Of a stretch of 64,000 nucleotides of DNA, positions 1 through 64,000 are shown piece after piece (position 1 is the stretch's first letter; each line of letters starts with the position of its first letter). Below the pieces are notes generated by a model. The model was not told the origin of the DNA. It saw nothing but the letters and a program-made list of their open reading frames with translations, and made no database searches. This stretch comes from an uncultured Pseudodesulfovibrio sp. Lineage in GTDB: Bacteria > Desulfobacterota > Desulfovibrionia > Desulfovibrionales > Desulfovibrionaceae. The stretch is taken from positions 1,897,501 to 1,961,500 of the forward strand of contig NZ_OY776488.1 in the NCBI RefSeq assembly GCF_963675635.1. The letters run 5' to 3'. The translations under genes and the position numbers were made by a program.

Positions 1-894
1 TTTTCCGCCATGACCCGAAGCGAGATAATCACACTAATAATTTTCCTGCTGGGCGGCTTGTCCATAGCAGTTACGGCGGTGGTTATCTCCCGAAAGCTTG
101 TGGTCAGGCTCAAGTCAATGGATGCAGAGTCCGAGCTGATGAGCAAGCAGATAGTGGAGACAGGCAAGTTGGCAGCCATTGGCGAACTTGCAGCCGGGAT
201 AGCCCATGAAATCAATAACCCTGTGGCTATCATGATAGAGGAAGCTGGTTGGGTCAGTGACCTGCTTGAAGATGAAAAGGCCCAGATAACAGCGGCCTCG
301 GAAATCGATCGAGCACTGCGCCAAGTCCGCACCCAAGGTCAACGGTGCAAGGATATCACCCACAAGCTTCTCAGTTTCGCACGACAGTCCGATTCCCGCC
401 TCACTGAAATTTCACTCCCGTCTCTTATCGAAGAAGTCGTAGACATCTCGATGCAGCAAGCCAAATATGCCAAGGTTGATTTTTCTCTGGACCTCGACAC
501 AGAGCTGCCGCGCATCAATGCTTCCACCACTGAACTGCAACAGGTTCTTCTCAATCTCGTCAACAATTCCATTCAGGCCATGGAGCCTGTCGGAGGCGTC
601 CTGTCCATCTCATGCAATGCAGAGATCGAAAATGTTGTCATCTCTGTGGCCGACACCGGCCCCGGCATACCGGCAGCCAATCTGAGCCGGATATTCGATC
701 CGTTTTTCACTACCAAACCCGTGGGCAAAGGCAGCGGCCTTGGTTTGTCCATATGTTTCGGAATAATCCACCAGATGGGTGGAGAAATAGACGTTGAAAG
801 CGCAGTGGGCAAAGGGACCAGATTCAATATCCGGCTTCCCTTTCCTCCTCACAACACCAATCAGGAAACAGCAAAGGAGATGCTCCATGACTGA
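1..894 (+). CDS. Sensor histidine kinase, C-terminal part (5' end outside window)
   Basis: The reading frame is open from base 1, so the internal ATG at 10 is probably not the true start and the sensory part lies upstream. What remains is the last membrane helix (about residues 8-30 from the ATG), a short linker, a HisKA domain ([14 protein letters not shown], phospho-acceptor His) and an HATPase domain with N box (NLVNNSIQAM), G1 (DTGPGIP), F box (FDPFFTTKP) and G2 (GSGLGLS). The sequence aligns end to end with the C-terminal half of the full kinase at 30276-32006, including the residues before the helix, which supports truncation only by the window edge. It overlaps the next receiver gene by 8 bases and heads a kinase plus three receivers plus permease operon. 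The signal sensed is unknown. Confidence 0.93.
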   Translation, partial: FSAMTRSEIITLIIFLLGGLSIAVTAVVISRKLVVRLKSMDAESELMSKQIVETGKLAAIGELAAGIAHEINNPVAIMIEEAGWVSDLLEDEKAQITAASEIDRALRQVRTQGQRCKDITHKLLSFARQSDSRLTEISLPSLIEEVVDISMQQAKYAKVDFSLDLDTELPRINASTTELQQVLLNLVNNSIQAMEPVGGVLSISCNAEIENVVISVADTGPGIPAANLSRIFDPFFTTKPVGKGSGLGLSICFGIIHQMGGEIDVESAVGKGTRFNIRLPFPPHNTNQETAKEMLHD

Positions 895-1318
895 TGCCAC
901 CGTATTGATAGTGGACGATGAAGTGGGTTTCGTCGAAGCGATCGCCAAGCGGCTCGACAAGCGAAACATGACTGTCTTCAAGGCGTTCAACGGCGACGAG
1001 GCCATGGCCAGTCTCGCAGAAAATGCGGGTATTCAAGTCGTCATTCTGGACATGAAGATGCCCATCAAGGATGGACTGACCGTATTGCAGGAAATCAAGG
1101 AAGCGTACCCCTTGGTCGAAGTCATCATGTTGACTGGTCATGCAACGGTTCCCACGGCCATCGAAGGTATCCAGCACGGTGCCTACGACTACCTCATGAA
1201 GCCCTGCGACTTCGGAGAATTGACTGCCAAGATTCTCGAAGCCGTTTCGCTGAAAGAGGATCACGAGGCTGAGGCAGTGGATGCCCGAGTCTCGGATATT
1301 GCCAACCGGATGGCATAA
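887..1318 (+). CDS. Single-domain response regulator (receiver 1 of cassette 1)
   Basis: A 143-residue protein consisting of one CheY-like receiver and a short acidic tail, with no output domain. The acidic pair (VDDE), phospho-acceptor Asp (VVILDMKMP), switch Thr (MLTGHA) and Lys (LMKPCD) are all present. The start at 887 overlaps the upstream kinase stop and follows an AAGGAG at about 874-879, so translation is probably coupled. Its closest relative in the window is the 143-residue receiver at 29812-30243, the first receiver of the second cassette; both share a PLVEVIMLTGHAT segment. It probably takes phosphate from the upstream kinase and passes or sinks it; the downstream partner is unknown. 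Confidence 0.92.
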   Translation: MTDATVLIVDDEVGFVEAIAKRLDKRNMTVFKAFNGDEAMASLAENAGIQVVILDMKMPIKDGLTVLQEIKEAYPLVEVIMLTGHATVPTAIEGIQHGAYDYLMKPCDFGELTAKILEAVSLKEDHEAEAVDARVSDIANRMA

Positions 1319-1340
1319 CAATTCGAAGACGGAACGGACC

Positions 1341-1727
1341 ATGACTGGCAAAAAAGAAATCAGACTTCTCATCGTGGACGATGAAACCGGGTTTGCCGAT
1401 GTGCTCTGCAAACGCATGAAGCGGCGCGGCATTGAAGCCTGCTCCGCTTTCAGCGGGGAAGAAGCCATTCGGATTCTCCGAAAGCGTGATTTCGATATTG
1501 CCATAGTGGACCTCAAGCTTGAAGGGATGAACGGAGTCGAAATTCTGAAGGTTTTCAAACTGCTCGTACCGCAGATGCCGGTTATCATGTTGACCGGCCA
1601 TGGATGCGAAGTAGCACGAGCGGCCTGTATTAAAAACGGTGCCGCCGGATACCTGTCAAAGCCATTCGACTTCAATGAACTGCTGGACATGATTTGCCAG
1701 CATGCCGGACTGGAGAGAGCGTCATGA
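1341..1727 (+). CDS. Single-domain response regulator (receiver 2 of cassette 1)
   Basis: A 128-residue receiver-only protein. VDDE acidic residues, Asp in IAIVDLKLEG, Thr in IMLTGHG and Lys in LSKPFD are visible. The residues after the Asp are LKLE rather than the common M-P, a feature shared with its counterpart at 29413-29799, also 128 residues. The ATG at 1341 is chosen because homology begins there and a longer frame would only add an unlikely basic leader overlapping the previous gene. Its stop overlaps the ATG of the next receiver. Role inferred: an intermediate or phosphate sink in a relay with the cassette kinase. Confidence 0.9.
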   Translation: MTGKKEIRLLIVDDETGFADVLCKRMKRRGIEACSAFSGEEAIRILRKRDFDIAIVDLKLEGMNGVEILKVFKLLVPQMPVIMLTGHGCEVARAACIKNGAAGYLSKPFDFNELLDMICQHAGLERAS

Positions 1728-2095
1728 AGCAACTCAGGGTTCTGCTGGTCGACGACGAAATTGATTTCAGCGCACCTCTTGGCAAGAGGCTGGCTCGACG
1801 GGGCATGACTGTGCATACAGCCTCCAGCGGCCTGAATGCGTTGACAGAACTTGAAACCCATCCAGTGGACGTCATCCTGCTTGATATCAAGATGGCGGGC
1901 ATGGACGGACTCAGGACCCTGAGCGAAATCAAGCGAACTCATCCAAAGGTAGCCGTCATCATGCTCACCGCCCATGTAGACACGGATATAGTCCTTGCAA
2001 GTATGGGGCTGGGAGCATGCGGGTACCTGATGAAGCCGGTAAACATTGATGAACTGGTTGACAAAGTACGCAAAGCAAGCAGAAATGATAAGTGA
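1724..2095 (+). CDS. Single-domain response regulator (receiver 3 of cassette 1)
   Basis: A 123-residue receiver-only protein with VDDE, Asp in VILLDIKMAG, Thr in IMLTAHV and Lys in LMKPVN. The ATG at 1724 overlaps the stop of receiver 2 and follows a GGAGAG at about 1712-1717. It occupies the place of the 136-residue receiver at 28990-29400 in the other cassette and ends about 70 bases before the TauE-family permease gene, so all five genes are probably one transcript. No DNA-binding or enzymatic output domain is present, so how it affects anything is not shown by the sequence. Confidence 0.9.
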   Translation: MKQLRVLLVDDEIDFSAPLGKRLARRGMTVHTASSGLNALTELETHPVDVILLDIKMAGMDGLRTLSEIKRTHPKVAVIMLTAHVDTDIVLASMGLGACGYLMKPVNIDELVDKVRKASRNDK

Positions 2096-2165
2096 ATCAG
2101 GAAATTCGTGCTCCGTTGAGACGAATATCCATACGATACAACACCTAAAGGAAGTGAGGATACAC

Positions 2166-3443
2166 ATGAGATTTTTCAGTCAGTGGGGGAAGTTCATGCT
2201 CGCCGGGGCTGGCGCCATGGCAGAATGGGAAATTGCCAACGCCAAATCCATTGTGAGCAGTCGAAAGAAGCTCATGATCATCGGTTTGATGATCATTCCC
2301 ATCATTCTTGGCGGTATTGCATTCGCTGATGAAATCGGACCGGTATTGCCTGATCTGCTCGGCGGCAAAAAGGCATACAGTCCTGCATTCTACAGCCTGG
2401 GCATTTTCATGGTGTCCATCGCCATCGGCATGGGTGCGGGTCTCATCACCGGATGTATCGGTGCAGGTGGCGGTTTCATCATCGCCCCGGCCCTCATGTC
2501 AGCAGGCATCAAGGGTATTCTGGCAGTCGGAACCGACCTGTTTCACATCTTTGCCAAGGCAATCATGGGCAGCGTCATCCACCGCAAACTCGGCAACGTT
2601 TCCGTACCCTTGGCCGCAGTATTCCTCATAGGTGCGATCATCGGTGCCACAGCAGGCGGTATTATCAACCGCGTGCTGTACGAGATCAACCCGGTATTGA
2701 GTGACGCGTTCATCACCACCATCTACTCCGTGATGCTCGGGTTCCTTGGTATGTATGCCCTGACCGACTTCCTGCGCTCACGCAAGGCAGGCGGCGGTGG
2801 CGATGCCCATGGCGGCTCCGAAGGTGCAGAACTGGGCGCCATGTCCAAGTCCCTTCAGGACGTCAATTTCCCGCCCATGATCAAGTTTGACCAAGATCTG
2901 ATCCCCGGCGGACGCCAGATCTCCTGGGTCTTCCTGGTCCTGTCCGGCGCCCTTGTCGGTCTTGCAGCCGGTATCATGGGCGTTGGCGGTGGATTCCTGA
3001 CCTTCCCGATCTTCGTCTACGTTCTTGGTGTGTCTTCCATGACCACTGTCGGTACCGACATCTTCCAGATCGTATTCACTGCCGGTTTTGCATCGGTCAG
3101 CCAGTACGCCATCTATGGTTTCATCTTCTACACCCTGGCCATGGGTATGCTTATCGGCTCGCTGCTCGGCATCCAGATCGGTGCACTGGTCACCAAAGTC
3201 GTGCCCGGTATCACCATTCGCGGATTCTACGCCATGGCGGTCCTGGCAGGCTTCGTAAACCGTATCTTCGCTCTGCCCGGCAAGCTCGGAGAGATGGGCA
3301 TCATCCCCATTTCGCCAGGAGTCGGTTCGGTACTCAATGACATCGGTATATGGGCGTTCTTCATCGTCATCGGAGGATTCTCCGTCTGGGTCATTGGAAC
3401 GTTCCTCAAGAACATTCCTTCGCTCAAGAGAAAGGAGTCATAA
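2166..3443 (+). CDS. TauE/SafE family anion permease (DUF81)
   Basis: A 425-residue integral membrane protein. The two halves repeat the family signature: GLITGCIGAGGGF...GTDLFH in the first half and GLAAGIMGVGGGF...GTDIFQ in the second, each in a glycine-rich transmembrane hairpin. This is the TauE/SafE family, whose members export sulfite, sulfoacetate or other small organic anions. A hydrophilic loop of about 60 residues with a GGGGDAHGGSEG stretch joins the halves. The N-terminal extension of about 35 residues before the first helix is longer than usual. A purine-rich ribosome site (about 2147-2160) decides the start at 2166. It follows the receiver cassette and is followed after one base by a small membrane protein. 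In a sulfate reducer a sulfur oxyanion is a reasonable but unproven substrate. Confidence 0.88.
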   Translation: MRFFSQWGKFMLAGAGAMAEWEIANAKSIVSSRKKLMIIGLMIIPIILGGIAFADEIGPVLPDLLGGKKAYSPAFYSLGIFMVSIAIGMGAGLITGCIGAGGGFIIAPALMSAGIKGILAVGTDLFHIFAKAIMGSVIHRKLGNVSVPLAAVFLIGAIIGATAGGIINRVLYEINPVLSDAFITTIYSVMLGFLGMYALTDFLRSRKAGGGGDAHGGSEGAELGAMSKSLQDVNFPPMIKFDQDLIPGGRQISWVFLVLSGALVGLAAGIMGVGGGFLTFPIFVYVLGVSSMTTVGTDIFQIVFTAGFASVSQYAIYGFIFYTLAMGMLIGSLLGIQIGALVTKVVPGITIRGFYAMAVLAGFVNRIFALPGKLGEMGIIPISPGVGSVLNDIGIWAFFIVIGGFSVWVIGTFLKNIPSLKRKES

Positions 3444-3444
3444 A

Positions 3445-4131
3445 ATGATTTACAACAAGAAAGAATTCTATGGAGGCGCGGGTCTCCTGGCAGCCTTCTT
3501 CGTGGTCCTTTTCTTCATGTTCCAGCCCATGTTCAATGGCCACAATGCCATGGAGTATCTGGACAACCTCTACAACTCGATCTCTAAGGGATCCGTGGAA
3601 TATGCCCCGGCACTTAAAGAAGAATCCAGTAAGTACCAGACCTTGAATATTGATTTAAACCTTACTTACGACAGCGAAACTGAAGCCAAGCAGGCTGCAA
3701 CCCTGTTCCTGACAACCGGAGCCACGGCCGTGCCGCAGGGCAAGATATTAAATATCACCGGCTCCCTGGGCAACATATTGAACGGTACCCTGACGGACTG
3801 CGACTCCATGTATCATAACAAGGGAGATGTCCTTGAAGCCAAGTACAATGTCGAGCCTCGACGCGCCATGTTCAACTGGTGGACCAGTCTGAAGCTCATG
3901 GACAAGGAGCTCAAGGCCCAAGGAAAGTTCGAAGCCGCCAAAATCACCAACACTGTAGAAAAGAAGGGCGTGGAAGCCGCATATAACTACTACAAGATCG
4001 AGCCTGTACATATCATGGACGAACTTGGTCTGGTTATCTTCTCGCTGGCTTTCTATGTCTTCTACACCCTGTGGTATGGCTTCGCCATTCTCTTTGTCTT
4101 CGAAGGATGGGGCTTGAAGCTCAGCCACTAA
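3445..4131 (+). CDS. Unknown two-helix membrane protein, partner of the TauE permease
   Basis: A 228-residue protein with no family I recognise. One transmembrane helix lies at about residues 11-30 and another near the C-terminus (about 195-220); the roughly 165 residues between look soluble and would face the periplasm if the N-terminus is inside. That region holds two tryptophans in a row (FNWWTSLK) and one cysteine. The start at 3445 lies one base after the permease stop and has AAAGGAG upstream within the permease end, so the two proteins are probably translationally coupled. An accessory or periplasmic sensing subunit for the permease is a guess from context only. Confidence 0.8.
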   Translation: MIYNKKEFYGGAGLLAAFFVVLFFMFQPMFNGHNAMEYLDNLYNSISKGSVEYAPALKEESSKYQTLNIDLNLTYDSETEAKQAATLFLTTGATAVPQGKILNITGSLGNILNGTLTDCDSMYHNKGDVLEAKYNVEPRRAMFNWWTSLKLMDKELKAQGKFEAAKITNTVEKKGVEAAYNYYKIEPVHIMDELGLVIFSLAFYVFYTLWYGFAILFVFEGWGLKLSH

Positions 4132-4157
4132 AAAACAACAAGGCACTGCCCTATGCC

Positions 4158-4200
4158 GCACGGCCCGGCCCTTCCCGAGAGGTCGGGCCGTGCACTCTTT
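4158..4200 (+). terminator. Rho-independent terminator after the TauE operon
   Basis: Ten-base arms GCACGGCCCG (4158-4167) and CGGGCCGTGC (4184-4193) around a 16-base loop, followed by ACTCTTTT. It sits 27 bases after the stop of the unknown membrane protein and closes the cassette-1 operon. Confidence 0.85.
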
Positions 4201-4271
4201 TGTAAAACCTTTCACTGCTCAGATGTTTACTCATCACCGATTTCCATATATTTTATAGTCATAAAGGAAAC

Positions 4272-5762
4272 ATGATGAACCTCCACAATTATTATGAAAC
4301 GGTCATTCAGCTGACTCACGGCATCGTGGTCACACTCGACCTCAAAGGGAGGATCATTCACGGCAACTCCGAGCTGGAGTTTCTCTCTGGCTACACTATG
4401 CAGGAGTTGGCCGGAAGGGACTGGTTTGAAACCTTCATCCCTGAAGATGACCGCGAAGTAGCTCGGCACGCAATCACAGACAGCTTTCTTGAACAGGGAG
4501 TGTCTGCTTTTGCAGGAGTCATTTCAGCCCGGGACGGTGACACTGTTTACGTCAATTGGAACCTCAAACCTCTGGTTGACTCCAATGGCGAGATTATCAG
4601 CCTCTTGTGCGTTGGTCAGGATGTAACCAACCTCATTCTCCGTGAAAAAGGCCTCCTTCGCGAACGATACTCCCTTATTGAACGGAACCGGGAACTCGAC
4701 TGCCTCTACAAAATCAGCCAGATCATGACCAGTATGGAACCAAAACTCGCCGTCATGCTCGACCAGGTAGTCCATCTGCTGCCACATGCCTTCAAAGACC
4801 CGGCACAAACCCATGTCCGGCTCACGCTGGATGGAGAAAGCTGGAAAACCGTGGGACGGTCCGAAGACACCCACTCCTTTGCCGAACCGCTTGTCGTCAA
4901 CGAAGAGCACCGGGGCATGCTGACCGTCTCCGTGGACAAAGACTCCAACAATCCGTCCCCGGCGGTACTCAAGCACAAGAAAGGTTTCCTGGTCATGGTG
5001 GCGAAACACGTCGCCATTCTCATCGGCAAAAAGGAAACCCGACGTGCCAAGCAGGCACTTGAAAGCCAGCTTCGTCAGGCTGACAGATTGGCGAAAATAG
5101 GCCAGTTCTCTGCTGGTGTTGCCCATGAGATCAACGAACCGTTGGCAAACATCCTCGGTTTTGCCCAACTGGCCCTCCAGACACCGGGACTCTCAGAACA
5201 GGCGGCCAACGATCTCGGAAACATTGTCGATTCATCCCTGCATGCACGCGAGATCATTCGCAAGCTCATGTTTTTCAGTCGTCAATTCCCGCCTCAAAAA
5301 ATCTCCGTGAATCTCAACGAGTTGGTAGACCAGGCGCTGCACATTACGTCTGCCAATGCCAAACGCTACCATGTGGAGGTCAGGCGTGAATTCGACGATG
5401 CCCTGCCCCACATCATGGCCGACCCGCAGCACATCAAACAGGTTGTGGTCAATCTGGCAGCCAATGCTATTCAAGCCATGCCCGATGGCGGCACCCTGAC
5501 CGCCCGTACAGTGGACAAGGGTGATGTCTATCTCATAATAGAAGATACCGGCACCGGTATGGGACAGGACACGCTCAAGCACATATTCAGCCCGTTCTAC
5601 ACCACCAAGGATGTAGATAAAGGAACCGGGCTGGGGCTGTCAGTAGTTCACGGCATCGTCAAGGCACACAACGGATTCATCCAGGTAAACTCCGCTCCTA
5701 ATCAAGGTACACAGGTAGAAATTGCCTTCCCCAGCCAACGCAACACAACGGTATACCCATGA
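4272..5762 (+). CDS. Cytoplasmic PAS-domain sensor histidine kinase
   Basis: A 496-residue kinase without a membrane helix. Order: PAS domain (about 10-125), a GAF-like or degenerate middle segment (about 140-260), HisKA (GQFSAGVAHEINEPL, with the phospho-His) and HATPase ([32 protein letters not shown]). AAAGGA at about 4263-4268 supports the start at 4272; an ATG three bases later is also possible. The stop overlaps the ATG of the NtrC-type regulator, so this is a kinase/sigma54 activator pair. The signal is presumably cytoplasmic, for example redox or a ligand bound by PAS. The target genes are not shown, although a sigma54 promoter occurs at 20010. Confidence 0.92.
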   Translation: MMNLHNYYETVIQLTHGIVVTLDLKGRIIHGNSELEFLSGYTMQELAGRDWFETFIPEDDREVARHAITDSFLEQGVSAFAGVISARDGDTVYVNWNLKPLVDSNGEIISLLCVGQDVTNLILREKGLLRERYSLIERNRELDCLYKISQIMTSMEPKLAVMLDQVVHLLPHAFKDPAQTHVRLTLDGESWKTVGRSEDTHSFAEPLVVNEEHRGMLTVSVDKDSNNPSPAVLKHKKGFLVMVAKHVAILIGKKETRRAKQALESQLRQADRLAKIGQFSAGVAHEINEPLANILGFAQLALQTPGLSEQAANDLGNIVDSSLHAREIIRKLMFFSRQFPPQKISVNLNELVDQALHITSANAKRYHVEVRREFDDALPHIMADPQHIKQVVVNLAANAIQAMPDGGTLTARTVDKGDVYLIIEDTGTGMGQDTLKHIFSPFYTTKDVDKGTGLGLSVVHGIVKAHNGFIQVNSAPNQGTQVEIAFPSQRNTTVYP

Positions 5763-7093
5763 GTGATCAAATCAGGATTCTGGCGGTGGACGACAGCGCC
5801 AACACCCTTGAAGTTCTCAAGCGCAATCTTCAGTCCGGCGGCTACGAGGTCTACACCTGTCAGGCCGTGGCTGAAGCCCTCCCCCTGCTTGAAGAACTGG
5901 ACATAGACCTTGTTATCACGGACTTTCGTATGCCGCAGGCTACTGGTCTTGACCTCATCAAATACGTCCGCGAGAACCATCAGCACATCGAAATAATGAT
6001 GATCACCGGCTACCCTTCCATTCCCGGTGCGGTCAAAGCCATTAAGGACGGAGCCGGAGAATATCTCGCCAAACCGTTTACGGCAGAAGAACTGATCTCA
6101 GCAGTACAGCGCATAGTGGATCGCCTACTTAGGCGACGCATTCTCAGTACAGGCGACACTCCCCCGGACAATTTCGGCATCATTGGCAATTCCCCTGAAA
6201 TGAAACGTGTTTTTCGACGTATTGAACAGGCCTCAAAAAGTGATGCAAATGTTCTCATTTCCGGCAATTCCGGCACAGGCAAGGAGCTTGTAGCCCGCGC
6301 TGTGCACTATAACAGTGACCGGCGGTCCGCTCCGTTCGTCCCGGTCAACTGTACCGCCATCCCGGAAGGGCTGGTGGAATCCGAACTCTTCGGTCACGTC
6401 AAAGGAGCCTTTACCGGAGCCAAAAACGGTCGAGCCGGTTTTTTTGAGATTGCCCACGGCGGTTCTATTTTTCTGGACGAAATCGGGGACGCCAGTCCCA
6501 ATATGCAGGCAAAAATCCTCCGCGTGATCCAGTCCAAGGAGTTCTGCAAGGTCGGCTCCAGCAAAGTCCTCACGGCTGACACCCGCATTCTTGCCGCCAC
6601 CCATGAAAACCTGAAGCAACTGGTGGAAGAAGGCAGTTTCCGCGAAGACCTGTATTACCGCATCAATATCGTGGACATTCCGGTTCCCACTCTGCGCGAA
6701 CGTGGTGACGACATACTCGCGCTCATCACCCATTTTCTGAACAAATTCTCTAAAGCCATGCGGCGCACCGCCCCCATCCTGAGTGACGAAGCTTACAACG
6801 CCTTGCGTAATCATCCCTGGCCCGGCAACGTCCGCGAAATGGAGAACCTTATCCATCGCCTGGTTGTCGTCGTGGACAGGGATGTCATCGAAGTCGCGGA
6901 CCTTCCGGAAGACATGCGTTTCAGCCTGCCTGCCGGTGGGCGCGTAGACCGTTCACTGGATGAAGTGGAAACCGAGCATATCCTCAATGTTCTGGCCATG
7001 ACCGGAGACAATAAAACCCGCGCCGCAGAAATTCTCGGTATCAATCGAAAGACCCTCCGCGAGAAGCTCAAACGCATAGAATCAAATAAATAA
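5759..7093 (+). CDS. NtrC-family sigma54-dependent response regulator
   Basis: A 444-residue activator with three domains. Receiver (residues 1-125) has VDDS, phospho-acceptor Asp in VITDFRMP and Lys in LAKPFT. The AAA+ domain (about 145-380) has Walker A GNSGTGKE, the sigma54-contacting loop GAFTGA, Walker B SIFLDEIGD and arginine-finger region (FREDLYYR). The C-terminal Fis-type helix-turn-helix (about 400-442) includes TRAAEILGINRKTLREKL. All key residues for ATP-driven opening of sigma54 promoters are present. ATG at 5759 overlaps the kinase stop (ATGA). It probably acts at promoters of the -24/-12 type; no binding site could be assigned. Confidence 0.95.
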   Translation: MSDQIRILAVDDSANTLEVLKRNLQSGGYEVYTCQAVAEALPLLEELDIDLVITDFRMPQATGLDLIKYVRENHQHIEIMMITGYPSIPGAVKAIKDGAGEYLAKPFTAEELISAVQRIVDRLLRRRILSTGDTPPDNFGIIGNSPEMKRVFRRIEQASKSDANVLISGNSGTGKELVARAVHYNSDRRSAPFVPVNCTAIPEGLVESELFGHVKGAFTGAKNGRAGFFEIAHGGSIFLDEIGDASPNMQAKILRVIQSKEFCKVGSSKVLTADTRILAATHENLKQLVEEGSFREDLYYRINIVDIPVPTLRERGDDILALITHFLNKFSKAMRRTAPILSDEAYNALRNHPWPGNVREMENLIHRLVVVVDRDVIEVADLPEDMRFSLPAGGRVDRSLDEVETEHILNVLAMTGDNKTRAAEILGINRKTLREKLKRIESNK

Positions 7094-7172
7094 GGATATG
7101 CTTCCGGCAGGAAGAGGGGGACCTCTTCCAAAAATCTTTGCCGCGCCTTCGGCGACGATCGAGACAAAAAAA

Positions 7173-7200
7173 AGCCCCCGCGACAACTGTCGCGGGGGCT
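7173..7200. terminator. Strong bidirectional terminator between convergent operons
   Basis: A perfect 13-base-pair stem, AGCCCCCGCGACA (7173-7185) and its complement (7188-7200), with a two-base spacer. On the minus strand it is followed by a run of Ts (plus-strand A run at 7166-7172), so it ends the ABC transporter operon; on the plus strand the following sequence is only AT-rich. Confidence 0.9.
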
Positions 7201-7218
7201 ATATATTCTGAAGATGTC

Positions 7219-8226
7219 CTACTCTCTTGAATCCAGATGGCAGCGAGCATACCTGCCGGGCGCAACTTCTCGCCGGGTCGGTGCCTCGTGCCTGCAAATA
7301 TCCATGACATGCGCACAGCGTGGATGGAAGTGACACCCGGATGGAGGATTGAGAGGGGATGGAATCTCACCGATAAGCGGCGAGAACTCAACGCCCCGTT
7401 TCTCCAACCGTGGGACCTCATTCAACAAAGCCTGTGTGTACGGATGAAACGGCGATTCAAACAGTTCATCAACAGGTGCTGTTTCCACGATGCGCCCAAG
7501 ATACATGACCGCAATGCGGTCCGAGATATGCTCCACCACGCCGAGATCATGGGAAATAAACAGACAGGTCAGATTGTGCTGTTCTCGCAGATCCATGAAC
7601 AGATTTAAAATCTGTGCCTGAATGGAAACGTCCAACGCGGCCACGGATTCATCGCAGACCAGACACTCCGGATTCACGGCCATGGCGCGAGCAATACCGA
7701 CTCGCTGCCGCTGTCCACCGGAAAACTGGTGCGGATACCGATTCTTGAAAGAGGGATCCAACCCGCATTGTGCCATAACCACATCAAGATAATCATCCAG
7801 CTCCTTGGCTGTGGTCATACCGTGATATAAAGGAGCTTCGCCGATGATCGACTTCACGCGCTTGCGCGGATTAAGCGAAGCGAACGGATCCTGGAAAATC
7901 ATCTGGACATTGATGGCATAATCGAGCTTCTCCTTGGCGGTCATCTCGGTGACATTTTTGCCCTTGTAGTGAATGTTGCCCGATGTCTGCTGCATAATGT
8001 CGCAGATCATGCGACCAAGGGTGGACTTGCCGCAACCTGATTCGCCCACCAGCCCGACAACTTCGCCGGGCATGACAAACAGATTGACGTTATCCACGGC
8101 CTGCACACGCTCTTCAATAATGTTTCCGCCGAGCTTGCGGGCCAGTTTGCTGGCAAAATCCAGCTTCTTTTCAAAAACCTTACTGATATGTTCACAGCGG
8201 ATGAACGGTGTCTTTGCGTCACTCAT
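7219..8226 (-). CDS. Peptide/nickel-type ABC transporter ATP-binding protein (DppF/OppF-like)
   Basis: A 335-residue ABC ATPase with Walker [11 protein letters not shown] loop, signature SGGQRQR, Walker B ([12 protein letters not shown]) and the H loop (FISHDLG). The C-terminal oligopeptide-transporter extension ([20 protein letters not shown]) marks the Dpp/Opp/Nik group. Walker B reads CDES rather than the usual ADEP, which keeps the catalytic Glu but is somewhat atypical. The start is placed at 8226, just after the upstream stop; a longer frame to 8286 would overlap DppD. It is the last gene of the importer operon and powers uptake with the DppD-like subunit. The substrate (peptide, nickel or other) cannot be told from this subunit. 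Confidence 0.93.
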
Positions 8227-8230
8227 AGTC

Positions 8231-9214
8231 TTATCCGTTGCTCCTGTTCTGTTCGCCCGGATGGAAACAACAGACCTTGCGGCCATCGTCCATAACGGTC
8301 ACTGGCGGTTCCTGAAGGCACTTCTCGCTACTCCGGGAGCAGCGCATCCTGAAGGGACATCCTTCCGGGAGATTAATAAGGGATGGTGTCGTGCCCGGGA
8401 TCTGATAGAGTCTCTGCCCCCGCCTGTTCCGGCTCGGGACCGAGCCGATAAGTCCCTCGGTGTAGGGATGCAAAGGCTTATCAAGCACATCCTGCACCGG
8501 TCCTTCCTCAATGATGGTACCTGCGTACATGACAGCAACCCGATGGGCCAATCCTGCTATAACGGTCAGGTCATGGGTGATCCACATGAGAGCCATATTC
8601 GTCTTTCGACAGAGTTTCTGCATCTCTGCGAGAATCTGACTCTGAATGGTCACGTCAAGAGCAGTGGTCGGCTCGTCAGCAATAATAATATCCGGATTGT
8701 TCAACAGTCCCGTAGCAATGGCAACACGTTGGCGCATACCGCCTGAGAATTGATGCGGGTACGCTTTGATGCGCTCTTCAGGCGACGGAATACCAACCAT
8801 GCCCAGAGCTTCGACGCAACGACGACGCGCTTCATTCTTGCTGACTTTTTCGTGGGCTCGGATGGCTTCGATCATCTGTGTGTCAATGCGCAGAACCGGA
8901 TTGAGAGTCATCATGGGATCCTGAAAGATCATGGCAACGCGATTGCCACGAAAATCACGCCAGTCAGCCTCGGATTGACCGACCAATTCCTTGCCTTTGA
9001 ACTTGATGGACCCACCAGCAACACGGCCCGGAGGATCGACAAGCCCCATAATGGAAAAACCCATGACGGATTTGCCCGAACCGGACTCACCAACAATGCC
9101 GACAACCTCACCTTTGTTTACGGTGAGGGATATGCCGTTGACCGCTTTGACCACACCCGCGCGGGTATAAAAATACGTCTGGAGATCTTTCAATTCGAGA
9201 AGTGGTGCGCTCAT
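8231..9214 (-). CDS. Peptide/nickel-type ABC transporter ATP-binding protein (DppD/OppD-like)
   Basis: A 327-residue ABC ATPase with Walker A GESGSGKS, signature SGGMRQR, Walker [13 protein letters not shown] and H loop WITHDL, and the C-terminal oligopeptide extension with Cys residues ([15 protein letters not shown]) that in some relatives binds an iron-sulfur cluster. The ATG overlaps the stop of the permease upstream by four bases. It works as a heterodimer with the DppF-like protein on the inner face of the membrane. Confidence 0.94.
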
Positions 9215-10098
9215 CGCTTCAACCTCGGATTCAACACGTCGCGCAGCCGGTCGCCGACCAGATTGATGCAGACGATGAGTATTAACAGGGCTATGCCGGG
9301 ATACACACTGATCCAGTAATATCCACTTTGCAGGAATTTGAACCCATTTGCGATCAGCAAACCGAGTGACGGTTTAGTAATCGGCATTCCCAGACCCAGG
9401 AAGGACAGGGTCGCCTCAAGGGCGATGGCTCCGGCCACCTTGACCGTGGATATGACGATCAGCTCCGGCGTACAGTTGGGCAGAACATGACCAAACATGA
9501 TCCGCCGATTGGGCAGGCCCAGACATTTGGCCGCCTCCACGTATTCCTTGTTGCGTTCAACCAACACGTTGCTTCGGATGGCGCGCGCATAATACGCCCA
9601 CTGGACAATAACCAGCGCAAGAATGATCTTGTCGATGCCCTTGCCGAGAATGGCAAGCAGGATCAACGCCACCAGAATAGCGGGAAAACTCAGCTGCAGG
9701 TCCACCGTTCGCATGATGAAGGCATCTGTCTTCCCTCCCTGATACGCGGACCAAAGACCGATGATGGCACCGAGAATCAGGGCAATAACCGTGGAAAGAA
9801 CGCCCACGCCAAGGCTGATGCGCAATCCATATAAAATGGAGCTGAGCATATCGCGGCCCTGACTGTCAGTGCCCAGATAGTATGTAGTGGCTCCGTCAAA
9901 GGTTGTACCCCCCGGAGCGAGTTTGGAATCCATGATGTCGATCGTCATGAGGTCATATGGATTCTGCGGAGATATATACGGCGCCAACAGGGCCACCGCA
10001 ATGATGATGGTCAGAAGGATGAGCCCGATGGTCGCCACCCGGCTTTCGAAGTATTCCTGAACGGCCTGCCAGAACAGGGATTCGCTTTGTTGTGCCAT
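9211..10098 (-). CDS. Peptide/nickel-type ABC transporter permease (DppC/OppC-like)
   Basis: A 295-residue BPD-type permease with about six transmembrane helices. The N-terminal OppC_N helix (about 22-42) is followed by the family motif LGTDSQGRDMLS and the EAA loop (EYVEAAKCLGLPNRRI..HVLPN) that docks on the ATPases. The start at 10098 is chosen because GGGGGA precedes it by five bases; the frame extends further up but into the preceding gene. It pairs with the DppB-like permease to form the translocation path. Confidence 0.94.
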   Translation of the reverse strand: MAQQSESLFWQAVQEYFESRVATIGLILLTIIIAVALLAPYISPQNPYDLMTIDIMDSKLAPGGTTFDGATTYYLGTDSQGRDMLSSILYGLRISLGVGVLSTVIALILGAIIGLWSAYQGGKTDAFIMRTVDLQLSFPAILVALILLAILGKGIDKIILALVIVQWAYYARAIRSNVLVERNKEYVEAAKCLGLPNRRIMFGHVLPNCTPELIVISTVKVAGAIALEATLSFLGLGMPITKPSLGLLIANGFKFLQSGYYWISVYPGIALLILIVCINLVGDRLRDVLNPRLKR

Positions 10099-10108
10099 GT
10101 TCTTCCCC

Positions 10109-11083
10109 CTATCGCTCGTCGCCCAGGCGAACCCTGGGGTCAAGGATCGAGTACAGGATGTCCACGATCAGGTTGATGAAGATGAACATGGTCACCGTGA
10201 TGAGCAGATACGCCACGATAATGGGCCTATCCAGAACACCGATGGAATCAATGACCAACTTGCCCATGCCAGGCCATGCGAAAATGGTTTCCGTGACAAC
10301 CGCGAAGGCGATCAGATTGCCAAATTCCATACCGAGCACGGTAATCACCGGGATCATGATGTTTTTCATGACATGCAGTCCGATGATGCGGGTATTGGAC
10401 AATCCCTTGGCCCGGGCAAATTTCACGTAATCCATTTGCAGGTTTTCCTGAACCCCGGCGCGACTGAGCCTGATGGCCAGTGACGTCTTGAACAAGGCCA
10501 GATTGGAAGCCGGTAAAATGAGATATGACAACCCTTTCCATGAAAGGAAGCTCAAATGCATACCAAGGAATTCCACAGGCTCGCCACGGCCACCTGACGG
10601 AAGCCAGCCGAGCTGGACGGAAAAGATGATGATGAGCATGAGCCCGACCCAGAATGTAGGCAGGGAGAAACCGAGAATGGAAAAGCGCATGATGTTGCGC
10701 CCGATCCAGTTGTCATGCTGGATACCTGCGATCATGCCCAACGGGATACCCATGAACACAGCCATGAACATGGCGGTAAACGCGAGTTCCAGTGTGGCGG
10801 GGAGACGGTCGAGAATGATTTTGAGAGCGGGTTCGTTATACACGAACGAGTTGCCGAAATTCCCTTGCAGGGCACCCTTGAGAAAAATGAAGTATTGCTC
10901 CCACAGCGGCTTGTCCAAACCAAACTCGCTGACGGCACGAGCGTACTCGGCCGGGGAAGCATCAGGCGCGATCAGGATGTCGATAGGGTTGCCGATGTAG
11001 AAAACACCGACGAACACCAGGACCGACATAACCAACAGCACGACTGCGCTCTGAGTAATGCGACGAATGAGAAACGCGAGCAT
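10109..11083 (-). CDS. Peptide/nickel-type ABC transporter permease (DppB/OppB-like)
   Basis: A 324-residue permease with an N-terminal helix (FLIRRITQSAVVLLVMSVLV), the long periplasmic stretch usual for DppB (residues about 35-95, with LGLDKPLWEQY-like FGLDKPLWEQY) and five further helices. The EAA loop (DYVKFARAKGLSNTRI) and the ETIFAWPGMG motif are present. It lies ten bases before the DppC-like gene and about 75 bases after the binding-protein gene, from which it is separated by a hairpin. Confidence 0.94.
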   Translation of the reverse strand: MLAFLIRRITQSAVVLLVMSVLVFVGVFYIGNPIDILIAPDASPAEYARAVSEFGLDKPLWEQYFIFLKGALQGNFGNSFVYNEPALKIILDRLPATLELAFTAMFMAVFMGIPLGMIAGIQHDNWIGRNIMRFSILGFSLPTFWVGLMLIIIFSVQLGWLPSGGRGEPVEFLGMHLSFLSWKGLSYLILPASNLALFKTSLAIRLSRAGVQENLQMDYVKFARAKGLSNTRIIGLHVMKNIMIPVITVLGMEFGNLIAFAVVTETIFAWPGMGKLVIDSIGVLDRPIIVAYLLITVTMFIFINLIVDILYSILDPRVRLGDER

Positions 11084-11108
11084 TTCTGTCCTTTATTTAC
11101 GAGGAAAA

Positions 11109-11137
11109 CGAGGGAACGCGATGAACGCGCTCCCCCG
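11109..11137 (-). promoter_or_regulatory. Intercistronic hairpin between binding-protein and permease genes
   Basis: Arms GGGAACGCG (11112-11120) and CGCGCTCCC (11126-11134) pair with one mismatch around a five-base loop, with extra CG pairs outside. There is no T run, so it is not a clear terminator. A position right after a binding-protein gene suggests mRNA stabilisation or partial termination that gives more binding protein than permease; this is inference. Confidence 0.5.
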
Positions 11138-11157
11138 TTGTATACAAATGAAACGGT

Positions 11158-12726
11158 TTACTGCGCCTTGATTTCGTAAGGCAGCGTATACCCGTCGGTA
11201 CGACCATTGTAGGCCAATCCCTTCTGGGTACCCCAGACGGAGACCTGGAAGTGGATAGGCACGATACCAACATCGTTCATGCCGGCTTCAACGCACTCGA
11301 TGACAATCTTGTTGTGCTCAGCAGGATCGACTGTCACCAGAGCCTGTTCCAGCTTCTGATCGACAACAGGGTTGGAGTAACGACCACGGTTGGCGGAACC
11401 GAAACCCTTTTCCTTGTCATAGGTGTGCAGCAGGGAGCCGACACAGTTGGTGTGCTCACCTGTGTCAGTTGCCCAGCCAAGCAGCATGAGGCTGAACTCC
11501 AGTGCAGAGGCCTTACCAAAGTATACGGCCTTGGGCATGGTGTTGACTTCTGTTTTGATACCGACCTTGGTCAACATCTGGGCGATAGCCTGAGCAATGT
11601 CGCCATCGTTGACGTAACGGTCATTGGGACCATGGATAGTCAGTTTGAAACCTTCAGGATAACCGGCTTCGGCCAACAAGGCCTTGGCACCTGCGGGGTC
11701 ATACTTCTCGGGCTTCAGGGTAGTGGAAGTCCCTTCGTAGCCATCAGGCAGCATCTGGGCTGCGGGGATGGCCAAACCTTCCATAATACGGGCTGCAATA
11801 GCTTCGCGGTTGATGGCCTTGGAAATGGCCTTGCGCACGCGAACGTCCTTCAGGGGATTTTTGATTTTGTTCCCGTCATTACCTGTGACCATCGGGGAGT
11901 CATCACGATCGGAATCGAGGTGCAGGTAAATCAGACGGGTGGACGGAGACGATGACAGGACAATGCCTTCGGCTGCCTTGAGATGCTTCACGTCTGCCGG
12001 GGGAACAAAGTTGATCAGGTCAACATCGCCAGACTGCAATGCGGCAACGCGGGTACCGTCATTGGAAATGGGACGGACAATGATCTTTTCCCAGTCGGGC
12101 TTGACGCCCCAGTAATCTTCATTGCGTTCATAGACAATCTTGTCGCCACGAACCCATTCAACAAGCTTGTACGGGCCGGTACCGATGCAGGCTGCGCCGG
12201 AATTGAAGTCTTCGGTACCCTTGCCTTCAGAGGCTTTCTTGGAAACAATGGTAAAGGATGCAAAGTTACGCGGCATCAGGGGTGCAGGCTTTTCAGTGTG
12301 GATACGCACGGTGTATGGATCAACGACCTCGACTTTGGTGATCATGCCCACTGCTCCGGTAAAGGAAGAAGGTGAGTTGGGCACGTTGGGAATACGCTCG
12401 ATGGTGTACTTCACATCCTCTGCGGTGAAAGGGGTACCATCATGAAATTTGACATCCTTGCGAAGGTTGAACTCCCAAACAGTGTCGCTGACAGGCTTCC
12501 AGTGCTCAGCCAAGCCTGGGTAGAGCTTTTGACGGGAATCCTGCAAGACGAGTTTGTCAAAGGCCCATAGGGCCATCTGGTTGTTCTGGGTGACATTGTG
12601 GAAATGCGGGTCGAGCGATGTAGGCTCGCCCTTGAGGCCGATGGTCAGATCCCGGGCCATCGCAACAGATGCGCCGAGGACCAGGCTCGCCATGATGACG
12701 AAGCTGATCAACAGTTTCTTTTTCAT
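11158..12726 (-). CDS. Periplasmic solute-binding protein of the peptide/nickel ABC importer (SBP family 5)
   Basis: A 522-residue family 5 binding protein. Signal peptide of about 24 residues (MKKKLLISFVIMAS...AMA) with cleavage expected after AMA. Family landmarks include SLDPHFHN near the N-terminus, EFNLRKDVKFHDGTPFTAEDV, and the lobe-II region RKAISKAINREAI. AAGGAGAT five to ten bases upstream of the ATG is a good ribosome site. It is the first gene of the five-gene operon and captures the ligand in the periplasm. An M20 peptidase is divergently encoded, which favours a peptide or acylated amino acid as ligand. Confidence 0.94.
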   Translation of the reverse strand: MKKKLLISFVIMASLVLGASVAMARDLTIGLKGEPTSLDPHFHNVTQNNQMALWAFDKLVLQDSRQKLYPGLAEHWKPVSDTVWEFNLRKDVKFHDGTPFTAEDVKYTIERIPNVPNSPSSFTGAVGMITKVEVVDPYTVRIHTEKPAPLMPRNFASFTIVSKKASEGKGTEDFNSGAACIGTGPYKLVEWVRGDKIVYERNEDYWGVKPDWEKIIVRPISNDGTRVAALQSGDVDLINFVPPADVKHLKAAEGIVLSSSPSTRLIYLHLDSDRDDSPMVTGNDGNKIKNPLKDVRVRKAISKAINREAIAARIMEGLAIPAAQMLPDGYEGTSTTLKPEKYDPAGAKALLAEAGYPEGFKLTIHGPNDRYVNDGDIAQAIAQMLTKVGIKTEVNTMPKAVYFGKASALEFSLMLLGWATDTGEHTNCVGSLLHTYDKEKGFGSANRGRYSNPVVDQKLEQALVTVDPAEHNKIVIECVEAGMNDVGIVPIHFQVSVWGTQKGLAYNGRTDGYTLPYEIKAQ

Positions 12727-12777
12727 GAATATCTCCTTGTGGTTTTTACCAGGAAAAGGCTCACAAAAATGTCATAA

Positions 12778-12807
12778 ATTCTACAGAAAATCAATATATT
12801 CAATGAA
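12778..12807 (-). promoter_or_regulatory. Possible sigma70 promoter for the ABC importer operon
   Basis: On the minus strand TTCATT (12802-12807) lies 18 bases before TAGAAT (12778-12783). The -10 box matches five of six consensus bases, the -35 only three. It would give a leader of about 45 bases before the binding-protein ATG at 12726. Confidence 0.3.
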
Positions 12808-12829
12808 AAATCTCCTCGCATTGAATTCC

Positions 12830-12858
12830 TTGAACAAATATTTTGCTGCCTGTAACAT
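12830..12858 (+). promoter_or_regulatory. Possible sigma70 promoter for the M20 peptidase
   Basis: TTGAAC (12830-12835), a 17-base spacer and TAACAT (12853-12858). Transcription would begin near 12865, downstream of the ATG at 12859, which agrees with translation starting at 12901. Confidence 0.4.
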
Positions 12859-12900
12859 ATGGACCGTTTTACACCGCCAACCAAGCACAGGAAAACCATC

Positions 12901-14064
12901 ATGGACATGATCCACTCTCTCAGAACGTACCTCGAAGATAATAAAAGCGAAATGTTCGACCTGCTCGAGCAGATCGTGAATATCAACAGCTATTCTGCCA
13001 ATAAGGAAGGAGTCGACAAGGTCGTAGACGTCCTTGAAGCCACATTCAGGGACATGGGTTTTACAATCCGCCGTCAACCGCGTGATGTGACCGGCGACAA
13101 CCTGGTAGCCGAAAGTCCTGCACGCGCCTCGGGCGGTGGTCTGCTCATGATCGGGCACATGGATACGGTCTTTCCGCCGGAAATGGGATTCGATACTTAC
13201 AAAAACGTAGGAAACACAATTTTCGGTCCCGGCGTCTACGACATGAAAGGCGGTCTAGTCGTCGGCATTTTTGCTGCCAAGGCCTTGCAGGCAGCCGGAT
13301 TACTGGAAACGATTCCCGTCGGATTCGTCTATAATTCCGACGAGGAAATAGGCTCCCCCCACTCCCGTGATATCATTGTGGAAGAAGCGAAAAAGAGCGA
13401 TTTCTGCTTCGTCATGGAAGGCTCCGGCCCCGATGGTGGAGAAATAGTCACAGGACGCAAAGGACGCATCGTCTTTGACCTTGAAGTGACCGGGAAAGCA
13501 GGACATGCCGGGAATGCAGCTTTTCCAAAGGCAAGTGCCATCGTGGAAATAGCCCACATCATCACAGCCCTCGAAGCATTGAATGACCCTGAAGCCGGGA
13601 CTTCCCTGAACACCGGGCTGATCGAAGGCGGCGTCGGTCCCAATACTGTGGCCGCAAAAGCCACGGCTCGGGTGGAGACACGATTCACAACCATGGAAGG
13701 GCGTAACAAGGTATGGTCCGCCATCAACAAAATCGTCGCTTCACCGAAAGTACCGGGCACATCGGCGGCCATTGAAATTCAGATCGAACGACCGCCCATG
13801 GTCCCCAACGAGGCAAACCTTGGGCTCTTCAGTTCGGTGGAACAGGCCGCAAAGGAACTGGGGCTGTCAGTGACATCCAGTTTCCGAGGCGGTGGGTCAG
13901 ATGCTAACGTCGTCTCCGAAGCGGGGGTTCCCGTACTGGACGGTCTGGGGTCATCCGGCGAGAAGCTCCACACACCTGATGAAAGCATGAAGGCAGACTC
14001 CATGGTTCGCCAAGCATTGCTCACCGCCCTCAGTGCGGTCAGGGCATACGAAAAATACGCGTAG
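12901..14064 (+). CDS. M20 family zinc metallopeptidase (glutamate carboxypeptidase/ArgE-DapE type)
   Basis: A 387-residue cytoplasmic peptidase. The cocatalytic zinc site is readable: first His and Asp in MIGHMDTVFP, bridging Asp in GVYDMKGG, catalytic base and ligand in NSDEEIGS, a further ligand region in MEGSG, and the final His in KLHTPDE near residue 360. The dimerisation lid lies between about 185 and 295 and carries the conserved GKAGHAGN. The start at 12901 has AGGA nine bases upstream and fits the promoter; an ATG at 12859 lacks a ribosome site. It is divergent from the peptide-type importer, so it may cleave an imported peptide, N-acyl or gamma-glutamyl compound. Confidence 0.92.
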   Translation: MDMIHSLRTYLEDNKSEMFDLLEQIVNINSYSANKEGVDKVVDVLEATFRDMGFTIRRQPRDVTGDNLVAESPARASGGGLLMIGHMDTVFPPEMGFDTYKNVGNTIFGPGVYDMKGGLVVGIFAAKALQAAGLLETIPVGFVYNSDEEIGSPHSRDIIVEEAKKSDFCFVMEGSGPDGGEIVTGRKGRIVFDLEVTGKAGHAGNAAFPKASAIVEIAHIITALEALNDPEAGTSLNTGLIEGGVGPNTVAAKATARVETRFTTMEGRNKVWSAINKIVASPKVPGTSAAIEIQIERPPMVPNEANLGLFSSVEQAAKELGLSVTSSFRGGGSDANVVSEAGVPVLDGLGSSGEKLHTPDESMKADSMVRQALLTALSAVRAYEKYA

Positions 14065-14078
14065 TTTTCACAGACAAA

Positions 14079-14108
14079 ACCGGCTGCCACTTCAATGTGG
14101 CAGCCGGT
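14079..14108. terminator. Hairpin between convergent peptidase and HD-GYP genes
   Basis: A perfect 12-base stem ACCGGCTGCCAC (14079-14090) and its complement (14097-14108) with a six-base loop. T runs on either side are poor, so termination in both directions is likely but not certain. Confidence 0.65.
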
Positions 14109-14115
14109 CATGAAT

Positions 14116-15186
14116 CTACTTTTTCTCAGGGTCCGGATGTTCTTCCCGAACAGCCATGATCGCCGGAAGGCTGGCTAAAAACACCTCGACCACCTTCGGA
14201 TCGAATTGCGTACCGGACGCATCCTCGATATAGGCCACCGCTTTCTCCACAGGCCACGGTTCCTTGTAAGGCCTATAAGACAGCAACGCGTCAAACACAT
14301 CGCTGACAGTGGCTATCCGTGCGCAAAGAGGGATTCTCTCTCCCTCCAGCCCATTGGGATATCCATTCCCATTCCACCATTCATGATGACACAGCGCCAG
14401 CTCCGAGGCCATAAGAATGACATCCGACGGATGGTCGCCCATGATGTCGCTGCCAAACGTCGTATGACTTTTCATGATCTCCCACTCATCTTTATCGAGC
14501 GGCCCTGGTTTGAGCAAAATGGCATCCGGTATGGCGATTTTGCCCACATCATGCATGGGGCTGGCATGGAGGATACGTTCGCACATATCCTCTTCGAGGC
14601 CCAAGCCCCGCGCCAGGATCTCAGCCACCTTGCTCATGCGGATAACGTGTGCTCCGGTCTCATTGTCGCGATATTCACCGGCCCGGCCAAGTCTGCGAAC
14701 GATCTCGAGCTGCGCTTCATTCAAAGCGCGTGTCCGTTCACGGACCTGTTCTTCAAGGATGTCACCACGCATCACTTGCCGTTTATAATAATGTCTCGTT
14801 TCCAGCATGTTGCGGATTCGAAGCAGAACCTCCCAATGATCGAAAGGTTTGGTCAAAAAATCCTTTGCCCCAACCTCAAGTGCCCGTTGGCGAGTCTGTT
14901 GATCGGTCTGTGCCGTCAGAACCAGAATAGGAAGATAATCGGCCTGGTTCTGTTCCTGCAGTGCGAGCATGACCTCAATGCCGCTCATGTATGGCATACG
15001 GATATCCAAGAGCAGGAGGTCAAAATTTTCCTTGGCATGCAACTCGGCTACGACACGCGGGTCTGTGGTGGAGGTATAGTTATCATATCCTTCTTCTTCG
15101 AGGATATCTTCGAGCAGAGCAATATTGGTAGGGTTGTCATCGACAATCAGGATGCTCGACGAGCAGAGTTTTCTTTTATCAATCAT
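14116..15186 (-). CDS. Receiver-HD-GYP response regulator (cyclic-di-GMP phosphodiesterase)
   Basis: A 356-residue two-domain protein. The N-terminal receiver (residues 1-125) has VDDN, phospho-acceptor Asp in LLLLDIRMP, Thr in LTAQTD and Lys in LTKPFD. A short coiled linker leads to an HD-GYP domain (about 165-350) with HD in HASPMHDVGKIAIPD, the second His cluster in HHEWWNGNGYPNGL (GYP intact) and DVFDAL. Such proteins hydrolyse cyclic-di-GMP to GMP and so lower biofilm signalling. The ATG at 15186 overlaps the end of the hybrid kinase by eight bases and has AAGGAAAGG upstream. As the kinase's own receiver lacks Asp, this protein's receiver is the likely phosphate acceptor. Confidence 0.93.
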   Translation of the reverse strand: MIDKRKLCSSSILIVDDNPTNIALLEDILEEEGYDNYTSTTDPRVVAELHAKENFDLLLLDIRMPYMSGIEVMLALQEQNQADYLPILVLTAQTDQQTRQRALEVGAKDFLTKPFDHWEVLLRIRNMLETRHYYKRQVMRGDILEEQVRERTRALNEAQLEIVRRLGRAGEYRDNETGAHVIRMSKVAEILARGLGLEEDMCERILHASPMHDVGKIAIPDAILLKPGPLDKDEWEIMKSHTTFGSDIMGDHPSDVILMASELALCHHEWWNGNGYPNGLEGERIPLCARIATVSDVFDALLSYRPYKEPWPVEKAVAYIEDASGTQFDPKVVEVFLASLPAIMAVREEHPDPEKK

Positions 15187-18100
15187 AGTCCTTTCCTTGA
15201 CTGATGTTGTAGGCATTGAGAATGTCCTGCACGGAAACCGATGAAGGCAGACTCGCGCTCACTCCGACTCCCAAGGTGGAATCTTCATCGTCTCCCTGCA
15301 CCAGTACAATTGACGAAGCCTCGCCCCGGCTCTTCAATTCGTGAAGGAACTCGGCGTGGCACTGCACCGCAAAAGCGGCATTGACAATGACGATCTCCGG
15401 CTTGAGCAAATCAATGGCCGAAAGCACTTTCTCCCAGCGTCTCCGAATAACGAGGGTCATACCGGGACAAGCTGACACGGTTTCGCGCATGGCGTTAATA
15501 CGTTCGGAGTCATTGTCCACATAAAGAATACACAAGGCGGACGCGTCAGCATTTTTGCAGGCCATATCCAGCCCCGGGCCAGAGATGTCTCTCTCTTCAC
15601 ATGGCAGGGATATGGTAAAAACCGACCCCACACCTTCCGTGCTGGAGAACTCGATACTCCCGTGCATGGCTTCGATCAACTGCTTTGTAATGGTCATTCC
15701 AATCCCTGTCCCTTCAATGCCGGACTGTTCTTCCACCATCCGTGCAAACGGGGTGAACAGCTCACTCTGCTTATCCGCCGGGATACCGATACCTGTATCA
15801 GTCACGCAGATTCTGGCCACATTCCCATCCACAAAGGACGACAATTTCACGGAGCCACCCACCACGTTGTATTTAATGGCGTTTGACATCAGATTGACCA
15901 ACACCTGCTTGAAACGAATCCGGTCCACAATCAGGCGAGGCAGTGAATAAAAGGAATCATCCACCGAACAAACCACACCGCGCTCCCGAGCCATGTTTTC
16001 CGTCAGCATGAGGCACTCTTTGATTGTTTCCATGGGCTGCACTGATTCGAGCCGAATAGAGAAACTGCCGGTCTCGATACGCGAGAAATCCAGTATCTCT
16101 GAAATCATTTGCATAAGATGATTGCCAGCGACATGAATACGGTCAACCTGACCGATCTGTTTTGGCAGCAGGTTGCCAAATTTGTCCTCCATGAGCAATT
16201 TTGAAAAACCGATGATGGCATTGAGCGGTGTGCGCAATTCATGACTCATGCGTGACAGAAACTCCATTTTGGCCCTGTTCGCGCTTTCAGCCTGTTCTCG
16301 AGCCTTTTTAAGCTCGGTAATGTTCTCCTTGAGCGCTACATAATTAATGACTTCACCCTGATTATTCTTAATTGGCGCCACAATCACATTCTCGGTATAC
16401 AGTTCACCAGTCTTCGCCTTGTTGATGAATTCCCCCTGCCAGACTTCTCCTTTACCGATGGCTTCATACATCTCCACGAACAGTGCAGGATCAGTCAGCC
16501 CGGAGTTGAGTATGCTGGGATTCCTGCCCACGATTTCTTCACGGCTGTAACCAGTAAGGCGCTCAAATTGGGGATTGACGTATTCAATATTCCCGGAAGT
16601 ATCGGTAATCACGATGCTGGAAGGATTCTGTTCAATAACCATATTCAGTCGACTCTTCATCTCTTCAGCCTTGTTGCGGGCCGAGACATCCCGAAAAGTA
16701 ATCAACAGCCCTCCTATGTCTGGATCTTCGAACATGTCCTGAACCCGAGACTCCATGAAAAATAACGACCCATCAGAACTCACTGTCATGTGTTCCAGCG
16801 GAGTATCCTCATGCAAGGCATCGAGAAAAAATGTATCGGAGGGCACTTCCATATGAGACCCATCACCTACCCGCACGAATTCCTTAAAGGATTTACCGAC
16901 GAGAAGATCCGGGGCATAGCCGTAAACAGTCTCAATTGATGGGGAAACATAAGAAATGACCCCATCCTTGTCCAAAATGACAATAATATCCCGAATACAC
17001 TCAATCAGTGTGCGGAAATGACGTTCACTGGCCTCAAGTTCATGTTGAACTTCAACCCGCTGTTCCACTTCCCTTTCCAGTCGGAACGTCCGTTCACGCA
17101 CTTTGCGCTCCAACTCATCTCTGGAATGTTCCAACGCACGCAGAGCCAGGTGCTTCTCCGTGATGTCCAGACTGTATTCTATCATCTGGGAAACATTGCC
17201 CTTACTGTCAAAAATAGGATAACCATGCACTTCTAGATACTGCACTCCCCCACTCGGTGTTGAAACCCTGTGTTCCAGAATAACTGGTTTCTTGGTGGCT
17301 TTCACAACCTGGAGAGGGCATCCGCGTCCTTCTGCCGAACAGGGCTTTTTCGTCCCGTAATTCCTTGAATAGCAATGAATTCCATCATTAAGTGCTTTGT
17401 CTCTAGCGGCCTGATTGGATATGGATATCGTATAATCATGAGCGTTGATGACATGAAAAGGATGCCCGAGAGACTCGATGACAGTGGTCAAGAATTCAGC
17501 CTGATTGGCAAATTGCTTTTCGGTGCGTTTGCGTTCCGAGATTTCCAGTCTCAACGCCTTGGTACGACTGAAGACCGTTGTTTCAAGATTTTCTTTGTGC
17601 TCGGTCATGGCGGCCAAGGCTTCAGCCCGTTCAAGAAGGAGCCGCCGGATATCCCGTATTATCCACAAGGCTATGATCCCTGTCATGACCAGAAAAAGTG
17701 GCACCACAGTTGATGCGACCCAATTATAGTGCAGCACCTGTTCTTTGCGTTCTTTTTCGGCATACGTCACGGATTCAAGGCTTTCGATATACAGACGGTT
17801 GGAGTTTTCCACCAAACGATTGAAAAATGGAGCAATTTTCTTGTGGAAAAGCGTCAATTCCGCCTTTGTGCCTCCGCCTGGGCTGAAAACAGCCTGCCGC
17901 ATAACGGCATAATACTCCCCACGCATATCCTCCAACCGCGCAAGATTCGTCTTCATTTCGACGACAGACAGACTGACACTCTTACTGCCCGCAACATCAT
18001 GGTGAAACGGCCATGCAATGACGTCTTTATTCCCGTAATTCACGAAAATATTAGCCACATATTCACCGCCATGCTCCATGACCGAAACAGCTGACTGCAC

Positions 18101-18382
18101 CCGTTCCATGAGTCTACCGATCTCAGCGTTGGCATTATCCAATTCGACAATTGAAGAGGATAGCAGCATGTATTGGAATTGGTTCTGCAACGCTCGGATT
18201 TTCTGCTGCACAATAAGGCTGATGTGTGTTTTGACACGCAGGTTGTATTCAAACCTGAGAGAATTTTCTTGCCCTCTTTCCAACAGGAAATGAAAGACCA
18301 ACGTAAGCAGAATACACGCGCCGGAAAGCACAAAAAAAGAATACAACTTGCGCAGGATAGGTTCTCGAGAATTAAAAATCAT
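15179..18382 (-). CDS. Membrane-bound PAS hybrid histidine kinase with a pseudo-receiver
   Basis: A 1067-residue kinase. Helix 1 (about 13-34) and helix 2 (about 222-242) enclose a periplasmic sensor of about 185 residues. Three PAS domains follow (about 295-410, 455-570, 578-690), the first with Cys337, Cys348 and Cys355. HisKA has the phospho-His at about 714 (SHELRTP); the HATPase domain (about 820-927) has NLMSNAIKYN, DTGIGIP and GTGIGM. The last 110 residues fold like a receiver (ILYVDNDSE) but the phospho-acceptor position is Asn (IVIVN, about residue 1001), so it should not be phosphorylated. The start codon lies two bases after the stop of the upstream lipoprotein gene. Probably senses through that lipoprotein and signals to the HD-GYP protein. 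Confidence 0.92.
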   Translation of the reverse strand: MIFNSREPILRKLYSFFVLSGACILLTLVFHFLLERGQENSLRFEYNLRVKTHISLIVQQKIRALQNQFQYMLLSSSIVELDNANAEIGRLMERVQSAVSVMEHGGEYVANIFVNYGNKDVIAWPFHHDVAGSKSVSLSVVEMKTNLARLEDMRGEYYAVMRQAVFSPGGGTKAELTLFHKKIAPFFNRLVENSNRLYIESLESVTYAEKERKEQVLHYNWVASTVVPLFLVMTGIIALWIIRDIRRLLLERAEALAAMTEHKENLETTVFSRTKALRLEISERKRTEKQFANQAEFLTTVIESLGHPFHVINAHDYTISISNQAARDKALNDGIHCYSRNYGTKKPCSAEGRGCPLQVVKATKKPVILEHRVSTPSGGVQYLEVHGYPIFDSKGNVSQMIEYSLDITEKHLALRALEHSRDELERKVRERTFRLEREVEQRVEVQHELEASERHFRTLIECIRDIIVILDKDGVISYVSPSIETVYGYAPDLLVGKSFKEFVRVGDGSHMEVPSDTFFLDALHEDTPLEHMTVSSDGSLFFMESRVQDMFEDPDIGGLLITFRDVSARNKAEEMKSRLNMVIEQNPSSIVITDTSGNIEYVNPQFERLTGYSREEIVGRNPSILNSGLTDPALFVEMYEAIGKGEVWQGEFINKAKTGELYTENVIVAPIKNNQGEVINYVALKENITELKKAREQAESANRAKMEFLSRMSHELRTPLNAIIGFSKLLMEDKFGNLLPKQIGQVDRIHVAGNHLMQMISEILDFSRIETGSFSIRLESVQPMETIKECLMLTENMARERGVVCSVDDSFYSLPRLIVDRIRFKQVLVNLMSNAIKYNVVGGSVKLSSFVDGNVARICVTDTGIGIPADKQSELFTPFARMVEEQSGIEGTGIGMTITKQLIEAMHGSIEFSSTEGVGSVFTISLPCEERDISGPGLDMACKNADASALCILYVDNDSERINAMRETVSACPGMTLVIRRRWEKVLSAIDLLKPEIVIVNAAFAVQCHAEFLHELKSRGEASSIVLVQGDDEDSTLGVGVSASLPSSVSVQDILNAYNISQGKDYD

Positions 18383-18384
18383 GA

Positions 18385-19164
18385 CTAAAACCCGAACCTT
18401 TCAAAGACTGCCCGACCTTCGGGAGAAGCACTGAATTGTAAAAAGGATTTGGCCAGTTCCGGATTGGCGCTATGAGCGAGGCTTGCCATGACCAGAGGTC
18501 TGGGGACAACACCCTCGATAGGAATGGCCTCCATGCTATCAACATTGCCCTTGAGTCTGGCAACAGCCTTCCAATTGAGCACAAGATCCGCCTTGCCTTC
18601 TCGAATTGCAAGACTCAACCCTTTTGAATCCGATGCCATGAACACGGTATTCCGCACCACGGATTCATAAATATTTTGTGCCGAAAGCACCTTCTTGGAC
18701 TCTTTGCCTACGGAGCCGAGATCTTCATGACCTATGACCACGGCCAGCGTTGGATCAACCAACTGAGCAAGATCCCCGGTCAACCCCTTCGGGTTGTCCT
18801 TGGCTACGAAAATCGCAAGTTCATTCTGCCCAACTTGCTCGGTATCCACCACATGCCCTTTGACTTTCATGATATCCACAAACTCTTTGAAGCCAGGGAT
18901 AAAGATGTCTCCCAACTGATTGACCTCAATTGATTTAGCCAAATCCTGGGAACCACCATAGGACATTTCCACAATGACGTTATGCGTTTGCTCAAAGACT
19001 CGGGCAAGCTCCATCATCGGAGAGATCATGGTTGCTCCACAAAAAACCACCAGGGTTTTCCGTTGCTGAGTCGATTCGGTATTGTTCTGACAGCCTGTCA
19101 TGGCCACCAAAAAAAACAGGAAGAGCGCAACAAGCCCCAAGACACTTTTTCTTATTGAATGCAT
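18385..19164 (-). CDS. ModA/PstS-like periplasmic binding lipoprotein, sensor partner of the hybrid kinase
   Basis: A 259-residue type II periplasmic binding protein. The N-terminus has a hydrophobic stretch ending in a lipobox (VAMTGC), so it should be a membrane-anchored lipoprotein. The body resembles ModA-type anion binders (SYGGSQDLAKSIE and GDIFIPG at the ligand hinge). No ABC permease or ATPase accompanies it; it is directly followed by a hybrid kinase and an HD-GYP protein, which suggests a sensing rather than transport role. The start at 19164 is the best guess; ATG at 19173 in the same frame is close by. The ligand (molybdate, tungstate, phosphate, sulfate or other) is not determined. 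Confidence 0.85.
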   Translation of the reverse strand: MHSIRKSVLGLVALFLFFLVAMTGCQNNTESTQQRKTLVVFCGATMISPMMELARVFEQTHNVIVEMSYGGSQDLAKSIEVNQLGDIFIPGFKEFVDIMKVKGHVVDTEQVGQNELAIFVAKDNPKGLTGDLAQLVDPTLAVVIGHEDLGSVGKESKKVLSAQNIYESVVRNTVFMASDSKGLSLAIREGKADLVLNWKAVARLKGNVDSMEAIPIEGVVPRPLVMASLAHSANPELAKSFLQFSASPEGRAVFERFGF

Positions 19165-19361
19165 ATCATCCATCCACAGCAAGCAGGCATCGTGACAGTG
19201 CCCTTTCCGGAAGCAGGATTGAATACCCACCCCCGAACAACACTTGCTATATTTAAAAAAACGATTCCAGCATATTCTTCGAATTCTCTACCATGTTGTA
19301 TACTGTCGAAGAATCAATCCATTATTTTACTCTGGAAAAAAACACCGTCTGCATACAAAAA

Positions 19362-19388
19362 CGCCCACACCGAAGTCTGGTGTGGGCG
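19362..19388 (-). terminator. Terminator of the cytochrome c553 gene
   Basis: Arms CGCCCACACC (19362-19371) and GGTGTGGGCG (19379-19388) with a seven-base loop; on the minus strand it runs straight into TTTTTG. It lies 28 bases after the cytochrome stop. The remaining bases of the 19165-19415 gap are AT-rich with no convincing promoter for the downstream lipoprotein gene. Confidence 0.88.
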
Positions 19389-19415
19389 GACTCTTCGTTT
19401 CAAATGTTTGCGGGG

Positions 19416-19721
19416 CTACATGGAACCGATGTACTCTGCAACGGCCTTGATCTCCTGAGCCTCAAGCTGGCTGGCAATACGAATCATGGTTTTCTTTTTC
19501 ATCCCGCCGTATGAACCATCTGCATAACCGTTCATTTTCATCGAGATCTCTCCACTGCTCTGTCCTTTGAGGACAACCCCGCCTCCAGCCTTGGATGATT
19601 CGGTACCATCCTTATGGCATTTGGCACACCGCTGCTTGTATAATGCCCCGCCGTCCACGGCAAAGGCTGCGGTCACACCGAAACAGAAAACCACGGTCAT
19701 TATTGCAAGGAGCCTTTTCAT
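19416..19721 (-). CDS. Monohaem cytochrome c, c553 type
   Basis: A 101-residue protein with a clear signal peptide (MKRLLAIMTVVFCFGVTAAFA) giving a mature protein of about 80 residues. One haem motif CAKCH lies about 15 residues into the mature chain, and a methionine-rich segment (SMKMNGYADGSYGGMKKKTM) can supply the axial Met. Size, single CxxCH and composition match the small periplasmic c553 cytochromes of Desulfovibrio, which carry electrons for formate or hydrogen oxidation. The start at 19721 is preceded by GAGGTGC; the frame continues upstream without a signal-like start. It is a single-gene unit with its own promoter and terminator. Confidence 0.92.
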   Translation of the reverse strand: MKRLLAIMTVVFCFGVTAAFAVDGGALYKQRCAKCHKDGTESSKAGGGVVLKGQSSGEISMKMNGYADGSYGGMKKKTMIRIASQLEAQEIKAVAEYIGSM

Positions 19722-19766
19722 AATGCACCTCATTACTGATGTTGTGTTGATGATGTTTGATACTAC

Positions 19767-19795
19767 AGAATAAACGCAAACCATTTTTGATGCAA
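19767..19795 (-). promoter_or_regulatory. Possible sigma70 promoter of the cytochrome c553 gene
   Basis: On the minus strand TTGCAT (19790-19795), 17-base spacer, TATTCT (19767-19772). The leader to the ATG at 19721 would be about 40 bases. Four of six -10 bases match. Confidence 0.4.
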
Positions 19796-20009
19796 ACATG
19801 ATTATTCGTTTTATTCTCACTGCGTCAAATCTTCATCTCCAACAAACCACCGCTGTTTTAAACAGACTCCACCAAGAGTGGACGTTTTCCTTCGCCGCAC
19901 TCTATAAAAGCTGGATTTTATAACGGTTTCATATGTTTACCCCATCATGGAACAATAAAAATTCGTTCTATTCAGGGCTATTAGGAAAAACAAATCCAGG
20001 TGAAAATGA

Positions 20010-20025
20010 TGGCATGTCTCTTGCT
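20010..20025 (+). promoter_or_regulatory. Sigma54 (-24/-12) promoter for the TadE/TadG operon
   Basis: TGGCATG-TCTC-TTGCT matches the sigma54 consensus TGGCACG-N4-TTGCW at all but one of the fixed positions, with the required GG-N10-GC spacing. Transcription would start near 20036, leaving a leader of about 47 bases before the tadE ATG at 20083. It needs an NtrC-type activator; one is encoded at 5759-7093, but no link is shown. The rest of the 19722-20082 gap is AT-rich and contains a near-palindrome CTGTTTTAAACAG around 19852 that could be an upstream activator site. Confidence 0.8.
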
Positions 20026-20082
20026 CTTTTTATTAAGAATAGAGCAATCGCATTAAGATCGGCGTTATAATCAGGAGCAACC

Positions 20083-20481
20083 ATGAACAAGAGCAGAAAC
20101 ACTCAACACAGACGAGGATTGGCCTCCATAGAGATGGCCTTGTTGTTGCCAATTTTCATGCTGCTCCTGATCGGCATTATGGATGTTGGGCGGCTGTATT
20201 GGATACAAAGCGTTGTCCGCGACGCTGCCTTTGAAGGGGTACGAGCGGCTATTCTTCACGAAAGCACAAACAGTCAGATCGAATCCATCGTCACTCAAGA
20301 GTTGCTTTCCGGCGGCATCAATCAATCTTCAACGGTCGGAATCAGCGACCGTCAGGCATCACAACCCGTTACAATCGAAGTCTCCGTCCCCTTCGAATTC
20401 TTTGTCATCGACAGTCTGATCCCGTCCATAGACGGACCGACCAATATTTCGGCAGCGGCCGTCATGATACATGAGAGGTAA
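20083..20481 (+). CDS. TadE-like pseudopilin
   Basis: A 132-residue protein with the TadE pattern: short basic leader, then RGLASIEMALLLPIFMLLLIGIMDVGR, where a glycine-proximal prepilin-like site is followed by a Glu (E17) and a long hydrophobic helix. The remainder is a small extracytoplasmic domain. AGGAG precedes the ATG. TadE pseudopilins belong to Flp/Tad pilus systems. It is the first gene of a three-gene operon; no Flp pilin, ATPase or prepilin peptidase gene lies within the window. Confidence 0.88.
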   Translation: MNKSRNTQHRRGLASIEMALLLPIFMLLLIGIMDVGRLYWIQSVVRDAAFEGVRAAILHESTNSQIESIVTQELLSGGINQSSTVGISDRQASQPVTIEVSVPFEFFVIDSLIPSIDGPTNISAAAVMIHER

Positions 20482-20483
20482 TC

Positions 20484-20873
20484 ATGCGTAGCAACGATTC
20501 AAATAAACAAGGCGCCATGGCCCTTGAATTCGCCATTCTCATGTCACTGCTGCTTATCCCTCTGTTTTCAGGCATGTGGGACGCATCTCAACTCATTGAC
20601 ATAAATCAGATTTTAACACGTGCAGCAAGAGAAGGTGTCGTCATGGCCTCACGCGGAGACGACCCAGTTGAACAGGTGCAGGCCTTTATTGAATCGGCAG
20701 GACTTGAATCAAACAAGCTTGTCGTAAACGTGGAACTCGGCCAGGAAGATCCTGACCTTGGTCAGGAAGTCGCCGTAAAGCTGAATTATTCTCTCTCAGG
20801 AAGCACCATGCTTCCATGGGATGAACTCTTGCCTAGCGGCATTTCCATCGCTGCCTACGCCAAAGTGGAGTAA
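20484..20873 (+). CDS. Second TadE/TadF-like pseudopilin
   Basis: A 129-residue protein of the same plan as its neighbour: QGAMALEFAILMSLLLIPLFSGMWD gives the helix with the conserved Glu, followed by a short extracytoplasmic domain. It starts two bases after the first pseudopilin stop. The two are similar in length and layout, consistent with a duplicated minor pseudopilin (TadE plus TadF). Confidence 0.85.
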   Translation: MRSNDSNKQGAMALEFAILMSLLLIPLFSGMWDASQLIDINQILTRAAREGVVMASRGDDPVEQVQAFIESAGLESNKLVVNVELGQEDPDLGQEVAVKLNYSLSGSTMLPWDELLPSGISIAAYAKVE

Positions 20874-20880
20874 TGCTATC

Positions 20881-22053
20881 ATGACAATTTTACACAATCT
20901 ACTTTCACGGGAACAGGGGATGGCGAGCATCATGGTCGGCCTGAGCATGGCCGCATTAATGGGCGTGTGTGCCCTGGCTGTGGATGTGGGCCGAATCTAT
21001 GTCAAGCGAGGCGCGCTCCAGACTGCCGCTGATGCCGGAGCCTTGGCCGGAGCTAACTCATTCCTGGCGGAAGGGAGTGACATAGAAAAACTCAGAGCAA
21101 TTATCACAAATTATGCAGAGCGAAACCTGACCGCTGCTGACATCCCGAATGATTCAGTGACGCCTACAGATATAGTATTCCTGAGAAACGGTGTTCCTGA
21201 CGAAGAAAATCCCGATCAGGTCGAAGTGACCGTGACGCTCAGTGAGGCACAGGGCAATCCATTTCCACTGTACTTCGGCAAGGCAATCGGCATCCCCTTC
21301 ACAACCATTCAAGTCGTATCCCGTGCAGGCTTAGTGGGTATCTGCTCAAGCAAGTGCGTCAAGCCATTCGTGGTACCCACCAAGTTTACATGGAATGACT
21401 CGGCTGCCCCTGCTACCAAATATTTTGAAAACGGCACATTGGACGTGGACAGCGTGCAGGAATTTGATTCGGTGGAAGTCCTTGGCTACACACAGGACGA
21501 CGTCGGCACCCAGATCATAATCAAGCCGGGCGACCCAAGTCTGACCATTGCGCCCGGGCAATACAATCTTGTAGATTTGCCGCCCATCAATAAGGGCAAC
21601 CCGACTACAGGCGCGGCCATGGTCAAGGAAAACATTGAAGGGTGCACGGGATCAAACAGTGAGTATGCAGTCGAACCCGGTGATGAACTGCTGATTGAAC
21701 CGGGCAATTCGGCAGGCCCGGTCAAGGCAGGAGCCAATACCCTTATAGGACTGGACCCCTACGCGCAATGGGACACCTCGACAAACTCCATTGAAGGCAG
21801 CTCGTTCAGTGACCCCCTCGACAGCCCTCGCGTGGTCATCATGACCTTCTACGACCCGCGCTATCCGCCAACGAGTGGTAGAAACACCATCACAGTGTAT
21901 GAACTTGGCGCTTTTTTCATTGAAGATGTGGACAGTGGCGGCAATGTGACAGCCCGTTTCATAAACACAGTAGCCGTCGACCCTGAACCGGGAGGCTCAG
22001 AGGACTGCCTGCTGCGCATAAGTCGACTCATGCTCGACTCCAGTCGACAATAG
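20881..22053 (+). CDS. TadG-like protein of the Flp/Tad pilus system
   Basis: A 390-residue protein. The N-terminus (GMASIMVGLSMAALMGVCALAVDVGRIYVKRGALQTAADAGALAGA in two adjacent parts) is the TadG-type N-terminal helix and the following Asp-Val-Gly-Arg/Gln-Thr-Ala-Asp-Ala motif. The rest is an extracytoplasmic region with few cysteines (CSSKC at about 155-159) and many acidic residues. The start at 20881 lies seven bases after the second pseudopilin stop. Unlike many TadG proteins there is no obvious von Willebrand A domain. Probably a minor envelope component of a Tad-like fibre. Confidence 0.85.
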   Translation: MTILHNLLSREQGMASIMVGLSMAALMGVCALAVDVGRIYVKRGALQTAADAGALAGANSFLAEGSDIEKLRAIITNYAERNLTAADIPNDSVTPTDIVFLRNGVPDEENPDQVEVTVTLSEAQGNPFPLYFGKAIGIPFTTIQVVSRAGLVGICSSKCVKPFVVPTKFTWNDSAAPATKYFENGTLDVDSVQEFDSVEVLGYTQDDVGTQIIIKPGDPSLTIAPGQYNLVDLPPINKGNPTTGAAMVKENIEGCTGSNSEYAVEPGDELLIEPGNSAGPVKAGANTLIGLDPYAQWDTSTNSIEGSSFSDPLDSPRVVIMTFYDPRYPPTSGRNTITVYELGAFFIEDVDSGGNVTARFINTVAVDPEPGGSEDCLLRISRLMLDSSRQ

Positions 22054-22073
22054 AGACAGCTTCTTATGACTCC

Positions 22074-22110
22074 AAGGGCGATTTTGCATACAGCAAAATC
22101 GCCCTTTTCC
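22074..22110 (+). terminator. Terminator of the TadE/TadG operon
   Basis: A perfect 14-base stem AAGGGCGATTTTGC (22074-22087) and its complement (22093-22106) with a five-base loop, ending in TTTTCC. It lies 20 bases after the tadG-like stop. Confidence 0.9.
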
Positions 22111-22543
22111 ATTACCGATTTGGCACCGATTTGGTGGGTTTTTATCGTACGCAAAACAGTCCTTTTCCAGTGAAAAGAATGGACTATTTGCACCCGCTAT
22201 GGTTATACAGAACAATGTCGTTGGTCCGCTGAACGCCGTGAGCCGTGAATCGTCAGATATATCAGACGATTGAATGGCTACTCAGACGTGCAAGGATCTT
22301 GACTTACGCTGGAAACAGCCATGGATTGGGGTGCGTTTTTGGGAAGGGATGCACGCCGTCGATCCGAAATAGTGGAAACACCGTTTTGATCGTATCAAAT
22401 CCTCTGGTTTTGAACTCGTCACGAACATGGCTCTGAGAGGATCGCCTCGTGATGACTTCAACCACACATGCTTTATTGGCCTGCCTTGCATGGGCAAGGC
22501 GCACTTGCCGTAATGAAAACGGCGTCACACACAAGGGGGTGCT
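22107..22543 (+). other. Untranslated region upstream of tmcD
   Basis: A 437-base stretch with no supported gene. It contains a direct repeat ACCGATTTGG (22114-22123 and 22125-22134), an inverted repeat AATCGTC-N10-GACGATT (22248-22271) that could be an operator, and a small hairpin GCCTTGC-ATGG-GCAAGGC (22483-22500). No convincing sigma70 or sigma54 promoter was found. AAGGGGG just before the tmcD ATG is the ribosome site. Confidence 0.5.
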
Positions 22544-23803
22544 ATGGGAAAAATCTCCTCATGGGATTGGGAAACCGGCCAGAAAACGGTCGTTAAATCC
22601 TTGTCCCCACTCGAAGGGCACGAATGGCAAGAAGAGCCGTATGTTTCGCCTGACGGCGAGACAGTGGTCGCGATCGTCAAGGTTGGCGATGGTGAATTCT
22701 CCGTTCGTACCAACGATTCGGTTTGGGAAAACACGTTTGATAAGATCTGGTATCCGAAATTCACTTCGGACGGCAGGCTGACCGCCATTTGCCAACAGGA
22801 AATGGAATGGGCGCTGAGCATCGACGGTGAATTGGTTGGTGAAACAACCGATTACATCTGGGATACCATGATAAGCGAAGACGGCTCTGTTGTTGCCACC
22901 ATGCACAAAGGAATGGAGAAATACTCCATCGCCACTAATGGAGAACCGTGGGAAACGCAGTTTGAGAACATCAACCAGCCCACAATGTCCAAGGATGGCG
23001 CACATACGGCAGGCGTCGCTCAGATTGACAGCATGGACGCAGCCGACATTGAAGCGTTCAAGCGCGGAGTCTACTCTGTAGTCGTTGACGGCACGCCGTG
23101 GGAAAAGAAATTCCTCAATGTCTGGACACCGACTTTCAACGACAAGGGCGACAAGGTTGCTGCCCAGGTCCGCGTCACCGTGTACGACAACACCATCGCT
23201 GTAGACGGCACGCCCTGGACTTCCGTTTATAATCAGGTGTGGGAACCCGTGTTCAACCCCGCAGACGACTCTGTTGCCGCCCCGGTCCGACTGGCTGGCA
23301 AGTGGGGCGTTGCCAAAGACGGCAACATCTTATGGGAACCCCGCTATGTGCAATGTCTTGAGTTGCAGTACGATGCTTCCGGAAAGAACCTGTGGGCTGT
23401 CGTTGCCACAAGCTACGGTCAATTTACGGCCTGCCACAACAACGCACCCTGGAATGAAAGCTATCCGACTGCTAACGACCTGGTCGTCAGCCCTGACGGC
23501 ACTCGTGCCGGTCTGCTGACCAGTGAGTACAACGAGAACTTCCGCATCGTGGTCGACGGCACTCCTTGGACCGGCGTGTACGACATGGCTTGGCCTGTCG
23601 CATTCTCTGCCGACTCCAAGAACGTCTGCGCCATGGTCGAAAAAAACGGCAAACGCCGCATTCTCGTCAATGGCAAGGCTTTCGAACGCGACTTTGATCA
23701 GGCTTGGCCCCCGGTCTTCAATGAAGACGGTACCAAGGTGCTCATCCGCGCCATCGAAAACAACAGCTACATCCGCATTGTCGCGGAAGTAGCCAACTTC
23801 TAG
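22544..23803 (+). CDS. tmcD: TmcD, tryptophan-rich repeat subunit of the Tmc redox complex
   Basis: A 419-residue cytoplasmic protein without signal peptide or cysteine clusters. It is built of about nine repeats of 40-50 residues. Each carries a (V/T)-(D/N)-G-x-P-W strand, an aromatic F/Y, then (V/A)-W-x-P-x-F-(N/S)-x-D-(G/S), for example VDGTPWEKKF...VWTPTFNDKGD, which suggests a beta-propeller. TmcD is the tryptophan-rich subunit of the Tmc complex of sulfate reducers; its biochemical role is not established. It is the first gene of the operon, with AAGGGGG at about 22533, and tmcC follows after 15 bases. Confidence 0.87.
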   Translation: MGKISSWDWETGQKTVVKSLSPLEGHEWQEEPYVSPDGETVVAIVKVGDGEFSVRTNDSVWENTFDKIWYPKFTSDGRLTAICQQEMEWALSIDGELVGETTDYIWDTMISEDGSVVATMHKGMEKYSIATNGEPWETQFENINQPTMSKDGAHTAGVAQIDSMDAADIEAFKRGVYSVVVDGTPWEKKFLNVWTPTFNDKGDKVAAQVRVTVYDNTIAVDGTPWTSVYNQVWEPVFNPADDSVAAPVRLAGKWGVAKDGNILWEPRYVQCLELQYDASGKNLWAVVATSYGQFTACHNNAPWNESYPTANDLVVSPDGTRAGLLTSEYNENFRIVVDGTPWTGVYDMAWPVAFSADSKNVCAMVEKNGKRRILVNGKAFERDFDQAWPPVFNEDGTKVLIRAIENNSYIRIVAEVANF

Positions 23804-23818
23804 GCGAAGGGAGACGCA

Positions 23819-24478
23819 ATGACAGAATTATATACTTTCGTCACCGGCCCCCTCGCATGGGTTGCCTTCGGCATCTTCATCATCGGTTCCATTTACCGCC
23901 TGGTCAGCATGTTCGCTTTGGCCAAGGCCAAGGATGGTTCCTCAATCGCATACATGAGCTGGTTCTACGGACTGCGCTCGATTCTCGCGTGGATGATCCC
24001 CTTCAAGTCCATGGGATGGAAATCAGATCCTCTCATGACCGTGACCACCTTCGTGTTCCACATCGGTTTCCTGCTGGTTGCAGTATTCCTGGGCGCGCAT
24101 GTGGTTTTATGGGATACCGCATTCGGCATCAGCCTCCCGAGTCTTCCGGCTCAGGCTGGTGACATCATCAGCTTCGTGGTCATCGCAGGCTGTGCGGTAT
24201 TTGCATACCGTCGCCTCACGCTGCCCCACGTCAAGGGTGTCACCCGTTGCCAGGATTGGTTTGCCCTGATCCTCGTCGTGCTGCCGTTCATCACCGGCGT
24301 TCTGGCCTATCATCAGATAGGTCCGGTTCTCCTGATGACCACCCTGCACGTGCTCTCCGGTGAATTGCTGATCGCACTGATCCCGTTCACACGCCTGAGC
24401 CATGCGTTGTTCGTCCTCTTCACCAGGGCGTACATGGGTTCGGAGTTCGGCGGTGTCCGCCATGCCAATGACTGGTAG
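23819..24478 (+). CDS. tmcC: TmcC, NarI-like membrane subunit of the Tmc complex
   Basis: A 219-residue integral membrane protein with about five helices (roughly 8-30, 75-97, 107-127, 145-170, 178-200). It belongs to the cytochrome-b/NarI-like membrane subunits of Tmc/Hme/Dsr complexes; histidines within helices (FHIGF, GAHVVL, TTLHVLSG and RLSHALF) are candidate haem ligands. It links the periplasmic cytochrome TmcA with the cytoplasmic iron-sulfur subunit TmcB. The ATG follows GAAGGGAGA closely. Confidence 0.9.
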   Translation: MTELYTFVTGPLAWVAFGIFIIGSIYRLVSMFALAKAKDGSSIAYMSWFYGLRSILAWMIPFKSMGWKSDPLMTVTTFVFHIGFLLVAVFLGAHVVLWDTAFGISLPSLPAQAGDIISFVVIAGCAVFAYRRLTLPHVKGVTRCQDWFALILVVLPFITGVLAYHQIGPVLLMTTLHVLSGELLIALIPFTRLSHALFVLFTRAYMGSEFGGVRHANDW

Positions 24479-24511
24479 GCCAAACCATCACAGTAATGCG
24501 AGGTACGAATA

Positions 24512-25831
24512 ATGAGTCACATAGCTGACAGAATCATATCCGATGTCGGCCTTGAGGTCGGTGTCGCCGGTCTGACCACCGAAAAGATCGAGAAAGTGGT
24601 CAACCAAATGCTCAAAGGTGAAACCGGTGCCAAACTCCGGGCGTACAAAGAGACCTGCATGCGTTGCGGCCTCTGCTCTCAGGGTTGCCACTACTACATG
24701 TCCCATGACCAGGACCCGAGTTATTCTCCGGTCAACAAGGCTACGGAGACCATGTATGAACTGATGGAGAAAAAGGGCAAGGTCGAACCCCAGCGCATCT
24801 ATGAGATGGCGCAGATGGCCTACACCGAATGCAACTTGTGCAAACGGTGCGCTCACTACTGTCCCATCGGTATTGACACCGGTTACATCATGTCCATGGT
24901 GCGCCGCATCTGTTACCTGCTGGACGTTGTTCCGCAGTACATACGCGACACATCACACTCCCACTCCTCCACCATGAACCAGATGTGGGTCAAGGATGAC
25001 GAGTGGATCGACACCCTGCAATGGCAGGAAGACGAAGCTCGCGACGAGTTCCCGGATCTGCGCATTCCTTTGGACAAAGAGGGAGCGGACATCTACTACT
25101 CGGTCATCGCGCCGGAACCCAAGTTCCGTACCCAGCTCATCTACCAGGCTGCCGCCATCATGAACGCAGCCGGTTGCGACTGGACCATGCCGTCCCATCC
25201 CGGTTGGGATAACTCGGACATGTGCATGTTCGTCGGTGATTTCGAAAACATGGGCCGTCTGAAACGCGCTCACTACGAATCTGCTCAGAAGTTGCGCGTC
25301 AAGCGCATCGTCATGGGCGAATGTGGTCACGCCTTCCGCTCTGTCTACGACATGGGCAACCGCTGGCTGGGCCATAAAAAGATGCCGGTTCCCGTTATCC
25401 ACGCTATCGACTTCTACTGGGAGTTGATCCGCGACAACAAGATCAAGATCACGCATAAATACGAAAAACCCGTCACAATTCAGGATCCGTGCAACATCAT
25501 CCGCGGCCGTGGTCTCATGGACAAGCTGCGCGATGTCGTCCACTACCTTTGTGAGGAAGTCGTCGAAATGACTCCCAACCGTGAGCACAACTACTGTTGC
25601 TGCGCCGGTGGCGGTGTCATCAACTGTGGTCCGCCGTTCAAGAACACCCGCATGACTGGCAACAGAGTCAAGGCCGAGCAGCTCAAGGCTACCGGCGTCA
25701 AGGATGTTGTCATCCCATGCCATAACTGCCACGGCGGCATTGAAGATATCATCGGTTATTATGATCTCGGCATGCACGGAAAGTTCATCGGCGATATCAT
25801 TTATGAACTGATGGAAAAACCGGAAGTGTAA
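24512..25831 (+). CDS. tmcB: TmcB, HdrD-like iron-sulfur subunit of the Tmc complex
   Basis: A 439-residue cytoplasmic protein. Two [4Fe-4S] motifs lie in the N-terminal third: CMRCGLCSQGC (about residue 50) and CNLCKRCAHYCP (about 110). The C-terminal part has the HdrD/CCG pattern, with single Cys positions (GECGHAF, DPCNII), the double-Cys block YCCCAGGG and a final CHNCHGG, as in the subunit that binds the special non-cubane cluster in heterodisulfide reductases. It probably exchanges electrons with a cytoplasmic thiol/disulfide such as DsrC. Located between tmcC and tmcA. Confidence 0.93.
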   Translation: MSHIADRIISDVGLEVGVAGLTTEKIEKVVNQMLKGETGAKLRAYKETCMRCGLCSQGCHYYMSHDQDPSYSPVNKATETMYELMEKKGKVEPQRIYEMAQMAYTECNLCKRCAHYCPIGIDTGYIMSMVRRICYLLDVVPQYIRDTSHSHSSTMNQMWVKDDEWIDTLQWQEDEARDEFPDLRIPLDKEGADIYYSVIAPEPKFRTQLIYQAAAIMNAAGCDWTMPSHPGWDNSDMCMFVGDFENMGRLKRAHYESAQKLRVKRIVMGECGHAFRSVYDMGNRWLGHKKMPVPVIHAIDFYWELIRDNKIKITHKYEKPVTIQDPCNIIRGRGLMDKLRDVVHYLCEEVVEMTPNREHNYCCCAGGGVINCGPPFKNTRMTGNRVKAEQLKATGVKDVVIPCHNCHGGIEDIIGYYDLGMHGKFIGDIIYELMEKPEV

Positions 25832-25841
25832 GGAGGACGCC

Positions 25842-26243
25842 ATGCACAAGAAAAATACCATTAAGCTTGCGGCCTCCATGCTGACCATCATTGCGCTGGT
25901 CATCGCATACATGGCTCCGGCCGCCTTTGCTCAGGACGACATGACAATGATCCCCGTGGACGCATTCGCCAAGCTCGAACGCCCGCAGGTACCCTTCATG
26001 CATGACGCTCACAATGAAAAGGCCCAATTGGAAGACTGCGTTGCCTGTCACCACGGCAAGACCGAAGACGGCAAGCAGGATCTCGAAAACTCCAGCGACG
26101 GCGAAACCTGTGCATCCTGCCACGCGGTAGAACGCACTGACGGCGGCACCCCGCTGATGCGCGCCTACCACAAGCAGTGCATTGACTGCCACGAGCAGCA
26201 GGCCAAAGGCCCGGTTGCCTGCGGCGAATGCCACGCAAAGTAG
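25842..26243 (+). CDS. tmcA: TmcA, acidic (type II) tetrahaem cytochrome c3
   Basis: A 133-residue periplasmic cytochrome with a signal peptide (about residues 1-29, ending AAFA). Four haem motifs are visible in order: CVACH, CASCH, CIDCH and CGECH, plus additional histidines (MHDAHN, ACHHGK, AYHKQC) for bis-His ligation. The many Asp/Glu residues fit the acidic type II cytochrome c3 that accepts electrons from type I cytochrome c3 and hydrogenase. AAGGAGG lies six bases before the ATG. It is the last gene of tmcDCBA. Confidence 0.95.
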   Translation: MHKKNTIKLAASMLTIIALVIAYMAPAAFAQDDMTMIPVDAFAKLERPQVPFMHDAHNEKAQLEDCVACHHGKTEDGKQDLENSSDGETCASCHAVERTDGGTPLMRAYHKQCIDCHEQQAKGPVACGECHAK

Positions 26244-26267
26244 CGATCGGTTTTACCGAATATGAAA

Positions 26268-26300
26268 GACCCCGGAAGCATCGCTTCCGGGGTCTTTTTC
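26268..26300. terminator. Bidirectional terminator after tmcA
   Basis: Arms GACCCCGGAAGC (26268-26279) and GCTTCCGGGGTC (26283-26294), then TTTTTC on the plus strand. On the minus strand the stem is followed by TTTCAT, so it can also serve the converging PEP-synthase-like gene. A small GACATC/GATGTC hairpin lies at 26332-26348. Confidence 0.92.
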
Positions 26301-26358
26301 TTTGCATGATAGAGTCGAAACACAACAAATCGACATCCAAAAGATGTCCTCAAAGAAC

Positions 26359-28931
26359 TCAGTCAAACATCTTGAAGTCTTCGAGAAACCGTTCCTTACG
26401 CCGTTGCACTTCAGCGTTATTGGTCATGATCATGTCGAGTTGCCGAGTGTGGGTGATCAGGTACCCCAGAATTTCAACCGTCTAGCCATGGCCTTACGGG
26501 GGAGTCCTTCGACACGGGCGAACATGTTATCCTGACGCACACGAACCCGAAAATCGAGATCTTCCAACAGATCTCCCACGAAACGTGCTCGCAGGATGCG
26601 GCGTTCCACATTGGCTGCACCGCCCTTGAATTGGAAGCTGGCGTAATTTTCACTGGTTCGATCAGACACCAATGACTCCACACCACAAAAATGAAAGCCG
26701 AAACGGGATTGCAAAGAACAATAATTCTTTGAAATCATGAAGTAATTTTTCTGGGTATACCGGGTTCCCGACGATGGATTCAGGTCCGGGTTCATGGTCG
26801 CCTCAAACATGACCGACATAAGCCCCTTGGTGTGAACCGGCGGCGGCCCTTCCCACTGCACAGCCTGCATTCCTTCCCACAAAGCATGCATCGGATAAGA
26901 GTCCACATGCTCTAACATTATACACTGGTCAGCTCTATGCTCACCTTCGGGCAAAAAACCATCGTCAAGGTTGAGCACCCAGAACTGTTTTGGGACATCG
27001 CAGATAAGCTGGCGGCTGGCGGCCTCGATAAAATCATTATCCGTACCGAATTCAAACATTCCAGACACGCCCTTCTCATGACAATACCGCATGATATCAT
27101 GGAGTGTCTTGCAATTCTCAGGTTTAAACTCGGGAGATTCCGGATTGGTCAGATTCAGACGGACAATATGCCGCGCAGCCTTCCTGAGCGCTGCCTGCAC
27201 AGGGCTTCCGCGCATGATCCGCTCTCTGGGTTTCTCGACAAGCAGGGCTTCCACTGCCCCATCATACACGGCGTGCCCGTCGGCATCCACAGTGAGGATT
27301 CGTCCATTCTCGAAATTTCCGACCACTCCTTTCACTCCAAACAGGGCAGGTACACCAAATTCTCTGGCCACATTGGCCAAATGACCAGCCATTCCACCCT
27401 GTTCAGAAATCAATGCACTGCATCGATCAAGCAACGCCGCGCGGCTGGGCAAAGCGTGTTTGAGAATCATCACTCCCCCGTCAGGGAAAGTCAGTGCATC
27501 CACGTCCTTGCGTACGGAATAGGCTGGGCCGACGCCCACTCCAGGGCTGGCGACCCGTCCGCCGGACAACACGGGTTTCGGCAACTCGGCAGCAGAAACA
27601 TGAGGCACACTGGAGGATTCGATCTGCATAAGCGGTCTGCATTGCAACAAATGAAAAACGCCATCGCGAGTCATGGCCCATTCGATGTCCTGAGGAATAC
27701 CGAATTGCATTTCGATACGCACAGCCTCGCGTGCGACAGTCGCAGCCTGTTCATCAGTCAGAGACGGTTCACACCGTAATTCTTCCAACATGCTTTCCCG
27801 GCAAACGCCAGTCTCCGGACTGCACACGAACATGTCCGGTTTTTCGGCTATTATCCGTTCACTCACGACCAGAGTTTCCCGATTCACCAGAAAGACATCA
27901 GTCTCAGCAGTGCCATCCACAACAGGTTTCGGCAACCCCCAGACAGAATGAATGGACACAGCTTCATCCCGAACGTTCACCGGATTCCGCGAATAGGCCA
28001 CGCCTCCGCACATGGCGTCAACCATGGTCATACATCCCACGCTCATGGCAACGTCCTCGTCCCGTATACCGCGATTCATGCGATAGGCCATAGCCTGTCT
28101 GGTAAATTTTGAAGCCAGCACTTCCTTGTAGGCATCAAGCAATGAATCGCGGTTCACGTTCAGCACGGACCGATACTGTCCGGCATATGATGAACCTTCG
28201 GCGTCCTCGCCCAAAGCACTGGAGCGGACAGCCAGATCCGGTCGTTCGCCAAGCTGGTCACTCAATCGATTATAGGCGGTCAAAATGGCTTCAGCCAGAT
28301 CATCGGGCAGTCGGGTATCCATAACCAGCTGCATTATATCTGACGAAGTACGAAACAAGGCTTCCCTGTCATTGCTATCAGTGGCTTGAATGAGTCGTGC
28401 CACCTCGGGTCTCAGGCCTCCGGCTTCAATAAAACGACGATAAGCAGCAACGGTTATCACGAATCCAGCAGGGATGTTCAGCCCAAGAGACTGGCCGGCC
28501 TCTCCGAGCATAGCCATTTTTGGACCACACAAATCAGCGTGATCCCGTCCGACTGACGAGAGATCGACAACAAGCTCACCACCCACCTCATGGCTTTCCG
28601 GGGCAAGCGCAGCCATGATGCGCTCATTGATGGACTCCATGGAAGCAACGAGTTCGTCATGGCCTTTTGCGTCCAATTCTCCAAGATGTCGGACCATTTG
28701 AAAAATCGACGTGGAAATTCGGGTGCACAGCGTGTTCACATACTGCATCCCATACGGCGTAAATCCCCGCAGTGCCTCTTCAAGTTCGCCTATCAATTCA
28801 TGGGCACGCGTATTGGCCTGAATCAGAAGACGAAAATGATCGTACCGAGCCGCAAAGACCCGACGGATTTCCGCCAGTTCCTCAGGGCTTTTCTTCCGTG
28901 CTCTCCACGGAAGCCAATCAAAAATACTCAT
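26359..28931 (-). CDS. PEP synthase-like (pyruvate/PEP dikinase family) protein with a 3' frameshift
   Basis: The main frame runs from 28931 to a TGA at 26457-26459 (824 residues). An N-terminal helical region (about 1-150) is followed by the pyruvate-phosphate-dikinase ATP-binding domain (IPAGFVITVAAY, VRSSALGEDAEGSSYAGQY, GGVAYSRNPV, HLLQCRPL) and a PEP-utiliser swivelling domain (GGRVASPGVGVG, with candidate phospho-His in GMAGHLANVARE). The C-terminal 250 residues lack the PEP-binding barrel of full PEP synthases. At a four-C run (26464-26467) the -1 frame opens into 33 plausible residues (GYLITHTRQLDMIMTN...) ending at 26359, so the natural protein is probably longer. GGAGG precedes the ATG. 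It is the last gene of the second kinase/receiver operon. Substrate unknown. Confidence 0.8.
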
Positions 28932-28989
28932 CAGGCCTCCGTCGACACAAAGCATGGGATTTCATGAGAAAAAATGACATGAGAGGCAG

Positions 28990-29400
28990 CTATTGGCTAT
29001 GTTCCTTGGCCGTGATTTTTTCTTCTCGATGCCGTTTGCGGGTAGAAGCATCTTCCAGCTTGTATAAGAGTTCCTCGAACTCCACAGGCTTCATCAGATA
29101 ATCAAATGCCCCCAGTTCCATACCATGGATGGCAATATCCATATTGGCGTGGCCTGTAAGCATGACCACCTCAACCAACGGATTAATGAGCTTGATCTTA
29201 TGCAGAGTGGTCAAGCCGTCCATACCGGGCATCTTGACATCCAACAAGACGACATCCGGTTCAAAAATCTTCATCGCCTCAAGCGCCTGTACGCCGGAAT
29301 CCGCTTCTTGAACGATCATACCCCGCCTGTCGAGGCGTTTGCCCAATGTTTTGCGAAAACCAGCTTCATCATCCACGAGAAGCACCTTGATGTCTGCCAT
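28990..29400 (-). CDS. Single-domain response regulator (receiver 3 of cassette 2)
   Basis: A 136-residue receiver with a basic C-terminal tail (STRKRHREEKITAKEHSQ). VDDE, Asp in VVLLDVKMPG, Thr in MLTGHA and Lys in LMKPVE are intact. The ATG at 29400 has GGAGGG six bases upstream; a GTG two codons earlier is less likely. It lies between receiver 2 and the PEP-synthase-like gene and corresponds by position to the receiver at 1724-2095. Confidence 0.91.
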   Translation of the reverse strand: MADIKVLLVDDEAGFRKTLGKRLDRRGMIVQEADSGVQALEAMKIFEPDVVLLDVKMPGMDGLTTLHKIKLINPLVEVVMLTGHANMDIAIHGMELGAFDYLMKPVEFEELLYKLEDASTRKRHREEKITAKEHSQ

Positions 29401-29412
29401 ATACACCCTCCG

Positions 29413-29799
29413 TCAATTGCCAGTTTCAGCCTGACCGACGGCCTGGCGTATCTTATTCAACAAATCATCAAGATCACACGGCTTGAGCATGTAGTCGAAT
29501 GCGCCATGAGCCATTCCTTCCCGAGCAGCCTGTTCACTCCCGTGACCAGTCAACATGATCACCGGCAACTCCGGAACCATCTTCTTGAATATCTGCAAGA
29601 CCTCGATACCGCCCATGTCCTCCAGCTTGAGGTCAAGAACGGCCACGTCAAAGTCTTTACCCCTCAGTGTCTGTATGCCCTCGGCTCCACTGATAGCAAC
29701 TGTAACATCAAGTCCACGCTTTCCCAGCCGCTTTTGTAGCACGTCCAGAAAGCCGGCCTCATCGTCCACCAGAAGAAGGCGAATGGGCTCATCATTCAT
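29413..29799 (-). CDS. Single-domain response regulator (receiver 2 of cassette 2)
   Basis: A 128-residue receiver-only protein, same length as its counterpart at 1341-1727 and sharing the variant post-Asp sequence DLKLE (VAVLDLKLED), IMLTGHG and the KP loop (MLKPCD). AGGAGGG precedes the ATG. It lies 12 bases after receiver 1 and 12 bases before receiver 3. Confidence 0.91.
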   Translation of the reverse strand: MNDEPIRLLLVDDEAGFLDVLQKRLGKRGLDVTVAISGAEGIQTLRGKDFDVAVLDLKLEDMGGIEVLQIFKKMVPELPVIMLTGHGSEQAAREGMAHGAFDYMLKPCDLDDLLNKIRQAVGQAETGN

Positions 29800-29811
29800 C
29801 AGGCTTCCCTC

Positions 29812-30243
29812 CTAGTCGCCCCTGCGCAGGACAATATGTCTGGCCCTGGCTTCAAGGATCTTGGTTTCCTGTGCCTGTTTTTTGTCATAGGCTTCATTGA
29901 TTTTTGTCAACAATTCTTCTAGGTCGCACGGCTTCATCATATAGTCGAATGCGCCGGATTTCATGCCTTCAATGGCAGATTCAACCGTAGCATGTCCGGT
30001 CAGCATGATGACTTCCACCAACGGATATTCCGCTTTGACAATTTTCAGAGCCTCGTTACCGTCCATACCCGGCATCTTGACGTCCATAACCACCACATCA
30101 ATAAAATGGTTCACTGCCAGGGCGTCCACCGCCTGTTGACCACTATATGCGGTAGAAACCGTCAGACCTCGATTGTCCAACCGCTTGGCCATGGTGTCAA
30201 CAAAACCCTGTTCATCATCAACGAGCAGAATATTCGCAGGCAT
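29812..30243 (-). CDS. Single-domain response regulator (receiver 1 of cassette 2)
   Basis: A 143-residue receiver with VDDE, Asp in VVVMDVKMPG, Thr in MLTGHAT and Lys in MMKPCD, followed by a helical, charged tail of about 25 residues. AGGAGGAAAC precedes the ATG. It is the first receiver after the kinase, 32 bases downstream of it, and matches the receiver at 887-1318 in length and in a shared PLVEVIMLTGHAT block. Confidence 0.92.
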   Translation of the reverse strand: MPANILLVDDEQGFVDTMAKRLDNRGLTVSTAYSGQQAVDALAVNHFIDVVVMDVKMPGMDGNEALKIVKAEYPLVEVIMLTGHATVESAIEGMKSGAFDYMMKPCDLEELLTKINEAYDKKQAQETKILEARARHIVLRRGD

Positions 30244-30275
30244 ATGTTTCCTCCTGGTTCACCGGGACTTCGTCA

Positions 30276-32006
30276 TCACGTCCCATGTTCATTTATTCTA
30301 AAATCACACGCACTCGTATCTTCACCCTCTGGGATAGGCAGCCGGATGGTAAATTTGGTCCCCTGGTCCACGGCGGAGCTCACCGCAATAGTACCGTCCA
30401 TCTTGTTGATAATACCATAAATAATGGAGAGCCCGAGGCCGGTCCCCTTGCCTACTGGCTTGGTCGTAAAAAACGGATCGAAAATACGGGACAGGTTCGC
30501 CTGGGGGATACCGCAGCCGGTATCTGCAATGGAAACAACCACGGTGTTGTCTTCCACCCGGGTCATGATGTCGAGGCTACCGCCCCCCGGGTCCATAGCG
30601 TCGATGGCATTATTGACCAAATTCAGAAAAACCTGCTGCATTTCAGACGGGCTGGCTTCAACGAGCGGGATACTGTCCGCTAGGCTGGTTTCAATAATGA
30701 CATTGGCATACTTGGCCCGCTGCTCGGAAAGCTGCACGATTTCGAGAACCAGCTCATTGAGGCAAACCGACTTGACCGTGGGGTCGATCTTCCGGGCGAA
30801 ACTAAGCAGCTTGTGGGTGATTTCCTTACACCGCCCGCCCTGCGTCCGAATTTGATTGAGCGCACGTTGCACCTCTCGTTCATTGTCCTCCTTGCCGAGC
30901 CCTTCTTCCAACAGATCCTGAATCCACCCGGCCTCCTCGACCATTATAGCCACTGGATTATTGATCTCATGAGCAATACCTGCCGCCAGTTCCCCCACAG
31001 ATGCGAGCTTGCCGGCCTCAATAACCTGTTCGTTCATGATGTCCTTTGCCGCGTCCGCCCGGGCCACTTTACGCGCCATGCGCTTACTCATGAGATACGC
31101 CATGACCGCAATGGAGATGCCGCCTATAAGCAGGACCAACAACGCTAGATTCCTTGATCGATTCAATTCGGAAAAAGCATCTGCCGCATCCTGTTGATAC
31201 ACCATGATCCAGTCACCATTCTTGATGGGACTGGTCACAAAAATCGTTTCGCGTCCGGTGGTAGGAATCGTCTTAACAGTAATGGACGCCCTGCCGCGCA
31301 CCATCTCGAACCGCCCTGTCATGGATGCGGCCATCTGACGAAGGAACGGAACTTCGGCGGTCATGTCCCGACGCGGGGTCGTCTGGAATTCCGCCTGTCT
31401 ATTGATAATATAGGCCAGTCCGGTTTCTCCGATACGAATATCTTCGACCAGCTTGTTAAAGGCAATGAAGTCGAGCGTGGTCCGCAAAATCCATTCCTGA
31501 CCATCTTCATCGACGCGCAGGGCAATAGTAAAATGCGGTACACCCCGAAGCCCGAGGCCTACATCCCCGACATGGACTTTGTTCTTCTTTGCGGCTTTGA
31601 ACCACTCCTCTTTCGAATAATCCACGCCCTGAAGTTTGTATGGCCCGGCATAGGCAGCTTGAATACCTTTGCTGTTCACAAGACCCAGATCAACAAAATC
31701 ACTGCCATGTCCACGGACCAACGCATCATGCAAAGCCTGGAGACTGGCCGGATCATGCAGTCTGCCGAGTTCTATTATTTCGGCAAGAACCTGAATTTCA
31801 GCTACTTTTTCTTCAAGGTATGTATCCACAGATTGGTCGTGTTTAAGCACCAGCTCACGCAAATGGGCTTCAACTTTCTCTTCATACACGACGCTGTATT
31901 GATATCCGGCGATAAGAACAATGCACAGGAGGGGAGCAAAGGAAACGAGTATGATGGTAAACATCATGCTCTTGGCCAACCCATGGTAGTAATGCGTATC
32001 AGACAT
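30276..32006 (-). CDS. Cache-domain membrane histidine kinase (head of cassette 2)
   Basis: A 576-residue kinase with helices at about 13-36 and 285-308 enclosing a double-Cache periplasmic sensor (motifs [11 protein letters not shown] and [19 protein letters not shown]). HisKA ([14 protein letters not shown]) and HATPase ([33 protein letters not shown]) follow directly after a short linker. GGAGAAAG lies just before the ATG. The last 300 residues are paralogous to the kinase cut by the window start, so this gene shows what the missing part of cassette 1 may look like. Double-Cache sensors commonly bind small organic acids or amino acids; the ligand here is unknown. Confidence 0.94.
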
Positions 32007-32098
32007 TCTTTCTCCGAATTACCGGGAAACGCTACAAGGGCCAAAGGACCATGGGCACAACGTTAAAAACCATTCCATGGAACCCTTCACTTACGGGC

Positions 32099-32128
32099 AG
32101 TATAAAACCATTTCACCCCACAAATCAA
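32099..32128 (-). promoter_or_regulatory. Possible sigma70 promoter of the cassette-2 operon
   Basis: On the minus strand TTGATT (32123-32128), an 18-base spacer, TATACT (32099-32104). Transcription would start near 32092, giving an 85-base leader before the kinase ATG at 32006. The rest of the 343-base divergent gap (32007-32349) is AT-rich; no promoter could be assigned for the lipoprotein gene on the other side. Confidence 0.45.
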
Positions 32129-32349
32129 CAACCTCCGCATATTTCTCACAAAAGGCCGCAGCCCTGATCTGAGATTCAAAAGCACTCAAAAGCGAGCCAG
32201 ACCACACACAAAGCCCCTCGATCCTTCAATACCAGTGCATAAGAGCAATACCACTCGAAAATAGATCAAATAATAGTTGCATATTTCCTGTCACATGATG
32301 ATTATACTCAAAAAAAAACTACATTTAGTGGAAAATACGGATACTCGAC

Positions 32350-33570
32350 ATGAAACTCCATTTGCCGATTCTGCTCACGGTACTGGTTCTCCTCTTCGGA
32401 TGCGGCGGACTAAGTGGTGTCAACAGGCCCAATACCCCCAGACCATTCTTCGTCACCAAAACTGTTCAGGAAAAAGAAAACCCGGGTGACATAAGTCCGC
32501 AGGAACTCCAGGCGGCAGTCATGGCATACGCAGACACAACAAACACGCTCATGGGTGAAGCTGCCGCGATCATCAACGAAATCGGCACACCGCAGGCCAG
32601 ACTGACAGCAGCCCGCATGTTGGTTTTCAACATTTCCAGCAACGTTGAAATCGCTTCCGGCCCGTATCCTGGAGTGGCCCTGCTGGACATGACCGTCGTT
32701 GCTACCCTTCGACGCATAGTGTGGGAAGAATTCTGGATCCCCAAGGTTTTTGGAGATGCGGGGAAACCGGCTCTGGACATTGTCCGGGAAGCAGAAGTTG
32801 ATATTTGGGAAATTGTCAGCAGAATAATGACTCCCGAACAGGCAGAGGAACTTAAGCGGGTCATTATTGCATGGCGTCAAAAATACCCGAACAAGATCAG
32901 TGTCAACTATGTCCGTTTTGAAGACTTCGGCGAACTCGGCCTCAAGCCTTCCATGCGGAAACTCATCACACCCGGCGGGCTTTTCGCCAGTGTCGAGGAA
33001 GCGGCGCGTGTCGCCCAAGACATGAAACTGTCTATTGATCGAGCATTCTATCTCGTCTCCCGCATGCAACTCCTGGTCACTTTTCAAATCAGACTTGCCT
33101 ACCTTGAAATGATCTTCCAGCCGGAAATAAACGGGCTTATCACGACAACGGAGAAAGTCGCCGGACTTTCGGAAAAATATTATGAGCTCGCTGACAGTTT
33201 TCCCCAAAAGATGGGAAAAGAAGTCTCTTTACTCATCAACCAGCTGTTTTCCAACCTTGACAAGCAGCGGGATAAGACCTTGGACAAAGCCCTGGCTGGG
33301 ATGACTATCTGGCAGGAAGAAGTTATCACCGATATCATGAAAAACATCTCGCTCGAACGCGAGGCTGCCATCAAACAAGCACTGGCCGGGCTTATCAAAC
33401 AACAGGAAGATCTCTTCGGCCGAGTTGACTCTCTGGTCAATCAAAGCGGCGGCGAAATGGAGCAGATGCTGAATCACGCCTTCATGCTGGGCGCGCTGCT
33501 TATCGTCATATTCTTCGTACTGTTGACGATGTACAGACTTTTTGTTGTGAGGCCGACGATTAGAAAATAA
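32350..33570 (+). CDS. Unknown lipoprotein with a C-terminal membrane helix
   Basis: A 406-residue protein of no family I recognise. It begins with a lipoprotein signal (LPILLTVLVLLFGC, lipobox Cys18) and ends with a strong transmembrane helix at about 375-398 followed by a short basic tail (RLFVVRPTIRK). The middle is helical, with a long charged, partly heptad-like region at about 270-370 (KQRDKTLDKALAG, KNISLEREAAIKQALAG, EDLFGRVDSLVNQSGG). Lipid anchor at one end and inner-membrane helix at the other is unusual and would tie both ends to the inner membrane or link two membranes. It precedes a DUF748 protein by about 160 bases. Function unknown. Confidence 0.82.
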   Translation: MKLHLPILLTVLVLLFGCGGLSGVNRPNTPRPFFVTKTVQEKENPGDISPQELQAAVMAYADTTNTLMGEAAAIINEIGTPQARLTAARMLVFNISSNVEIASGPYPGVALLDMTVVATLRRIVWEEFWIPKVFGDAGKPALDIVREAEVDIWEIVSRIMTPEQAEELKRVIIAWRQKYPNKISVNYVRFEDFGELGLKPSMRKLITPGGLFASVEEAARVAQDMKLSIDRAFYLVSRMQLLVTFQIRLAYLEMIFQPEINGLITTTEKVAGLSEKYYELADSFPQKMGKEVSLLINQLFSNLDKQRDKTLDKALAGMTIWQEEVITDIMKNISLEREAAIKQALAGLIKQQEDLFGRVDSLVNQSGGEMEQMLNHAFMLGALLIVIFFVLLTMYRLFVVRPTIRK

Positions 33571-33733
33571 TTTTTCATCCGACAGAACAATACCAGTAAA
33601 AAACGCCATTGATGGGTCAACGTCACGATCTGCAGTCGACACATCTTCAGCGTCGTTGCAACATGGATAATGAAAACGATTTCAGGTATGGTTGTCCACT
33701 TCCGATTAAAATTCTTCAGCAGGCAGGTCGAAC

Positions 33734-36700
33734 ATGCTGTCATTCATTGACACTATTCCATACGGATCCCCCAGAATACGCCGCATTCTCTTTTGGCTTT
33801 TGACATCATTCATAGCATACACCCTCATCGGTTTCTTTGCGGTACCACCCATTCTCAAAAGCGTGGCTACAAGCCAGATTCAGAAGAATCTGAAACGGGA
33901 CACACAGATCGATGATATTTATTTCAATCCATTCACGCATCGTCTGGAAGTCGTCAATCTCAGAGTGAAGAAGCTCGAAGGCGAAGGAAATCTTCTTTCC
34001 ATAGACAGCATCGTCGCTGCCCCGGGGGTTTCATCACTGTGGAGATTAGCCCCGGTCGTGGCATACCTGCACCTCGACAACTTCCAACTGGACATCACAT
34101 TCTTCGGTGACGGAAAATACTCCATCTCTGACATCCTCGGCGTTCCGGATGCAATAGCCGAAGACTCAAAAGAGAAGCAGCCCGAAGAAAATGGGGTAAT
34201 ATTCCCCTTTGCTCTTTATAGTTTTGAAATGACCAATGCAAAGATCTCCTTTGATGATCGTCCACACAATAAGAAACACGTCATTTCCAATCTTTCCCTC
34301 ATTGTTCCTTTCACCTCGTCCTTCACAAGCCTGAAGAAGGAATTCACCCAGCCCAAAATCCACGCCGTGGTCAATGGCGACCCTGTGGAACTCACAGGCC
34401 GCACACTTCCGTTTGACGAAACCCTGCTCACGGAATTTGAATTGGGGGCCATCAATATCGACCTCAACCAATACTGGCAGTATATCCCCATCGAAACGCC
34501 TCTCCAGCTGAAAGACGGCAAATTCACATCGGATATTTCTCTGTTTTTCGAACGTCCAAACGCTCAACGACTCAATCTTTTCCTCGGTGGCGGCGGCAAG
34601 CTGACTGACATGGAGCTTGTCGATCCCAAAGAAAAATCCGTACTTTCAGCCAAGGAAATCACCTTTGAAATGGAGCGTTTCTCCTTGGGAGACAAGACCT
34701 TAATCCTGAAAGATGTCACCTTGAACAAGCCCTATTTCAAGGTAATCAGGAATAAAGACAACACCATCAATTGGCCGGAATACTTCCCTCAATCGCAAAG
34801 AGGTGAAGCCGGCCCCAAAGTAAAAACCAAAGCAGAGAACGAGGCGGCTTTTGTTCTGGACATCCGCAAGGTGCAAATGATCGAAGGCGCAGTGGAATGG
34901 GAAGACCGCCATGTCAAAAACGGTTTCAAGCGGACGTTCTTTCCACTCTCATTCACAGGCAAGGAAATCTCTACCTCAGGGAACCGCCCCAGTTCCATTG
35001 AGGCAACAGCAGGAGCAGAAGGCAAGGACAAGGGAGTCATTACCATCAAGGGCGTTGCAACGGCAGAACCTCTTTCTGCAGCAGTCTCCGTTACCGGAAC
35101 AAACCTTCCGATTCCGGCATACAAATCTTACATCAATCACGCTCAACCATTAATAGTGTATACCGGAATCGCGGGTTTTTCCGCCAACATCGATTTCAAA
35201 ATGGAGAAGGACACTCCCTCCCTGACCATGACAGATGGGACCTTGACGTTACGAGATATTGCGATTCGCAAACCGGACACCGAAAGACCAAGCCTGGGAC
35301 TGACCGCGCTCGATATAACCGGCGCATCCATGAGCCTGAAAGACAAATCCGTAACTGTTGCAGATGTCAAAATCACAAGTCCGTTCGCCCACGTCATTCT
35401 TGAAAAAAACGGGCAGATAGACCTGGAACGACTCTTGGCGAGTGAAAAGGAAATATTGAGCGACACTGAGGTCGTCGAGGCGGCAGAAGAAACCTGGGCA
35501 GGAGGATGGCAAGCAAAAATCGTCCATATTCTCGTTGAGGAAGGAATCGCAGGTTTCCAAGACCAGACGCTGAGGCATCCGGCCGATCTGGGTATCAATA
35601 ATTTCAAGCTGGAACTGCAGGATCTTTCAACACGAAAAGAGGCCACCATGCCTTTTTCCATGAGTGGATCATGGATGGGAGGCGGATCTTTTTCCGGGGA
35701 GGGTGAGGCCTCCATTCTCCCGCTTTGGTCGAACGGGCGCATCCGCCTCAACGGAATTGGATTGCGACCTTTTGATGAATATCTGGACCACTATACGGAG
35801 CTGCTCGTTGCCAAGGGAGCGGCCTTCGCCAATCTGAAATATTCACTCAAGGGCGGCGACAAACCGAAAATCGAGGTGACCGGAGATACGGCCCTCGGCG
35901 CGGTGTCCATCAAGGATACCTTCAGCAAGAACGAAATAGTGGGTATTGACACACTTGAGGTCAATTCCATCTCCTTCAAGAATGAACCAAATGCTCTTTC
36001 CATCGGTGAGATCAATCTGAACGGACCGCGCGCGCTCATCCACTTCTCGGAAGATGGGCAAATGAATTTTCGCCGTGCCTTGCGTCTTCCTCCGCCGCCG
36101 CCACCTGTCGAAGGAGAAAATAAAAAAACAACCAAAAACGCGCCGGTGACCGAAAAAGTCCAACAGGTTGAGGAAACAGAACCATTTTTCGATTCCTTCA
36201 CTATTGGCACCGTCAACATGACCAAAGGAGCGGTCACTTTCAAGGATGAAAGTGTCAACCCGGATTTCTCTACCGAACTGACAGCAATGAACCTGAGACT
36301 CACAGATGTCGACCAGTCACCCGAGGCTCGCCCCAAGGTGGAATTCAAAGCCAACATCGGCACCACTCCCGTTTCCATGACCGGAGTCATCAACCCGGTC
36401 ATCACGCCTATCTATTCGGATCTGGCGATCTCCGTAAACGGCATAGGACTTATTCCCCTGACACCGTACACACTCAAGAATCTCGCTTACCCCATTGAAA
36501 AGGGCCGGCTGTACGCTGACATCTCTTTCAAAACGGAAAACTGGCTGCTCACCGCCGACAACAAGTTCTTCATAGAACAGCTCGTGCTGGGCAAGAAGGA
36601 CAAACGACCTGGGGCTCCGAATGTCCCCGTGGAATTCGGTTTATCCCTGCTTCAGGACAGCAACGGCAATATGGAATTGAACCTTCCCATTCGAGGGGAA

Positions 36701-37384
36701 TTGAACGACCCGGATTTCCGCATTGGCGGCATCGTGTTCAGGGCCATTGTCAGTATGTTGTTCAAGGCTCTGGCCTCACCCTTCAGTCTCATCGGGTCCA
36801 TGTTCGGTGGCGGTGAGAATATGGACTTCGTGGTATTTGAACCCGGCAGACACGCACTGGATACCAGCGGAATAGAAAAGGTAGAGACCATTATCAAGGC
36901 ACTGAGCGAACGAAAAAAGCTCACACTTGAAGTGGACGGTGTCATCGACCCGGTGGCAGATAAAAACGGTTTGATCGAAGTTCTCTTTGAAAACAAGATC
37001 AAGCAGCAAAAGTACAACACACTGCCCCGGTCCGAACAGGCCAAAAAAAGTGTCGCCGACATGGTCATCACACCCGAGGAATATGAAGACCTCCTGTACG
37101 AAGCATATGCCGATGAACCGGATGAAGAAGGGATCAAACCCACAACCCTGTTCAGAACTGACCGTCAACCTGTTGAGGTCATGGCAAAATTCATCCGTGA
37201 CCGCATAGAGATCACGGACCAAATGCTCCACGACTTAGCCATGGACCGAGCCAAAACAGTCAAAAAATCCATCGTCGAAAAGCAGCCTGAATTAACGGAT
37301 CGAGTCTTCCTTCTCGACCGACAGGACGATGCCAAAGGCAAAACAGGTGTCCCGGCACACAGGGCGGATCTTGGTATCAACTAA
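33734..37384 (+). CDS. Giant AsmA-like DUF748 envelope protein
   Basis: A 1216-residue protein with one N-terminal membrane helix (about 17-40) and a very long periplasmic part made of repeated beta-rich AsmA/DUF748 units. Conserved stretches include FNPFTHRLEVVNL near residue 65, several (S)xxxxFxxPxxxI repeats, a Pro-rich hinge with PPPPPP at about 782, and the C-terminal block FEPGRHALDTSG...LTLEVDGVIDP typical of DUF748. AsmA-like proteins are now linked to moving phospholipids between membranes. Gap and direction suggest it is transcribed with the lipoprotein upstream. GGCAGGTCG before the ATG is a weak ribosome site. Confidence 0.88.
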   Translation: MLSFIDTIPYGSPRIRRILFWLLTSFIAYTLIGFFAVPPILKSVATSQIQKNLKRDTQIDDIYFNPFTHRLEVVNLRVKKLEGEGNLLSIDSIVAAPGVSSLWRLAPVVAYLHLDNFQLDITFFGDGKYSISDILGVPDAIAEDSKEKQPEENGVIFPFALYSFEMTNAKISFDDRPHNKKHVISNLSLIVPFTSSFTSLKKEFTQPKIHAVVNGDPVELTGRTLPFDETLLTEFELGAINIDLNQYWQYIPIETPLQLKDGKFTSDISLFFERPNAQRLNLFLGGGGKLTDMELVDPKEKSVLSAKEITFEMERFSLGDKTLILKDVTLNKPYFKVIRNKDNTINWPEYFPQSQRGEAGPKVKTKAENEAAFVLDIRKVQMIEGAVEWEDRHVKNGFKRTFFPLSFTGKEISTSGNRPSSIEATAGAEGKDKGVITIKGVATAEPLSAAVSVTGTNLPIPAYKSYINHAQPLIVYTGIAGFSANIDFKMEKDTPSLTMTDGTLTLRDIAIRKPDTERPSLGLTALDITGASMSLKDKSVTVADVKITSPFAHVILEKNGQIDLERLLASEKEILSDTEVVEAAEETWAGGWQAKIVHILVEEGIAGFQDQTLRHPADLGINNFKLELQDLSTRKEATMPFSMSGSWMGGGSFSGEGEASILPLWSNGRIRLNGIGLRPFDEYLDHYTELLVAKGAAFANLKYSLKGGDKPKIEVTGDTALGAVSIKDTFSKNEIVGIDTLEVNSISFKNEPNALSIGEINLNGPRALIHFSEDGQMNFRRALRLPPPPPPVEGENKKTTKNAPVTEKVQQVEETEPFFDSFTIGTVNMTKGAVTFKDESVNPDFSTELTAMNLRLTDVDQSPEARPKVEFKANIGTTPVSMTGVINPVITPIYSDLAISVNGIGLIPLTPYTLKNLAYPIEKGRLYADISFKTENWLLTADNKFFIEQLVLGKKDKRPGAPNVPVEFGLSLLQDSNGNMELNLPIRGELNDPDFRIGGIVFRAIVSMLFKALASPFSLIGSMFGGGENMDFVVFEPGRHALDTSGIEKVETIIKALSERKKLTLEVDGVIDPVADKNGLIEVLFENKIKQQKYNTLPRSEQAKKSVADMVITPEEYEDLLYEAYADEPDEEGIKPTTLFRTDRQPVEVMAKFIRDRIEITDQMLHDLAMDRAKTVKKSIVEKQPELTDRVFLLDRQDDAKGKTGVPAHRADLGIN

Positions 37385-37402
37385 ACCTCATTTACTTATA
37401 GA

Positions 37403-37440
37403 AAAGGCCTGCTTTCATTTGAAAGCAGGCCTTTATTCTT
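37403..37440. terminator. Bidirectional terminator between DUF748 and moaA genes
   Basis: A 14-base stem AAAGGCCTGCTTTC (37403-37416) and complement (37421-37434) with loop ATTT, followed by ATTCTT. Symmetric A and T flanks allow use on both strands. Confidence 0.88.
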
Positions 37441-37514
37441 GAACGACTGGTATGCTGAGTTAAGCTGGAGTCTCATGCTCCTGGGAAATCCGATCAATGA
37501 AACAGATTCGATCC

Positions 37515-38519
37515 CTATCCGCCAATGGAGGCCATGCGGGTTCGGCAGACGCCCTGCCCTGCGGGCATTTTCTTGAGCAGATCATGACCGATGGGTTTGG
37601 TCCGACTGGCGGCACGAATGATACGTTCCACAAAATCCACGCCGAGTTTCGGATTACGCAAAGCCGGACGGAGATTATAGACTTTATCTGAAAAAAGGCA
37701 GGTTCTGAGCAGTCCATCCGAGGTGATGCGCAAGCGGTTGCAGGTTGCACAAAAATGATTGGTGTACGGCGAGATCAAACCGATGCGCCCTTTGCCGTTC
37801 ACGATATCATACATGCGCGCAGGTCCATGCCCCTGCCTACTGCCATTCAGGGACGGGCGTAGCTCGGTCAGTTGAGCGGCCTCTGCCAGAATGGCATCTG
37901 CCGTCCAGACAAGATCATCCTTCCACCCAGTCTCCAGGCCGACGGGCATGAACTCAATGAATCGGAAATCGAGATCCCTTGCCGAAGCGAACTTCACGAA
38001 TTCCGGCAATTCATCATCATTAACCCCTTTCATGGCAACACTGTTGACCTTGACAGTCATTCCTGCATCCAGACAGCGATCAATGTTCTCACGGACTTTG
38101 CGGTATTCATCCCGCCCGGTTATCTGCTCATATTTTTCCCGGTCCATGGTGTCCAGAGAGATATTCATCCGTTTGACACCGGCCTTGGCGAGACGTTCAA
38201 TATGCTCACCAATCAGCGTGGCATTGGTGGTCACGCACATATCAATCTCAGGGAAACGACGGGCCGCATTGATCATGAAATCGGCAAACCCCTTTCTGAC
38301 AAAAGGCTCACCGCCGGTAAAACGCACCTTTTCCACACCAAACCCTTCGGCCAGGGAGATGAGATCCAGTATTTCTTCGTATCGCAGGATGTCAGGGTGA
38401 GGAATGAATTCCATTCCCTCCCCGGCACAATAGGTACAACGGAGATTACATCGATCCGTGACACTGATGCGCATATAACTGGCCGTACGGCCGTGACTGT
38501 CTTGAATAGGGGCGTGCAT
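37515..38519 (-). CDS. moaA: MoaA, GTP 3',8-cyclase (molybdenum cofactor synthesis)
   Basis: A 334-residue radical SAM enzyme that, with MoaC, converts GTP to cyclic pyranopterin phosphate. The N-terminal cluster motif CNLRCTYC is at about residues 24-31, the GGEP motif (RFTGGEP) follows, and the C-terminal second cluster is CATCNRLRITSDGLLRTC. The chain ends in GG, as functional MoaA proteins require. GAGGAAAC lies just before the ATG. It is nine bases downstream of moaE. Molybdenum or tungsten enzymes such as formate dehydrogenase would be the users in a sulfate reducer. Confidence 0.96.
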   Translation of the reverse strand: MHAPIQDSHGRTASYMRISVTDRCNLRCTYCAGEGMEFIPHPDILRYEEILDLISLAEGFGVEKVRFTGGEPFVRKGFADFMINAARRFPEIDMCVTTNATLIGEHIERLAKAGVKRMNISLDTMDREKYEQITGRDEYRKVRENIDRCLDAGMTVKVNSVAMKGVNDDELPEFVKFASARDLDFRFIEFMPVGLETGWKDDLVWTADAILAEAAQLTELRPSLNGSRQGHGPARMYDIVNGKGRIGLISPYTNHFCATCNRLRITSDGLLRTCLFSDKVYNLRPALRNPKLGVDFVERIIRAASRTKPIGHDLLKKMPAGQGVCRTRMASIGG

Positions 38520-38528
38520 GCAGTTTCC

Positions 38529-38891
38529 TCAGGCAAAAATCTCTTTCTTGGTGACAGCCTCTGCCTTGACCCGATCCAAAAAATCGGCGAGGGCGGCCTT
38601 AACATTTTCACGAATATCACCGGCCACAATCAGAAACAGCACGTCATCTCCGGGCTGCATACGGCCTGAATGCGCGAACGCCTTCGCTCTGAAAATTCCT
38701 TCATAGGCTTCAATGTCGGCTCGGATCTCCTCGATCTTTTCAAGATCAGGGGTCACTTCAATGGCGGTCACTTCACTCCGGTCCTTGCGGGACCAGCCGC
38801 GTACAACGCCGTTATGTACGAGCACCATTCCGACATTTTCGGCAAAGCCGGGTTCCTTTTTCAGATCTTCAAGTGCTTTGTTGATATCCAT
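38529..38891 (-). CDS. moaE: MoaE-like molybdopterin synthase large subunit
   Basis: A 120-residue protein. The C-terminal half follows MoaE: KAFAHSGRMQPGDDVLFLIVAGDIRENVKAALADFLDRVK and a terminal VTKKEIF, where Lys residues of the active site are expected. The N-terminal half is shorter than the roughly 150-residue E. coli protein. AAGGAG sits six bases before the ATG. It pairs with moaA; the small sulfur-carrier subunit MoaD is not in the window. Confidence 0.8.
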   Translation of the reverse strand: MDINKALEDLKKEPGFAENVGMVLVHNGVVRGWSRKDRSEVTAIEVTPDLEKIEEIRADIEAYEGIFRAKAFAHSGRMQPGDDVLFLIVAGDIRENVKAALADFLDRVKAEAVTKKEIFA

Positions 38892-38951
38892 GGCGTGCTC
38901 CTTTTTTTAATCGTGCTACATCCTGTTTTGTGACGGTATGCCTTGAGGTCA

Positions 38952-39275
38952 TCAACTACAAGCCCTTTCCTTTTCCCCCCAGTCAGACACCATTTCGTCG
39001 GCATTCACGAAAATAATACCAGGACGGGAAAAAAGGCGTATATAAAAACTATAAGGTGCAACACCGTCATACGCGACTTTTTTCTCTTCGGTACAGCCAC
39101 CGCTGCATCCTGATACCGCAACCGAGCGGTTCGTTGACCAAAGCCCTCCACTGCCAAGGTCAACAAAAGGACGGCTTGGTGCAGCAGTGGCAAAGGGCAT
39201 GGGACCAGGGTCAGCTTCCGGAAAACTCTTTCCATCCGGGACCGCCTGGTCCCTGCTTTTTACAACCGAACTCAA
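38952..39275 (-). pseudogene. Possible coding remnant between ispH and moaE
   Basis: This 396-base gap (38892-39287) has no clear gene, but two overlapping minus-strand frames look partly protein-like. One (39005-39235, ATG at 39235) begins with a signal-like segment (LTLVPCPLPLLHQAVLLLTLA). The other (to the stop at 38952) has a convincing C-terminal part (GVAPYSFYIRLFSRPGIIF, ending near WGEKER) but only a poor TTG start without ribosome site. A broken small exported protein is one reading; chance is another. A hairpin GGGACC-GCCT-GGTCCC followed by TGCTTTTT lies on the plus strand at 39238-39260. Confidence 0.3.
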
Positions 39276-39287
39276 CCCCAGACTCGA

Positions 39288-40136
39288 TCACAGCGATTCC
39301 AGACCGTCCAACACTTCGTCAATAAGCATCCGTGGAGTGGACGCCCCGGCAGTGACCCCTATCCGGGAATATCCGACCAACTCATTCAGCGGCAGCTCGG
39401 CCAGCGTTTCGACATGCTTACACGGTGTTCCGGCATCTGAAACCACCTGGGCCAACCTACGAGTATTGCCGCTGTTGTATCCACCGATCACGACCATGAA
39501 ATCGACTTCGGCAGCCAGCGTCTTGGCCTCAGCCTGCCTGAGCTTGGTGGCATCGCAAATGGTCCTGAGCACAGTGACATCCACATCTTTATCCGAGGAC
39601 AACCGTTCGACTATCTGGTCAAACAAAACCCGATCCTGCGTGGTCTGGGCTGCTAAAACGTATTTCTTACCCTTTACCAGCTCATACTGCTCAAGCTCTT
39701 CCGATGTATCGAACACAAAATAACCATTGCCTGCATAACTGACCAGACCGGCAACCTCTGGATGATCCGCCTCACCATACAGCAACAGCACGGAGTCGTC
39801 CCCTGTATGACGGGCTATGAGCAACTGCGCTTTCTTGACCCGAGGGCATGTGGCGTCCTTGATATGCACGTCGCGGGCCTTAAGCTCTTCCTCGACCTGC
39901 CGAGTGATACCATGGGCGCGAATAACAACATACGCACCACCGGGCACCTTCTCGGGAGCGTCGACCATGACAACACCCAGTTCCGCATAGTGCTTGAGTA
40001 CCTGAGGGTTGTGGATAATCGGCCCCAGAATAAAAATGGGCCTTCCATCCGCATCGGCGATCAATTGATCCAAACGCGTAAGTGCGAGATCCACCCCCAT
40101 ACAGAAACCGGCTGTTTCAGCCAATACAACGTCCAC
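39288..40136 (-). CDS. ispH: IspH (LytB), 4-hydroxy-3-methylbut-2-enyl diphosphate reductase
   Basis: A 282-residue iron-sulfur enzyme catalysing the last step of the MEP isoprenoid pathway to IPP and DMAPP. The three cluster cysteines are visible: AGFCMGV (about residue 12), DATCPRV (about 96) and RTICDAT (about 193). Other landmarks are RAHGI, the EADHPEV-type GEADHPEVAG and the SGNTRRLA substrate motif, GVTAGASTP. Translation starts at a GTG (40136) with AAGGAG spaced correctly. It is divergent from a TetR regulator. Confidence 0.96.
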   Translation of the reverse strand: MDVVLAETAGFCMGVDLALTRLDQLIADADGRPIFILGPIIHNPQVLKHYAELGVVMVDAPEKVPGGAYVVIRAHGITRQVEEELKARDVHIKDATCPRVKKAQLLIARHTGDDSVLLLYGEADHPEVAGLVSYAGNGYFVFDTSEELEQYELVKGKKYVLAAQTTQDRVLFDQIVERLSSDKDVDVTVLRTICDATKLRQAEAKTLAAEVDFMVVIGGYNSGNTRRLAQVVSDAGTPCKHVETLAELPLNELVGYSRIGVTAGASTPRMLIDEVLDGLESL

Positions 40137-40196
40137 AATCTTCTCCTTGACTCACAAAAGGCACTCCCCGACAGCCACACCTTCGGGAAAATATAC

Positions 40197-40243
40197 TTGA
40201 CTTACAGCCTGAATTTGCTATGGAAATTTAAACAACTGTTTCA
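40197..40243 (+). promoter_or_regulatory. Possible promoter and operator of the TetR gene
   Basis: TTGACT (40197-40202), 16-base spacer and TATGGA (40219-40224), then a small palindrome AAACA-AC-TGTTT (40230-40241) just downstream of the -10 box, where an autorepressor could bind. Confidence 0.35.
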
Positions 40244-40282
40244 AGCACTTCAACCTGAATACGCTCAACAGATAATAAAGAT

Positions 40283-40909
40283 ATGAACGAACCACAAGAC
40301 GTCAACACCAAAGCAGCACTTTTGTCCGCAGCTATTGAAATTTTTGCTGACAAAGGCTTCGATTCGGCAACAGTCCGAGACATCTGTGGTCGTGCCAAAG
40401 CCAACGTTGCCGCAGTGAACTATCATTATGGCAGTAAAAACGGTCTCTATGCCGCAGTACTTGAAGAGATATTCCCCAAGGGCGATGACTGGCAAAGAAT
40501 CGGCAGTGACGCTCTGGAACCCGAGGAAAAGCTCCATGAATTCGTTCGTGGCCTGATCGCTGAAATCTACCGATTGGGTAGTGGCATGACCTCACACCGC
40601 TGGTCCATATTCCTGCGTGAAATGGCCAAACCAAGCAAGCATCTCGACTTCATAGTTCGCCGCCAGGTACAAGCGCGCGCAAATGAATTGCGCCAGATCA
40701 TGGTCAGCATCATGGGCCCAAAGACCTCGGAAATGACCGTGGCTTTCTGCAGTGCCAATGTCTGGGCCTTGATACTCGATCAACTGCTGATCCAGCCCAT
40801 TCTGGAAAGACTGACACCGAACAGGCCGATCATGGATGACAATATCGACGCTTTTGTCGACCATGTCGTAAAATTTTCTCTGGGCGGCATCAATGCCGTC
40901 AAGCAATAG
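40283..40909 (+). CDS. TetR/AcrR family transcriptional regulator (CecR/YbiH-like)
   Basis: A 208-residue regulator. The N-terminal helix-turn-helix (about 10-55) includes FADKGFDSATVRDICGRAK and NYHYGSKNGLYAAVLEEIF, the standard TetR pattern. The C-terminal ligand domain with SHRWSIFLREMAKPS resembles the DUF1956 domain of CecR/YbiH proteins. No efflux pump or enzyme gene that it would obviously control is adjacent; ispH is divergent and a cyclotransferase gene lies downstream. The ribosome site is weak. Confidence 0.9.
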   Translation: MNEPQDVNTKAALLSAAIEIFADKGFDSATVRDICGRAKANVAAVNYHYGSKNGLYAAVLEEIFPKGDDWQRIGSDALEPEEKLHEFVRGLIAEIYRLGSGMTSHRWSIFLREMAKPSKHLDFIVRRQVQARANELRQIMVSIMGPKTSEMTVAFCSANVWALILDQLLIQPILERLTPNRPIMDDNIDAFVDHVVKFSLGGINAVKQ

Positions 40910-41032
40910 CATCTAAGGACGCAGCTTTCAGGGCCGACCACCGAGACCTTGTTCCCTGCTTCCTTCCCAGTTCAGGTAGACACATCCCCTGATGCTTCTT
41001 CCCGAACGACCATTCCGAAGGACTTCAAATCA

Positions 41033-41809
41033 ATGCGCAGATTAATTGTCATAGTGCTGTTCATTCTGTCCATACTTACAGATCCTATCACGGTGTATGC
41101 CGAAACCCCGCTCCGTCCCTGCACGGTGATTGCAGAGTTCCCACACAACCAGAACTCGTCGACTCAAGGCCTTTTCTTTCACAAAGGCATCCTCTACGAA
41201 TCTTCAGGCGGATATGGTCGTTCTTTTCTTGCAAAGGTGGAACTGTCAACAGGTCGCCACCTGCAAAACCTTCCCCTCGACAACAAATACTTCGCCGAAG
41301 GCATGGCTCCATCCGGGGACACGTTCCGTCTACTCACATGGCGCTCAGGTACAGGCTTCACATACTACCTGGACAACCTCAGACAACACTCATCGTTTGC
41401 CTATCGCAAACAATTCGAGACAACGGAAGGCTGGGGACTGGCCTTTGACGGCGAAGAATTCATCCTTTCCTCCGGCACAGACTCACTGAGTTTTTACACC
41501 GAGAAAGACTTTACCCGAATAAGGACGATCAACGTCACCGACAATGGCAAAGCCGTCCGCCTGCTCAATGAACTGGAATACGTAAACGGCTTGATCTATG
41601 CCAACATATGGAAATCCGACGTTATGATCGTCATTGACCCGGAATCCGGTCAGGTTCGTGGACGGATCGACCTTTCTCCCCTGCGGAAGCGATTGTCCGA
41701 AGATTGCGGCGTTGCCAACGGTATTGCCATCGATACACGGACAAATCGTCTTTACGTCACCGGCAAGCACTGGAACAAACTATTCGAGATCGAAATTCCC
41801 CACTTCTAG
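41033..41809 (+). CDS. Glutaminyl-peptide cyclotransferase (bacterial/plant type)
   Basis: A 258-residue exported protein: signal peptide (LIVIVLFILSILTDPITVYA) then a beta-propeller-like family PF05096 domain with the landmarks STQGLFF, LYESSGGYGRS, the AEGMA and TEGWGLAFDG motifs, LNELEYVNGLIYANIW and the C-terminal VANGIAID...YVTGKHW. Such enzymes convert N-terminal Gln of peptides to pyroglutamate. The start at 41033 is chosen by the signal peptide and GAAGGACT upstream; the frame is open further up. Its periplasmic substrate is unknown. Confidence 0.9.
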   Translation: MRRLIVIVLFILSILTDPITVYAETPLRPCTVIAEFPHNQNSSTQGLFFHKGILYESSGGYGRSFLAKVELSTGRHLQNLPLDNKYFAEGMAPSGDTFRLLTWRSGTGFTYYLDNLRQHSSFAYRKQFETTEGWGLAFDGEEFILSSGTDSLSFYTEKDFTRIRTINVTDNGKAVRLLNELEYVNGLIYANIWKSDVMIVIDPESGQVRGRIDLSPLRKRLSEDCGVANGIAIDTRTNRLYVTGKHWNKLFEIEIPHF

Positions 41810-41885
41810 AAAGGACGATTCCGACACCAGAAAAGCAACCGCGGAACTCACTCGAAAGCGAAATGAGCCGCTATTGCAAACAGGG

Positions 41886-42668
41886 TTACGAAGTCTTTCG
41901 GTATGACCACCAAAGCCAGCCTGCACCAAACAGGATCATGGGCATACAGAGTATCTGCCCCATGGACATCCAGTTCAAAGCGATAAAACCGAGGTGGCTA
42001 TCCGGTTCACGGGCGAATTCGACGAGAAAACGAAAACAGCCGTACCCGAGCAGGAACAATGCTCCCACACACCCCCGTGGTCGGGGTTTGGCGGAATACA
42101 ACCAAACCACAATGAACAGGACCAACCCTTCAAGGGCGGCTTCGTAGAGCTGGGAGGGATGGCGCGGCACCCCGCCTGCACCGGGGAACGGCATGGCCCA
42201 TGGCAGGTCGGTATAGCGGCCCCACAACTCGGCGTTGATGAAATTCCCGATTCGGCCGAAAAAAAGCCCGGGGGGGACCAGCGGAGAAACAAAGTCACCC
42301 AGTTCGGGGAAGGTCATATTGTTGGCACGGCCAAAAAGCCAGATCGCCACCAGCACGCCAAGCATACCGCCGTGGAAGGACATGCCACCTTCCCATACAG
42401 CAAATATCTTGAGCGGATTGGAAAGGTAAAATGTTGGATTATAAAATAGGACATACCCGATTCGCCCGCCAAGCACGACTCCAAGGATGGCCCAGGTGAT
42501 GAAGTCATCCATGAGTTTGGGCGTCATCTTGTTCCATGGTTTGCTCGCCCGATAACGCCCAAGCAACCAGCCTGACAGGATGCCAAAAACGTACATCATA
42601 CCGTACCAGCGAAGCTCCAGGGGGCCTATGGTCAGCATGACCGGGTCGAATTGTGGGTATTCCAGCAT
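41886..42668 (-). CDS. lgt: Lgt, prolipoprotein diacylglyceryl transferase
   Basis: A 260-residue membrane enzyme with about seven helices. It has the family motifs RWYGMMYV near the N-terminus, GGRIGYVLFYN, HGGMLG and the signature GRIGNFINAELWGR, plus RHPSQLYEA. It transfers diacylglycerol from phosphatidylglycerol to the lipobox cysteine of lipoproteins. The start at 42668 is set by family length and GGAGAG upstream; the frame continues further without similarity. It faces the hypothetical gene at 42788 divergently. Confidence 0.96.
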   Translation of the reverse strand: MLEYPQFDPVMLTIGPLELRWYGMMYVFGILSGWLLGRYRASKPWNKMTPKLMDDFITWAILGVVLGGRIGYVLFYNPTFYLSNPLKIFAVWEGGMSFHGGMLGVLVAIWLFGRANNMTFPELGDFVSPLVPPGLFFGRIGNFINAELWGRYTDLPWAMPFPGAGGVPRHPSQLYEAALEGLVLFIVVWLYSAKPRPRGCVGALFLLGYGCFRFLVEFAREPDSHLGFIALNWMSMGQILCMPMILFGAGWLWWSYRKTS

Positions 42669-42787
42669 AAAAGTGCTCTCCGTATGCGGTATGTCTCTTT
42701 GTTTTCTTCTGAAATTCGGGTACACTCGCGTGCAATCGACAGGGTGTCTCTTTTTTAATTGCCCCGTCAACCCAAAAGCGCACCACC

Positions 42788-43534
42788 ATGAAAAAGCCAC
42801 AGGAACTTGATATACTGGAGATGCCCGTCGAAGGGCTAGCTGCCTATTGGTTGTCCATCAAGAAGATAATGGACTCCAAAAAAGGTCGTGCCATTCTGGA
42901 CGAGGAAATCGCGACTACCGACGAGCCATATATTCTCCACCTGCTTGAAACGGCTTTCTCCAACCTTGATACACCTTTAATCCGTCGCCTGAGCCTGGCC
43001 AAGCGCGACATCCAGCTCGACGACTACCGCACCAAAATAGATCTCATGCGCCTCGCCATATACGCCATCGCTTCCGGCGAGAACCCCCGTATAACACTGG
43101 TACGTATGGATTCCAAATTTGCCCACCCGCTCATGACCGAAGACCGGGCGTTCGATATGGCCACCGCCATGTTTGACGCCATCAAGCCCAAAGGCGTCAG
43201 CCTCGACACACTGCTGTCCGTGGACCACAAACTTCAGGCTGACAGACTGCTGGTCAAACTCTTGTTTTACGTCATGTTCGCTCGACGAGAAGGACGACAA
43301 AATCTGGATCGATTCATCCCGCATATGGGGTCTCGATTCTTTTCCGAAGGCGTTTCACTGGCCATCGACAATTTCGAAGCGGACTTCCTGACTTACCACA
43401 TGAAAGGCATCAGGGACCGTGTGTTGATCGAAACAAGCCGCAAGATGGAAATGGCAATGGAAATGGCTTTGGCCATCCGCAACAAACACGCTTACGACGA
43501 CATCTTCCGCATAGCCAGAGCCTACATGCCCTGA
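42788..43534 (+). CDS. Conserved-looking hypothetical protein, all-helical
   Basis: A 248-residue cytoplasmic protein with no signal, helix or motif I recognise. Predicted to be mainly alpha-helical, with two cysteine-free halves and a methionine-rich C-terminal part (RKMEMAMEMALAIRNKHAYDD). The ATG at 42788 has only a weak ribosome site. The gene is divergent from lgt and followed after 18 bases by an exported repeat-like protein. Codon use matches its neighbours, so it is likely real. Confidence 0.78.
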   Translation: MKKPQELDILEMPVEGLAAYWLSIKKIMDSKKGRAILDEEIATTDEPYILHLLETAFSNLDTPLIRRLSLAKRDIQLDDYRTKIDLMRLAIYAIASGENPRITLVRMDSKFAHPLMTEDRAFDMATAMFDAIKPKGVSLDTLLSVDHKLQADRLLVKLLFYVMFARREGRQNLDRFIPHMGSRFFSEGVSLAIDNFEADFLTYHMKGIRDRVLIETSRKMEMAMEMALAIRNKHAYDDIFRIARAYMP

Positions 43535-43552
43535 CCTGACAAGGAGTACTTC

Positions 43553-44215
43553 ATGCACAAAATCACCATATTCATATTGACTGCGAGTCTTTTATTCGCC
43601 ACAGCCATCCCGGCTCAAGCCTGGAAGTCGGTCCAAAGCGGCGACAGGAACTTCGAACGGGCCTGGCGGGCCTACTCCTCCCTTCAGACGGACAAGGCTG
43701 ACGGATATTTTGCCAAATCGGCAGCCGCATACAGTGATGCCTTGAAAGAAGACCCACCGAGCAGAACTGCACGGTTCCCCTCTACCCTGGCGAAAGCCGG
43801 CATCTCGTTCTATTATGCCGCCCGTTATCAGGAATGCGTGGACACCATGAAACTGGCTCTGAGCAGAGACAAACGCATGTGGGAACCGACTCTGTATACA
43901 GCCTTGTCATATGCCCGACTCGGAGATTCGGAAAACACGATAAAGACGTTGAAAGACTTCGTCACATCCCTGTCATCCCAGCGGATTATCAGCGATGCCG
44001 CAGCATTGCAGATCAAGGCGCTGGAGGCTGGTTCAGCAAGTCCGGAAACCATAGCTGACACACTGGATACTGCCACCCAGAAACAATTCATCGAAAATAT
44101 CAGCCGGAACAACAGCCCAAGAGATGTCGGGCTAACCGCCGAACGGTGCAACGGCACATATTGGTGGCGCAGAAATATGGCACCATGTCATTCTTCGGGC
44201 ATCGTGTCCGACTAA
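43553..44215 (+). CDS. Exported TPR-like protein of unknown function
   Basis: A 220-residue protein with a signal peptide ending in AQA (about residue 22) and then helical-hairpin repeats typical of tetratricopeptide folds (AYSDALKEDPPS, GISFYYAARYQECVDTMKLALSRDKR, LYTALSYARLGDSENTIKTLKDF). Two Cys occur near the C-terminus (ERCNGTYWW, APCHSSG) and could form a disulfide. AAGGAG precedes the ATG. Probably co-transcribed with the hypothetical gene upstream. Confidence 0.82.
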   Translation: MHKITIFILTASLLFATAIPAQAWKSVQSGDRNFERAWRAYSSLQTDKADGYFAKSAAAYSDALKEDPPSRTARFPSTLAKAGISFYYAARYQECVDTMKLALSRDKRMWEPTLYTALSYARLGDSENTIKTLKDFVTSLSSQRIISDAAALQIKALEAGSASPETIADTLDTATQKQFIENISRNNSPRDVGLTAERCNGTYWWRRNMAPCHSSGIVSD

Positions 44216-44320
44216 CAGCTCAGAGCGCGTGGGGAACCTGATAGAGAGAGAACCAGGACTTGACGAATGGACTGTAATAGACAAACATCACCCAACTTCA
44301 AACAGTAAAGCACTTCATCT

Positions 44321-44935
44321 ATGATCACGGACGCTACAGACATATCGCAGGAGTACCTCCGCTCCTATACAAAGGACGAGATCAACGCCATGCCCCTTCG
44401 CCGATACGAAGGGGAAATCAAAGTCATTCGCACGGAAAAACAACGTGCTCAGGCTTTGAAAGAGATGGCCGAGTATGACCTCCTCGGTTTTGACACTGAA
44501 ACACGCCCCGTGTTCAAGAAGGGTAAAAAGCCGGGGCCACCGTCCCTGCTTCAGTTGGCAACCGCTGATTGCGCCTACATATTTCAGATAAATATCCTCT
44601 CTCTGGACGAAGGCTTATGCAGCCTGCTGTCAAACAAACGCGTTATCAAGACAGGCGTCGCCGTACGAGACGATATCCTTGGCCTGCAACGCCTTGCCAA
44701 ATTCAAGCCGAGTGGATTTGTCGATCTTTCCGACGTATCCGCCAAAGCCAGAATGCAGACCCACGGTCTGCGCAACATGGCCGCCAATCTTCTTGGATTC
44801 CGTATCTCCAAGTCTGCACAGTGCTCTAACTGGGCCAAAGAGAAGCTCACCACGCAACAGGTCAACTATGCGGCCACCGATGCCTGGATCAGCCGGGAAT
44901 TGTATATCGCTCTTGAAGAACTCGGCCTGACCTAA
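44321..44935 (+). CDS. DEDDy-type 3'-5' exonuclease (RNase D-like domain)
   Basis: A 204-residue single-domain exonuclease. ExoI motif is FDTETRP (about 58-64), ExoII is a KTGVAVRDDI region with the second Asp, and ExoIII is YAATDAW (Tyr and Asp near 188-192), i.e. the DEDDy order. The HRDC domains of RNase D are absent, so it resembles the stand-alone bacterial 3'-5' exonucleases of the WRN/RNase D fold. DNA or RNA as substrate is not determined. Confidence 0.9.
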   Translation: MITDATDISQEYLRSYTKDEINAMPLRRYEGEIKVIRTEKQRAQALKEMAEYDLLGFDTETRPVFKKGKKPGPPSLLQLATADCAYIFQINILSLDEGLCSLLSNKRVIKTGVAVRDDILGLQRLAKFKPSGFVDLSDVSAKARMQTHGLRNMAANLLGFRISKSAQCSNWAKEKLTTQQVNYAATDAWISRELYIALEELGLT

Positions 44936-45054
44936 CCACACTTTTTTTACCATTCCCTCTCCGGGATGCCGCTCTTCCATATACAGGGCGACCTTCTGGC
45001 ATATTACGTGCAAACTTTTCTAGAATGGGTAAAACATACCCTCCATGTGTCGGT

Positions 45055-45083
45055 TTGCTGACGCATTGCGACGCATGTAAAAA
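45055..45083 (+). promoter_or_regulatory. Possible sigma70 promoter of the kinase-methyltransferase operon
   Basis: TTGCTG (45055-45060), 17-base spacer, TAAAAA (45078-45083); a start near 45090 would give a 26-base leader to the ATG at 45116. Both boxes are only partly consensus. Confidence 0.35.
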
Positions 45084-45115
45084 ATGTAACAACCTGAATA
45101 CAATGGATTGTTTTC

Positions 45116-46330
45116 ATGAAACAACAAAGTAGCCCCGCTTCGGATACTACGACAAGCACTCAGGCTGTCCACCAGCTGAACTACCAATTCAGCCCCAAGG
45201 TCATCATCATTGCCGGCCCCCCTGCCGGAGGGAAAAGTCATGCAGCCAAACACCTAGCCGAGGAATTCGGCTATGCCCTGTTGCGACTGGATGCCATCAC
45301 TCCTCTTGTCGCCAACAAATATGGCGGGGACATTGAAATTGTACGCCAGCCCGGCACCTATCAAGATTTCAAGGATCACTTCGCCCAATTCCTGAGAGGC
45401 CATCGCTACCAGAACATGGCTATTGAAGGATGTCGCATGAGCCATCCACACATTCATCAGGCTTTTCTCGACGCCCTGCACGACATTTACTCGCCATATA
45501 CCATTGTTCAGGCTTTCTATCTGAATCCATCCAGAGAAGTCCGCATGGAACGTTTTCTCCTGCGCAAGATCAGGAATACTAAACAGGCAATCAAGGAAGG
45601 GGGACATAACAAAAGCAGCGCTCAGCCCTTCTGCGAAATGCTGGAACCAGTCCTCCCCGCTTTCAGCGAAACCGACGACTCGAATGCAATCTGGCAATGG
45701 GCGGAGGACAATCAGGATACCATCCACCCCGGTATTCCCGAAGAGGATCGCGAGGTATTCAAGACAGTCGCCGAAGCCCGATCTTTCAACCCGTTTTACC
45801 AAACTATTGAATACAACGGACGCACCCTCGTGCCCGGGTTCACTCTATCGCCGCTGGCCTGGCAGAACATCCTCAAGCTCGGTGTGGATTTCACCGGGAA
45901 AACCCTATGTGATTATGGATGCATGCACGGCTATTATACGTTCAAGGCCGAAGAAGAAGGTGCGGTGGGCATCGGCGTGGATATGGACCAAGGAGCTGTC
46001 GACCTGTCCAACTATCTGGCTGCGGTCAAACAATCGAGCTGCCATTTCATGGTCTATGACATCACCACGCCACTCAGTCAGAATTACGACATCATTCTGG
46101 CGTTGAACGTCCTGCACAGGACAGGCAAGTTTGAACTGACGACTGAAATAATGTTCGCACACTGCAACGAATGTATTCTGGAAGTAGGTGAGTCACAGTT
46201 ACCGGTCATCATAGGCGAAGGAACCCGGCAGGGCTTTAAGCTGAAACGAAACATCCCGTCCCACCGCCAGCAGTCCTGTATCGGCCCACGGAGAGTGCTG
46301 CACATGGTTCGACAAGAGAACGACAAGTGA
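45116..46330 (+). CDS. P-loop kinase-like/SAM methyltransferase fusion protein
   Basis: A 404-residue two-domain protein. The N-terminal half is a P-loop domain: Walker A GPPAGGKS at residues 34-41, then IEGCRMSHP (about 103) and a basic lid ([12 protein letters not shown], about 143-153), as in small-molecule kinases. The C-terminal half (about 225-400) is a class I methyltransferase with motif [12 protein letters not shown] (264-274), acidic loop [11 protein letters not shown] (287-297) and motif IV region [11 protein letters not shown] (324-334). GTG of the glycosyltransferase gene overlaps its stop. A bifunctional kinase/methyltransferase beside a glycosyltransferase recalls polysaccharide-capping WbdD in principle, but the domains here are different and the substrate is unknown. 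Confidence 0.85.
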
Positions 46331-47316
46331 AACGCATAGCCTGGGTCGGCGGATACTATTTCCGGCCTCATAATGCTAGGAACATAGACCTTGACGTGGT
46401 AAACATCCCCATTGTCGATCCTACGGTCATGACCTGGGACGACATCACCAGCCACTGCAACGGGGAGCCGGACCTGCTGCTCTACGCAGACAGAAGCGTT
46501 CCGCCACCGCTCCTCGGAGTTGAAAACTTTCCCTGCCCGACAGCTTTCTATGCCATCGACTCGCACATACACTCCTGGTATCCCATGTATGCGCAGGCGT
46601 TCGATCTGGCATTGGTCAGCCTGCGCGATCACATGCCACGCTTCCGCCAACGCCTCACCGACAAACAGGTTCACTGGCTGCCTCCGTATCCCATTCGAGA
46701 AGAACAGCCACCGGCTCAGCCTCAGAAGAAGGAATGGGATCTTCTGTTTGCAGGAAAAGTAGACAGGGAGACAACACCGGCTCGTTATGAATTCCTCAAG
46801 GAACTAAAAGCACGCTTCCCGAATCTTGAAGTAAGACAAGGGACATTTGAAGAGCTCTTTCCGCGCGCCAGAGTCGTCCTGAATATTGCCGAACATGGCG
46901 ATCTCAATTTTCGCGTATTTGAAGCACTGGCTACCGGGGCCTGTCTGGTCACGCCAGAAATCGGGCACGGACAATCACTGCTCTTCACCAATGGAGAGCA
47001 TCTCGTGACGTACCCGCCCAACGATATGGATCAGCTCATAGCAACGGTTTGCGAGCTGCTGGATGACGATTTGCGAAGAGATGCGATAGCCAAGGCAGGA
47101 TTGGACGAGGTCAATGCGAAGCATCGCCCTATGCACCGGTTCAAGACACTCATGGATGCCTTAAACGCCATTTCAGCAGACGATGTGCAGTCTCGGCTCA
47201 ATAAAGCGAATACGATCCACACCAAATATCTCAAGTTGCTGTATCTGCATCTGGCCGAGGCATACGCGGACACCAAGCTGGGCAACGAATATCTGAAAGC
47301 GGCCCTGAACAAGTAG
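46327..47316 (+). CDS. CgeB-like glycosyltransferase
   Basis: A 329-residue protein with a GT-B glycosyltransferase C-terminal half (family Glyco_trans_1_2): [27 protein letters not shown], with the nucleotide-sugar binding Glu, followed by [17 protein letters not shown]. The N-terminal half starts [14 protein letters not shown] and has a DLLLYADRS segment. Translation begins at GTG 46327, overlapping the fusion-gene stop by four bases, so the two are translationally coupled. It probably adds a sugar to the same acceptor the fusion protein modifies. Acceptor unknown; cytoplasmic. Confidence 0.86.
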
Positions 47317-47323
47317 ACCGTCC

Positions 47324-47752
47324 TCAATACTCGCCGTTCAAGTTCGGCATTTTCCTTTCTTTCTTGCGCTGACTCGTTTGCTGTTTCCGATCCAGTCGCC
47401 GCCGCTTGGACGACTTGGGAATCGCGGTTTCCCTTCGACGAATCACCGGCTTAAGCGCCCATTGCATGAGTTCGATAAACCGCTCAATGGCAGAATCCTT
47501 GTTGGATTTCTGGCTGCGAAATTTCTGACTGGTCACTCGCAACACACCACGTTTATCCACCCGCCGACGTAGCTTGCCCTTGACCGCCACCTTCTGTAAT
47601 TGGGTCAAACTTGAGGATTTATCCACATTGAAGAGTAAGGTTACCCGCGTATCAGCCGTGTTGACATGCTGGCCTCCTGGGCCGGAACTTCGGCTCGTGA
47701 TGAAACGTATCTCTTCATACGGGATGACTATGTTTTCTGTTATGCGCAGCAT
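47324..47752 (-). CDS. arfB: ArfB (YaeJ), ribosome-rescue peptidyl-tRNA hydrolase
   Basis: A 142-residue protein with the release-factor GGQ motif (SSGPGGQHVNTADTRVTL) and the long basic C-terminal tail (RRRLDRKQQTSQRKKERK) that threads the empty mRNA channel of stalled ribosomes. It is convergent with the glycosyltransferase gene, seven bases apart, and no terminator separates them. Confidence 0.93.
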   Translation of the reverse strand: MLRITENIVIPYEEIRFITSRSSGPGGQHVNTADTRVTLLFNVDKSSSLTQLQKVAVKGKLRRRVDKRGVLRVTSQKFRSQKSNKDSAIERFIELMQWALKPVIRRRETAIPKSSKRRRLDRKQQTSQRKKERKMPNLNGEY

Positions 47753-47885
47753 GGGGTAAACCTGCCATGGGGGGCTTTGTGGTGCAAGTGGTCTTTTTTC
47801 GGAGACGAAGTACCGAAGCCGGTTATTGATCGGGAGATTTGGAAGCTGATTTTCGGATGGACAAGATGGGAAGGAATGTTTCCTT

Positions 47886-48021
47886 TTATGGATTCACTGC
47901 GTGCATTCGCAGTGGAGGGACAAACGGTATTGTTGCAAAGGTTTCGCCTTTACGGCGACCTATTTTTTGCGGGGCGGCAAAAAGGAGGCAAAAAACGCCT
48001 TTTGGGGCTGTGAGCCTGATA
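47886..48021 (+). repeat. 136-base direct repeat, copy 1
   Basis: Begins TTATGGATTCACTGCGTGCA and ends GCTGTGAGCCTGATA. It differs from copy 2, 235 bases downstream, at only a handful of positions. It includes a GCGGGGCGGCAAAAAGGAGG tract. Spacing and identity suggest recent duplication. Confidence 0.9.
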
Positions 48022-48120
48022 ACTATAGAGGACTTTTGGGGGGCAATGCTATTCTTCATTCAAAGACGAAAACCGCGGCCATCCCTTGATCGGAAAGTGT
48101 AGAAGAGAAGAAGACTTTCC

Positions 48121-48255
48121 TTATGGATTCACTGCGTGCATTCGCAGTGGAGGAACAAACGGCATTGTTGCAAAGGTTTCGCCTTTACGGCGACCTGCTT
48201 TTTGCGGGGCGGCAAAAAGGAGGCAAAAAACGCCTTTTTGGCTGTGAGCCTGATA
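48121..48255 (+). repeat. 136-base direct repeat, copy 2
   Basis: Near-identical to copy 1 with one base less in the T/G run before GGCTGTGAGCC. Its end overlaps the left foot of the long palindrome, which copy 1 lacks. Confidence 0.9.
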
Positions 48256-48367
48256 CCGGACCCAAGAGCCTGTACGCGGCTTCACTGCCCGACAGATTTG
48301 TCTGTTTGAAACAGACTGCGGTCGGGCCACGCTACGCCGCGCGGGACAGGCTCTAAGGTCCGGTATC
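48251..48367. repeat. Long imperfect palindrome (about 117 bases)
   Basis: The left arm GATACCGGACC and right arm GGTCCGGTATC are fully complementary, followed inward by AGAGCCTGT/ACAGGCTCT, CGCGGC/GCCGCG, CCCGAC/GTCGGG and an inner GTCTGTTT/AAACAGAC, with small bulges. The whole folds into one long hairpin. It has no T run, so it is not a standard terminator; a structured RNA, a miniature mobile element or a recombination site are possible. Confidence 0.85.
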
Positions 48368-48446
48368 AATTGATCGTCGTTGTAAGATGCTGTTCGGTGT
48401 AGGTGAAAGGTTTTAATTTTTTGTCCTTCGATAAACATAAAGGGCT

Positions 48447-48467
48447 TTGGGGTGCACCGCACCCCAA
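48447..48467. repeat. Small hairpin in repeat field
   Basis: TTGGGGTGC-ACC-GCACCCCAA, a nine-base stem with a three-base loop. Confidence 0.7.
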
Positions 48468-48742
48468 CACCGCTCTTCCTTCGAAGACGATTTCTTCCCC
48501 CCTTCCAGCCGAAGACCGGACTCAGCCCTTGATCGGAAGGCTTAGAAGCTGACAGCTCGCAGTGGCAGCGTCTTGTTCGGAATTGCACTGGAGCGAAGCG
48601 GAAGAACGTGATTCCGAAAGCTGCGTGCGGTGATCAGCTTCTTGCCGCCGATCACAAGGCGGCCAAGCTAGTAAGGGGCTTTTTTTCGGCCCTTTTTTTG
48701 CCCCAACAAAAAAACGGCCCCCGCCGGGAGGGCATGGAGAAC

Positions 48743-48764
48743 GTTGGGTGCTTCAGCACCCAAC
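48743..48764. repeat. Small hairpin in repeat field
   Basis: GTTGGGTGC-TTCA-GCACCCAAC, a perfect nine-base stem with a tetraloop. It is preceded at 48670-48720 by several T7/A7 runs alternating with GGCCC and GCCCC blocks. Confidence 0.7.
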
Positions 48765-48795
48765 AACGGCTCTCGCCGAAGGCGCCATCTTCCAA

Positions 48796-48820
48796 TAAAA
48801 AGGCCGCTTACAAAGCGGCC
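48796..48820 (-). terminator. Terminator-like hairpin on the minus strand
   Basis: GGCCGCTT (48802-48809) and AAGCGGCC (48813-48820); on the minus strand it ends in a T run (plus-strand AAAAA). No minus-strand gene lies close upstream; the nearest is dxs, ending at 49566, so it may stop read-through antisense to the YchJ-like gene. Confidence 0.5.
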
Positions 48821-48963
48821 CCTCCTTATTCCTTCTCTCCACCCCAAAAAAACAAAGCCCTTACCTCTTCCCCCTCCCGCACAAGCCATCCACTCATTAC
48901 TCATTGACACCCACGAACAAATCTCTACAATCCGCGAACCAAAACCAAACACGAGGGAATACT

Positions 48964-49452
48964 ATGTCTCAAACATGCCCATGCGGTTCAGGCAAAGAAA
49001 CTGCCCAATGCTGCACCCCCTATATTTCCGGTGAGGCCGTCGCGCCTACAGCCGAAGCGCTCATGCGCGCCCGCTATTCTGCTTACGTGCTCAACGAACT
49101 GGACTACCTCAAGGTCAGCCTCGCTCCCGAGACACAGGAAAGCCATGACGAAGAGTCTGTCCGCGAATGGTCTGAAAAGGCTGAATGGCTGGGACTGACC
49201 ATCCATGACACCTGGGCCGGTCTTGAAGAAGATACCGACGGCATCGTGGAGTTCTCTGCCAACTACGCCATAGACGGCGAAGAACTGTCACACCGTGAGC
49301 GCAGTCATTTTCGCAAGGAAGATGGTAAATGGTATTATGTAGATGGCGACATGGTTTCCGGTCCGCCAGTTCGCAAGGAACCCAAGATCGGCCGCAACGA
49401 GCCGTGCCCCTGCGGTTCCGGGAAAAAATATAAGAAGTGTTGCGGCCGCTAA
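48964..49452 (+). CDS. YchJ-family protein with two SEC-C zinc motifs
   Basis: A 162-residue protein. SEC-C motifs occur at both ends: [13 protein letters not shown] (about 5-17) and [13 protein letters not shown] (about 148-160), each expected to bind zinc as in the SecA tail. Between them lies the NTF2-like YchJ domain ([42 protein letters not shown]). The start at 48964 is chosen because the family begins with the first motif and GAGGGAA lies upstream. The function of the family is not settled. Confidence 0.93.
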
Positions 49453-49565
49453 TTCAGACGACCGTTAGCCACAGGCTGGATTCAAATGGCCCTTTCCGCC
49501 ACCGGAATGGGCCAGCCAGCTATTTCATCAGTTTGCACCGACACATACACGCCGGACAACGCGCT

Positions 49566-51491
49566 TTACAGCGACTTCTTCAACGATACAGACTCATTGC
49601 ACAAGGTCCGCATAGCCCGCTTTATTCCAGTCTTATCAATGCCAAGCATCGCACGAAGCTCTTTTTGCGTGCCATGTTCAACAAACTCATCCGGTATGCC
49701 GAGTTGACGAATAACCTTGTCTTGCAGGGCGTCGTTGGCTGCCAGCAACTCAAGAACAGCTGACCCAAAGCCTCCGGCCTCGGCGTTCTCTTCCACCAGC
49801 AGAATACGATCAAATCGCTCCGCCAGTTCCAGTAACTGCTTGTCCGGCAACGGCTTGACGAACCGGGTATTGAACACCGCCACGCTCATGCCGTCCTGCT
49901 CCAATTCCATGGAGGCTTCCACGGCAGGATAGACGCGCGAACCGATGGTGATGATGACGCCGTCCTTTCCGTCGTGCATAAGCTCACCCTTGCCGATGGC
50001 AATTTTGCGGGGCGTCTTGGACACCTTGGCTCCGACGCCGGTACCGCGAGGATACCGCATGGCGCATGGGCCGTCATAGGCAAAAGCCGTAGCCATCATC
50101 TGGGCCAACTCGGCTTCATCCTTGGGTGCCATGACTACGAGGTTCGGGATATGCCGCAAAAAGCTCATGTCGAATGCGCCGTGGTGTGTAGCTCCGTCTT
50201 CGCCGACAAGACCACCGCGATCAAGAAAGAGGTTCACATTCAGGTTCTGCAAACAGACATCGTGGATGATTTGGTCATAGGCACGTTGCATAAAGGTGGA
50301 ATAGATAGCCACCGCTGGTTTGAAACCCTGTGTCGCCAATCCGGCGGCAAATGTGACCGCATGCTGTTCACAGATACCCACATCGACGAACCGCTCAGGG
50401 AACTGCGCATGGAAACATTCCGTGCCGGTGCCTTCGGGCATGGCAGCAGTAATGGCCATGATGGATTCATCCTTCTCGGCCAGAGCGCACAGAGTGGAAC
50501 CGAAAATGGACGTATAGGAAGGCAGACCGGAACCGGAGAACTTACGGGCCAGACCAGTTTCCGGAATGAACTTGCCCACCCCATGGTAATGGGACGGATC
50601 AGATTCCGCCGGTTCGTAACCCTTGCCCTTCTTCGTCAGAACATGCACGAGTACCGGCTTGTCGAGCTTCTTGATCTCTTCGAAGACCTTGACCATCGTC
50701 GCCGTGTCATGTCCGTCGATGGGGCCGACGTAAGTGAAATGAAATGCTTCGAACAAAATACCGGGAGTAAAGAAGGACTTCACTGAATCGCCATACCGTT
50801 TGGCATACCCGGCCAGATCATCACCAATCTTGGGGATGGTTCCGAGCAACCCTTCCACGTCACTCTTCAACCGCTGCAAAAACGGCGTGGTCATCTTGCG
50901 GCTCAGGAACTGAGACAGCGCGCCAACATTCTTGGAAATGGACATCTCGTTGTCGTTGAGGACAACCACCATTTTTCGACCGAGGTCACCCGCCTGGTTC
51001 AATCCTTCAAAAGCAAGCCCTGCAGTCAGGGAGCCATCACCGATAACCGCAATAACTTCATGGTCATCCCCCTTGAGGTCACGCGCCATGGCCATACCAA
51101 GCGCTGCGGAAATGGACGTGGAGGAATGGCCCACACCAAAATGATCGTATTGAGACTCAGCCATGCGGGGGAACCCGCTGAGACCGCCCTTCTGACGCAG
51201 AGTAGAGAACTCCTTGACCCGCCCTGTCAGGAGTTTATGCGCGTATGCCTGATGTCCCACGTCCCAGACCAGCTTGTCTTTATCAAGGTCATAGGATTTG
51301 AACAGGGCAAGAGTCAGCTCGACAACGCCAAGACACGGCGCGAGATGGCCACCGTGATCTGATACCTGACTGATAATGATATCGCGCAATTCCTGGGCAA
51401 GGACATCAAGCTCGTCGCCTTCCAATATCTGAACATCATGAGGCTTATTTATTTTAGACAGAATCTCTGTCTTCATTGGATCTTTTATCAT
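49566..51491 (-). CDS. dxs: Dxs, 1-deoxy-D-xylulose-5-phosphate synthase
   Basis: A 641-residue thiamine-diphosphate enzyme for the first MEP-pathway step (pyruvate plus glyceraldehyde 3-phosphate). Landmarks: WDVGHQAYAHKLLTGR, the thiamine-binding GDGSLTAG...NDNEMSIS, YVGPIDGHD, the Glu-containing DVGICEQHAV, and DRGGLVGEDGATHHG. ATG at 51491 and ATG at 51476 are both possible; neither has a strong ribosome site. It lies 21 bases downstream of ispA and ends the operon. Confidence 0.97.
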   Translation of the reverse strand: MIKDPMKTEILSKINKPHDVQILEGDELDVLAQELRDIIISQVSDHGGHLAPCLGVVELTLALFKSYDLDKDKLVWDVGHQAYAHKLLTGRVKEFSTLRQKGGLSGFPRMAESQYDHFGVGHSSTSISAALGMAMARDLKGDDHEVIAVIGDGSLTAGLAFEGLNQAGDLGRKMVVVLNDNEMSISKNVGALSQFLSRKMTTPFLQRLKSDVEGLLGTIPKIGDDLAGYAKRYGDSVKSFFTPGILFEAFHFTYVGPIDGHDTATMVKVFEEIKKLDKPVLVHVLTKKGKGYEPAESDPSHYHGVGKFIPETGLARKFSGSGLPSYTSIFGSTLCALAEKDESIMAITAAMPEGTGTECFHAQFPERFVDVGICEQHAVTFAAGLATQGFKPAVAIYSTFMQRAYDQIIHDVCLQNLNVNLFLDRGGLVGEDGATHHGAFDMSFLRHIPNLVVMAPKDEAELAQMMATAFAYDGPCAMRYPRGTGVGAKVSKTPRKIAIGKGELMHDGKDGVIITIGSRVYPAVEASMELEQDGMSVAVFNTRFVKPLPDKQLLELAERFDRILLVEENAEAGGFGSAVLELLAANDALQDKVIRQLGIPDEFVEHGTQKELRAMLGIDKTGIKRAMRTLCNESVSLKKSL

Positions 51492-51512
51492 AAGGCAAAA
51501 AGTTTAGTCCAA

Positions 51513-52421
51513 TCAGTACACCCTGTCCACTATGTATCGGGCAAGTTGTTCAAGAAAGTCCTTTTCCGCCCCGGTACAATTCGAAAGATGTTTCAAGGCG
51601 ATCTCGATTTGCTGCGATGCCAGTTGTTTGCTTTTCTCAAGCCCAATCAGCGACGGGTAAGTGGACTTGCCCATTGCTTCGTCGCTGCCCGCCGGTTTGC
51701 CCAGCGTCTCGGTATCGCCGACCACATCGAGAACGTCGTCCACAATCTGGAAAGCCACACCAATGGATTTGCCGAATTCTCGGGCACTGTCGATATCGGC
51801 CTCGCCCGCGCCGGACAGGATCGCCCCGCACTCGCAGGCGGCGGTAATGAGTGCGCCGGTTTTCATGGCATGCATTTTACGCAGAGCATCAAGGGGCACG
51901 TCATTCCTGCCCGTAAACTCCATATCTACAGCCTGACCTCCGACCATACCGCCGGAGCCAGCCGCCGTAGCCAGCACATAAATGGCGCGCAGGACGCGAT
52001 CAGCGGGAAGTCCCTTGACGATGGACGCGGCACTCATCAATCCAAAGGCTTCGGTGAGCAGGCCGTCACCGGCCAGAATAGCCGTAGCTTCATCAAACTT
52101 TTTATGGTTGGAGGGCTTGCCGCGCCGCAGGTCGTCATCGTCCATGGCAGGGAGATCATCGTGAATCAGGGAATACGTGTGGATACACTCAAGTGATGCC
52201 GCAAAAGGCATGACCTTGTCACCCATTGCCTCATCATCGGGGGCCAGCATCGTTGCCCAGGACAGGATCAACACCGGGCGAAGCCGCTTGCCGCCCGCCA
52301 GCAGAGAATACTCCATTGATTTGAGCAGGCGCGGGGGGATACCCCGGTCCTTCATACACCCGGCAAGAAACGACTCAACAGTTTCAGCTCGCTGTGCCAA
52401 TTGCTCCTTGAAATTTATCAT
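51513..52421 (-). CDS. ispA: IspA-type polyprenyl (farnesyl/geranylgeranyl) diphosphate synthase
   Basis: A 302-residue all-helical prenyltransferase. First Asp-rich motif DDLPAMDDDDLRRG and second DDVLD (QIVDDVLDVVGD) are intact, as are KRLRP near residue 46 and the FQ before the second motif. It condenses IPP with allylic diphosphates. The residues before the first motif (Ile-His at the -1/-2 side) would suggest short-chain products, but length specificity cannot be called with certainty. Start overlaps the xseB stop (ATGA). Confidence 0.95.
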   Translation of the reverse strand: MINFKEQLAQRAETVESFLAGCMKDRGIPPRLLKSMEYSLLAGGKRLRPVLILSWATMLAPDDEAMGDKVMPFAASLECIHTYSLIHDDLPAMDDDDLRRGKPSNHKKFDEATAILAGDGLLTEAFGLMSAASIVKGLPADRVLRAIYVLATAAGSGGMVGGQAVDMEFTGRNDVPLDALRKMHAMKTGALITAACECGAILSGAGEADIDSAREFGKSIGVAFQIVDDVLDVVGDTETLGKPAGSDEAMGKSTYPSLIGLEKSKQLASQQIEIALKHLSNCTGAEKDFLEQLARYIVDRVY

Positions 52422-52657
52422 GTCCCCTCCGCATCATCGCCGAGCGCACTCAGCGCATCGAATTCCCTGATCAGCCCTTCGGACACGATCCTGACTTCAT
52501 TGCGGGCGTTCTCCAGCTGGGAGCCGCACCCTTTAACCAGTTCAAGACCTTCCTTATACAAGGCAACGCCTTCTTCCAGAGGCAGATCACCGCGCTCCAG
52601 CTTTTCGACCACAACCTTGAGCCGTTCCAGCTTCTTTTCAAACGTATCTTTTGCCAT
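52418..52657 (-). CDS. xseB: XseB, exodeoxyribonuclease VII small subunit
   Basis: A 79-residue helical-hairpin protein with the family pattern FEKKLERLKVVVEKLERGDLPLEEGVALYKEG and CGSQLENA. The start at 52657 has GGAG at the right spacing; an upstream in-frame ATG at 52669 is less good. It is the small subunit that pairs with XseA, whose gene lies three genes upstream in the same operon rather than adjacent. Confidence 0.95.
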   Translation of the reverse strand: MAKDTFEKKLERLKVVVEKLERGDLPLEEGVALYKEGLELVKGCGSQLENARNEVRIVSEGLIREFDALSALGDDAEGT

Positions 52658-52679
52658 ATTCAGCTCCATGAAATCACAT

Positions 52680-52823
52680 TCAGGTCAGATGAGTCGCTGC
52701 CAATATCACCGGGGATACCAGTAGCTCAGAGCGATCAAACCGGTCACAACCGGCCAGCCGATTCCCTCTTGAAATCATGACCGACAAACAGATGACTACC
52801 AGGGCGACAGCGCCGAGCAGCAT
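52680..52823 (-). CDS. Possible 47-residue single-helix membrane protein
   Basis: A short frame fills the gap between the second M23 peptidase and xseB. The ATG lies one base after the peptidase stop. The N-terminus is a hydrophobic helix (MLLGAVALVVICLSVMISR) followed by a short hydrophilic tail with two cysteines overall, and the stop is 22 bases before xseB. Codon choice is like its neighbours. No clear ribosome site, so translation would depend on coupling. Could be a real small protein or chance. Confidence 0.42.
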   Translation of the reverse strand: MLLGAVALVVICLSVMISRGNRLAGCDRFDRSELLVSPVILAATHLT

Positions 52824-52824
52824 C

Positions 52825-53760
52825 CTATCGATCAGCGTGCAAGCCATCAATCCATCCTATCTGCGGCATGGTATCGGCATTTATATCAAACAACGGCTCC
52901 GGGTCCACGACCTGTCCCTGAACAAAGGTTGCCAGATGGAGATGCGCGCCATTCACTCTGCCGGTGGCACCCGAGAGACCTATCTTCTGGCCGGATGCCA
53001 GCATATCGCCTTCTTTAACCAACACCTTGGACATATGGGCGTACATGGAGACAAAGCCGTTTCCATGATCAACGTATATACAGTTTCCAGCATAGTAGAA
53101 GCTGCCCTTCAGGACAACTCTTCCGGCAGCCATGGAATACAGTGGTGTTCCTTCCCAGGCACGAAAATCCAGCCCGGTATGACGACTCGCCGTGTCCCCG
53201 TTGAATATTCTATACAATCCGAACCGGCTGAGCATCTTGCCCTTGGCAGGCCGGGAAAACGGAAGTCTCCAATAGCGTTCTGGAGATACCGTATTGATCG
53301 CCGTCATGATGAGTTCCCGCTCCTGCGCGATTCTCTCCAACGCCTTCTTGGGCGGCTTGACCATCTTCGGCGGGACCGACAATGTCTCCTTGCCCCATGG
53401 CGACTCGACCACACTGACATCCTTGGAAAACCGATACGTGTGGCCCCAGAAGGAAGCCGTAACGTCAATGGGGTACACCCCAAGTTCCCCGCGCAAACCG
53501 ATTCCTAGATACACCAAGGCATGATATTTGCCACCGTTTTGGGTGATTGCCGGTCGCACTTCACGCCCATTCCACGCAACCACCACATCGTCCAGGGGAT
53601 ACCATGAGGTCACATTGACAAGCAGCGGCTTGCCCACCCCAATGGTATCCGGTGATTCAATCTCGACCATCCCGGCAGCACCAACAAGGACGGGACACAG
53701 GAGGCACACAACAACAATCGTCAGGCATAGCCCGCGTGAAAAGACGGAAATATTTTTCAT
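52825..53760 (-). CDS. Exported M23 (LytM) family endopeptidase 1
   Basis: A 311-residue protein with a signal peptide ending GAAG (about residue 30), an immunoglobulin-like beta domain (about 35-125), a linker helix (KMVKPPKKALERIAQERELI), and an M23 domain (about 190-300). The zinc motif HxxxD (HTGLD) and the HxH motif (HLHL) are intact, as is GRVVLKG..YAGNCIYVDHGNG. It probably cleaves or regulates peptidoglycan crosslinks in the periplasm. The ATG at 53760 has only TTGGA upstream. It follows a paralogue by 12 bases. Confidence 0.92.
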   Translation of the reverse strand: MKNISVFSRGLCLTIVVVCLLCPVLVGAAGMVEIESPDTIGVGKPLLVNVTSWYPLDDVVVAWNGREVRPAITQNGGKYHALVYLGIGLRGELGVYPIDVTASFWGHTYRFSKDVSVVESPWGKETLSVPPKMVKPPKKALERIAQERELIMTAINTVSPERYWRLPFSRPAKGKMLSRFGLYRIFNGDTASRHTGLDFRAWEGTPLYSMAAGRVVLKGSFYYAGNCIYVDHGNGFVSMYAHMSKVLVKEGDMLASGQKIGLSGATGRVNGAHLHLATFVQGQVVDPEPLFDINADTMPQIGWIDGLHADR

Positions 53761-53772
53761 GAAGTCCAAACT

Positions 53773-54756
53773 TTAGTTCAGTAATTTATCGGCGCTGTTG
53801 TCAAAAAGCGGTTGGGGATCAACCAATTCACCGAGCACGGAAAGAGAAAAGTGCAGATGCGGTCCTGTAGCACGTCCGGACATACCGGACAGCCCGATTG
53901 CCTGACCGCGCTGAACGGTATCACCCTCTTTGACAATGGGCTTAGACAGGTGAAAATACATGCTCACAACACCGTTACCGTGGTCGATATACACAGAGTT
54001 GCCCGCGTAATAATGATCGCCCACCAGAACGACCAGGCCGTCGGCCACGGACTTCACCGGGTTGCCCATGGGAGAACGCATGTCCTGCCCTCGATGCGGG
54101 TTCTTGGGTGTGCCGTTGAGAATTCGTTGCAGACCGTAGGTGCTGGAAATTTCTCCATCAACAGGGCGTTGCAACGGCAACTTCCAGAGCCGCTTGGGCG
54201 TCACCGTATTCTTGGCCGCCGAGGTCTGCTCACGCTCCTTGGAAATCCGATCATATACGTCCTGAGGCGGCGTCACCATGGAAGGCGGCAAGGTCAATTC
54301 CTGTTTGGGATATTCCTTGCTCGTAACCTGAACCGAACGGCGCAAGGTGTTTTCCTTGCCGTCTACCGAAGCAATGACAGACAGATCCTGTTTGCCTGCC
54401 TTTGTATCCAGCACATCAGAACCGAGCATGACCAGCGCGACATGCCGATTGTTCCAGACGGAAATGGACGGTTCCACTTCCTTGCCAAGCCAGTACACGG
54501 ACACAGAATCCAGCGGCTGATCAGATGTCAGACGTACCAAAAAAGGCTGTCCCACCCCTATGCGCGCAGGTGCAGCCAACACCAGGGCAGACCCGCTGTT
54601 TACCGGGGTTGCCTTCTCGGCAGCACCGGCATCCTTGGGCAGAACAAACACCCCGTCTCCTTCTTCCAACCCGAAATCCTGGGCAGTCACGGAAACAGGA
54701 ACAAGCGGAAGAGTCATTGAAACAACCAGGAAGAGGAGAAGGAAAATCCGTTTCAT
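53773..54756 (-). CDS. Exported M23 (LytM) family endopeptidase 2
   Basis: A 327-residue paralogue of the downstream gene, with a signal peptide ending VTAQ (about residue 26), an acidic, low-complexity stretch (about 30-55), a beta domain, the same linker helix (SMVTPPQDVYDRISKEREQ) and an M23 domain whose zinc residues are in HRGQDM and HLHF. The two proteins share the whole layout, so this is a tandem duplication with divergence at the N-terminus. It starts nine bases after the xseA stop. Confidence 0.92.
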   Translation of the reverse strand: MKRIFLLLFLVVSMTLPLVPVSVTAQDFGLEEGDGVFVLPKDAGAAEKATPVNSGSALVLAAPARIGVGQPFLVRLTSDQPLDSVSVYWLGKEVEPSISVWNNRHVALVMLGSDVLDTKAGKQDLSVIASVDGKENTLRRSVQVTSKEYPKQELTLPPSMVTPPQDVYDRISKEREQTSAAKNTVTPKRLWKLPLQRPVDGEISSTYGLQRILNGTPKNPHRGQDMRSPMGNPVKSVADGLVVLVGDHYYAGNSVYIDHGNGVVSMYFHLSKPIVKEGDTVQRGQAIGLSGMSGRATGPHLHFSLSVLGELVDPQPLFDNSADKLLN

Positions 54757-54764
54757 AAATATAC

Positions 54765-56186
54765 CTATTGGTCTGAAGATGTGTCGTCGGTCACAACGGC
54801 GTTCACTGAGCCGCCCTTGATTCTGATATCAAGCCCGTCGCCCTTCGTCACCCCTTTCGGGTCACGTAAAATTTCACCGGTCCGATTCACACGCACCAAC
54901 GCATACCCTCGTTCAAGTGGCCCCTCGGGATCAAGGCCGTGCAACGCTGTCTGCAACAGGCTAAATTCCTGCGCCTTGCCTTCGCTGAACCGATGTGCTC
55001 CCTGAGTCAGCCTATGCGCCAGCCCAGCCACTTCTGCGGCCAAACCATCCATCTGCGCCATGCCGAACGTTCGATTCAATCGATCAGTTATCCGCACGAC
55101 ACCATCGACATGATCATGGAAATGATCCAATCCAGCGCCCTGAAGTCGAGCCGACAACGACGTAAATTGATCTTCCATACGTTCCAACCGCCGTTCAGGC
55201 GACAGCCACACAAGCGCCTTGCGCAAATGTTCAAAATCAGTCCCCTTGCCGAGCAGCCAGTTCGCATATGCACGCCCCAGCCCCATATCAAGAACGTCCA
55301 GCTTCTGCGCCAATGTCTCACGCCGGGGCCACAACTCCTGCGCCGCATGGCTCGGTGTAGCAACTCGCTTGTCTGCCACAAAATCTGCTATGGAAACATC
55401 CGGTTCATGCCCCACGCCGGACACTACCGGCAATCTGGCGCGATAGATGGCATCCGCCACAGGCTCGGTGTTGAAGGCCCACAAATCTTCCAACGACCCA
55501 CCGCCGCGAATGAGCACGGCGACCTCGGCCCAGTCGTCCGCATCCGCCGAATCCAGTGCCGCCGCTATCTGCTGCGGAGCCTGGTCACCCTGCACCAGCG
55601 AAGGGTAAATTCGTATCTCCGCGCCAGTCCCACGCGTATCGGCAATGCGCAGAAAATCCCGAATCGCCGCGCCGGATGGCGAGGTGATAACGGCTACCCG
55701 CTTGGGATTATTCGGCACAGCGATCTTGCGATCTTCATCGAAGTATCCCTTATCGGCAAGTTTCCGTTTCAGCGCCTCGAACGCCACGGCCAGGTCGCCA
55801 ACGCCCTGATCCTGCACCAACTCAGCCACCAGTTGATACTGTCCGCGCGGCTCATACACATTGAGTCGACCTGCGCACAGCACCTCCATGCCGTCTTCCA
55901 ATCCGCTTCCGGTCAAGGCGGTCGCGCCCTGCTCTTCCTCTATCTCGCCAGTTAATGGATTCACGCGTTCTTCTCCGCGAGTCACCGGCTGGGTAGACCG
56001 TTGCGAAGACTTGAACCAGACCACGGACAAGGCTGCATCGCCATCGGTCAGCGTAAAGTACACATGTCCACTGGCGGGACGCGCAAGGTTGGTCACCTGA
56101 CCGCGCACCCAGACAAACGGAAATTCCGCCTCAAGAAGTGCCTTGACGGATTTGGTGAGTTCGCTGACTGAAAGAATATTGGACAA
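54765..56186 (-). CDS. xseA: XseA, exodeoxyribonuclease VII large subunit
   Basis: A 473-residue nuclease subunit. OB-fold at the N-terminus (FVWVRGQVTNLARPASGHVYFTL), then the catalytic domain with VAVITSPSGAAIRDFL, RGGGSLEDLWAFN and the SGVGHEPDVSIADFVADKRVATPSHAAQ block, followed by a long coiled region and a C-terminal RGYALV motif. Translation starts at TTG (56186), supported by GGAGG six bases upstream. It heads an operon that continues through two M23 peptidases to xseB, ispA and dxs. Confidence 0.95.
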   Translation of the reverse strand: MSNILSVSELTKSVKALLEAEFPFVWVRGQVTNLARPASGHVYFTLTDGDAALSVVWFKSSQRSTQPVTRGEERVNPLTGEIEEEQGATALTGSGLEDGMEVLCAGRLNVYEPRGQYQLVAELVQDQGVGDLAVAFEALKRKLADKGYFDEDRKIAVPNNPKRVAVITSPSGAAIRDFLRIADTRGTGAEIRIYPSLVQGDQAPQQIAAALDSADADDWAEVAVLIRGGGSLEDLWAFNTEPVADAIYRARLPVVSGVGHEPDVSIADFVADKRVATPSHAAQELWPRRETLAQKLDVLDMGLGRAYANWLLGKGTDFEHLRKALVWLSPERRLERMEDQFTSLSARLQGAGLDHFHDHVDGVVRITDRLNRTFGMAQMDGLAAEVAGLAHRLTQGAHRFSEGKAQEFSLLQTALHGLDPEGPLERGYALVRVNRTGEILRDPKGVTKGDGLDIRIKGGSVNAVVTDDTSSDQ

Positions 56187-56314
56187 TGGATGCCTCCGAC
56201 GGCCCTTTCCAGGGGACCAGAAAACCCTTTGGATAGGTTTCTCTGGACTCTCCTAAACTGTATGTGTGCGCTTCGCGCAAAGTGTAACAAAAACGCAGCG
56301 GGGAATTCAGCCTG

Positions 56315-56929
56315 CTATTGCTCCGCAACAATGGCTGCACCTGCGCCGATCATGATGGACCCGGCGGTGCGGTTGGCTATTTTCCAGACGCGGTTTGATC
56401 GTATTGCTGTACGCCCTCTGCCAGCAAGCCATGCGTAGGTGGCGAGGACCATGAAAACCGTGGGAATGATGATGGATACGACAAGAACGATATCCACGGC
56501 GGTCAGTTCCGACATATGGACGAATCCGGGCAGAAAGCCACAATAAAAAGCAATGACCTTGGGGTTACCGAGAGAAACGCACAGACCTGCCAGAAAACTG
56601 CGTCTACCGCGAACCGGCGCACATGCAGTATCCTGCTCTGTCGGCGGCTTGGCCATCCACGCCTTGACGCCCATATACACAAGATAGGCAGCACCTACCC
56701 ACTTGAGGACGGCAAACCACGGACCGATCTGAGAAGAGACCCACCCAAGGCCGAACAGTGCTGTAAGCAGATACACCAGATCACCGCATGCCAGACCAGC
56801 CGCGTATCCGACTCCGGTCTTAAAACCACGAGACAGGGATTGAGCCACAAGAGCCGAGACTCCCGGCCCTGGGATGCTCGCAAAAACAAAGGTGGCGAAT
56901 GCCAAGGCAATTCCACTTTCAATCGTCAT
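56315..56929 (-). CDS. LysE/RhtB family amino-acid exporter
   Basis: A 204-residue membrane protein with about six helices. It has the family N-terminal pattern FASIPGPGVSALVAQSLSRGFKTGVGYAAG and the FLAGLCVSLGNPKVIAFYCGFLPGF motif. These proteins export homoserine, threonine, lysine or similar compounds. GGAGAGAGAAA precedes the ATG closely. It is a separate unit, upstream of the xseA operon by 128 bases. Confidence 0.92.
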   Translation of the reverse strand: MTIESGIALAFATFVFASIPGPGVSALVAQSLSRGFKTGVGYAAGLACGDLVYLLTALFGLGWVSSQIGPWFAVLKWVGAAYLVYMGVKAWMAKPPTEQDTACAPVRGRRSFLAGLCVSLGNPKVIAFYCGFLPGFVHMSELTAVDIVLVVSIIIPTVFMVLATYAWLAGRGRTAIRSNRVWKIANRTAGSIMIGAGAAIVAEQ

Positions 56930-57116
56930 TTTCTCTCTCCATTTCCATGTATCTTGCCATTAAACGCATATCACCCCACGGACCGGACAGCCAATAAAAA
57001 AGGGACACTACTTCCGAATGAAAAGAGAAGATGCCTTCGGCGAAAAGTGTTTCAATTTATGAAGAGGGATATCGTAATTCCGCCCCCTCCATCCGCCGCG
57101 TGCAGCAAAAAAAGAA

Positions 57117-57145
57117 AGTCCGGCGCGGAGGCTCCGCGCCGGACT
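57117..57145 (-). terminator. Terminator of the ispG-proS operon
   Basis: A 13-base stem AGTCCGGCGCGGA (57117-57129) and complement (57133-57145) with a three-base loop; on the minus strand it leads into TTCTTTTTTTG. It lies 26 bases after the proS stop. The stretch from here to the LysE gene start (56930-57116) shows no gene. Confidence 0.93.
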
Positions 57146-57170
57146 TGTCAGTCATATATGCGATCAGAAC

Positions 57171-58913
57171 CTATTTCAATTCAAGGCCCCAATTATTCCA
57201 GATTTCCTTACGCCATGCGGCGAAGGCTTCACCGAAACCGTCGAGCGGCAATTCGATTTTTTCGCCAGTCTTGCGATCCTTGGCTTCCACGATGCCGTTC
57301 TTAAGCCCTTTGCCACCGAGAACGAGCTGCATGGGGTAGCCAATGAGATCGGCCTCGGCAAACTTGACGCCCGGACGTTCCTTGCGGTCATCATAAGCGG
57401 CGTCCACACCGAGTCCCATGATCTCTGAATACAACTCCTCGGCCTTATCAGCCACATCCTGATCCTTGCCGCCGAGAGAAATCAGACAGACCTCGAACGG
57501 TGCGATGGACGGCGGGAAACAGCAACCGTTTTCGTCGTTATTCTGCTCAATGGCGGAAGCCACGATACGGGAAACACCAATGCCGTAGCAGCCCATGATC
57601 ATGGGCTTGGTCTTGCCGTTTTCGTCGAGGAAAGTGGCTTCCATCTTCTCGGAGTATTTCACACCAAGCTTGAAGACATGACCCACTTCGATTCCTTTGG
57701 TGAACTCGATTGCGCCACCGCACTCGGGACACGCATCGGTCGACTCGATAACACGCAGGTCAGCGTATTTCGTAATGGTGCAGTCGCGGCCAAGAGACAG
57801 ATGTTTCACATGGGTATCACCCTTGTTGGCGCCGGCTACCCAGTCGGTTGCTGCACACAGTTCATGGTCTGCGTAAATGGGCACGTCCTTGTCCAGACCG
57901 GAAGGACCGGCAAACCCAACAGGCGCGTTGGTCAGCTTCTTGACCAGTTCCTCATCTGCCAACTCGATTTCGTTGCCGCCGACAAGGTTGCGCAGCTTAA
58001 TATCATTCAGTTCACGATCACCGCGCACCAGTGCGGCCACTGGTTCGTCGTCGACAACGAACAGCAGCGTCTTGACCAGCTTGCTCGGGTCCACCCCGAG
58101 GAAGTTGCAAACTTCTTCTACTGTATGCTGACCGGGGGTATCCACAGCTTCCATGGCCGGACAGTCGGCGTTAGTCATGTCATCGCCAGCAGGTGCGGCA
58201 ACCTTGGCTTTTTCCAGATTCGCACCAAACTCGCACGACAGACAGGAGGCGATAGTGTCCTCGCCGGTATCGGCAAGCACCATGAACTCGTGTGAGAAAT
58301 CGCCACCAATGGCCCCGGAATCCGCCTGAACCGGCTTGAACCGAAGACCAATGCGGGTAAAAGCCTTTTTGTAGGCTTCAAACATCTCGAAATATGATTT
58401 TTCTGCGCCTTCCTCATCTTTGTCGAAAGAATAGGCGTCCTTCATAATAAACTCACGACCGCGCATGAGGCCGAAGCGGGGGCGAATTTCATCACGAAAC
58501 TTGGTCTGAATCTGGTACAGATTGACCGGCAACTGCTTGTAGGACTTGATATCGCCGCGCACCAAATCGGTAATGACTTCTTCATGCGTGGGTCCGAGAC
58601 AATAATCACGACCGTTGCGATCATTCAGACGAAGCAGTTCCTTACCGTAGTAGTCCCAACGACCGGTCTCAACCCACAGGTCGGCAGGCTGCACCATAGG
58701 CATGAGCACTTCCATGGCCCCGGCACGGTCCATTTCCTCGCGCACGATGGCGGCGACCTTGTTAATGGAGCGAAGGCCGAGCGGCAGGTAATTGTAGATG
58801 CCGCTGGTGAGTTTGCGGATCATGCCCGCACGCATCAAAAGCTTGTGGGAGACAACCTCGGCGTCTGCCGGGTCCTCCTTGATCGTCGGGATGTAGTAAC
58901 GGGAAAGACGCAT
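57171..58913 (-). CDS. proS: ProS, prolyl-tRNA synthetase (bacterial long form)
   Basis: A 580-residue class II synthetase. Motif 2 ([27 protein letters not shown]), the GPTHEE proline-site motif, and motif 3 ([13 protein letters not shown]) are intact. The insertion editing domain (about residues 230-380) that hydrolyses mischarged Ala-tRNAPro is present, so this is the E. coli-like long form. An AAGGAG about 11 bases upstream, overlapping the ispG end, supports the ATG at 58913. It follows ispG by four bases. Confidence 0.97.
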
Positions 58914-58917
58914 ATTT

Positions 58918-59988
58918 CTATTTTCTCCTTTCTTCCAGGAACATATTAATTTCTTTCATGAATTCAGGCAGTAAATTTTCATTGCCCTTGACCTTGCGCA
59001 CCACTTCTCCCTTACGGAAGATGATGCCCAGGTCACGGCCTCCTGCAATGCCTATGTCAGCCTCCCGAGCCTCGCCGGGACCATTGACCACGCACCCCAT
59101 GACCGCCACGGTGAAAACTTCCTCTACTCCACGCAGAGCTTCTTCCACCTTCTCGGCCAATTGAATCAGTTCAATCTCGGTACGTCCGCAGGTCGGACAG
59201 GATATAATCTCCGGGCCGCGTTCACGCAAGCCCAGACTGCGCAGGATTTCATAAGCCACACCGATTTCGGCAACAGGATCATGCGTGAGTGACACGCGCA
59301 TGGTGTCGCCTATGCCTTCTGACAGCAAAAGACCCAATCCGACGGCTGACTTGACTGCGCCACGCACCAGGGTTCCGGCCTCGGTGATACCGATATGCAG
59401 TGGATAATCCACTTTCTGGCTCATAAGCCGATACGCGGCTACGGTGTTCAGGACCGATGACGTCTTAAGAGAAATTTTAATATCATTAAAACCACGTTTT
59501 TCCAGCATGGCAACATGACGAAGACCGGATTCGACCATGGCCTCGGGGGTGGGACCACCGAACTGCCGAAGCAGGTCTTTTTCCAATGACCCACCATTGA
59601 CGCCGATGCGAATAGGGACGTTGTTACCCATGGCTGCACGAACCACGATGTCCACCTTCTGCTCGTCACCGATATTGCCGGGGTTGATTCGCAACCCTTC
59701 GAAACCAGCCTCCACGGCAGCCAAAGCCAGTCGATAATCGAAATGTATATCCGCTATGAGCGGCACAGGAGATTGTTCGCGAATATCCTTGAGTACGGCG
59801 GCAGCCTTGTCGTCCGGCACGGCCAGACGCACGATCTCACACCCGGCCTCGGCCAGTTGATTGATCTGCATCACCGTCGCGATAACGTCACGGGTGTCGG
59901 TATTGCACATGGACTGAACTCGGACAGGGTTGTCCCCGCCGATGCCCACCGCTCCTATATTGAGAACTCGTGTTTGCTTACGCTGCAT
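58918..59988 (-). CDS. ispG: IspG (GcpE), 4-hydroxy-3-methylbut-2-en-1-yl diphosphate synthase
   Basis: A 356-residue iron-sulfur enzyme of the MEP pathway (ME-cPP to HMBPP). The TIM-barrel part ([63 protein letters not shown]) is followed by the cluster domain with [11 protein letters not shown] and [14 protein letters not shown]. It is co-transcribed with proS. The start at 59988 (MQRKQTR) fits the family; ATGs at 60018 and 60027 are possible as none has a clear ribosome site. Confidence 0.96.
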
Positions 59989-60027
59989 AAGGATTGGCAC
60001 GTTACGCAATTTCCCCATGCAAGCCAA

Positions 60028-60145
60028 GTGTCGTCAACAGGAGAATATGCGAACAGTTGTACGCAATATTATAATAGTATAACACTATAGCAATCTATAC
60101 ATTCTACACACTAAGAATATTCAGCCAAGACAGTGAGGGTTATTC
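60028..60145. promoter_or_regulatory. AT-rich divergent promoter region between ispG and the chemoreceptor
   Basis: A stretch at 60066-60100 contains overlapping TATAAT- and TATAAC-like boxes usable in both directions; for the plus strand TTGTAC lies 15-17 bases before TATAAC/TAACAC. No exact start can be assigned. Confidence 0.4.
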
Positions 60146-62134
60146 ATGAAACTGAACGTAAGAGCAAAAATTCTCCTTTCCTTCGTTGTGTCTCTCATTC
60201 TTTTGTGCACGGCGATCCTGACAGTCAGCCTGACATCCATTTATACCGACTCTGTGGATTACAGCACGACATCAGCAGCCGGCCAGCTTGAGCACATTGA
60301 TGGCACGATCTCGATGTACATACAGGAGACGCTCAACAACACTGTCATGATGGCAGAAGATCCACGAACACGAAGGGTCGATGAAATCCTGACCAACTAT
60401 CTGGACAAAAACAAAGAATACACAACGGTCGACCCCATCCCCGAAGATATTCTCGGCCAGGACATCCGCGGCTTTTACAAAATGATCCTCAGTTCGCACA
60501 AGAGTTACAAGGACTGTTATATTGGTACCAGCAACGGGGCTTTCATCATCGGTGGCAGCGACCCACTCCCAGCCGGATACGACCCTCGCCAACGCCCATG
60601 GTACAAAACCGCTGCAGCCACCCCTGACAAAGCCATAATTTCTGAAGCCTACGTTTCAACCACTGGTGAAGCCATGATCAGTACAGGCAAAGCCGTACTT
60701 GAAGGCGGAAAAGTGTTGGGTGTCACAGCCATGGACCTTTCACTGTCACAGCTCACCAAACTCATTGAGCAGGTCAAACTTGGCGAAACCGGTTATGTCA
60801 TGATGGTGCAGGACGATGGAGTTGTCATTGCCGACCCGAAAGAGCCGAACAACAACTTCAAGAAAATTGGCGAACTCAACGACGCACTTTACGCTAAGGC
60901 CTTCGGCATGGACAGCGGAGACACCGAAGGGACCATCAACGGCGTCAAATACATGGCCGTTGTCCACACGTCCCCGGCTCTCAAATGGAAATTCATAGCC
61001 TTTATCGAAACAGCGGAAATCATGGCACCGGTCTGGTCAAACGCCACCAACGCCACCATCCTTTCACTCCTGGCTCTGATAGTCATTGCCGTCAGCATGT
61101 GGTTCTACATGAACAATTTGCTTATCAAGCCGCTGGCAGAAATTGTGAACATTCTGACTCATGCGTCCGGCGGAGATTACACTCTCCGGGTTCAAGCGAA
61201 CCGCAAGGATGACATCGGTGATATTTTCAACGCCCTGAACACCATGTCCGACAAGCTCTCCGAGGTCGTGGGAGAAGTCGTGGACGGCAGCTCAAAAGTC
61301 GCCTCCGGCAGTGAAGAGCTTTCCGGCACATCACAATCCCTGTCTCAGGGAGCCACGGAACAGGCTGCTTCGTTGGAAGAAGTCTCAGCCTCGATGGAAG
61401 AAATGGCGTCCAATATACGCGCCAACGCCCACAATGCCCGGGAAACCGAATCCATTGCCAACAGGGCTTCAGACAATGCCCGTATAGGCGGTGCGGCGGT
61501 CACGGAGACCGTGTCGGCCATGCAGGAAATTGCAGAAAAAATCTCCATTGTTGAAGATATTGCACGCCAGACCAACCTGTTGGCCCTCAACGCAGCCATT
61601 GAAGCAGCGCGTGCAGGAGAACACGGCAAAGGATTCGCAGTTGTGGCTGCAGAAGTTCGCAAACTCGCAGAACGAAGTGGTCACGCCGCCGCAGAAATCA
61701 GTGACCTGTCCTCCTCCAGTGTGGAAGTAGCGGTCAAGGCCGGCGACATGCTCAAGGAAATGGTTCCTGACATCGAAAAGACCGCTGAACTCATTCAGGA
61801 AATTTCTGTTGCCAGCAACGAGCAGAACTCGGGCGCTGAACAGATCAACACAGCCCTCCAGCAACTGGATCATGTGGTTCAGCAGAACGCCGCAGCCTCC
61901 GAAGAAATGGCCTCCACATCCACTGACCTGGCCAGCCAGGCTCACGGATTGCAACAGATCATTTCATTCTTCAAGGTACAGCAGAAGAACGCATCCTTCA
62001 GGCAGCCCAATGTTACCGTAACAAGGCAGCAAACCGCCAAACAACTGCCGCAAACCGCGCCCAAGTCATCCGCAACAGGTGGATTTGACATGGCCATGGG
62101 CGAACCGGATGACACTGATTTCGAACGGTTCTAG
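60146..62134 (+). CDS. Methyl-accepting chemotaxis protein with double-Cache sensor
   Basis: A 662-residue receptor. Helices at about 9-32 and 298-318 enclose a double-Cache ligand domain (about 35-285, with [11 protein letters not shown] and [17 protein letters not shown] typical of dCache). A HAMP domain (about 320-372) leads to the signalling coiled coil with the conserved hairpin tip [23 protein letters not shown]. The last residues, DFERF, fit the aromatic-x-x-aromatic CheR/CheB tether pentapeptide. A rather long Gln/Pro-rich linker (about 620-655) separates them. Ligand likely an amino acid or organic acid, not determined. Confidence 0.95.
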
Positions 62135-62157
62135 TCTCTCCCCTGCACACACAACAA

Positions 62158-62191
62158 AAGCGGCCCTGTTTCTTCATGAACAGGGCCGCTT
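62158..62191. terminator. Bidirectional terminator between chemoreceptor and EamA genes
   Basis: A 13-base stem AAGCGGCCCTGTT (62158-62170) and complement (62179-62191) with an eight-base loop, then TCTTTG. A run of As on the other side allows use for the converging transporter gene. Confidence 0.88.
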
Positions 62192-62216
62192 CTTTGCGGA
62201 AAAGGTCACTTCTTGA

Positions 62217-63083
62217 CTACTTCGCGATATAGGTGAGACATGCCCCGACGATAATGAGAGATACACCCAAGACTCGCGGAAGGGACAATGATTCACGCAG
62301 CACCAGCCACCCCAACCCGACGCCGACGACAAGACTCACTTGTCGCAAAGCTCCAACATAGGTGACCTTGCCCATATTCAGGGCCATCAGCATGAGCACG
62401 AACGAGAGCGTATTCAGTACGGACACAGTAAGGATGCTCCACCTGTTTCGCTGCCACTCCTCCTTGACAATACGCCTATCAAGCCGCCGCAGCGATGGCA
62501 AAAAGTACGCGCAGGATGCCAACGTGTAGCAATACATATAAATAAACGGGTGAATATGTCGTACGGATTCTTTGCCCCACAAAGTATACAAAGCCACGGT
62601 AAACGCCGCGCAGAGCGCAAACAGCAGACCTGAATTACTGCTTTGTCGATTCCACGCCAAGTTCGACAGACTCACGCTCTTCAGTTGGACGACGAAAACG
62701 CCTACCGTCACGAGAATAACGGAACACCAACCGATGACATCAATTCGTTCCTGAAAAAAGAAATAGGCCAAAAAAGGCAGGAACAGTGTACTGGAGCGTG
62801 ACACAGGGTATGCAATGCTAAGATCAAGCCGTTTGTAGCTATTGGCGAGACAGAAATAGTTCACCACGGAAAGCAGCGTGCCGACACCTGCATACCACAG
62901 AGACGCCGGGTCAAGTCCCCATACACTGACAGCGGCAATGAACGGAATCAGGTAGATAACGGGTTCAGCCAGTTTGCTCAGACCGAGAAAGGCGTCCTTG
63001 TTCTGAGCGCGCTTCAAAAGGAAATTCCAGTATCCATGTGCTATGGATGAAAGGATAACGAGAAAGAATGGAAGTTCCTGCAT
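62217..63083 (-). CDS. EamA/DMT-superfamily transporter
   Basis: A 288-residue membrane protein with ten predicted helices in two repeated halves (EamA domains), for example YPVSRSSTLFLPFLAYFFFQERI and the second-half TYVGALRQVSLVVGVGLGWLVLRE. The conserved Glu of each half (FQER, LRES) is present. Family members export metabolites such as amino acids or take up sugars; the substrate here is unknown. A single-gene unit. Confidence 0.9.
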   Translation of the reverse strand: MQELPFFLVILSSIAHGYWNFLLKRAQNKDAFLGLSKLAEPVIYLIPFIAAVSVWGLDPASLWYAGVGTLLSVVNYFCLANSYKRLDLSIAYPVSRSSTLFLPFLAYFFFQERIDVIGWCSVILVTVGVFVVQLKSVSLSNLAWNRQSSNSGLLFALCAAFTVALYTLWGKESVRHIHPFIYMYCYTLASCAYFLPSLRRLDRRIVKEEWQRNRWSILTVSVLNTLSFVLMLMALNMGKVTYVGALRQVSLVVGVGLGWLVLRESLSLPRVLGVSLIIVGACLTYIAK

Positions 63084-63215
63084 GCTTCTTCGACATGGTC
63101 CCGGTTTGGATTAAACAGCTGCTCCCGCATTTCCCATAGATCTTACCGAAGATAAAGACGCTCAGCCATTTAAGCAACATCAGAAGCCAACGTTCCGGCA
63201 TGACTCTTTACAAGA

Positions 63216-63243
63216 AAAGCCCCCTGCCTGAGCAGGGGGCTTT
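63216..63243. terminator. Terminator downstream of the ech operon
   Basis: A 12-base stem AAAGCCCCCTGC (63216-63227) and complement (63232-63243), with TTTTC following on the minus strand, 21 bases after the echF stop. The 63084-63215 stretch holds no gene. Confidence 0.9.
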
Positions 63244-63264
63244 GTAATCATCATTGACGAAGAT

Positions 63265-63696
63265 CTATTTATCTTCAGTCTTCTTCTTGGCTTCAGGCTG
63301 CTCAGCTTTTTCAGCCTTGGGTGCCGCTTCAGCACTGGCAGCAGCTTTTTTCTTTTTCGGTTTGGGCGGAGTGCCCTGCTCGATCCAGGTGATCTTTTCG
63401 GTCATGGGCTTGCGGTGCACATCCTTCATGGTCAGGCATTTTGTCGGGCAATTATCCCGGCAGTAGCCGCAGGAGATACAGGCGTGCGGATCGCACTGCC
63501 ATGTACCTGCCGTCTTGTCCACGGAGATGCACTGACTGGGGCATTTACGTTCGCACATGCCGCAGAAAATGCACTTTTCGATGTCGATAACCAATTCGCC
63601 TCGGAAGTTGGGAAACGGCTCACGCACAACAAACGGATAGTTGCGGGTGGCAGGCTTCTTCAACAGGTTCTTGACGACTGTAGGTGTAAACAGCAT
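63265..63696 (-). CDS. echF: EchF, ferredoxin-like [4Fe-4S] subunit of an Ech-type hydrogenase
   Basis: A 143-residue two-cluster iron-sulfur protein related to NuoI. The motifs CIFCGMCERKCP and CISCGYCRDNCP lie between residues about 39 and 84 and carry electrons between ferredoxin and the small subunit. The C-terminal 35 residues are a Lys/Ala/Glu-rich low-complexity tail (PKPKKKKAAASAEAAPKAEK) not needed for the fold. AGGAGAG lies five bases before the ATG, which is 11 bases after the large-subunit stop. Confidence 0.9.
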   Translation of the reverse strand: MLFTPTVVKNLLKKPATRNYPFVVREPFPNFRGELVIDIEKCIFCGMCERKCPSQCISVDKTAGTWQCDPHACISCGYCRDNCPTKCLTMKDVHRKPMTEKITWIEQGTPPKPKKKKAAASAEAAPKAEKAEQPEAKKKTEDK

Positions 63697-63706
63697 GTCA
63701 ACTCTC

Positions 63707-64000
63707 CTAGCGTTCGGTGCAGCTAATGCACGGGTCAATGGCCAGGATGATGACCGGCACGTCAGCCAGTTCACAACCCGGAAGCATGTGCAGGAGCGGC
63801 GGAATGTTCGCAAATGTGGGGGTGCGGATACGCAGCCTGTCCAGATGCTTGGTACCATTGCCCTTGATATAGTAGACGCATTCGCCACGCGGCTGTTCCA
63901 CACGCATGTAGACTTCGCCTTCCGGCGGATTGCCCTTGACCTTGACAGCAATCTCACCCTCAGGGAGCTTGCTGATGGCCTGACGGACCAGGTCGATGGA
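63707..64000 (-). CDS. echE: EchE, Ech-type [NiFe] hydrogenase large subunit, C-terminal part
   Basis: The 97 C-terminal residues of a group 4 [NiFe] hydrogenase large subunit; the rest lies beyond the window end. The C-terminal nickel-iron motif DPCISCTER is intact and ends the protein, as in Ech enzymes that lack a cleavable tail. The preceding part (EQPRGECVYYIKGNGTKHLDRLRIRTPTFAN) is the domain shared with complex I 49-kDa subunits. With echF it indicates an energy-converting, ferredoxin-linked membrane hydrogenase. Confidence 0.92.
   Translation of the reverse strand, partial: SIDLVRQAISKLPEGEIAVKVKGNPPEGEVYMRVEQPRGECVYYIKGNGTKHLDRLRIRTPTFANIPPLLHMLPGCELADVPVIILAIDPCISCTER

Follow-up and report, generated by a model that had tools for sequence, protein, structure and literature searches.

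Results

Layout of the two cassettes

The window, the whole 64,000-nucleotide stretch analysed, contained two colinear gene sets, K1-R1a-R1b-R1c (copy 1) and K2-R2a-R2b-R2c (copy 2). The order described in an earlier note on this DNA was confirmed, with 143 and 128 aa for the first two receivers of both sets. On the plus strand, copy 1 started with the C-terminal part of the cache histidine kinase K1 (1-894, HisKA and HATPase), which was truncated by the window edge; its ATG was located 819 bp further upstream, and the complete gene (G000:C1:1896682-1898394, start outside the window; L001:11683-13395) encoded 570 aa. The receiver-only genes R1a (887-1318, 143 aa), R1b (1341-1727, 128 aa) and R1c (1724-2095, 123 aa, overlapping R1b by 4 bp) followed in positions a, b and c. 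Past the receivers, the plus strand ran on into a TauE/SafE permease gene (PF01925, 2166-3443, the start being a chosen in-frame ATG and the searches run on 2193-3443), the 228-aa SM1 (3445-4131, a putative membrane protein as judged by eye), a PAS histidine kinase (4272-5762) and an NtrC-family sigma-54 response regulator (5759-7093) with REC, Sigma54_activat and HTH_8 domains and GAFTGA in its translation. The NtrC regulator had its own kinase gene directly 5' of it.

Copy 2 was located on the minus strand and comprised K2 (30276-32006, 576 aa, dCache_1, HisKA and HATPase, without a receiver domain of its own), R2a (29812-30243, 143 aa, position a), R2b (29413-29799, 128 aa, position b) and R2c (28990-29400, position c, 136 aa from ATG or 138 from an in-frame GTG). 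PPS2 (26457-28955), a PEP-synthase-like protein with PPDK_N and PEP-utilizers domains, was found 34 bp past R2c on the same strand. The window genome keeps TauE-SM1 at copy 1, and PPS is the output found at copy 2. Copy 2 adjoined tmcABC in the window, as it did in loci L038, L077 and L078, and no DASS gene was labelled beside either window copy.

Kinases and receivers of the two copies

K1 could be aligned to K2 along its full length, with 50% identity over 544 aa. In seven same-genome pairs, the DHp helix after the His was 84% identical between K1 and K2 and the cache domains 40%; with DHp faces so alike, each kinase should reach the receivers of the other copy too. The kinase tree placed the parting of the K1 and K2 lineages at family level or deeper. 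Of the duplicated module proposed in the earlier note, a recurrent module was therefore retained, and a recent tandem or segmental duplication was ruled out by the distance between the kinase lineages.

By Pfam, Response_reg was the sole domain over cut-off in each of the six receivers. Same-position receivers of the two copies shared 54% identity each, and R2a and R2c shared 56%. Among 48 receiver domains from stretches of the own genome, which gave 94 Response_reg matches as a whole, R1a/R2a and R1b/R2b were reciprocal best matches; the best match of R1c was R2c, and that of R2c was R2a, with R1c second. In the tree of 30 three-receiver loci, set beforehand as a test of positional grouping, positions a and b each formed one clade, and a single clade for position c was neither rejected nor clear, so the claim was not refuted. 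The position-specific features which the copies had been said to share also held over these loci. The consensus included PLVEVIMLTGHAT and KPC at position a, DLKLE and MLTGHGSE at position b, and MLT.HA and KPV at position c, and the D, D, T/S and K residues were kept in 90/90 receivers. Two-receiver loci (n = 22), assigned by nearest tree rows of which several were far, retained a and b in 14, b and c in 6, and a and c in 2, with identical order in 22/22, indicating that no one receiver was kept everywhere. Of the fixed separate roles inferred in the note for three receivers, separate and positionally fixed lineages were supported for a and b; position c is undecided, and the retained pair varies.

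The cassette across relatives

TauE matched PF01925 at 124 bits (curated cut-off 32.6). SM1 gave no family over cut-off in the Pfam search, and TauE was directly upstream of it in 30/30 loci examined. Over 148 genomes, the kinase family and SM1 were both present in 93, both absent in 50 and discordant in 5, a count which treats the genome draws of the kinase and SM1 searches as one set; Fisher values were set aside because shared ancestry is ignored. In 63 loci of the K1/K2 type, the first labelled gene to follow (strand shared, within seven genes, lone receivers skipped, own copy 1 read from the window) was TauE in 34 cases, PPS in 10 and DASS in 5, with a hybrid kinase at a single locus and no such gene at 13. 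Left out of the 75-locus set were L003-L032 (short), L053-L056 (weak matches), L117-L136, as well as kinase loci with scores not above 560, e.g. L049-L052, L075, L076 and L107. In other families of the phylum, 20 loci picked from the best PPS matches showed the order kinase-receivers-TauE-SM1-PPS in 7 and TauE with SM1 in 18. The full cassette form across the phylum is kinase-R-R-(R)-TauE-SM1-PPS. The four-gene order was present in relatives, as the earlier note had supposed, and that claim was not refuted; a four-protein module as the unit was ruled out, since the conserved unit continues into TauE-SM1 and/or PPS, genes which the note had overlooked. TauE, receivers and PPS were all seen at one copy in relatives.

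In a survey of 36 genomes of the genus, with PPS entries of 561 bits or more, the outputs were divided between the copies where both copies were present. In two-copy genomes (n = 23), copy 1 had TauE in 23/23 and its own PPS in 0/23, and copy 2 had PPS in 23/23 and TauE in 3/23, these three genomes having TauE at both loci. The weaker listed PPS matches all lay more than 6.5 kb from any copy-1 kinase, the nearest at about 9 kb (G116). Single-copy genomes kept both TauE and PPS in 9/10. Those copy-2 loci of the genus that lack TauE and are included in the kinase tree fell into one clade, and the divided outputs therefore rest on few independent events. The two copies look like the separated parts of a single system controlling an anion transporter, and they probably work together.

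The PEP-synthase-like protein

The PPDK_N and PEP-utiliser domains of PPS2 matched PEP synthase over residues 127-607, with a conserved His525 in the PEP-utilizers domain, and the catalytic His, Arg and Glu were invariant in 17/17 PPS. The score was 317 bits versus a PEP synthase family cut-off of 598, and no PEP/pyruvate-binding domain was found in PPS by Pfam. In its place were about 260 conserved C-terminal residues of no known family, and the N-terminal stretch likewise belonged to no known family. Searching the PDB with the sequence of the C-terminal region returned a single match (E 0.64), and the structure prediction of PPS2 from three rows was set aside at a mean pLDDT of 30.5. The 3' tail of PPS2 was shifted into another frame in this genome. 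The window genome carried three PPS genes, each with a receiver-only gene directly upstream, and a fourth weak match at E 1e-9; one to five PPS-like genes were present per genus genome, and the family was found in 103/297 genomes. No sign of PPS fusion to another domain was seen in L166, where the long frame merely extended upstream, beyond the region that matched PPS.

Sigma-54-like sites at copy 1

An exact sigma-54 consensus (-24/-12, TGGCAC-N5-TTGC) was detected about 64 bp upstream of K1, in a stretch where 0.66 chance matches at one mismatch or fewer are expected. Genome-wide, TGGCAYN5TTGCW gave 19 matches versus 6 for the reversed control. With a looser pattern, scanned over 700 bp upstream plus 350 and with copy 2 split by TauE, sigma-54-like sites were present in 14/14 copy-1 loci, 12/14 copy-2 loci with TauE and 0/9 without it, compared with 70/1850 random stretches. 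A narrower scan (500 bp upstream plus 60) gave 11/14 for copy 1, 12/23 for copy 2 and 34/1850 for the control. A kinase and then a 442-448-aa receiver protein were found at 14/14 copy-1 loci, the domains being checked for the window only. Copy 1 carries features of a sigma-54-dependent operon, namely a predicted site and a nearby NtrC activator. The earlier statement that neither copy has a DNA-binding output was not supported, in view of the consensus upstream of K1 and of the PAS kinase and NtrC regulator that follow copy 1 on the same strand.

Relation to the Desulfovibrio nitrate cluster

The literature searched described the nitrate cluster as well as DASS/SulP clusters, with no paper on a PEP synthase/response regulator/TauE operon, which is no proof of absence from print. 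The nitrate cluster comprises DVU0251-DVU0245 and Dde_0597-Dde_0605 (Korte 2014, PMC4001038). In D. vulgaris, insertions in the TauE gene DVU0251, the receiver gene DVU0247 and the PPS gene DVU0246 each abolish nitrate inhibition; nitrate resistance of isolated DVU0246, 0247, 0250 and 0251 insertion mutants has been published, and results for DVU0250 and DVU0245 varied between assays or species (PMC4001038). The kinase of the cluster is annotated as a pseudogene in D. vulgaris (PMC4001038), and the nitrate phenotype there is thus independent of it. The mutants are transposon insertions, and polar effects of the TauE and receiver insertions on later genes are possible.

The own-genome locus L137 had the gene order of the nitrate cluster, by which alone it was matched, and no sigma-54 site with the pattern used. 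Its TauE shared only 29% identity over 128 aa with the window TauE, and its PPS 35% with PPS2. By BLAST, SM1 showed no similarity to the small protein encoded in the cluster, as represented by own L137. No phosphonate-binding protein or DSP phosphatase was labelled among the printed neighbours of L001, copy 2 and the near-identical L033, which makes the window cassettes relatives rather than members of the nitrate cluster. With TauE distant and the small protein dissimilar, the nitrate phenotype belongs to a relative and not to the window cassette. By analogy with this distant relative, a joint function of receiver, PPS and TauE would be supported by the nitrate-cluster genetics.

Discussion

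A proposed control of anion transport

The observed gene order, divided outputs, a and b receiver lineages, intact phosphorylation sites, sigma-54-like sites and conserved catalytic His could, at an even chance, reflect a system in which receivers, once charged by cache kinases, act by way of PPS on TauE-SM1, a permease for a sulfur oxyanion. Jointly with this full explanation, and at the same evenly balanced confidence, the cassettes would be old paralogues (or xenologues), each a form of a single signalling-transport system in sulfate reducers. For the direct targets of the receivers, the acceptor of PPS, the ligand and the transported ion, we infer the following. Each cache-domain kinase would sense an extracytoplasmic solute and phosphorylate the three receiver-only proteins, which would not bind DNA and may act on or through PPS to control TauE-SM1. 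PPS would be an ATP-driven phospho-His swivelling enzyme with an acceptor domain of no known family, and TauE-SM1 most likely imports an oxyanion of sulfur, whether sulfate, thiosulfate or sulfite. Transcription of copy 1 would be driven separately by sigma-54 and probably by the adjacent PAS-kinase/NtrC pair. The 13/63 kinase loci without a labelled output nearby were counted against this explanation, as were TauE at both loci in three genomes, the unclear c clade and the 3' shift of PPS2. Only tentatively, the cassette might represent an undescribed post-translational kind of transporter control, in which cache kinases, through three dedicated receivers and an ATP-driven phospho-His enzyme whose acceptor domain is new, open or close TauE-SM1 (elsewhere DASS), the whole being split over two interdependent loci in the genus.

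Receiver-only proteins are known as phosphate sinks and relays, and the receivers here might only tune the kinases, with transcription through the PAS kinase/NtrC pair and sigma-54 as the real output and with PPS and TauE as just regulated genes. The kinase and 442-448-aa receiver protein after copy 1 and the sigma-54-like sites there, each in 14/14 loci, are in line with this reading, yet copy 2 without TauE keeps its kinase, three receivers and PPS with a sigma-54-like site in 0/9, and K2 lacks a receiver domain of its own. Together with the D. vulgaris receiver and PPS insertions, which phenocopy the transporter insertion (PMC4001038), this makes a pure sink or relay role unlikely in our judgement. 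It is more doubtful still that PPS is a plain metabolic enzyme, forming or consuming PEP for use of the transported compound and linked by co-expression only: the PEP synthase match over residues 127-607 would fit, but the score is far under the cut-off, the place of the PEP/pyruvate-binding domain is taken by conserved residues that match no known family, and the genus genomes have up to five such genes, the three own ones each following a receiver gene. That a, b and c bind unrelated targets (e.g. components of Tmc or of another redox complex, or enzymes of second-messenger metabolism), the permease linkage being incidental, appears improbable. Three distinct receivers leave room for three targets and tmcABC adjoins copy 2; Tmc was labelled in the window and the three loci named above alone, whereas TauE, DASS and PPS neighbours recur across families.

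Sulfate respiration begins with the uptake of sulfate, thiosulfate or sulfite, a step whose control is little understood. The nitrate sensitivity of sulfate reducers, of concern in oil-field souring, maps to a relative of the cassette. Should the proposed control of TauE-SM1 through receivers and PPS be true, a two-component output without DNA binding would exist in a sizeable fraction of the phylum, judging from the spread of the PPS family, and many receiver-only proteins would gain a role.

Comparison with known systems

The classical two-component feature was absent, as no DNA-binding or enzymatic output domain scored above cut-off on any of the six receivers. A lone receiver domain and an intact phosphorylation site are common to these proteins and CheY-like single-domain response regulators; here, in contrast, a single cassette holds three receivers whose order is fixed and which are linked to a permease and a PPS-like enzyme. 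PPS shares PPDK_N, PEP-utilizers and the catalytic His with PEP synthase (EC 2.7.9.2), and differs in its C-terminal domain and in scoring under the cut-off. An ATP-grasp PPDK_N and a phospho-His swivelling domain with a conserved His are common to PPS and the PEP synthase/rifampin phosphotransferase superfamily.

In Desulfobacteraceae, DASS/SulP sulfate-transporter clusters with cache kinases have been described (Sci Adv 2025, PMC11887813), in which the regulators were called WalR type and PhoRB-like transcription was proposed. As in our cassettes, where K2 has dCache_1, cache sensor kinases and response regulators lie beside an anion transporter; those clusters have DASS and CBS proteins, while the window has TauE-SM1 and PPS. 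A kinase-R-R-DASS form was found in loci L035, L039, L044 and L045, and a DASS form in own locus L002. Of 17 short receiver frames in the former four loci, ten were scanned, with nine receiver-only and one receiver plus CBS; these belong to loci of the present set and are not necessarily the proteins of PMC11887813. The nitrate cluster resembles the window cassettes in having TauE, a histidine kinase and a receiver-only gene beside a PPDK_N/PEP-utiliser gene. Further members of the nitrate cluster are a phosphonate-binding protein and a DSP phosphatase, both present in own L137, and its single receiver contrasts with the three of the window cassettes.

Organization of the two cassettes

The window corresponds to G000:C1:1897501-1961500 of the own genome (3.52 Mb), which contained 94 Response_reg matches. 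Copy 1 begins 819 bp upstream of the window edge, where the cache histidine kinase K1 (L001:11683-13395, + strand) is followed on the same strand by the receiver-only proteins R1a, R1b and R1c, a TauE/SafE permease (2166-3443, +), a small putative membrane protein of 228 aa named SM1 (3445-4131, +), a PAS kinase (4272-5762, +) and an NtrC-type regulator (5759-7093, +). Copy 2 lies on the - strand in the order K2, R2a, R2b, R2c and PPS2, a PEP-synthase-like protein (PPS; 832 aa, PPDK_N/PEP-utiliser) which starts 34 bp after R2c. The spacing was operon-like in both cassettes, with an overlap of 4 bp between R1b and R1c and gaps of 12-32 bp between K2 and its own receivers. Among named records in the locus set, a Pseudodesulfovibrio MAG was the nearest (loci L033 and L038, with kinases 90% and 92% identical). 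Convergent to copy 2, tmcC, tmcB and tmcA, recognized by NCBIfam equivalog models above cut-off, were located at 23819-26243 (+), and the same neighbourhood was also labelled at L038, L077 and L078.

Division of outputs between the copies

Match coordinates of K1, PPS2 and TauE were used to tabulate how kinase, permease and PPS are distributed over 36 genomes of the genus. Both copies were present in 23 genomes, in which copy 1 carried TauE in 23/23 and its own PPS in 0/23, while copy 2 carried PPS in 23/23 and TauE in only three (G139, G155 and G168). In G166 the PPS near copy 1 belongs behind the copy-2 kinase, the cassettes being head to tail; the order at G166:C113:9689-21088 was copy-2 kinase, PPS, copy-1 kinase, TauE. 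Six genomes held copy 2 only, with TauE in all six and PPS in five (in the draft genome G169, PPS is on a different contig, and in G174 an extra weaker kinase match was assigned to neither copy). The four genomes with copy 1 only all contained TauE, as well as PPS upstream on the opposite strand. Neither copy was detected in G149, G156 and G164, and G149 has TauE and PPS together. These counts indicated that the outputs stay together where there is a single copy, whereas they are mostly divided where there are two. Among the copy-2 loci of the genus that lack TauE, those included in the kinase tree formed one clade (support 86), so that these related genomes are not independent; TauE was also absent at L088 and L090, outside the genus.

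A lone divergent receiver was observed upstream of the copy-1 kinase at L057, L060, L061 and L062, occupying the site of receiver plus PPS in the copy-1-only genomes, as if it were the remnant of a lost PPS. At L063 and L069 the receiver beside a divergent PPS lay in frames of 286 and 282 aa, about twice the lone receiver. One internal stop, either a break or the match end, was listed for each of the G139 copy-1 TauE, G091 copy-2 PPS, G116 copy-2 kinase and G171 copy-1 kinase.

Sigma-54-like sites

An exact -24/-12 sigma-54 consensus was found about 64 bp upstream of K1 (L001:11604-11619). When the looser pattern [TC]GG[CT]A[CT]-N5-TTGC was scanned from -700 to +350 bp around the start of the kinase frame, it was detected at 14/14 copy-1 loci, 12/14 copy-2 loci with TauE (absent at L093 and L104) and 0/9 copy-2 loci without TauE, against 70/1850 random stretches of equal length. 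The stricter TGGCAY-N5-TTGCW occurred 19 times in the own genome and 6 times in the reversed control. Given this association with TauE, the transporter-bearing form is probably under sigma-54, perhaps via the NtrC neighbour, while the receivers are retained in the form lacking TauE, which has no sigma-54-like site.

Conservation of gene order

At 63 loci of K1/K2 type, the first labelled gene downstream on the kinase's strand was read, with lone receivers skipped: 34 loci had TauE (own copy 1 being taken from the window), 10 PPS, 5 a DASS anion transporter and 1 a hybrid kinase. The other 13, several of them close to contig ends, had no such gene. The complete order of kinase, three receivers, TauE, SM1 and PPS was present, for example, at L080, L082, L084, L086, L087, L089, L094 and L104. 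PPS was found at E 1e-60 in 103/297 genomes of the phylum; among the best 30 PPS loci, including the own, TauE, SM1 or DASS lay within flanks of about 1.5 kb in 21 and a receiver directly adjoined PPS in 12. In 20 loci from other families, picked among the best PPS matches and read beyond these flanks, the order kinase, receivers, TauE, SM1, PPS was found in 7 (at L180 an unlabelled frame separates SM1 from PPS), and TauE and SM1 together in 18. TauE was directly upstream of SM1 in 30/30 best SM1 loci, and SM1 matched no Pfam family above cut-off.

Origin and predicted partner specificity of the kinases

K1 and K2 shared 50% pairwise identity. In a quick kinase tree the copy-1 kinases (n=14) formed a single clade with support 100, the copy-2 kinases stood apart among other Desulfovibrionaceae, and Desulfobacterales kinases were placed weakly beside copy 1. 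Since the two copies fell in separate lineages, the pair was not duplicated within the own genome, and the proposal of one duplicated module in the earlier note was not supported in the sense of a recent duplication; the pair is an old split, or one copy was acquired by transfer. Between same-genome copies (mean of 7 pairs), identity was 40% in cache, 67% in DHp and 57% in ATPase, and the DHp helix after the His reached 84%, compared with 55-60% to the third kinase type, K3. The sensor domains diverged with the partner-binding face kept, from which each kinase is predicted to serve both receiver sets.

Receiver positions

Same-position receivers of the two copies shared 54% identity each (R1a/R2a, R1b/R2b and R1c/R2c), but R2a/R2c reached 56%, so position c is not settled by identity alone. 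A receiver tree was read for the 30 three-receiver loci out of 75 kinase loci (12 of K3 type), with 90 receivers and 6 own outgroup receivers; as the alignment had only 128 columns, many of its forks were open. A single branch set position a apart from all other receivers (SH-aLRT 94) and another did so for position b (SH-aLRT 96); position c needed three changes; forcing c into one group cost 2.3 log units with p-AU 0.425, the long outgroup rows own_RN and own_R3b being left out. Of the fixed separate roles proposed for the three receivers in the earlier note, separate lineages fixed by position were supported for a and b, one clade each, while a single clade for c was not rejected. Two-receiver loci retained the order, with classes by nearest rows, at several long distances, of a+b in 14/22, b+c in 6/22 and a+c in 2/22. 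G139 had one copy-1 receiver, nearest to class a, and two copy-2 receivers, nearest to b and c. The acidic Asp, phospho-Asp, Thr/Ser (89 T, 1 S) and Lys were kept in 90/90 receivers.

The PPS protein

Similarity of PPS to PEP synthases spans residues 127-607 (317 bits, cut-off 598). The phospho-His (residue 525), Arg531 and Glu532 were invariant in 17/17 aligned members. The C-terminal region of about 260 residues has many invariant positions; it gave no Pfam family above cut-off and no solved structure by sequence search. PPS2 stops about 35 residues short of its relatives, and the conserved tail (GYL..HTRQLDM motif) lies in a different frame at 26370-26480 (-), owing to a true frameshift or to a sequencing artefact. 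Three PPS genes were found in the own genome, and each has a receiver-only gene directly upstream. A third, DASS-linked locus (L002, G000:C1:240000-259000) has the order receiver, receiver, DASS, Yip1, receiver, PPS, K3 kinase, receiver, short kinase, receiver, and an exact sigma-54 consensus was seen at L002:5583.

Comparison with known systems

The nitrate cluster of D. vulgaris and D. alaskensis is described as TauE (DVU0251), a small protein, a phosphonate-binding protein, a kinase (a pseudogene in D. vulgaris), receiver-only DVU0247, PPDK_N/PEP-utiliser DVU0246 and a phosphatase (PMC4001038). There, isolated insertions in DVU0251, 0250, 0247 or 0246 grew equally with and without 100 mM nitrate, and an insertion in the phosphatase gene DVU0245 did not. 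Insertions in TauE and the receiver may affect later genes; for DVU0246 an effect via the next gene is hard to argue, because the mutant of that gene stays sensitive. The shared phenotype supports one path of receiver, PPS and permease for the relative. The authors suggested a leaky thiosulfate transporter and reported unpublished mild sickness on thiosulfate (PMC4001038). The own genome holds this gene order at L137 (G000:C1:128000-144000): TauE, a 202-aa protein, phosphonate-binding protein, kinase, receiver, PPS and DSP phosphatase; the frame before this TauE reads like a 4Fe-4S protein. Since the nitrate-cluster TauE is only distantly similar to that of the window, it is the logic, and not the phenotype, that carries over to the window's cassettes.

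In the accessible parts of other sources, PMC3949148, PMC4641369, PMC3333781 and PMC4215793 held nothing bearing on the cassette, and the main text of a comparison of sulfate transporters (PMC5840216) did not mention two-component, response regulator or histidine kinase. In Desulfobacteraceae, cache kinases have been described with DASS and SulP sulfate transporters, with regulators called WalR type and PhoRB-like transcription proposed (PMC11887813, 2025); 'TauE' and 'PEP synthase' were absent from its main text. At L035, L039, L044 and L045, ten of the 17 short receiver frames were scanned, of which nine were receiver-only and one was receiver plus CBS; receiver proteins of greater length (453-478 aa) also occur at these loci. 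The window cassettes are classed as a variant of known transporter-linked two-component clusters, in which three features are new: the division of outputs between two loci, receivers fixed by position, and a putative PPS-like effector.
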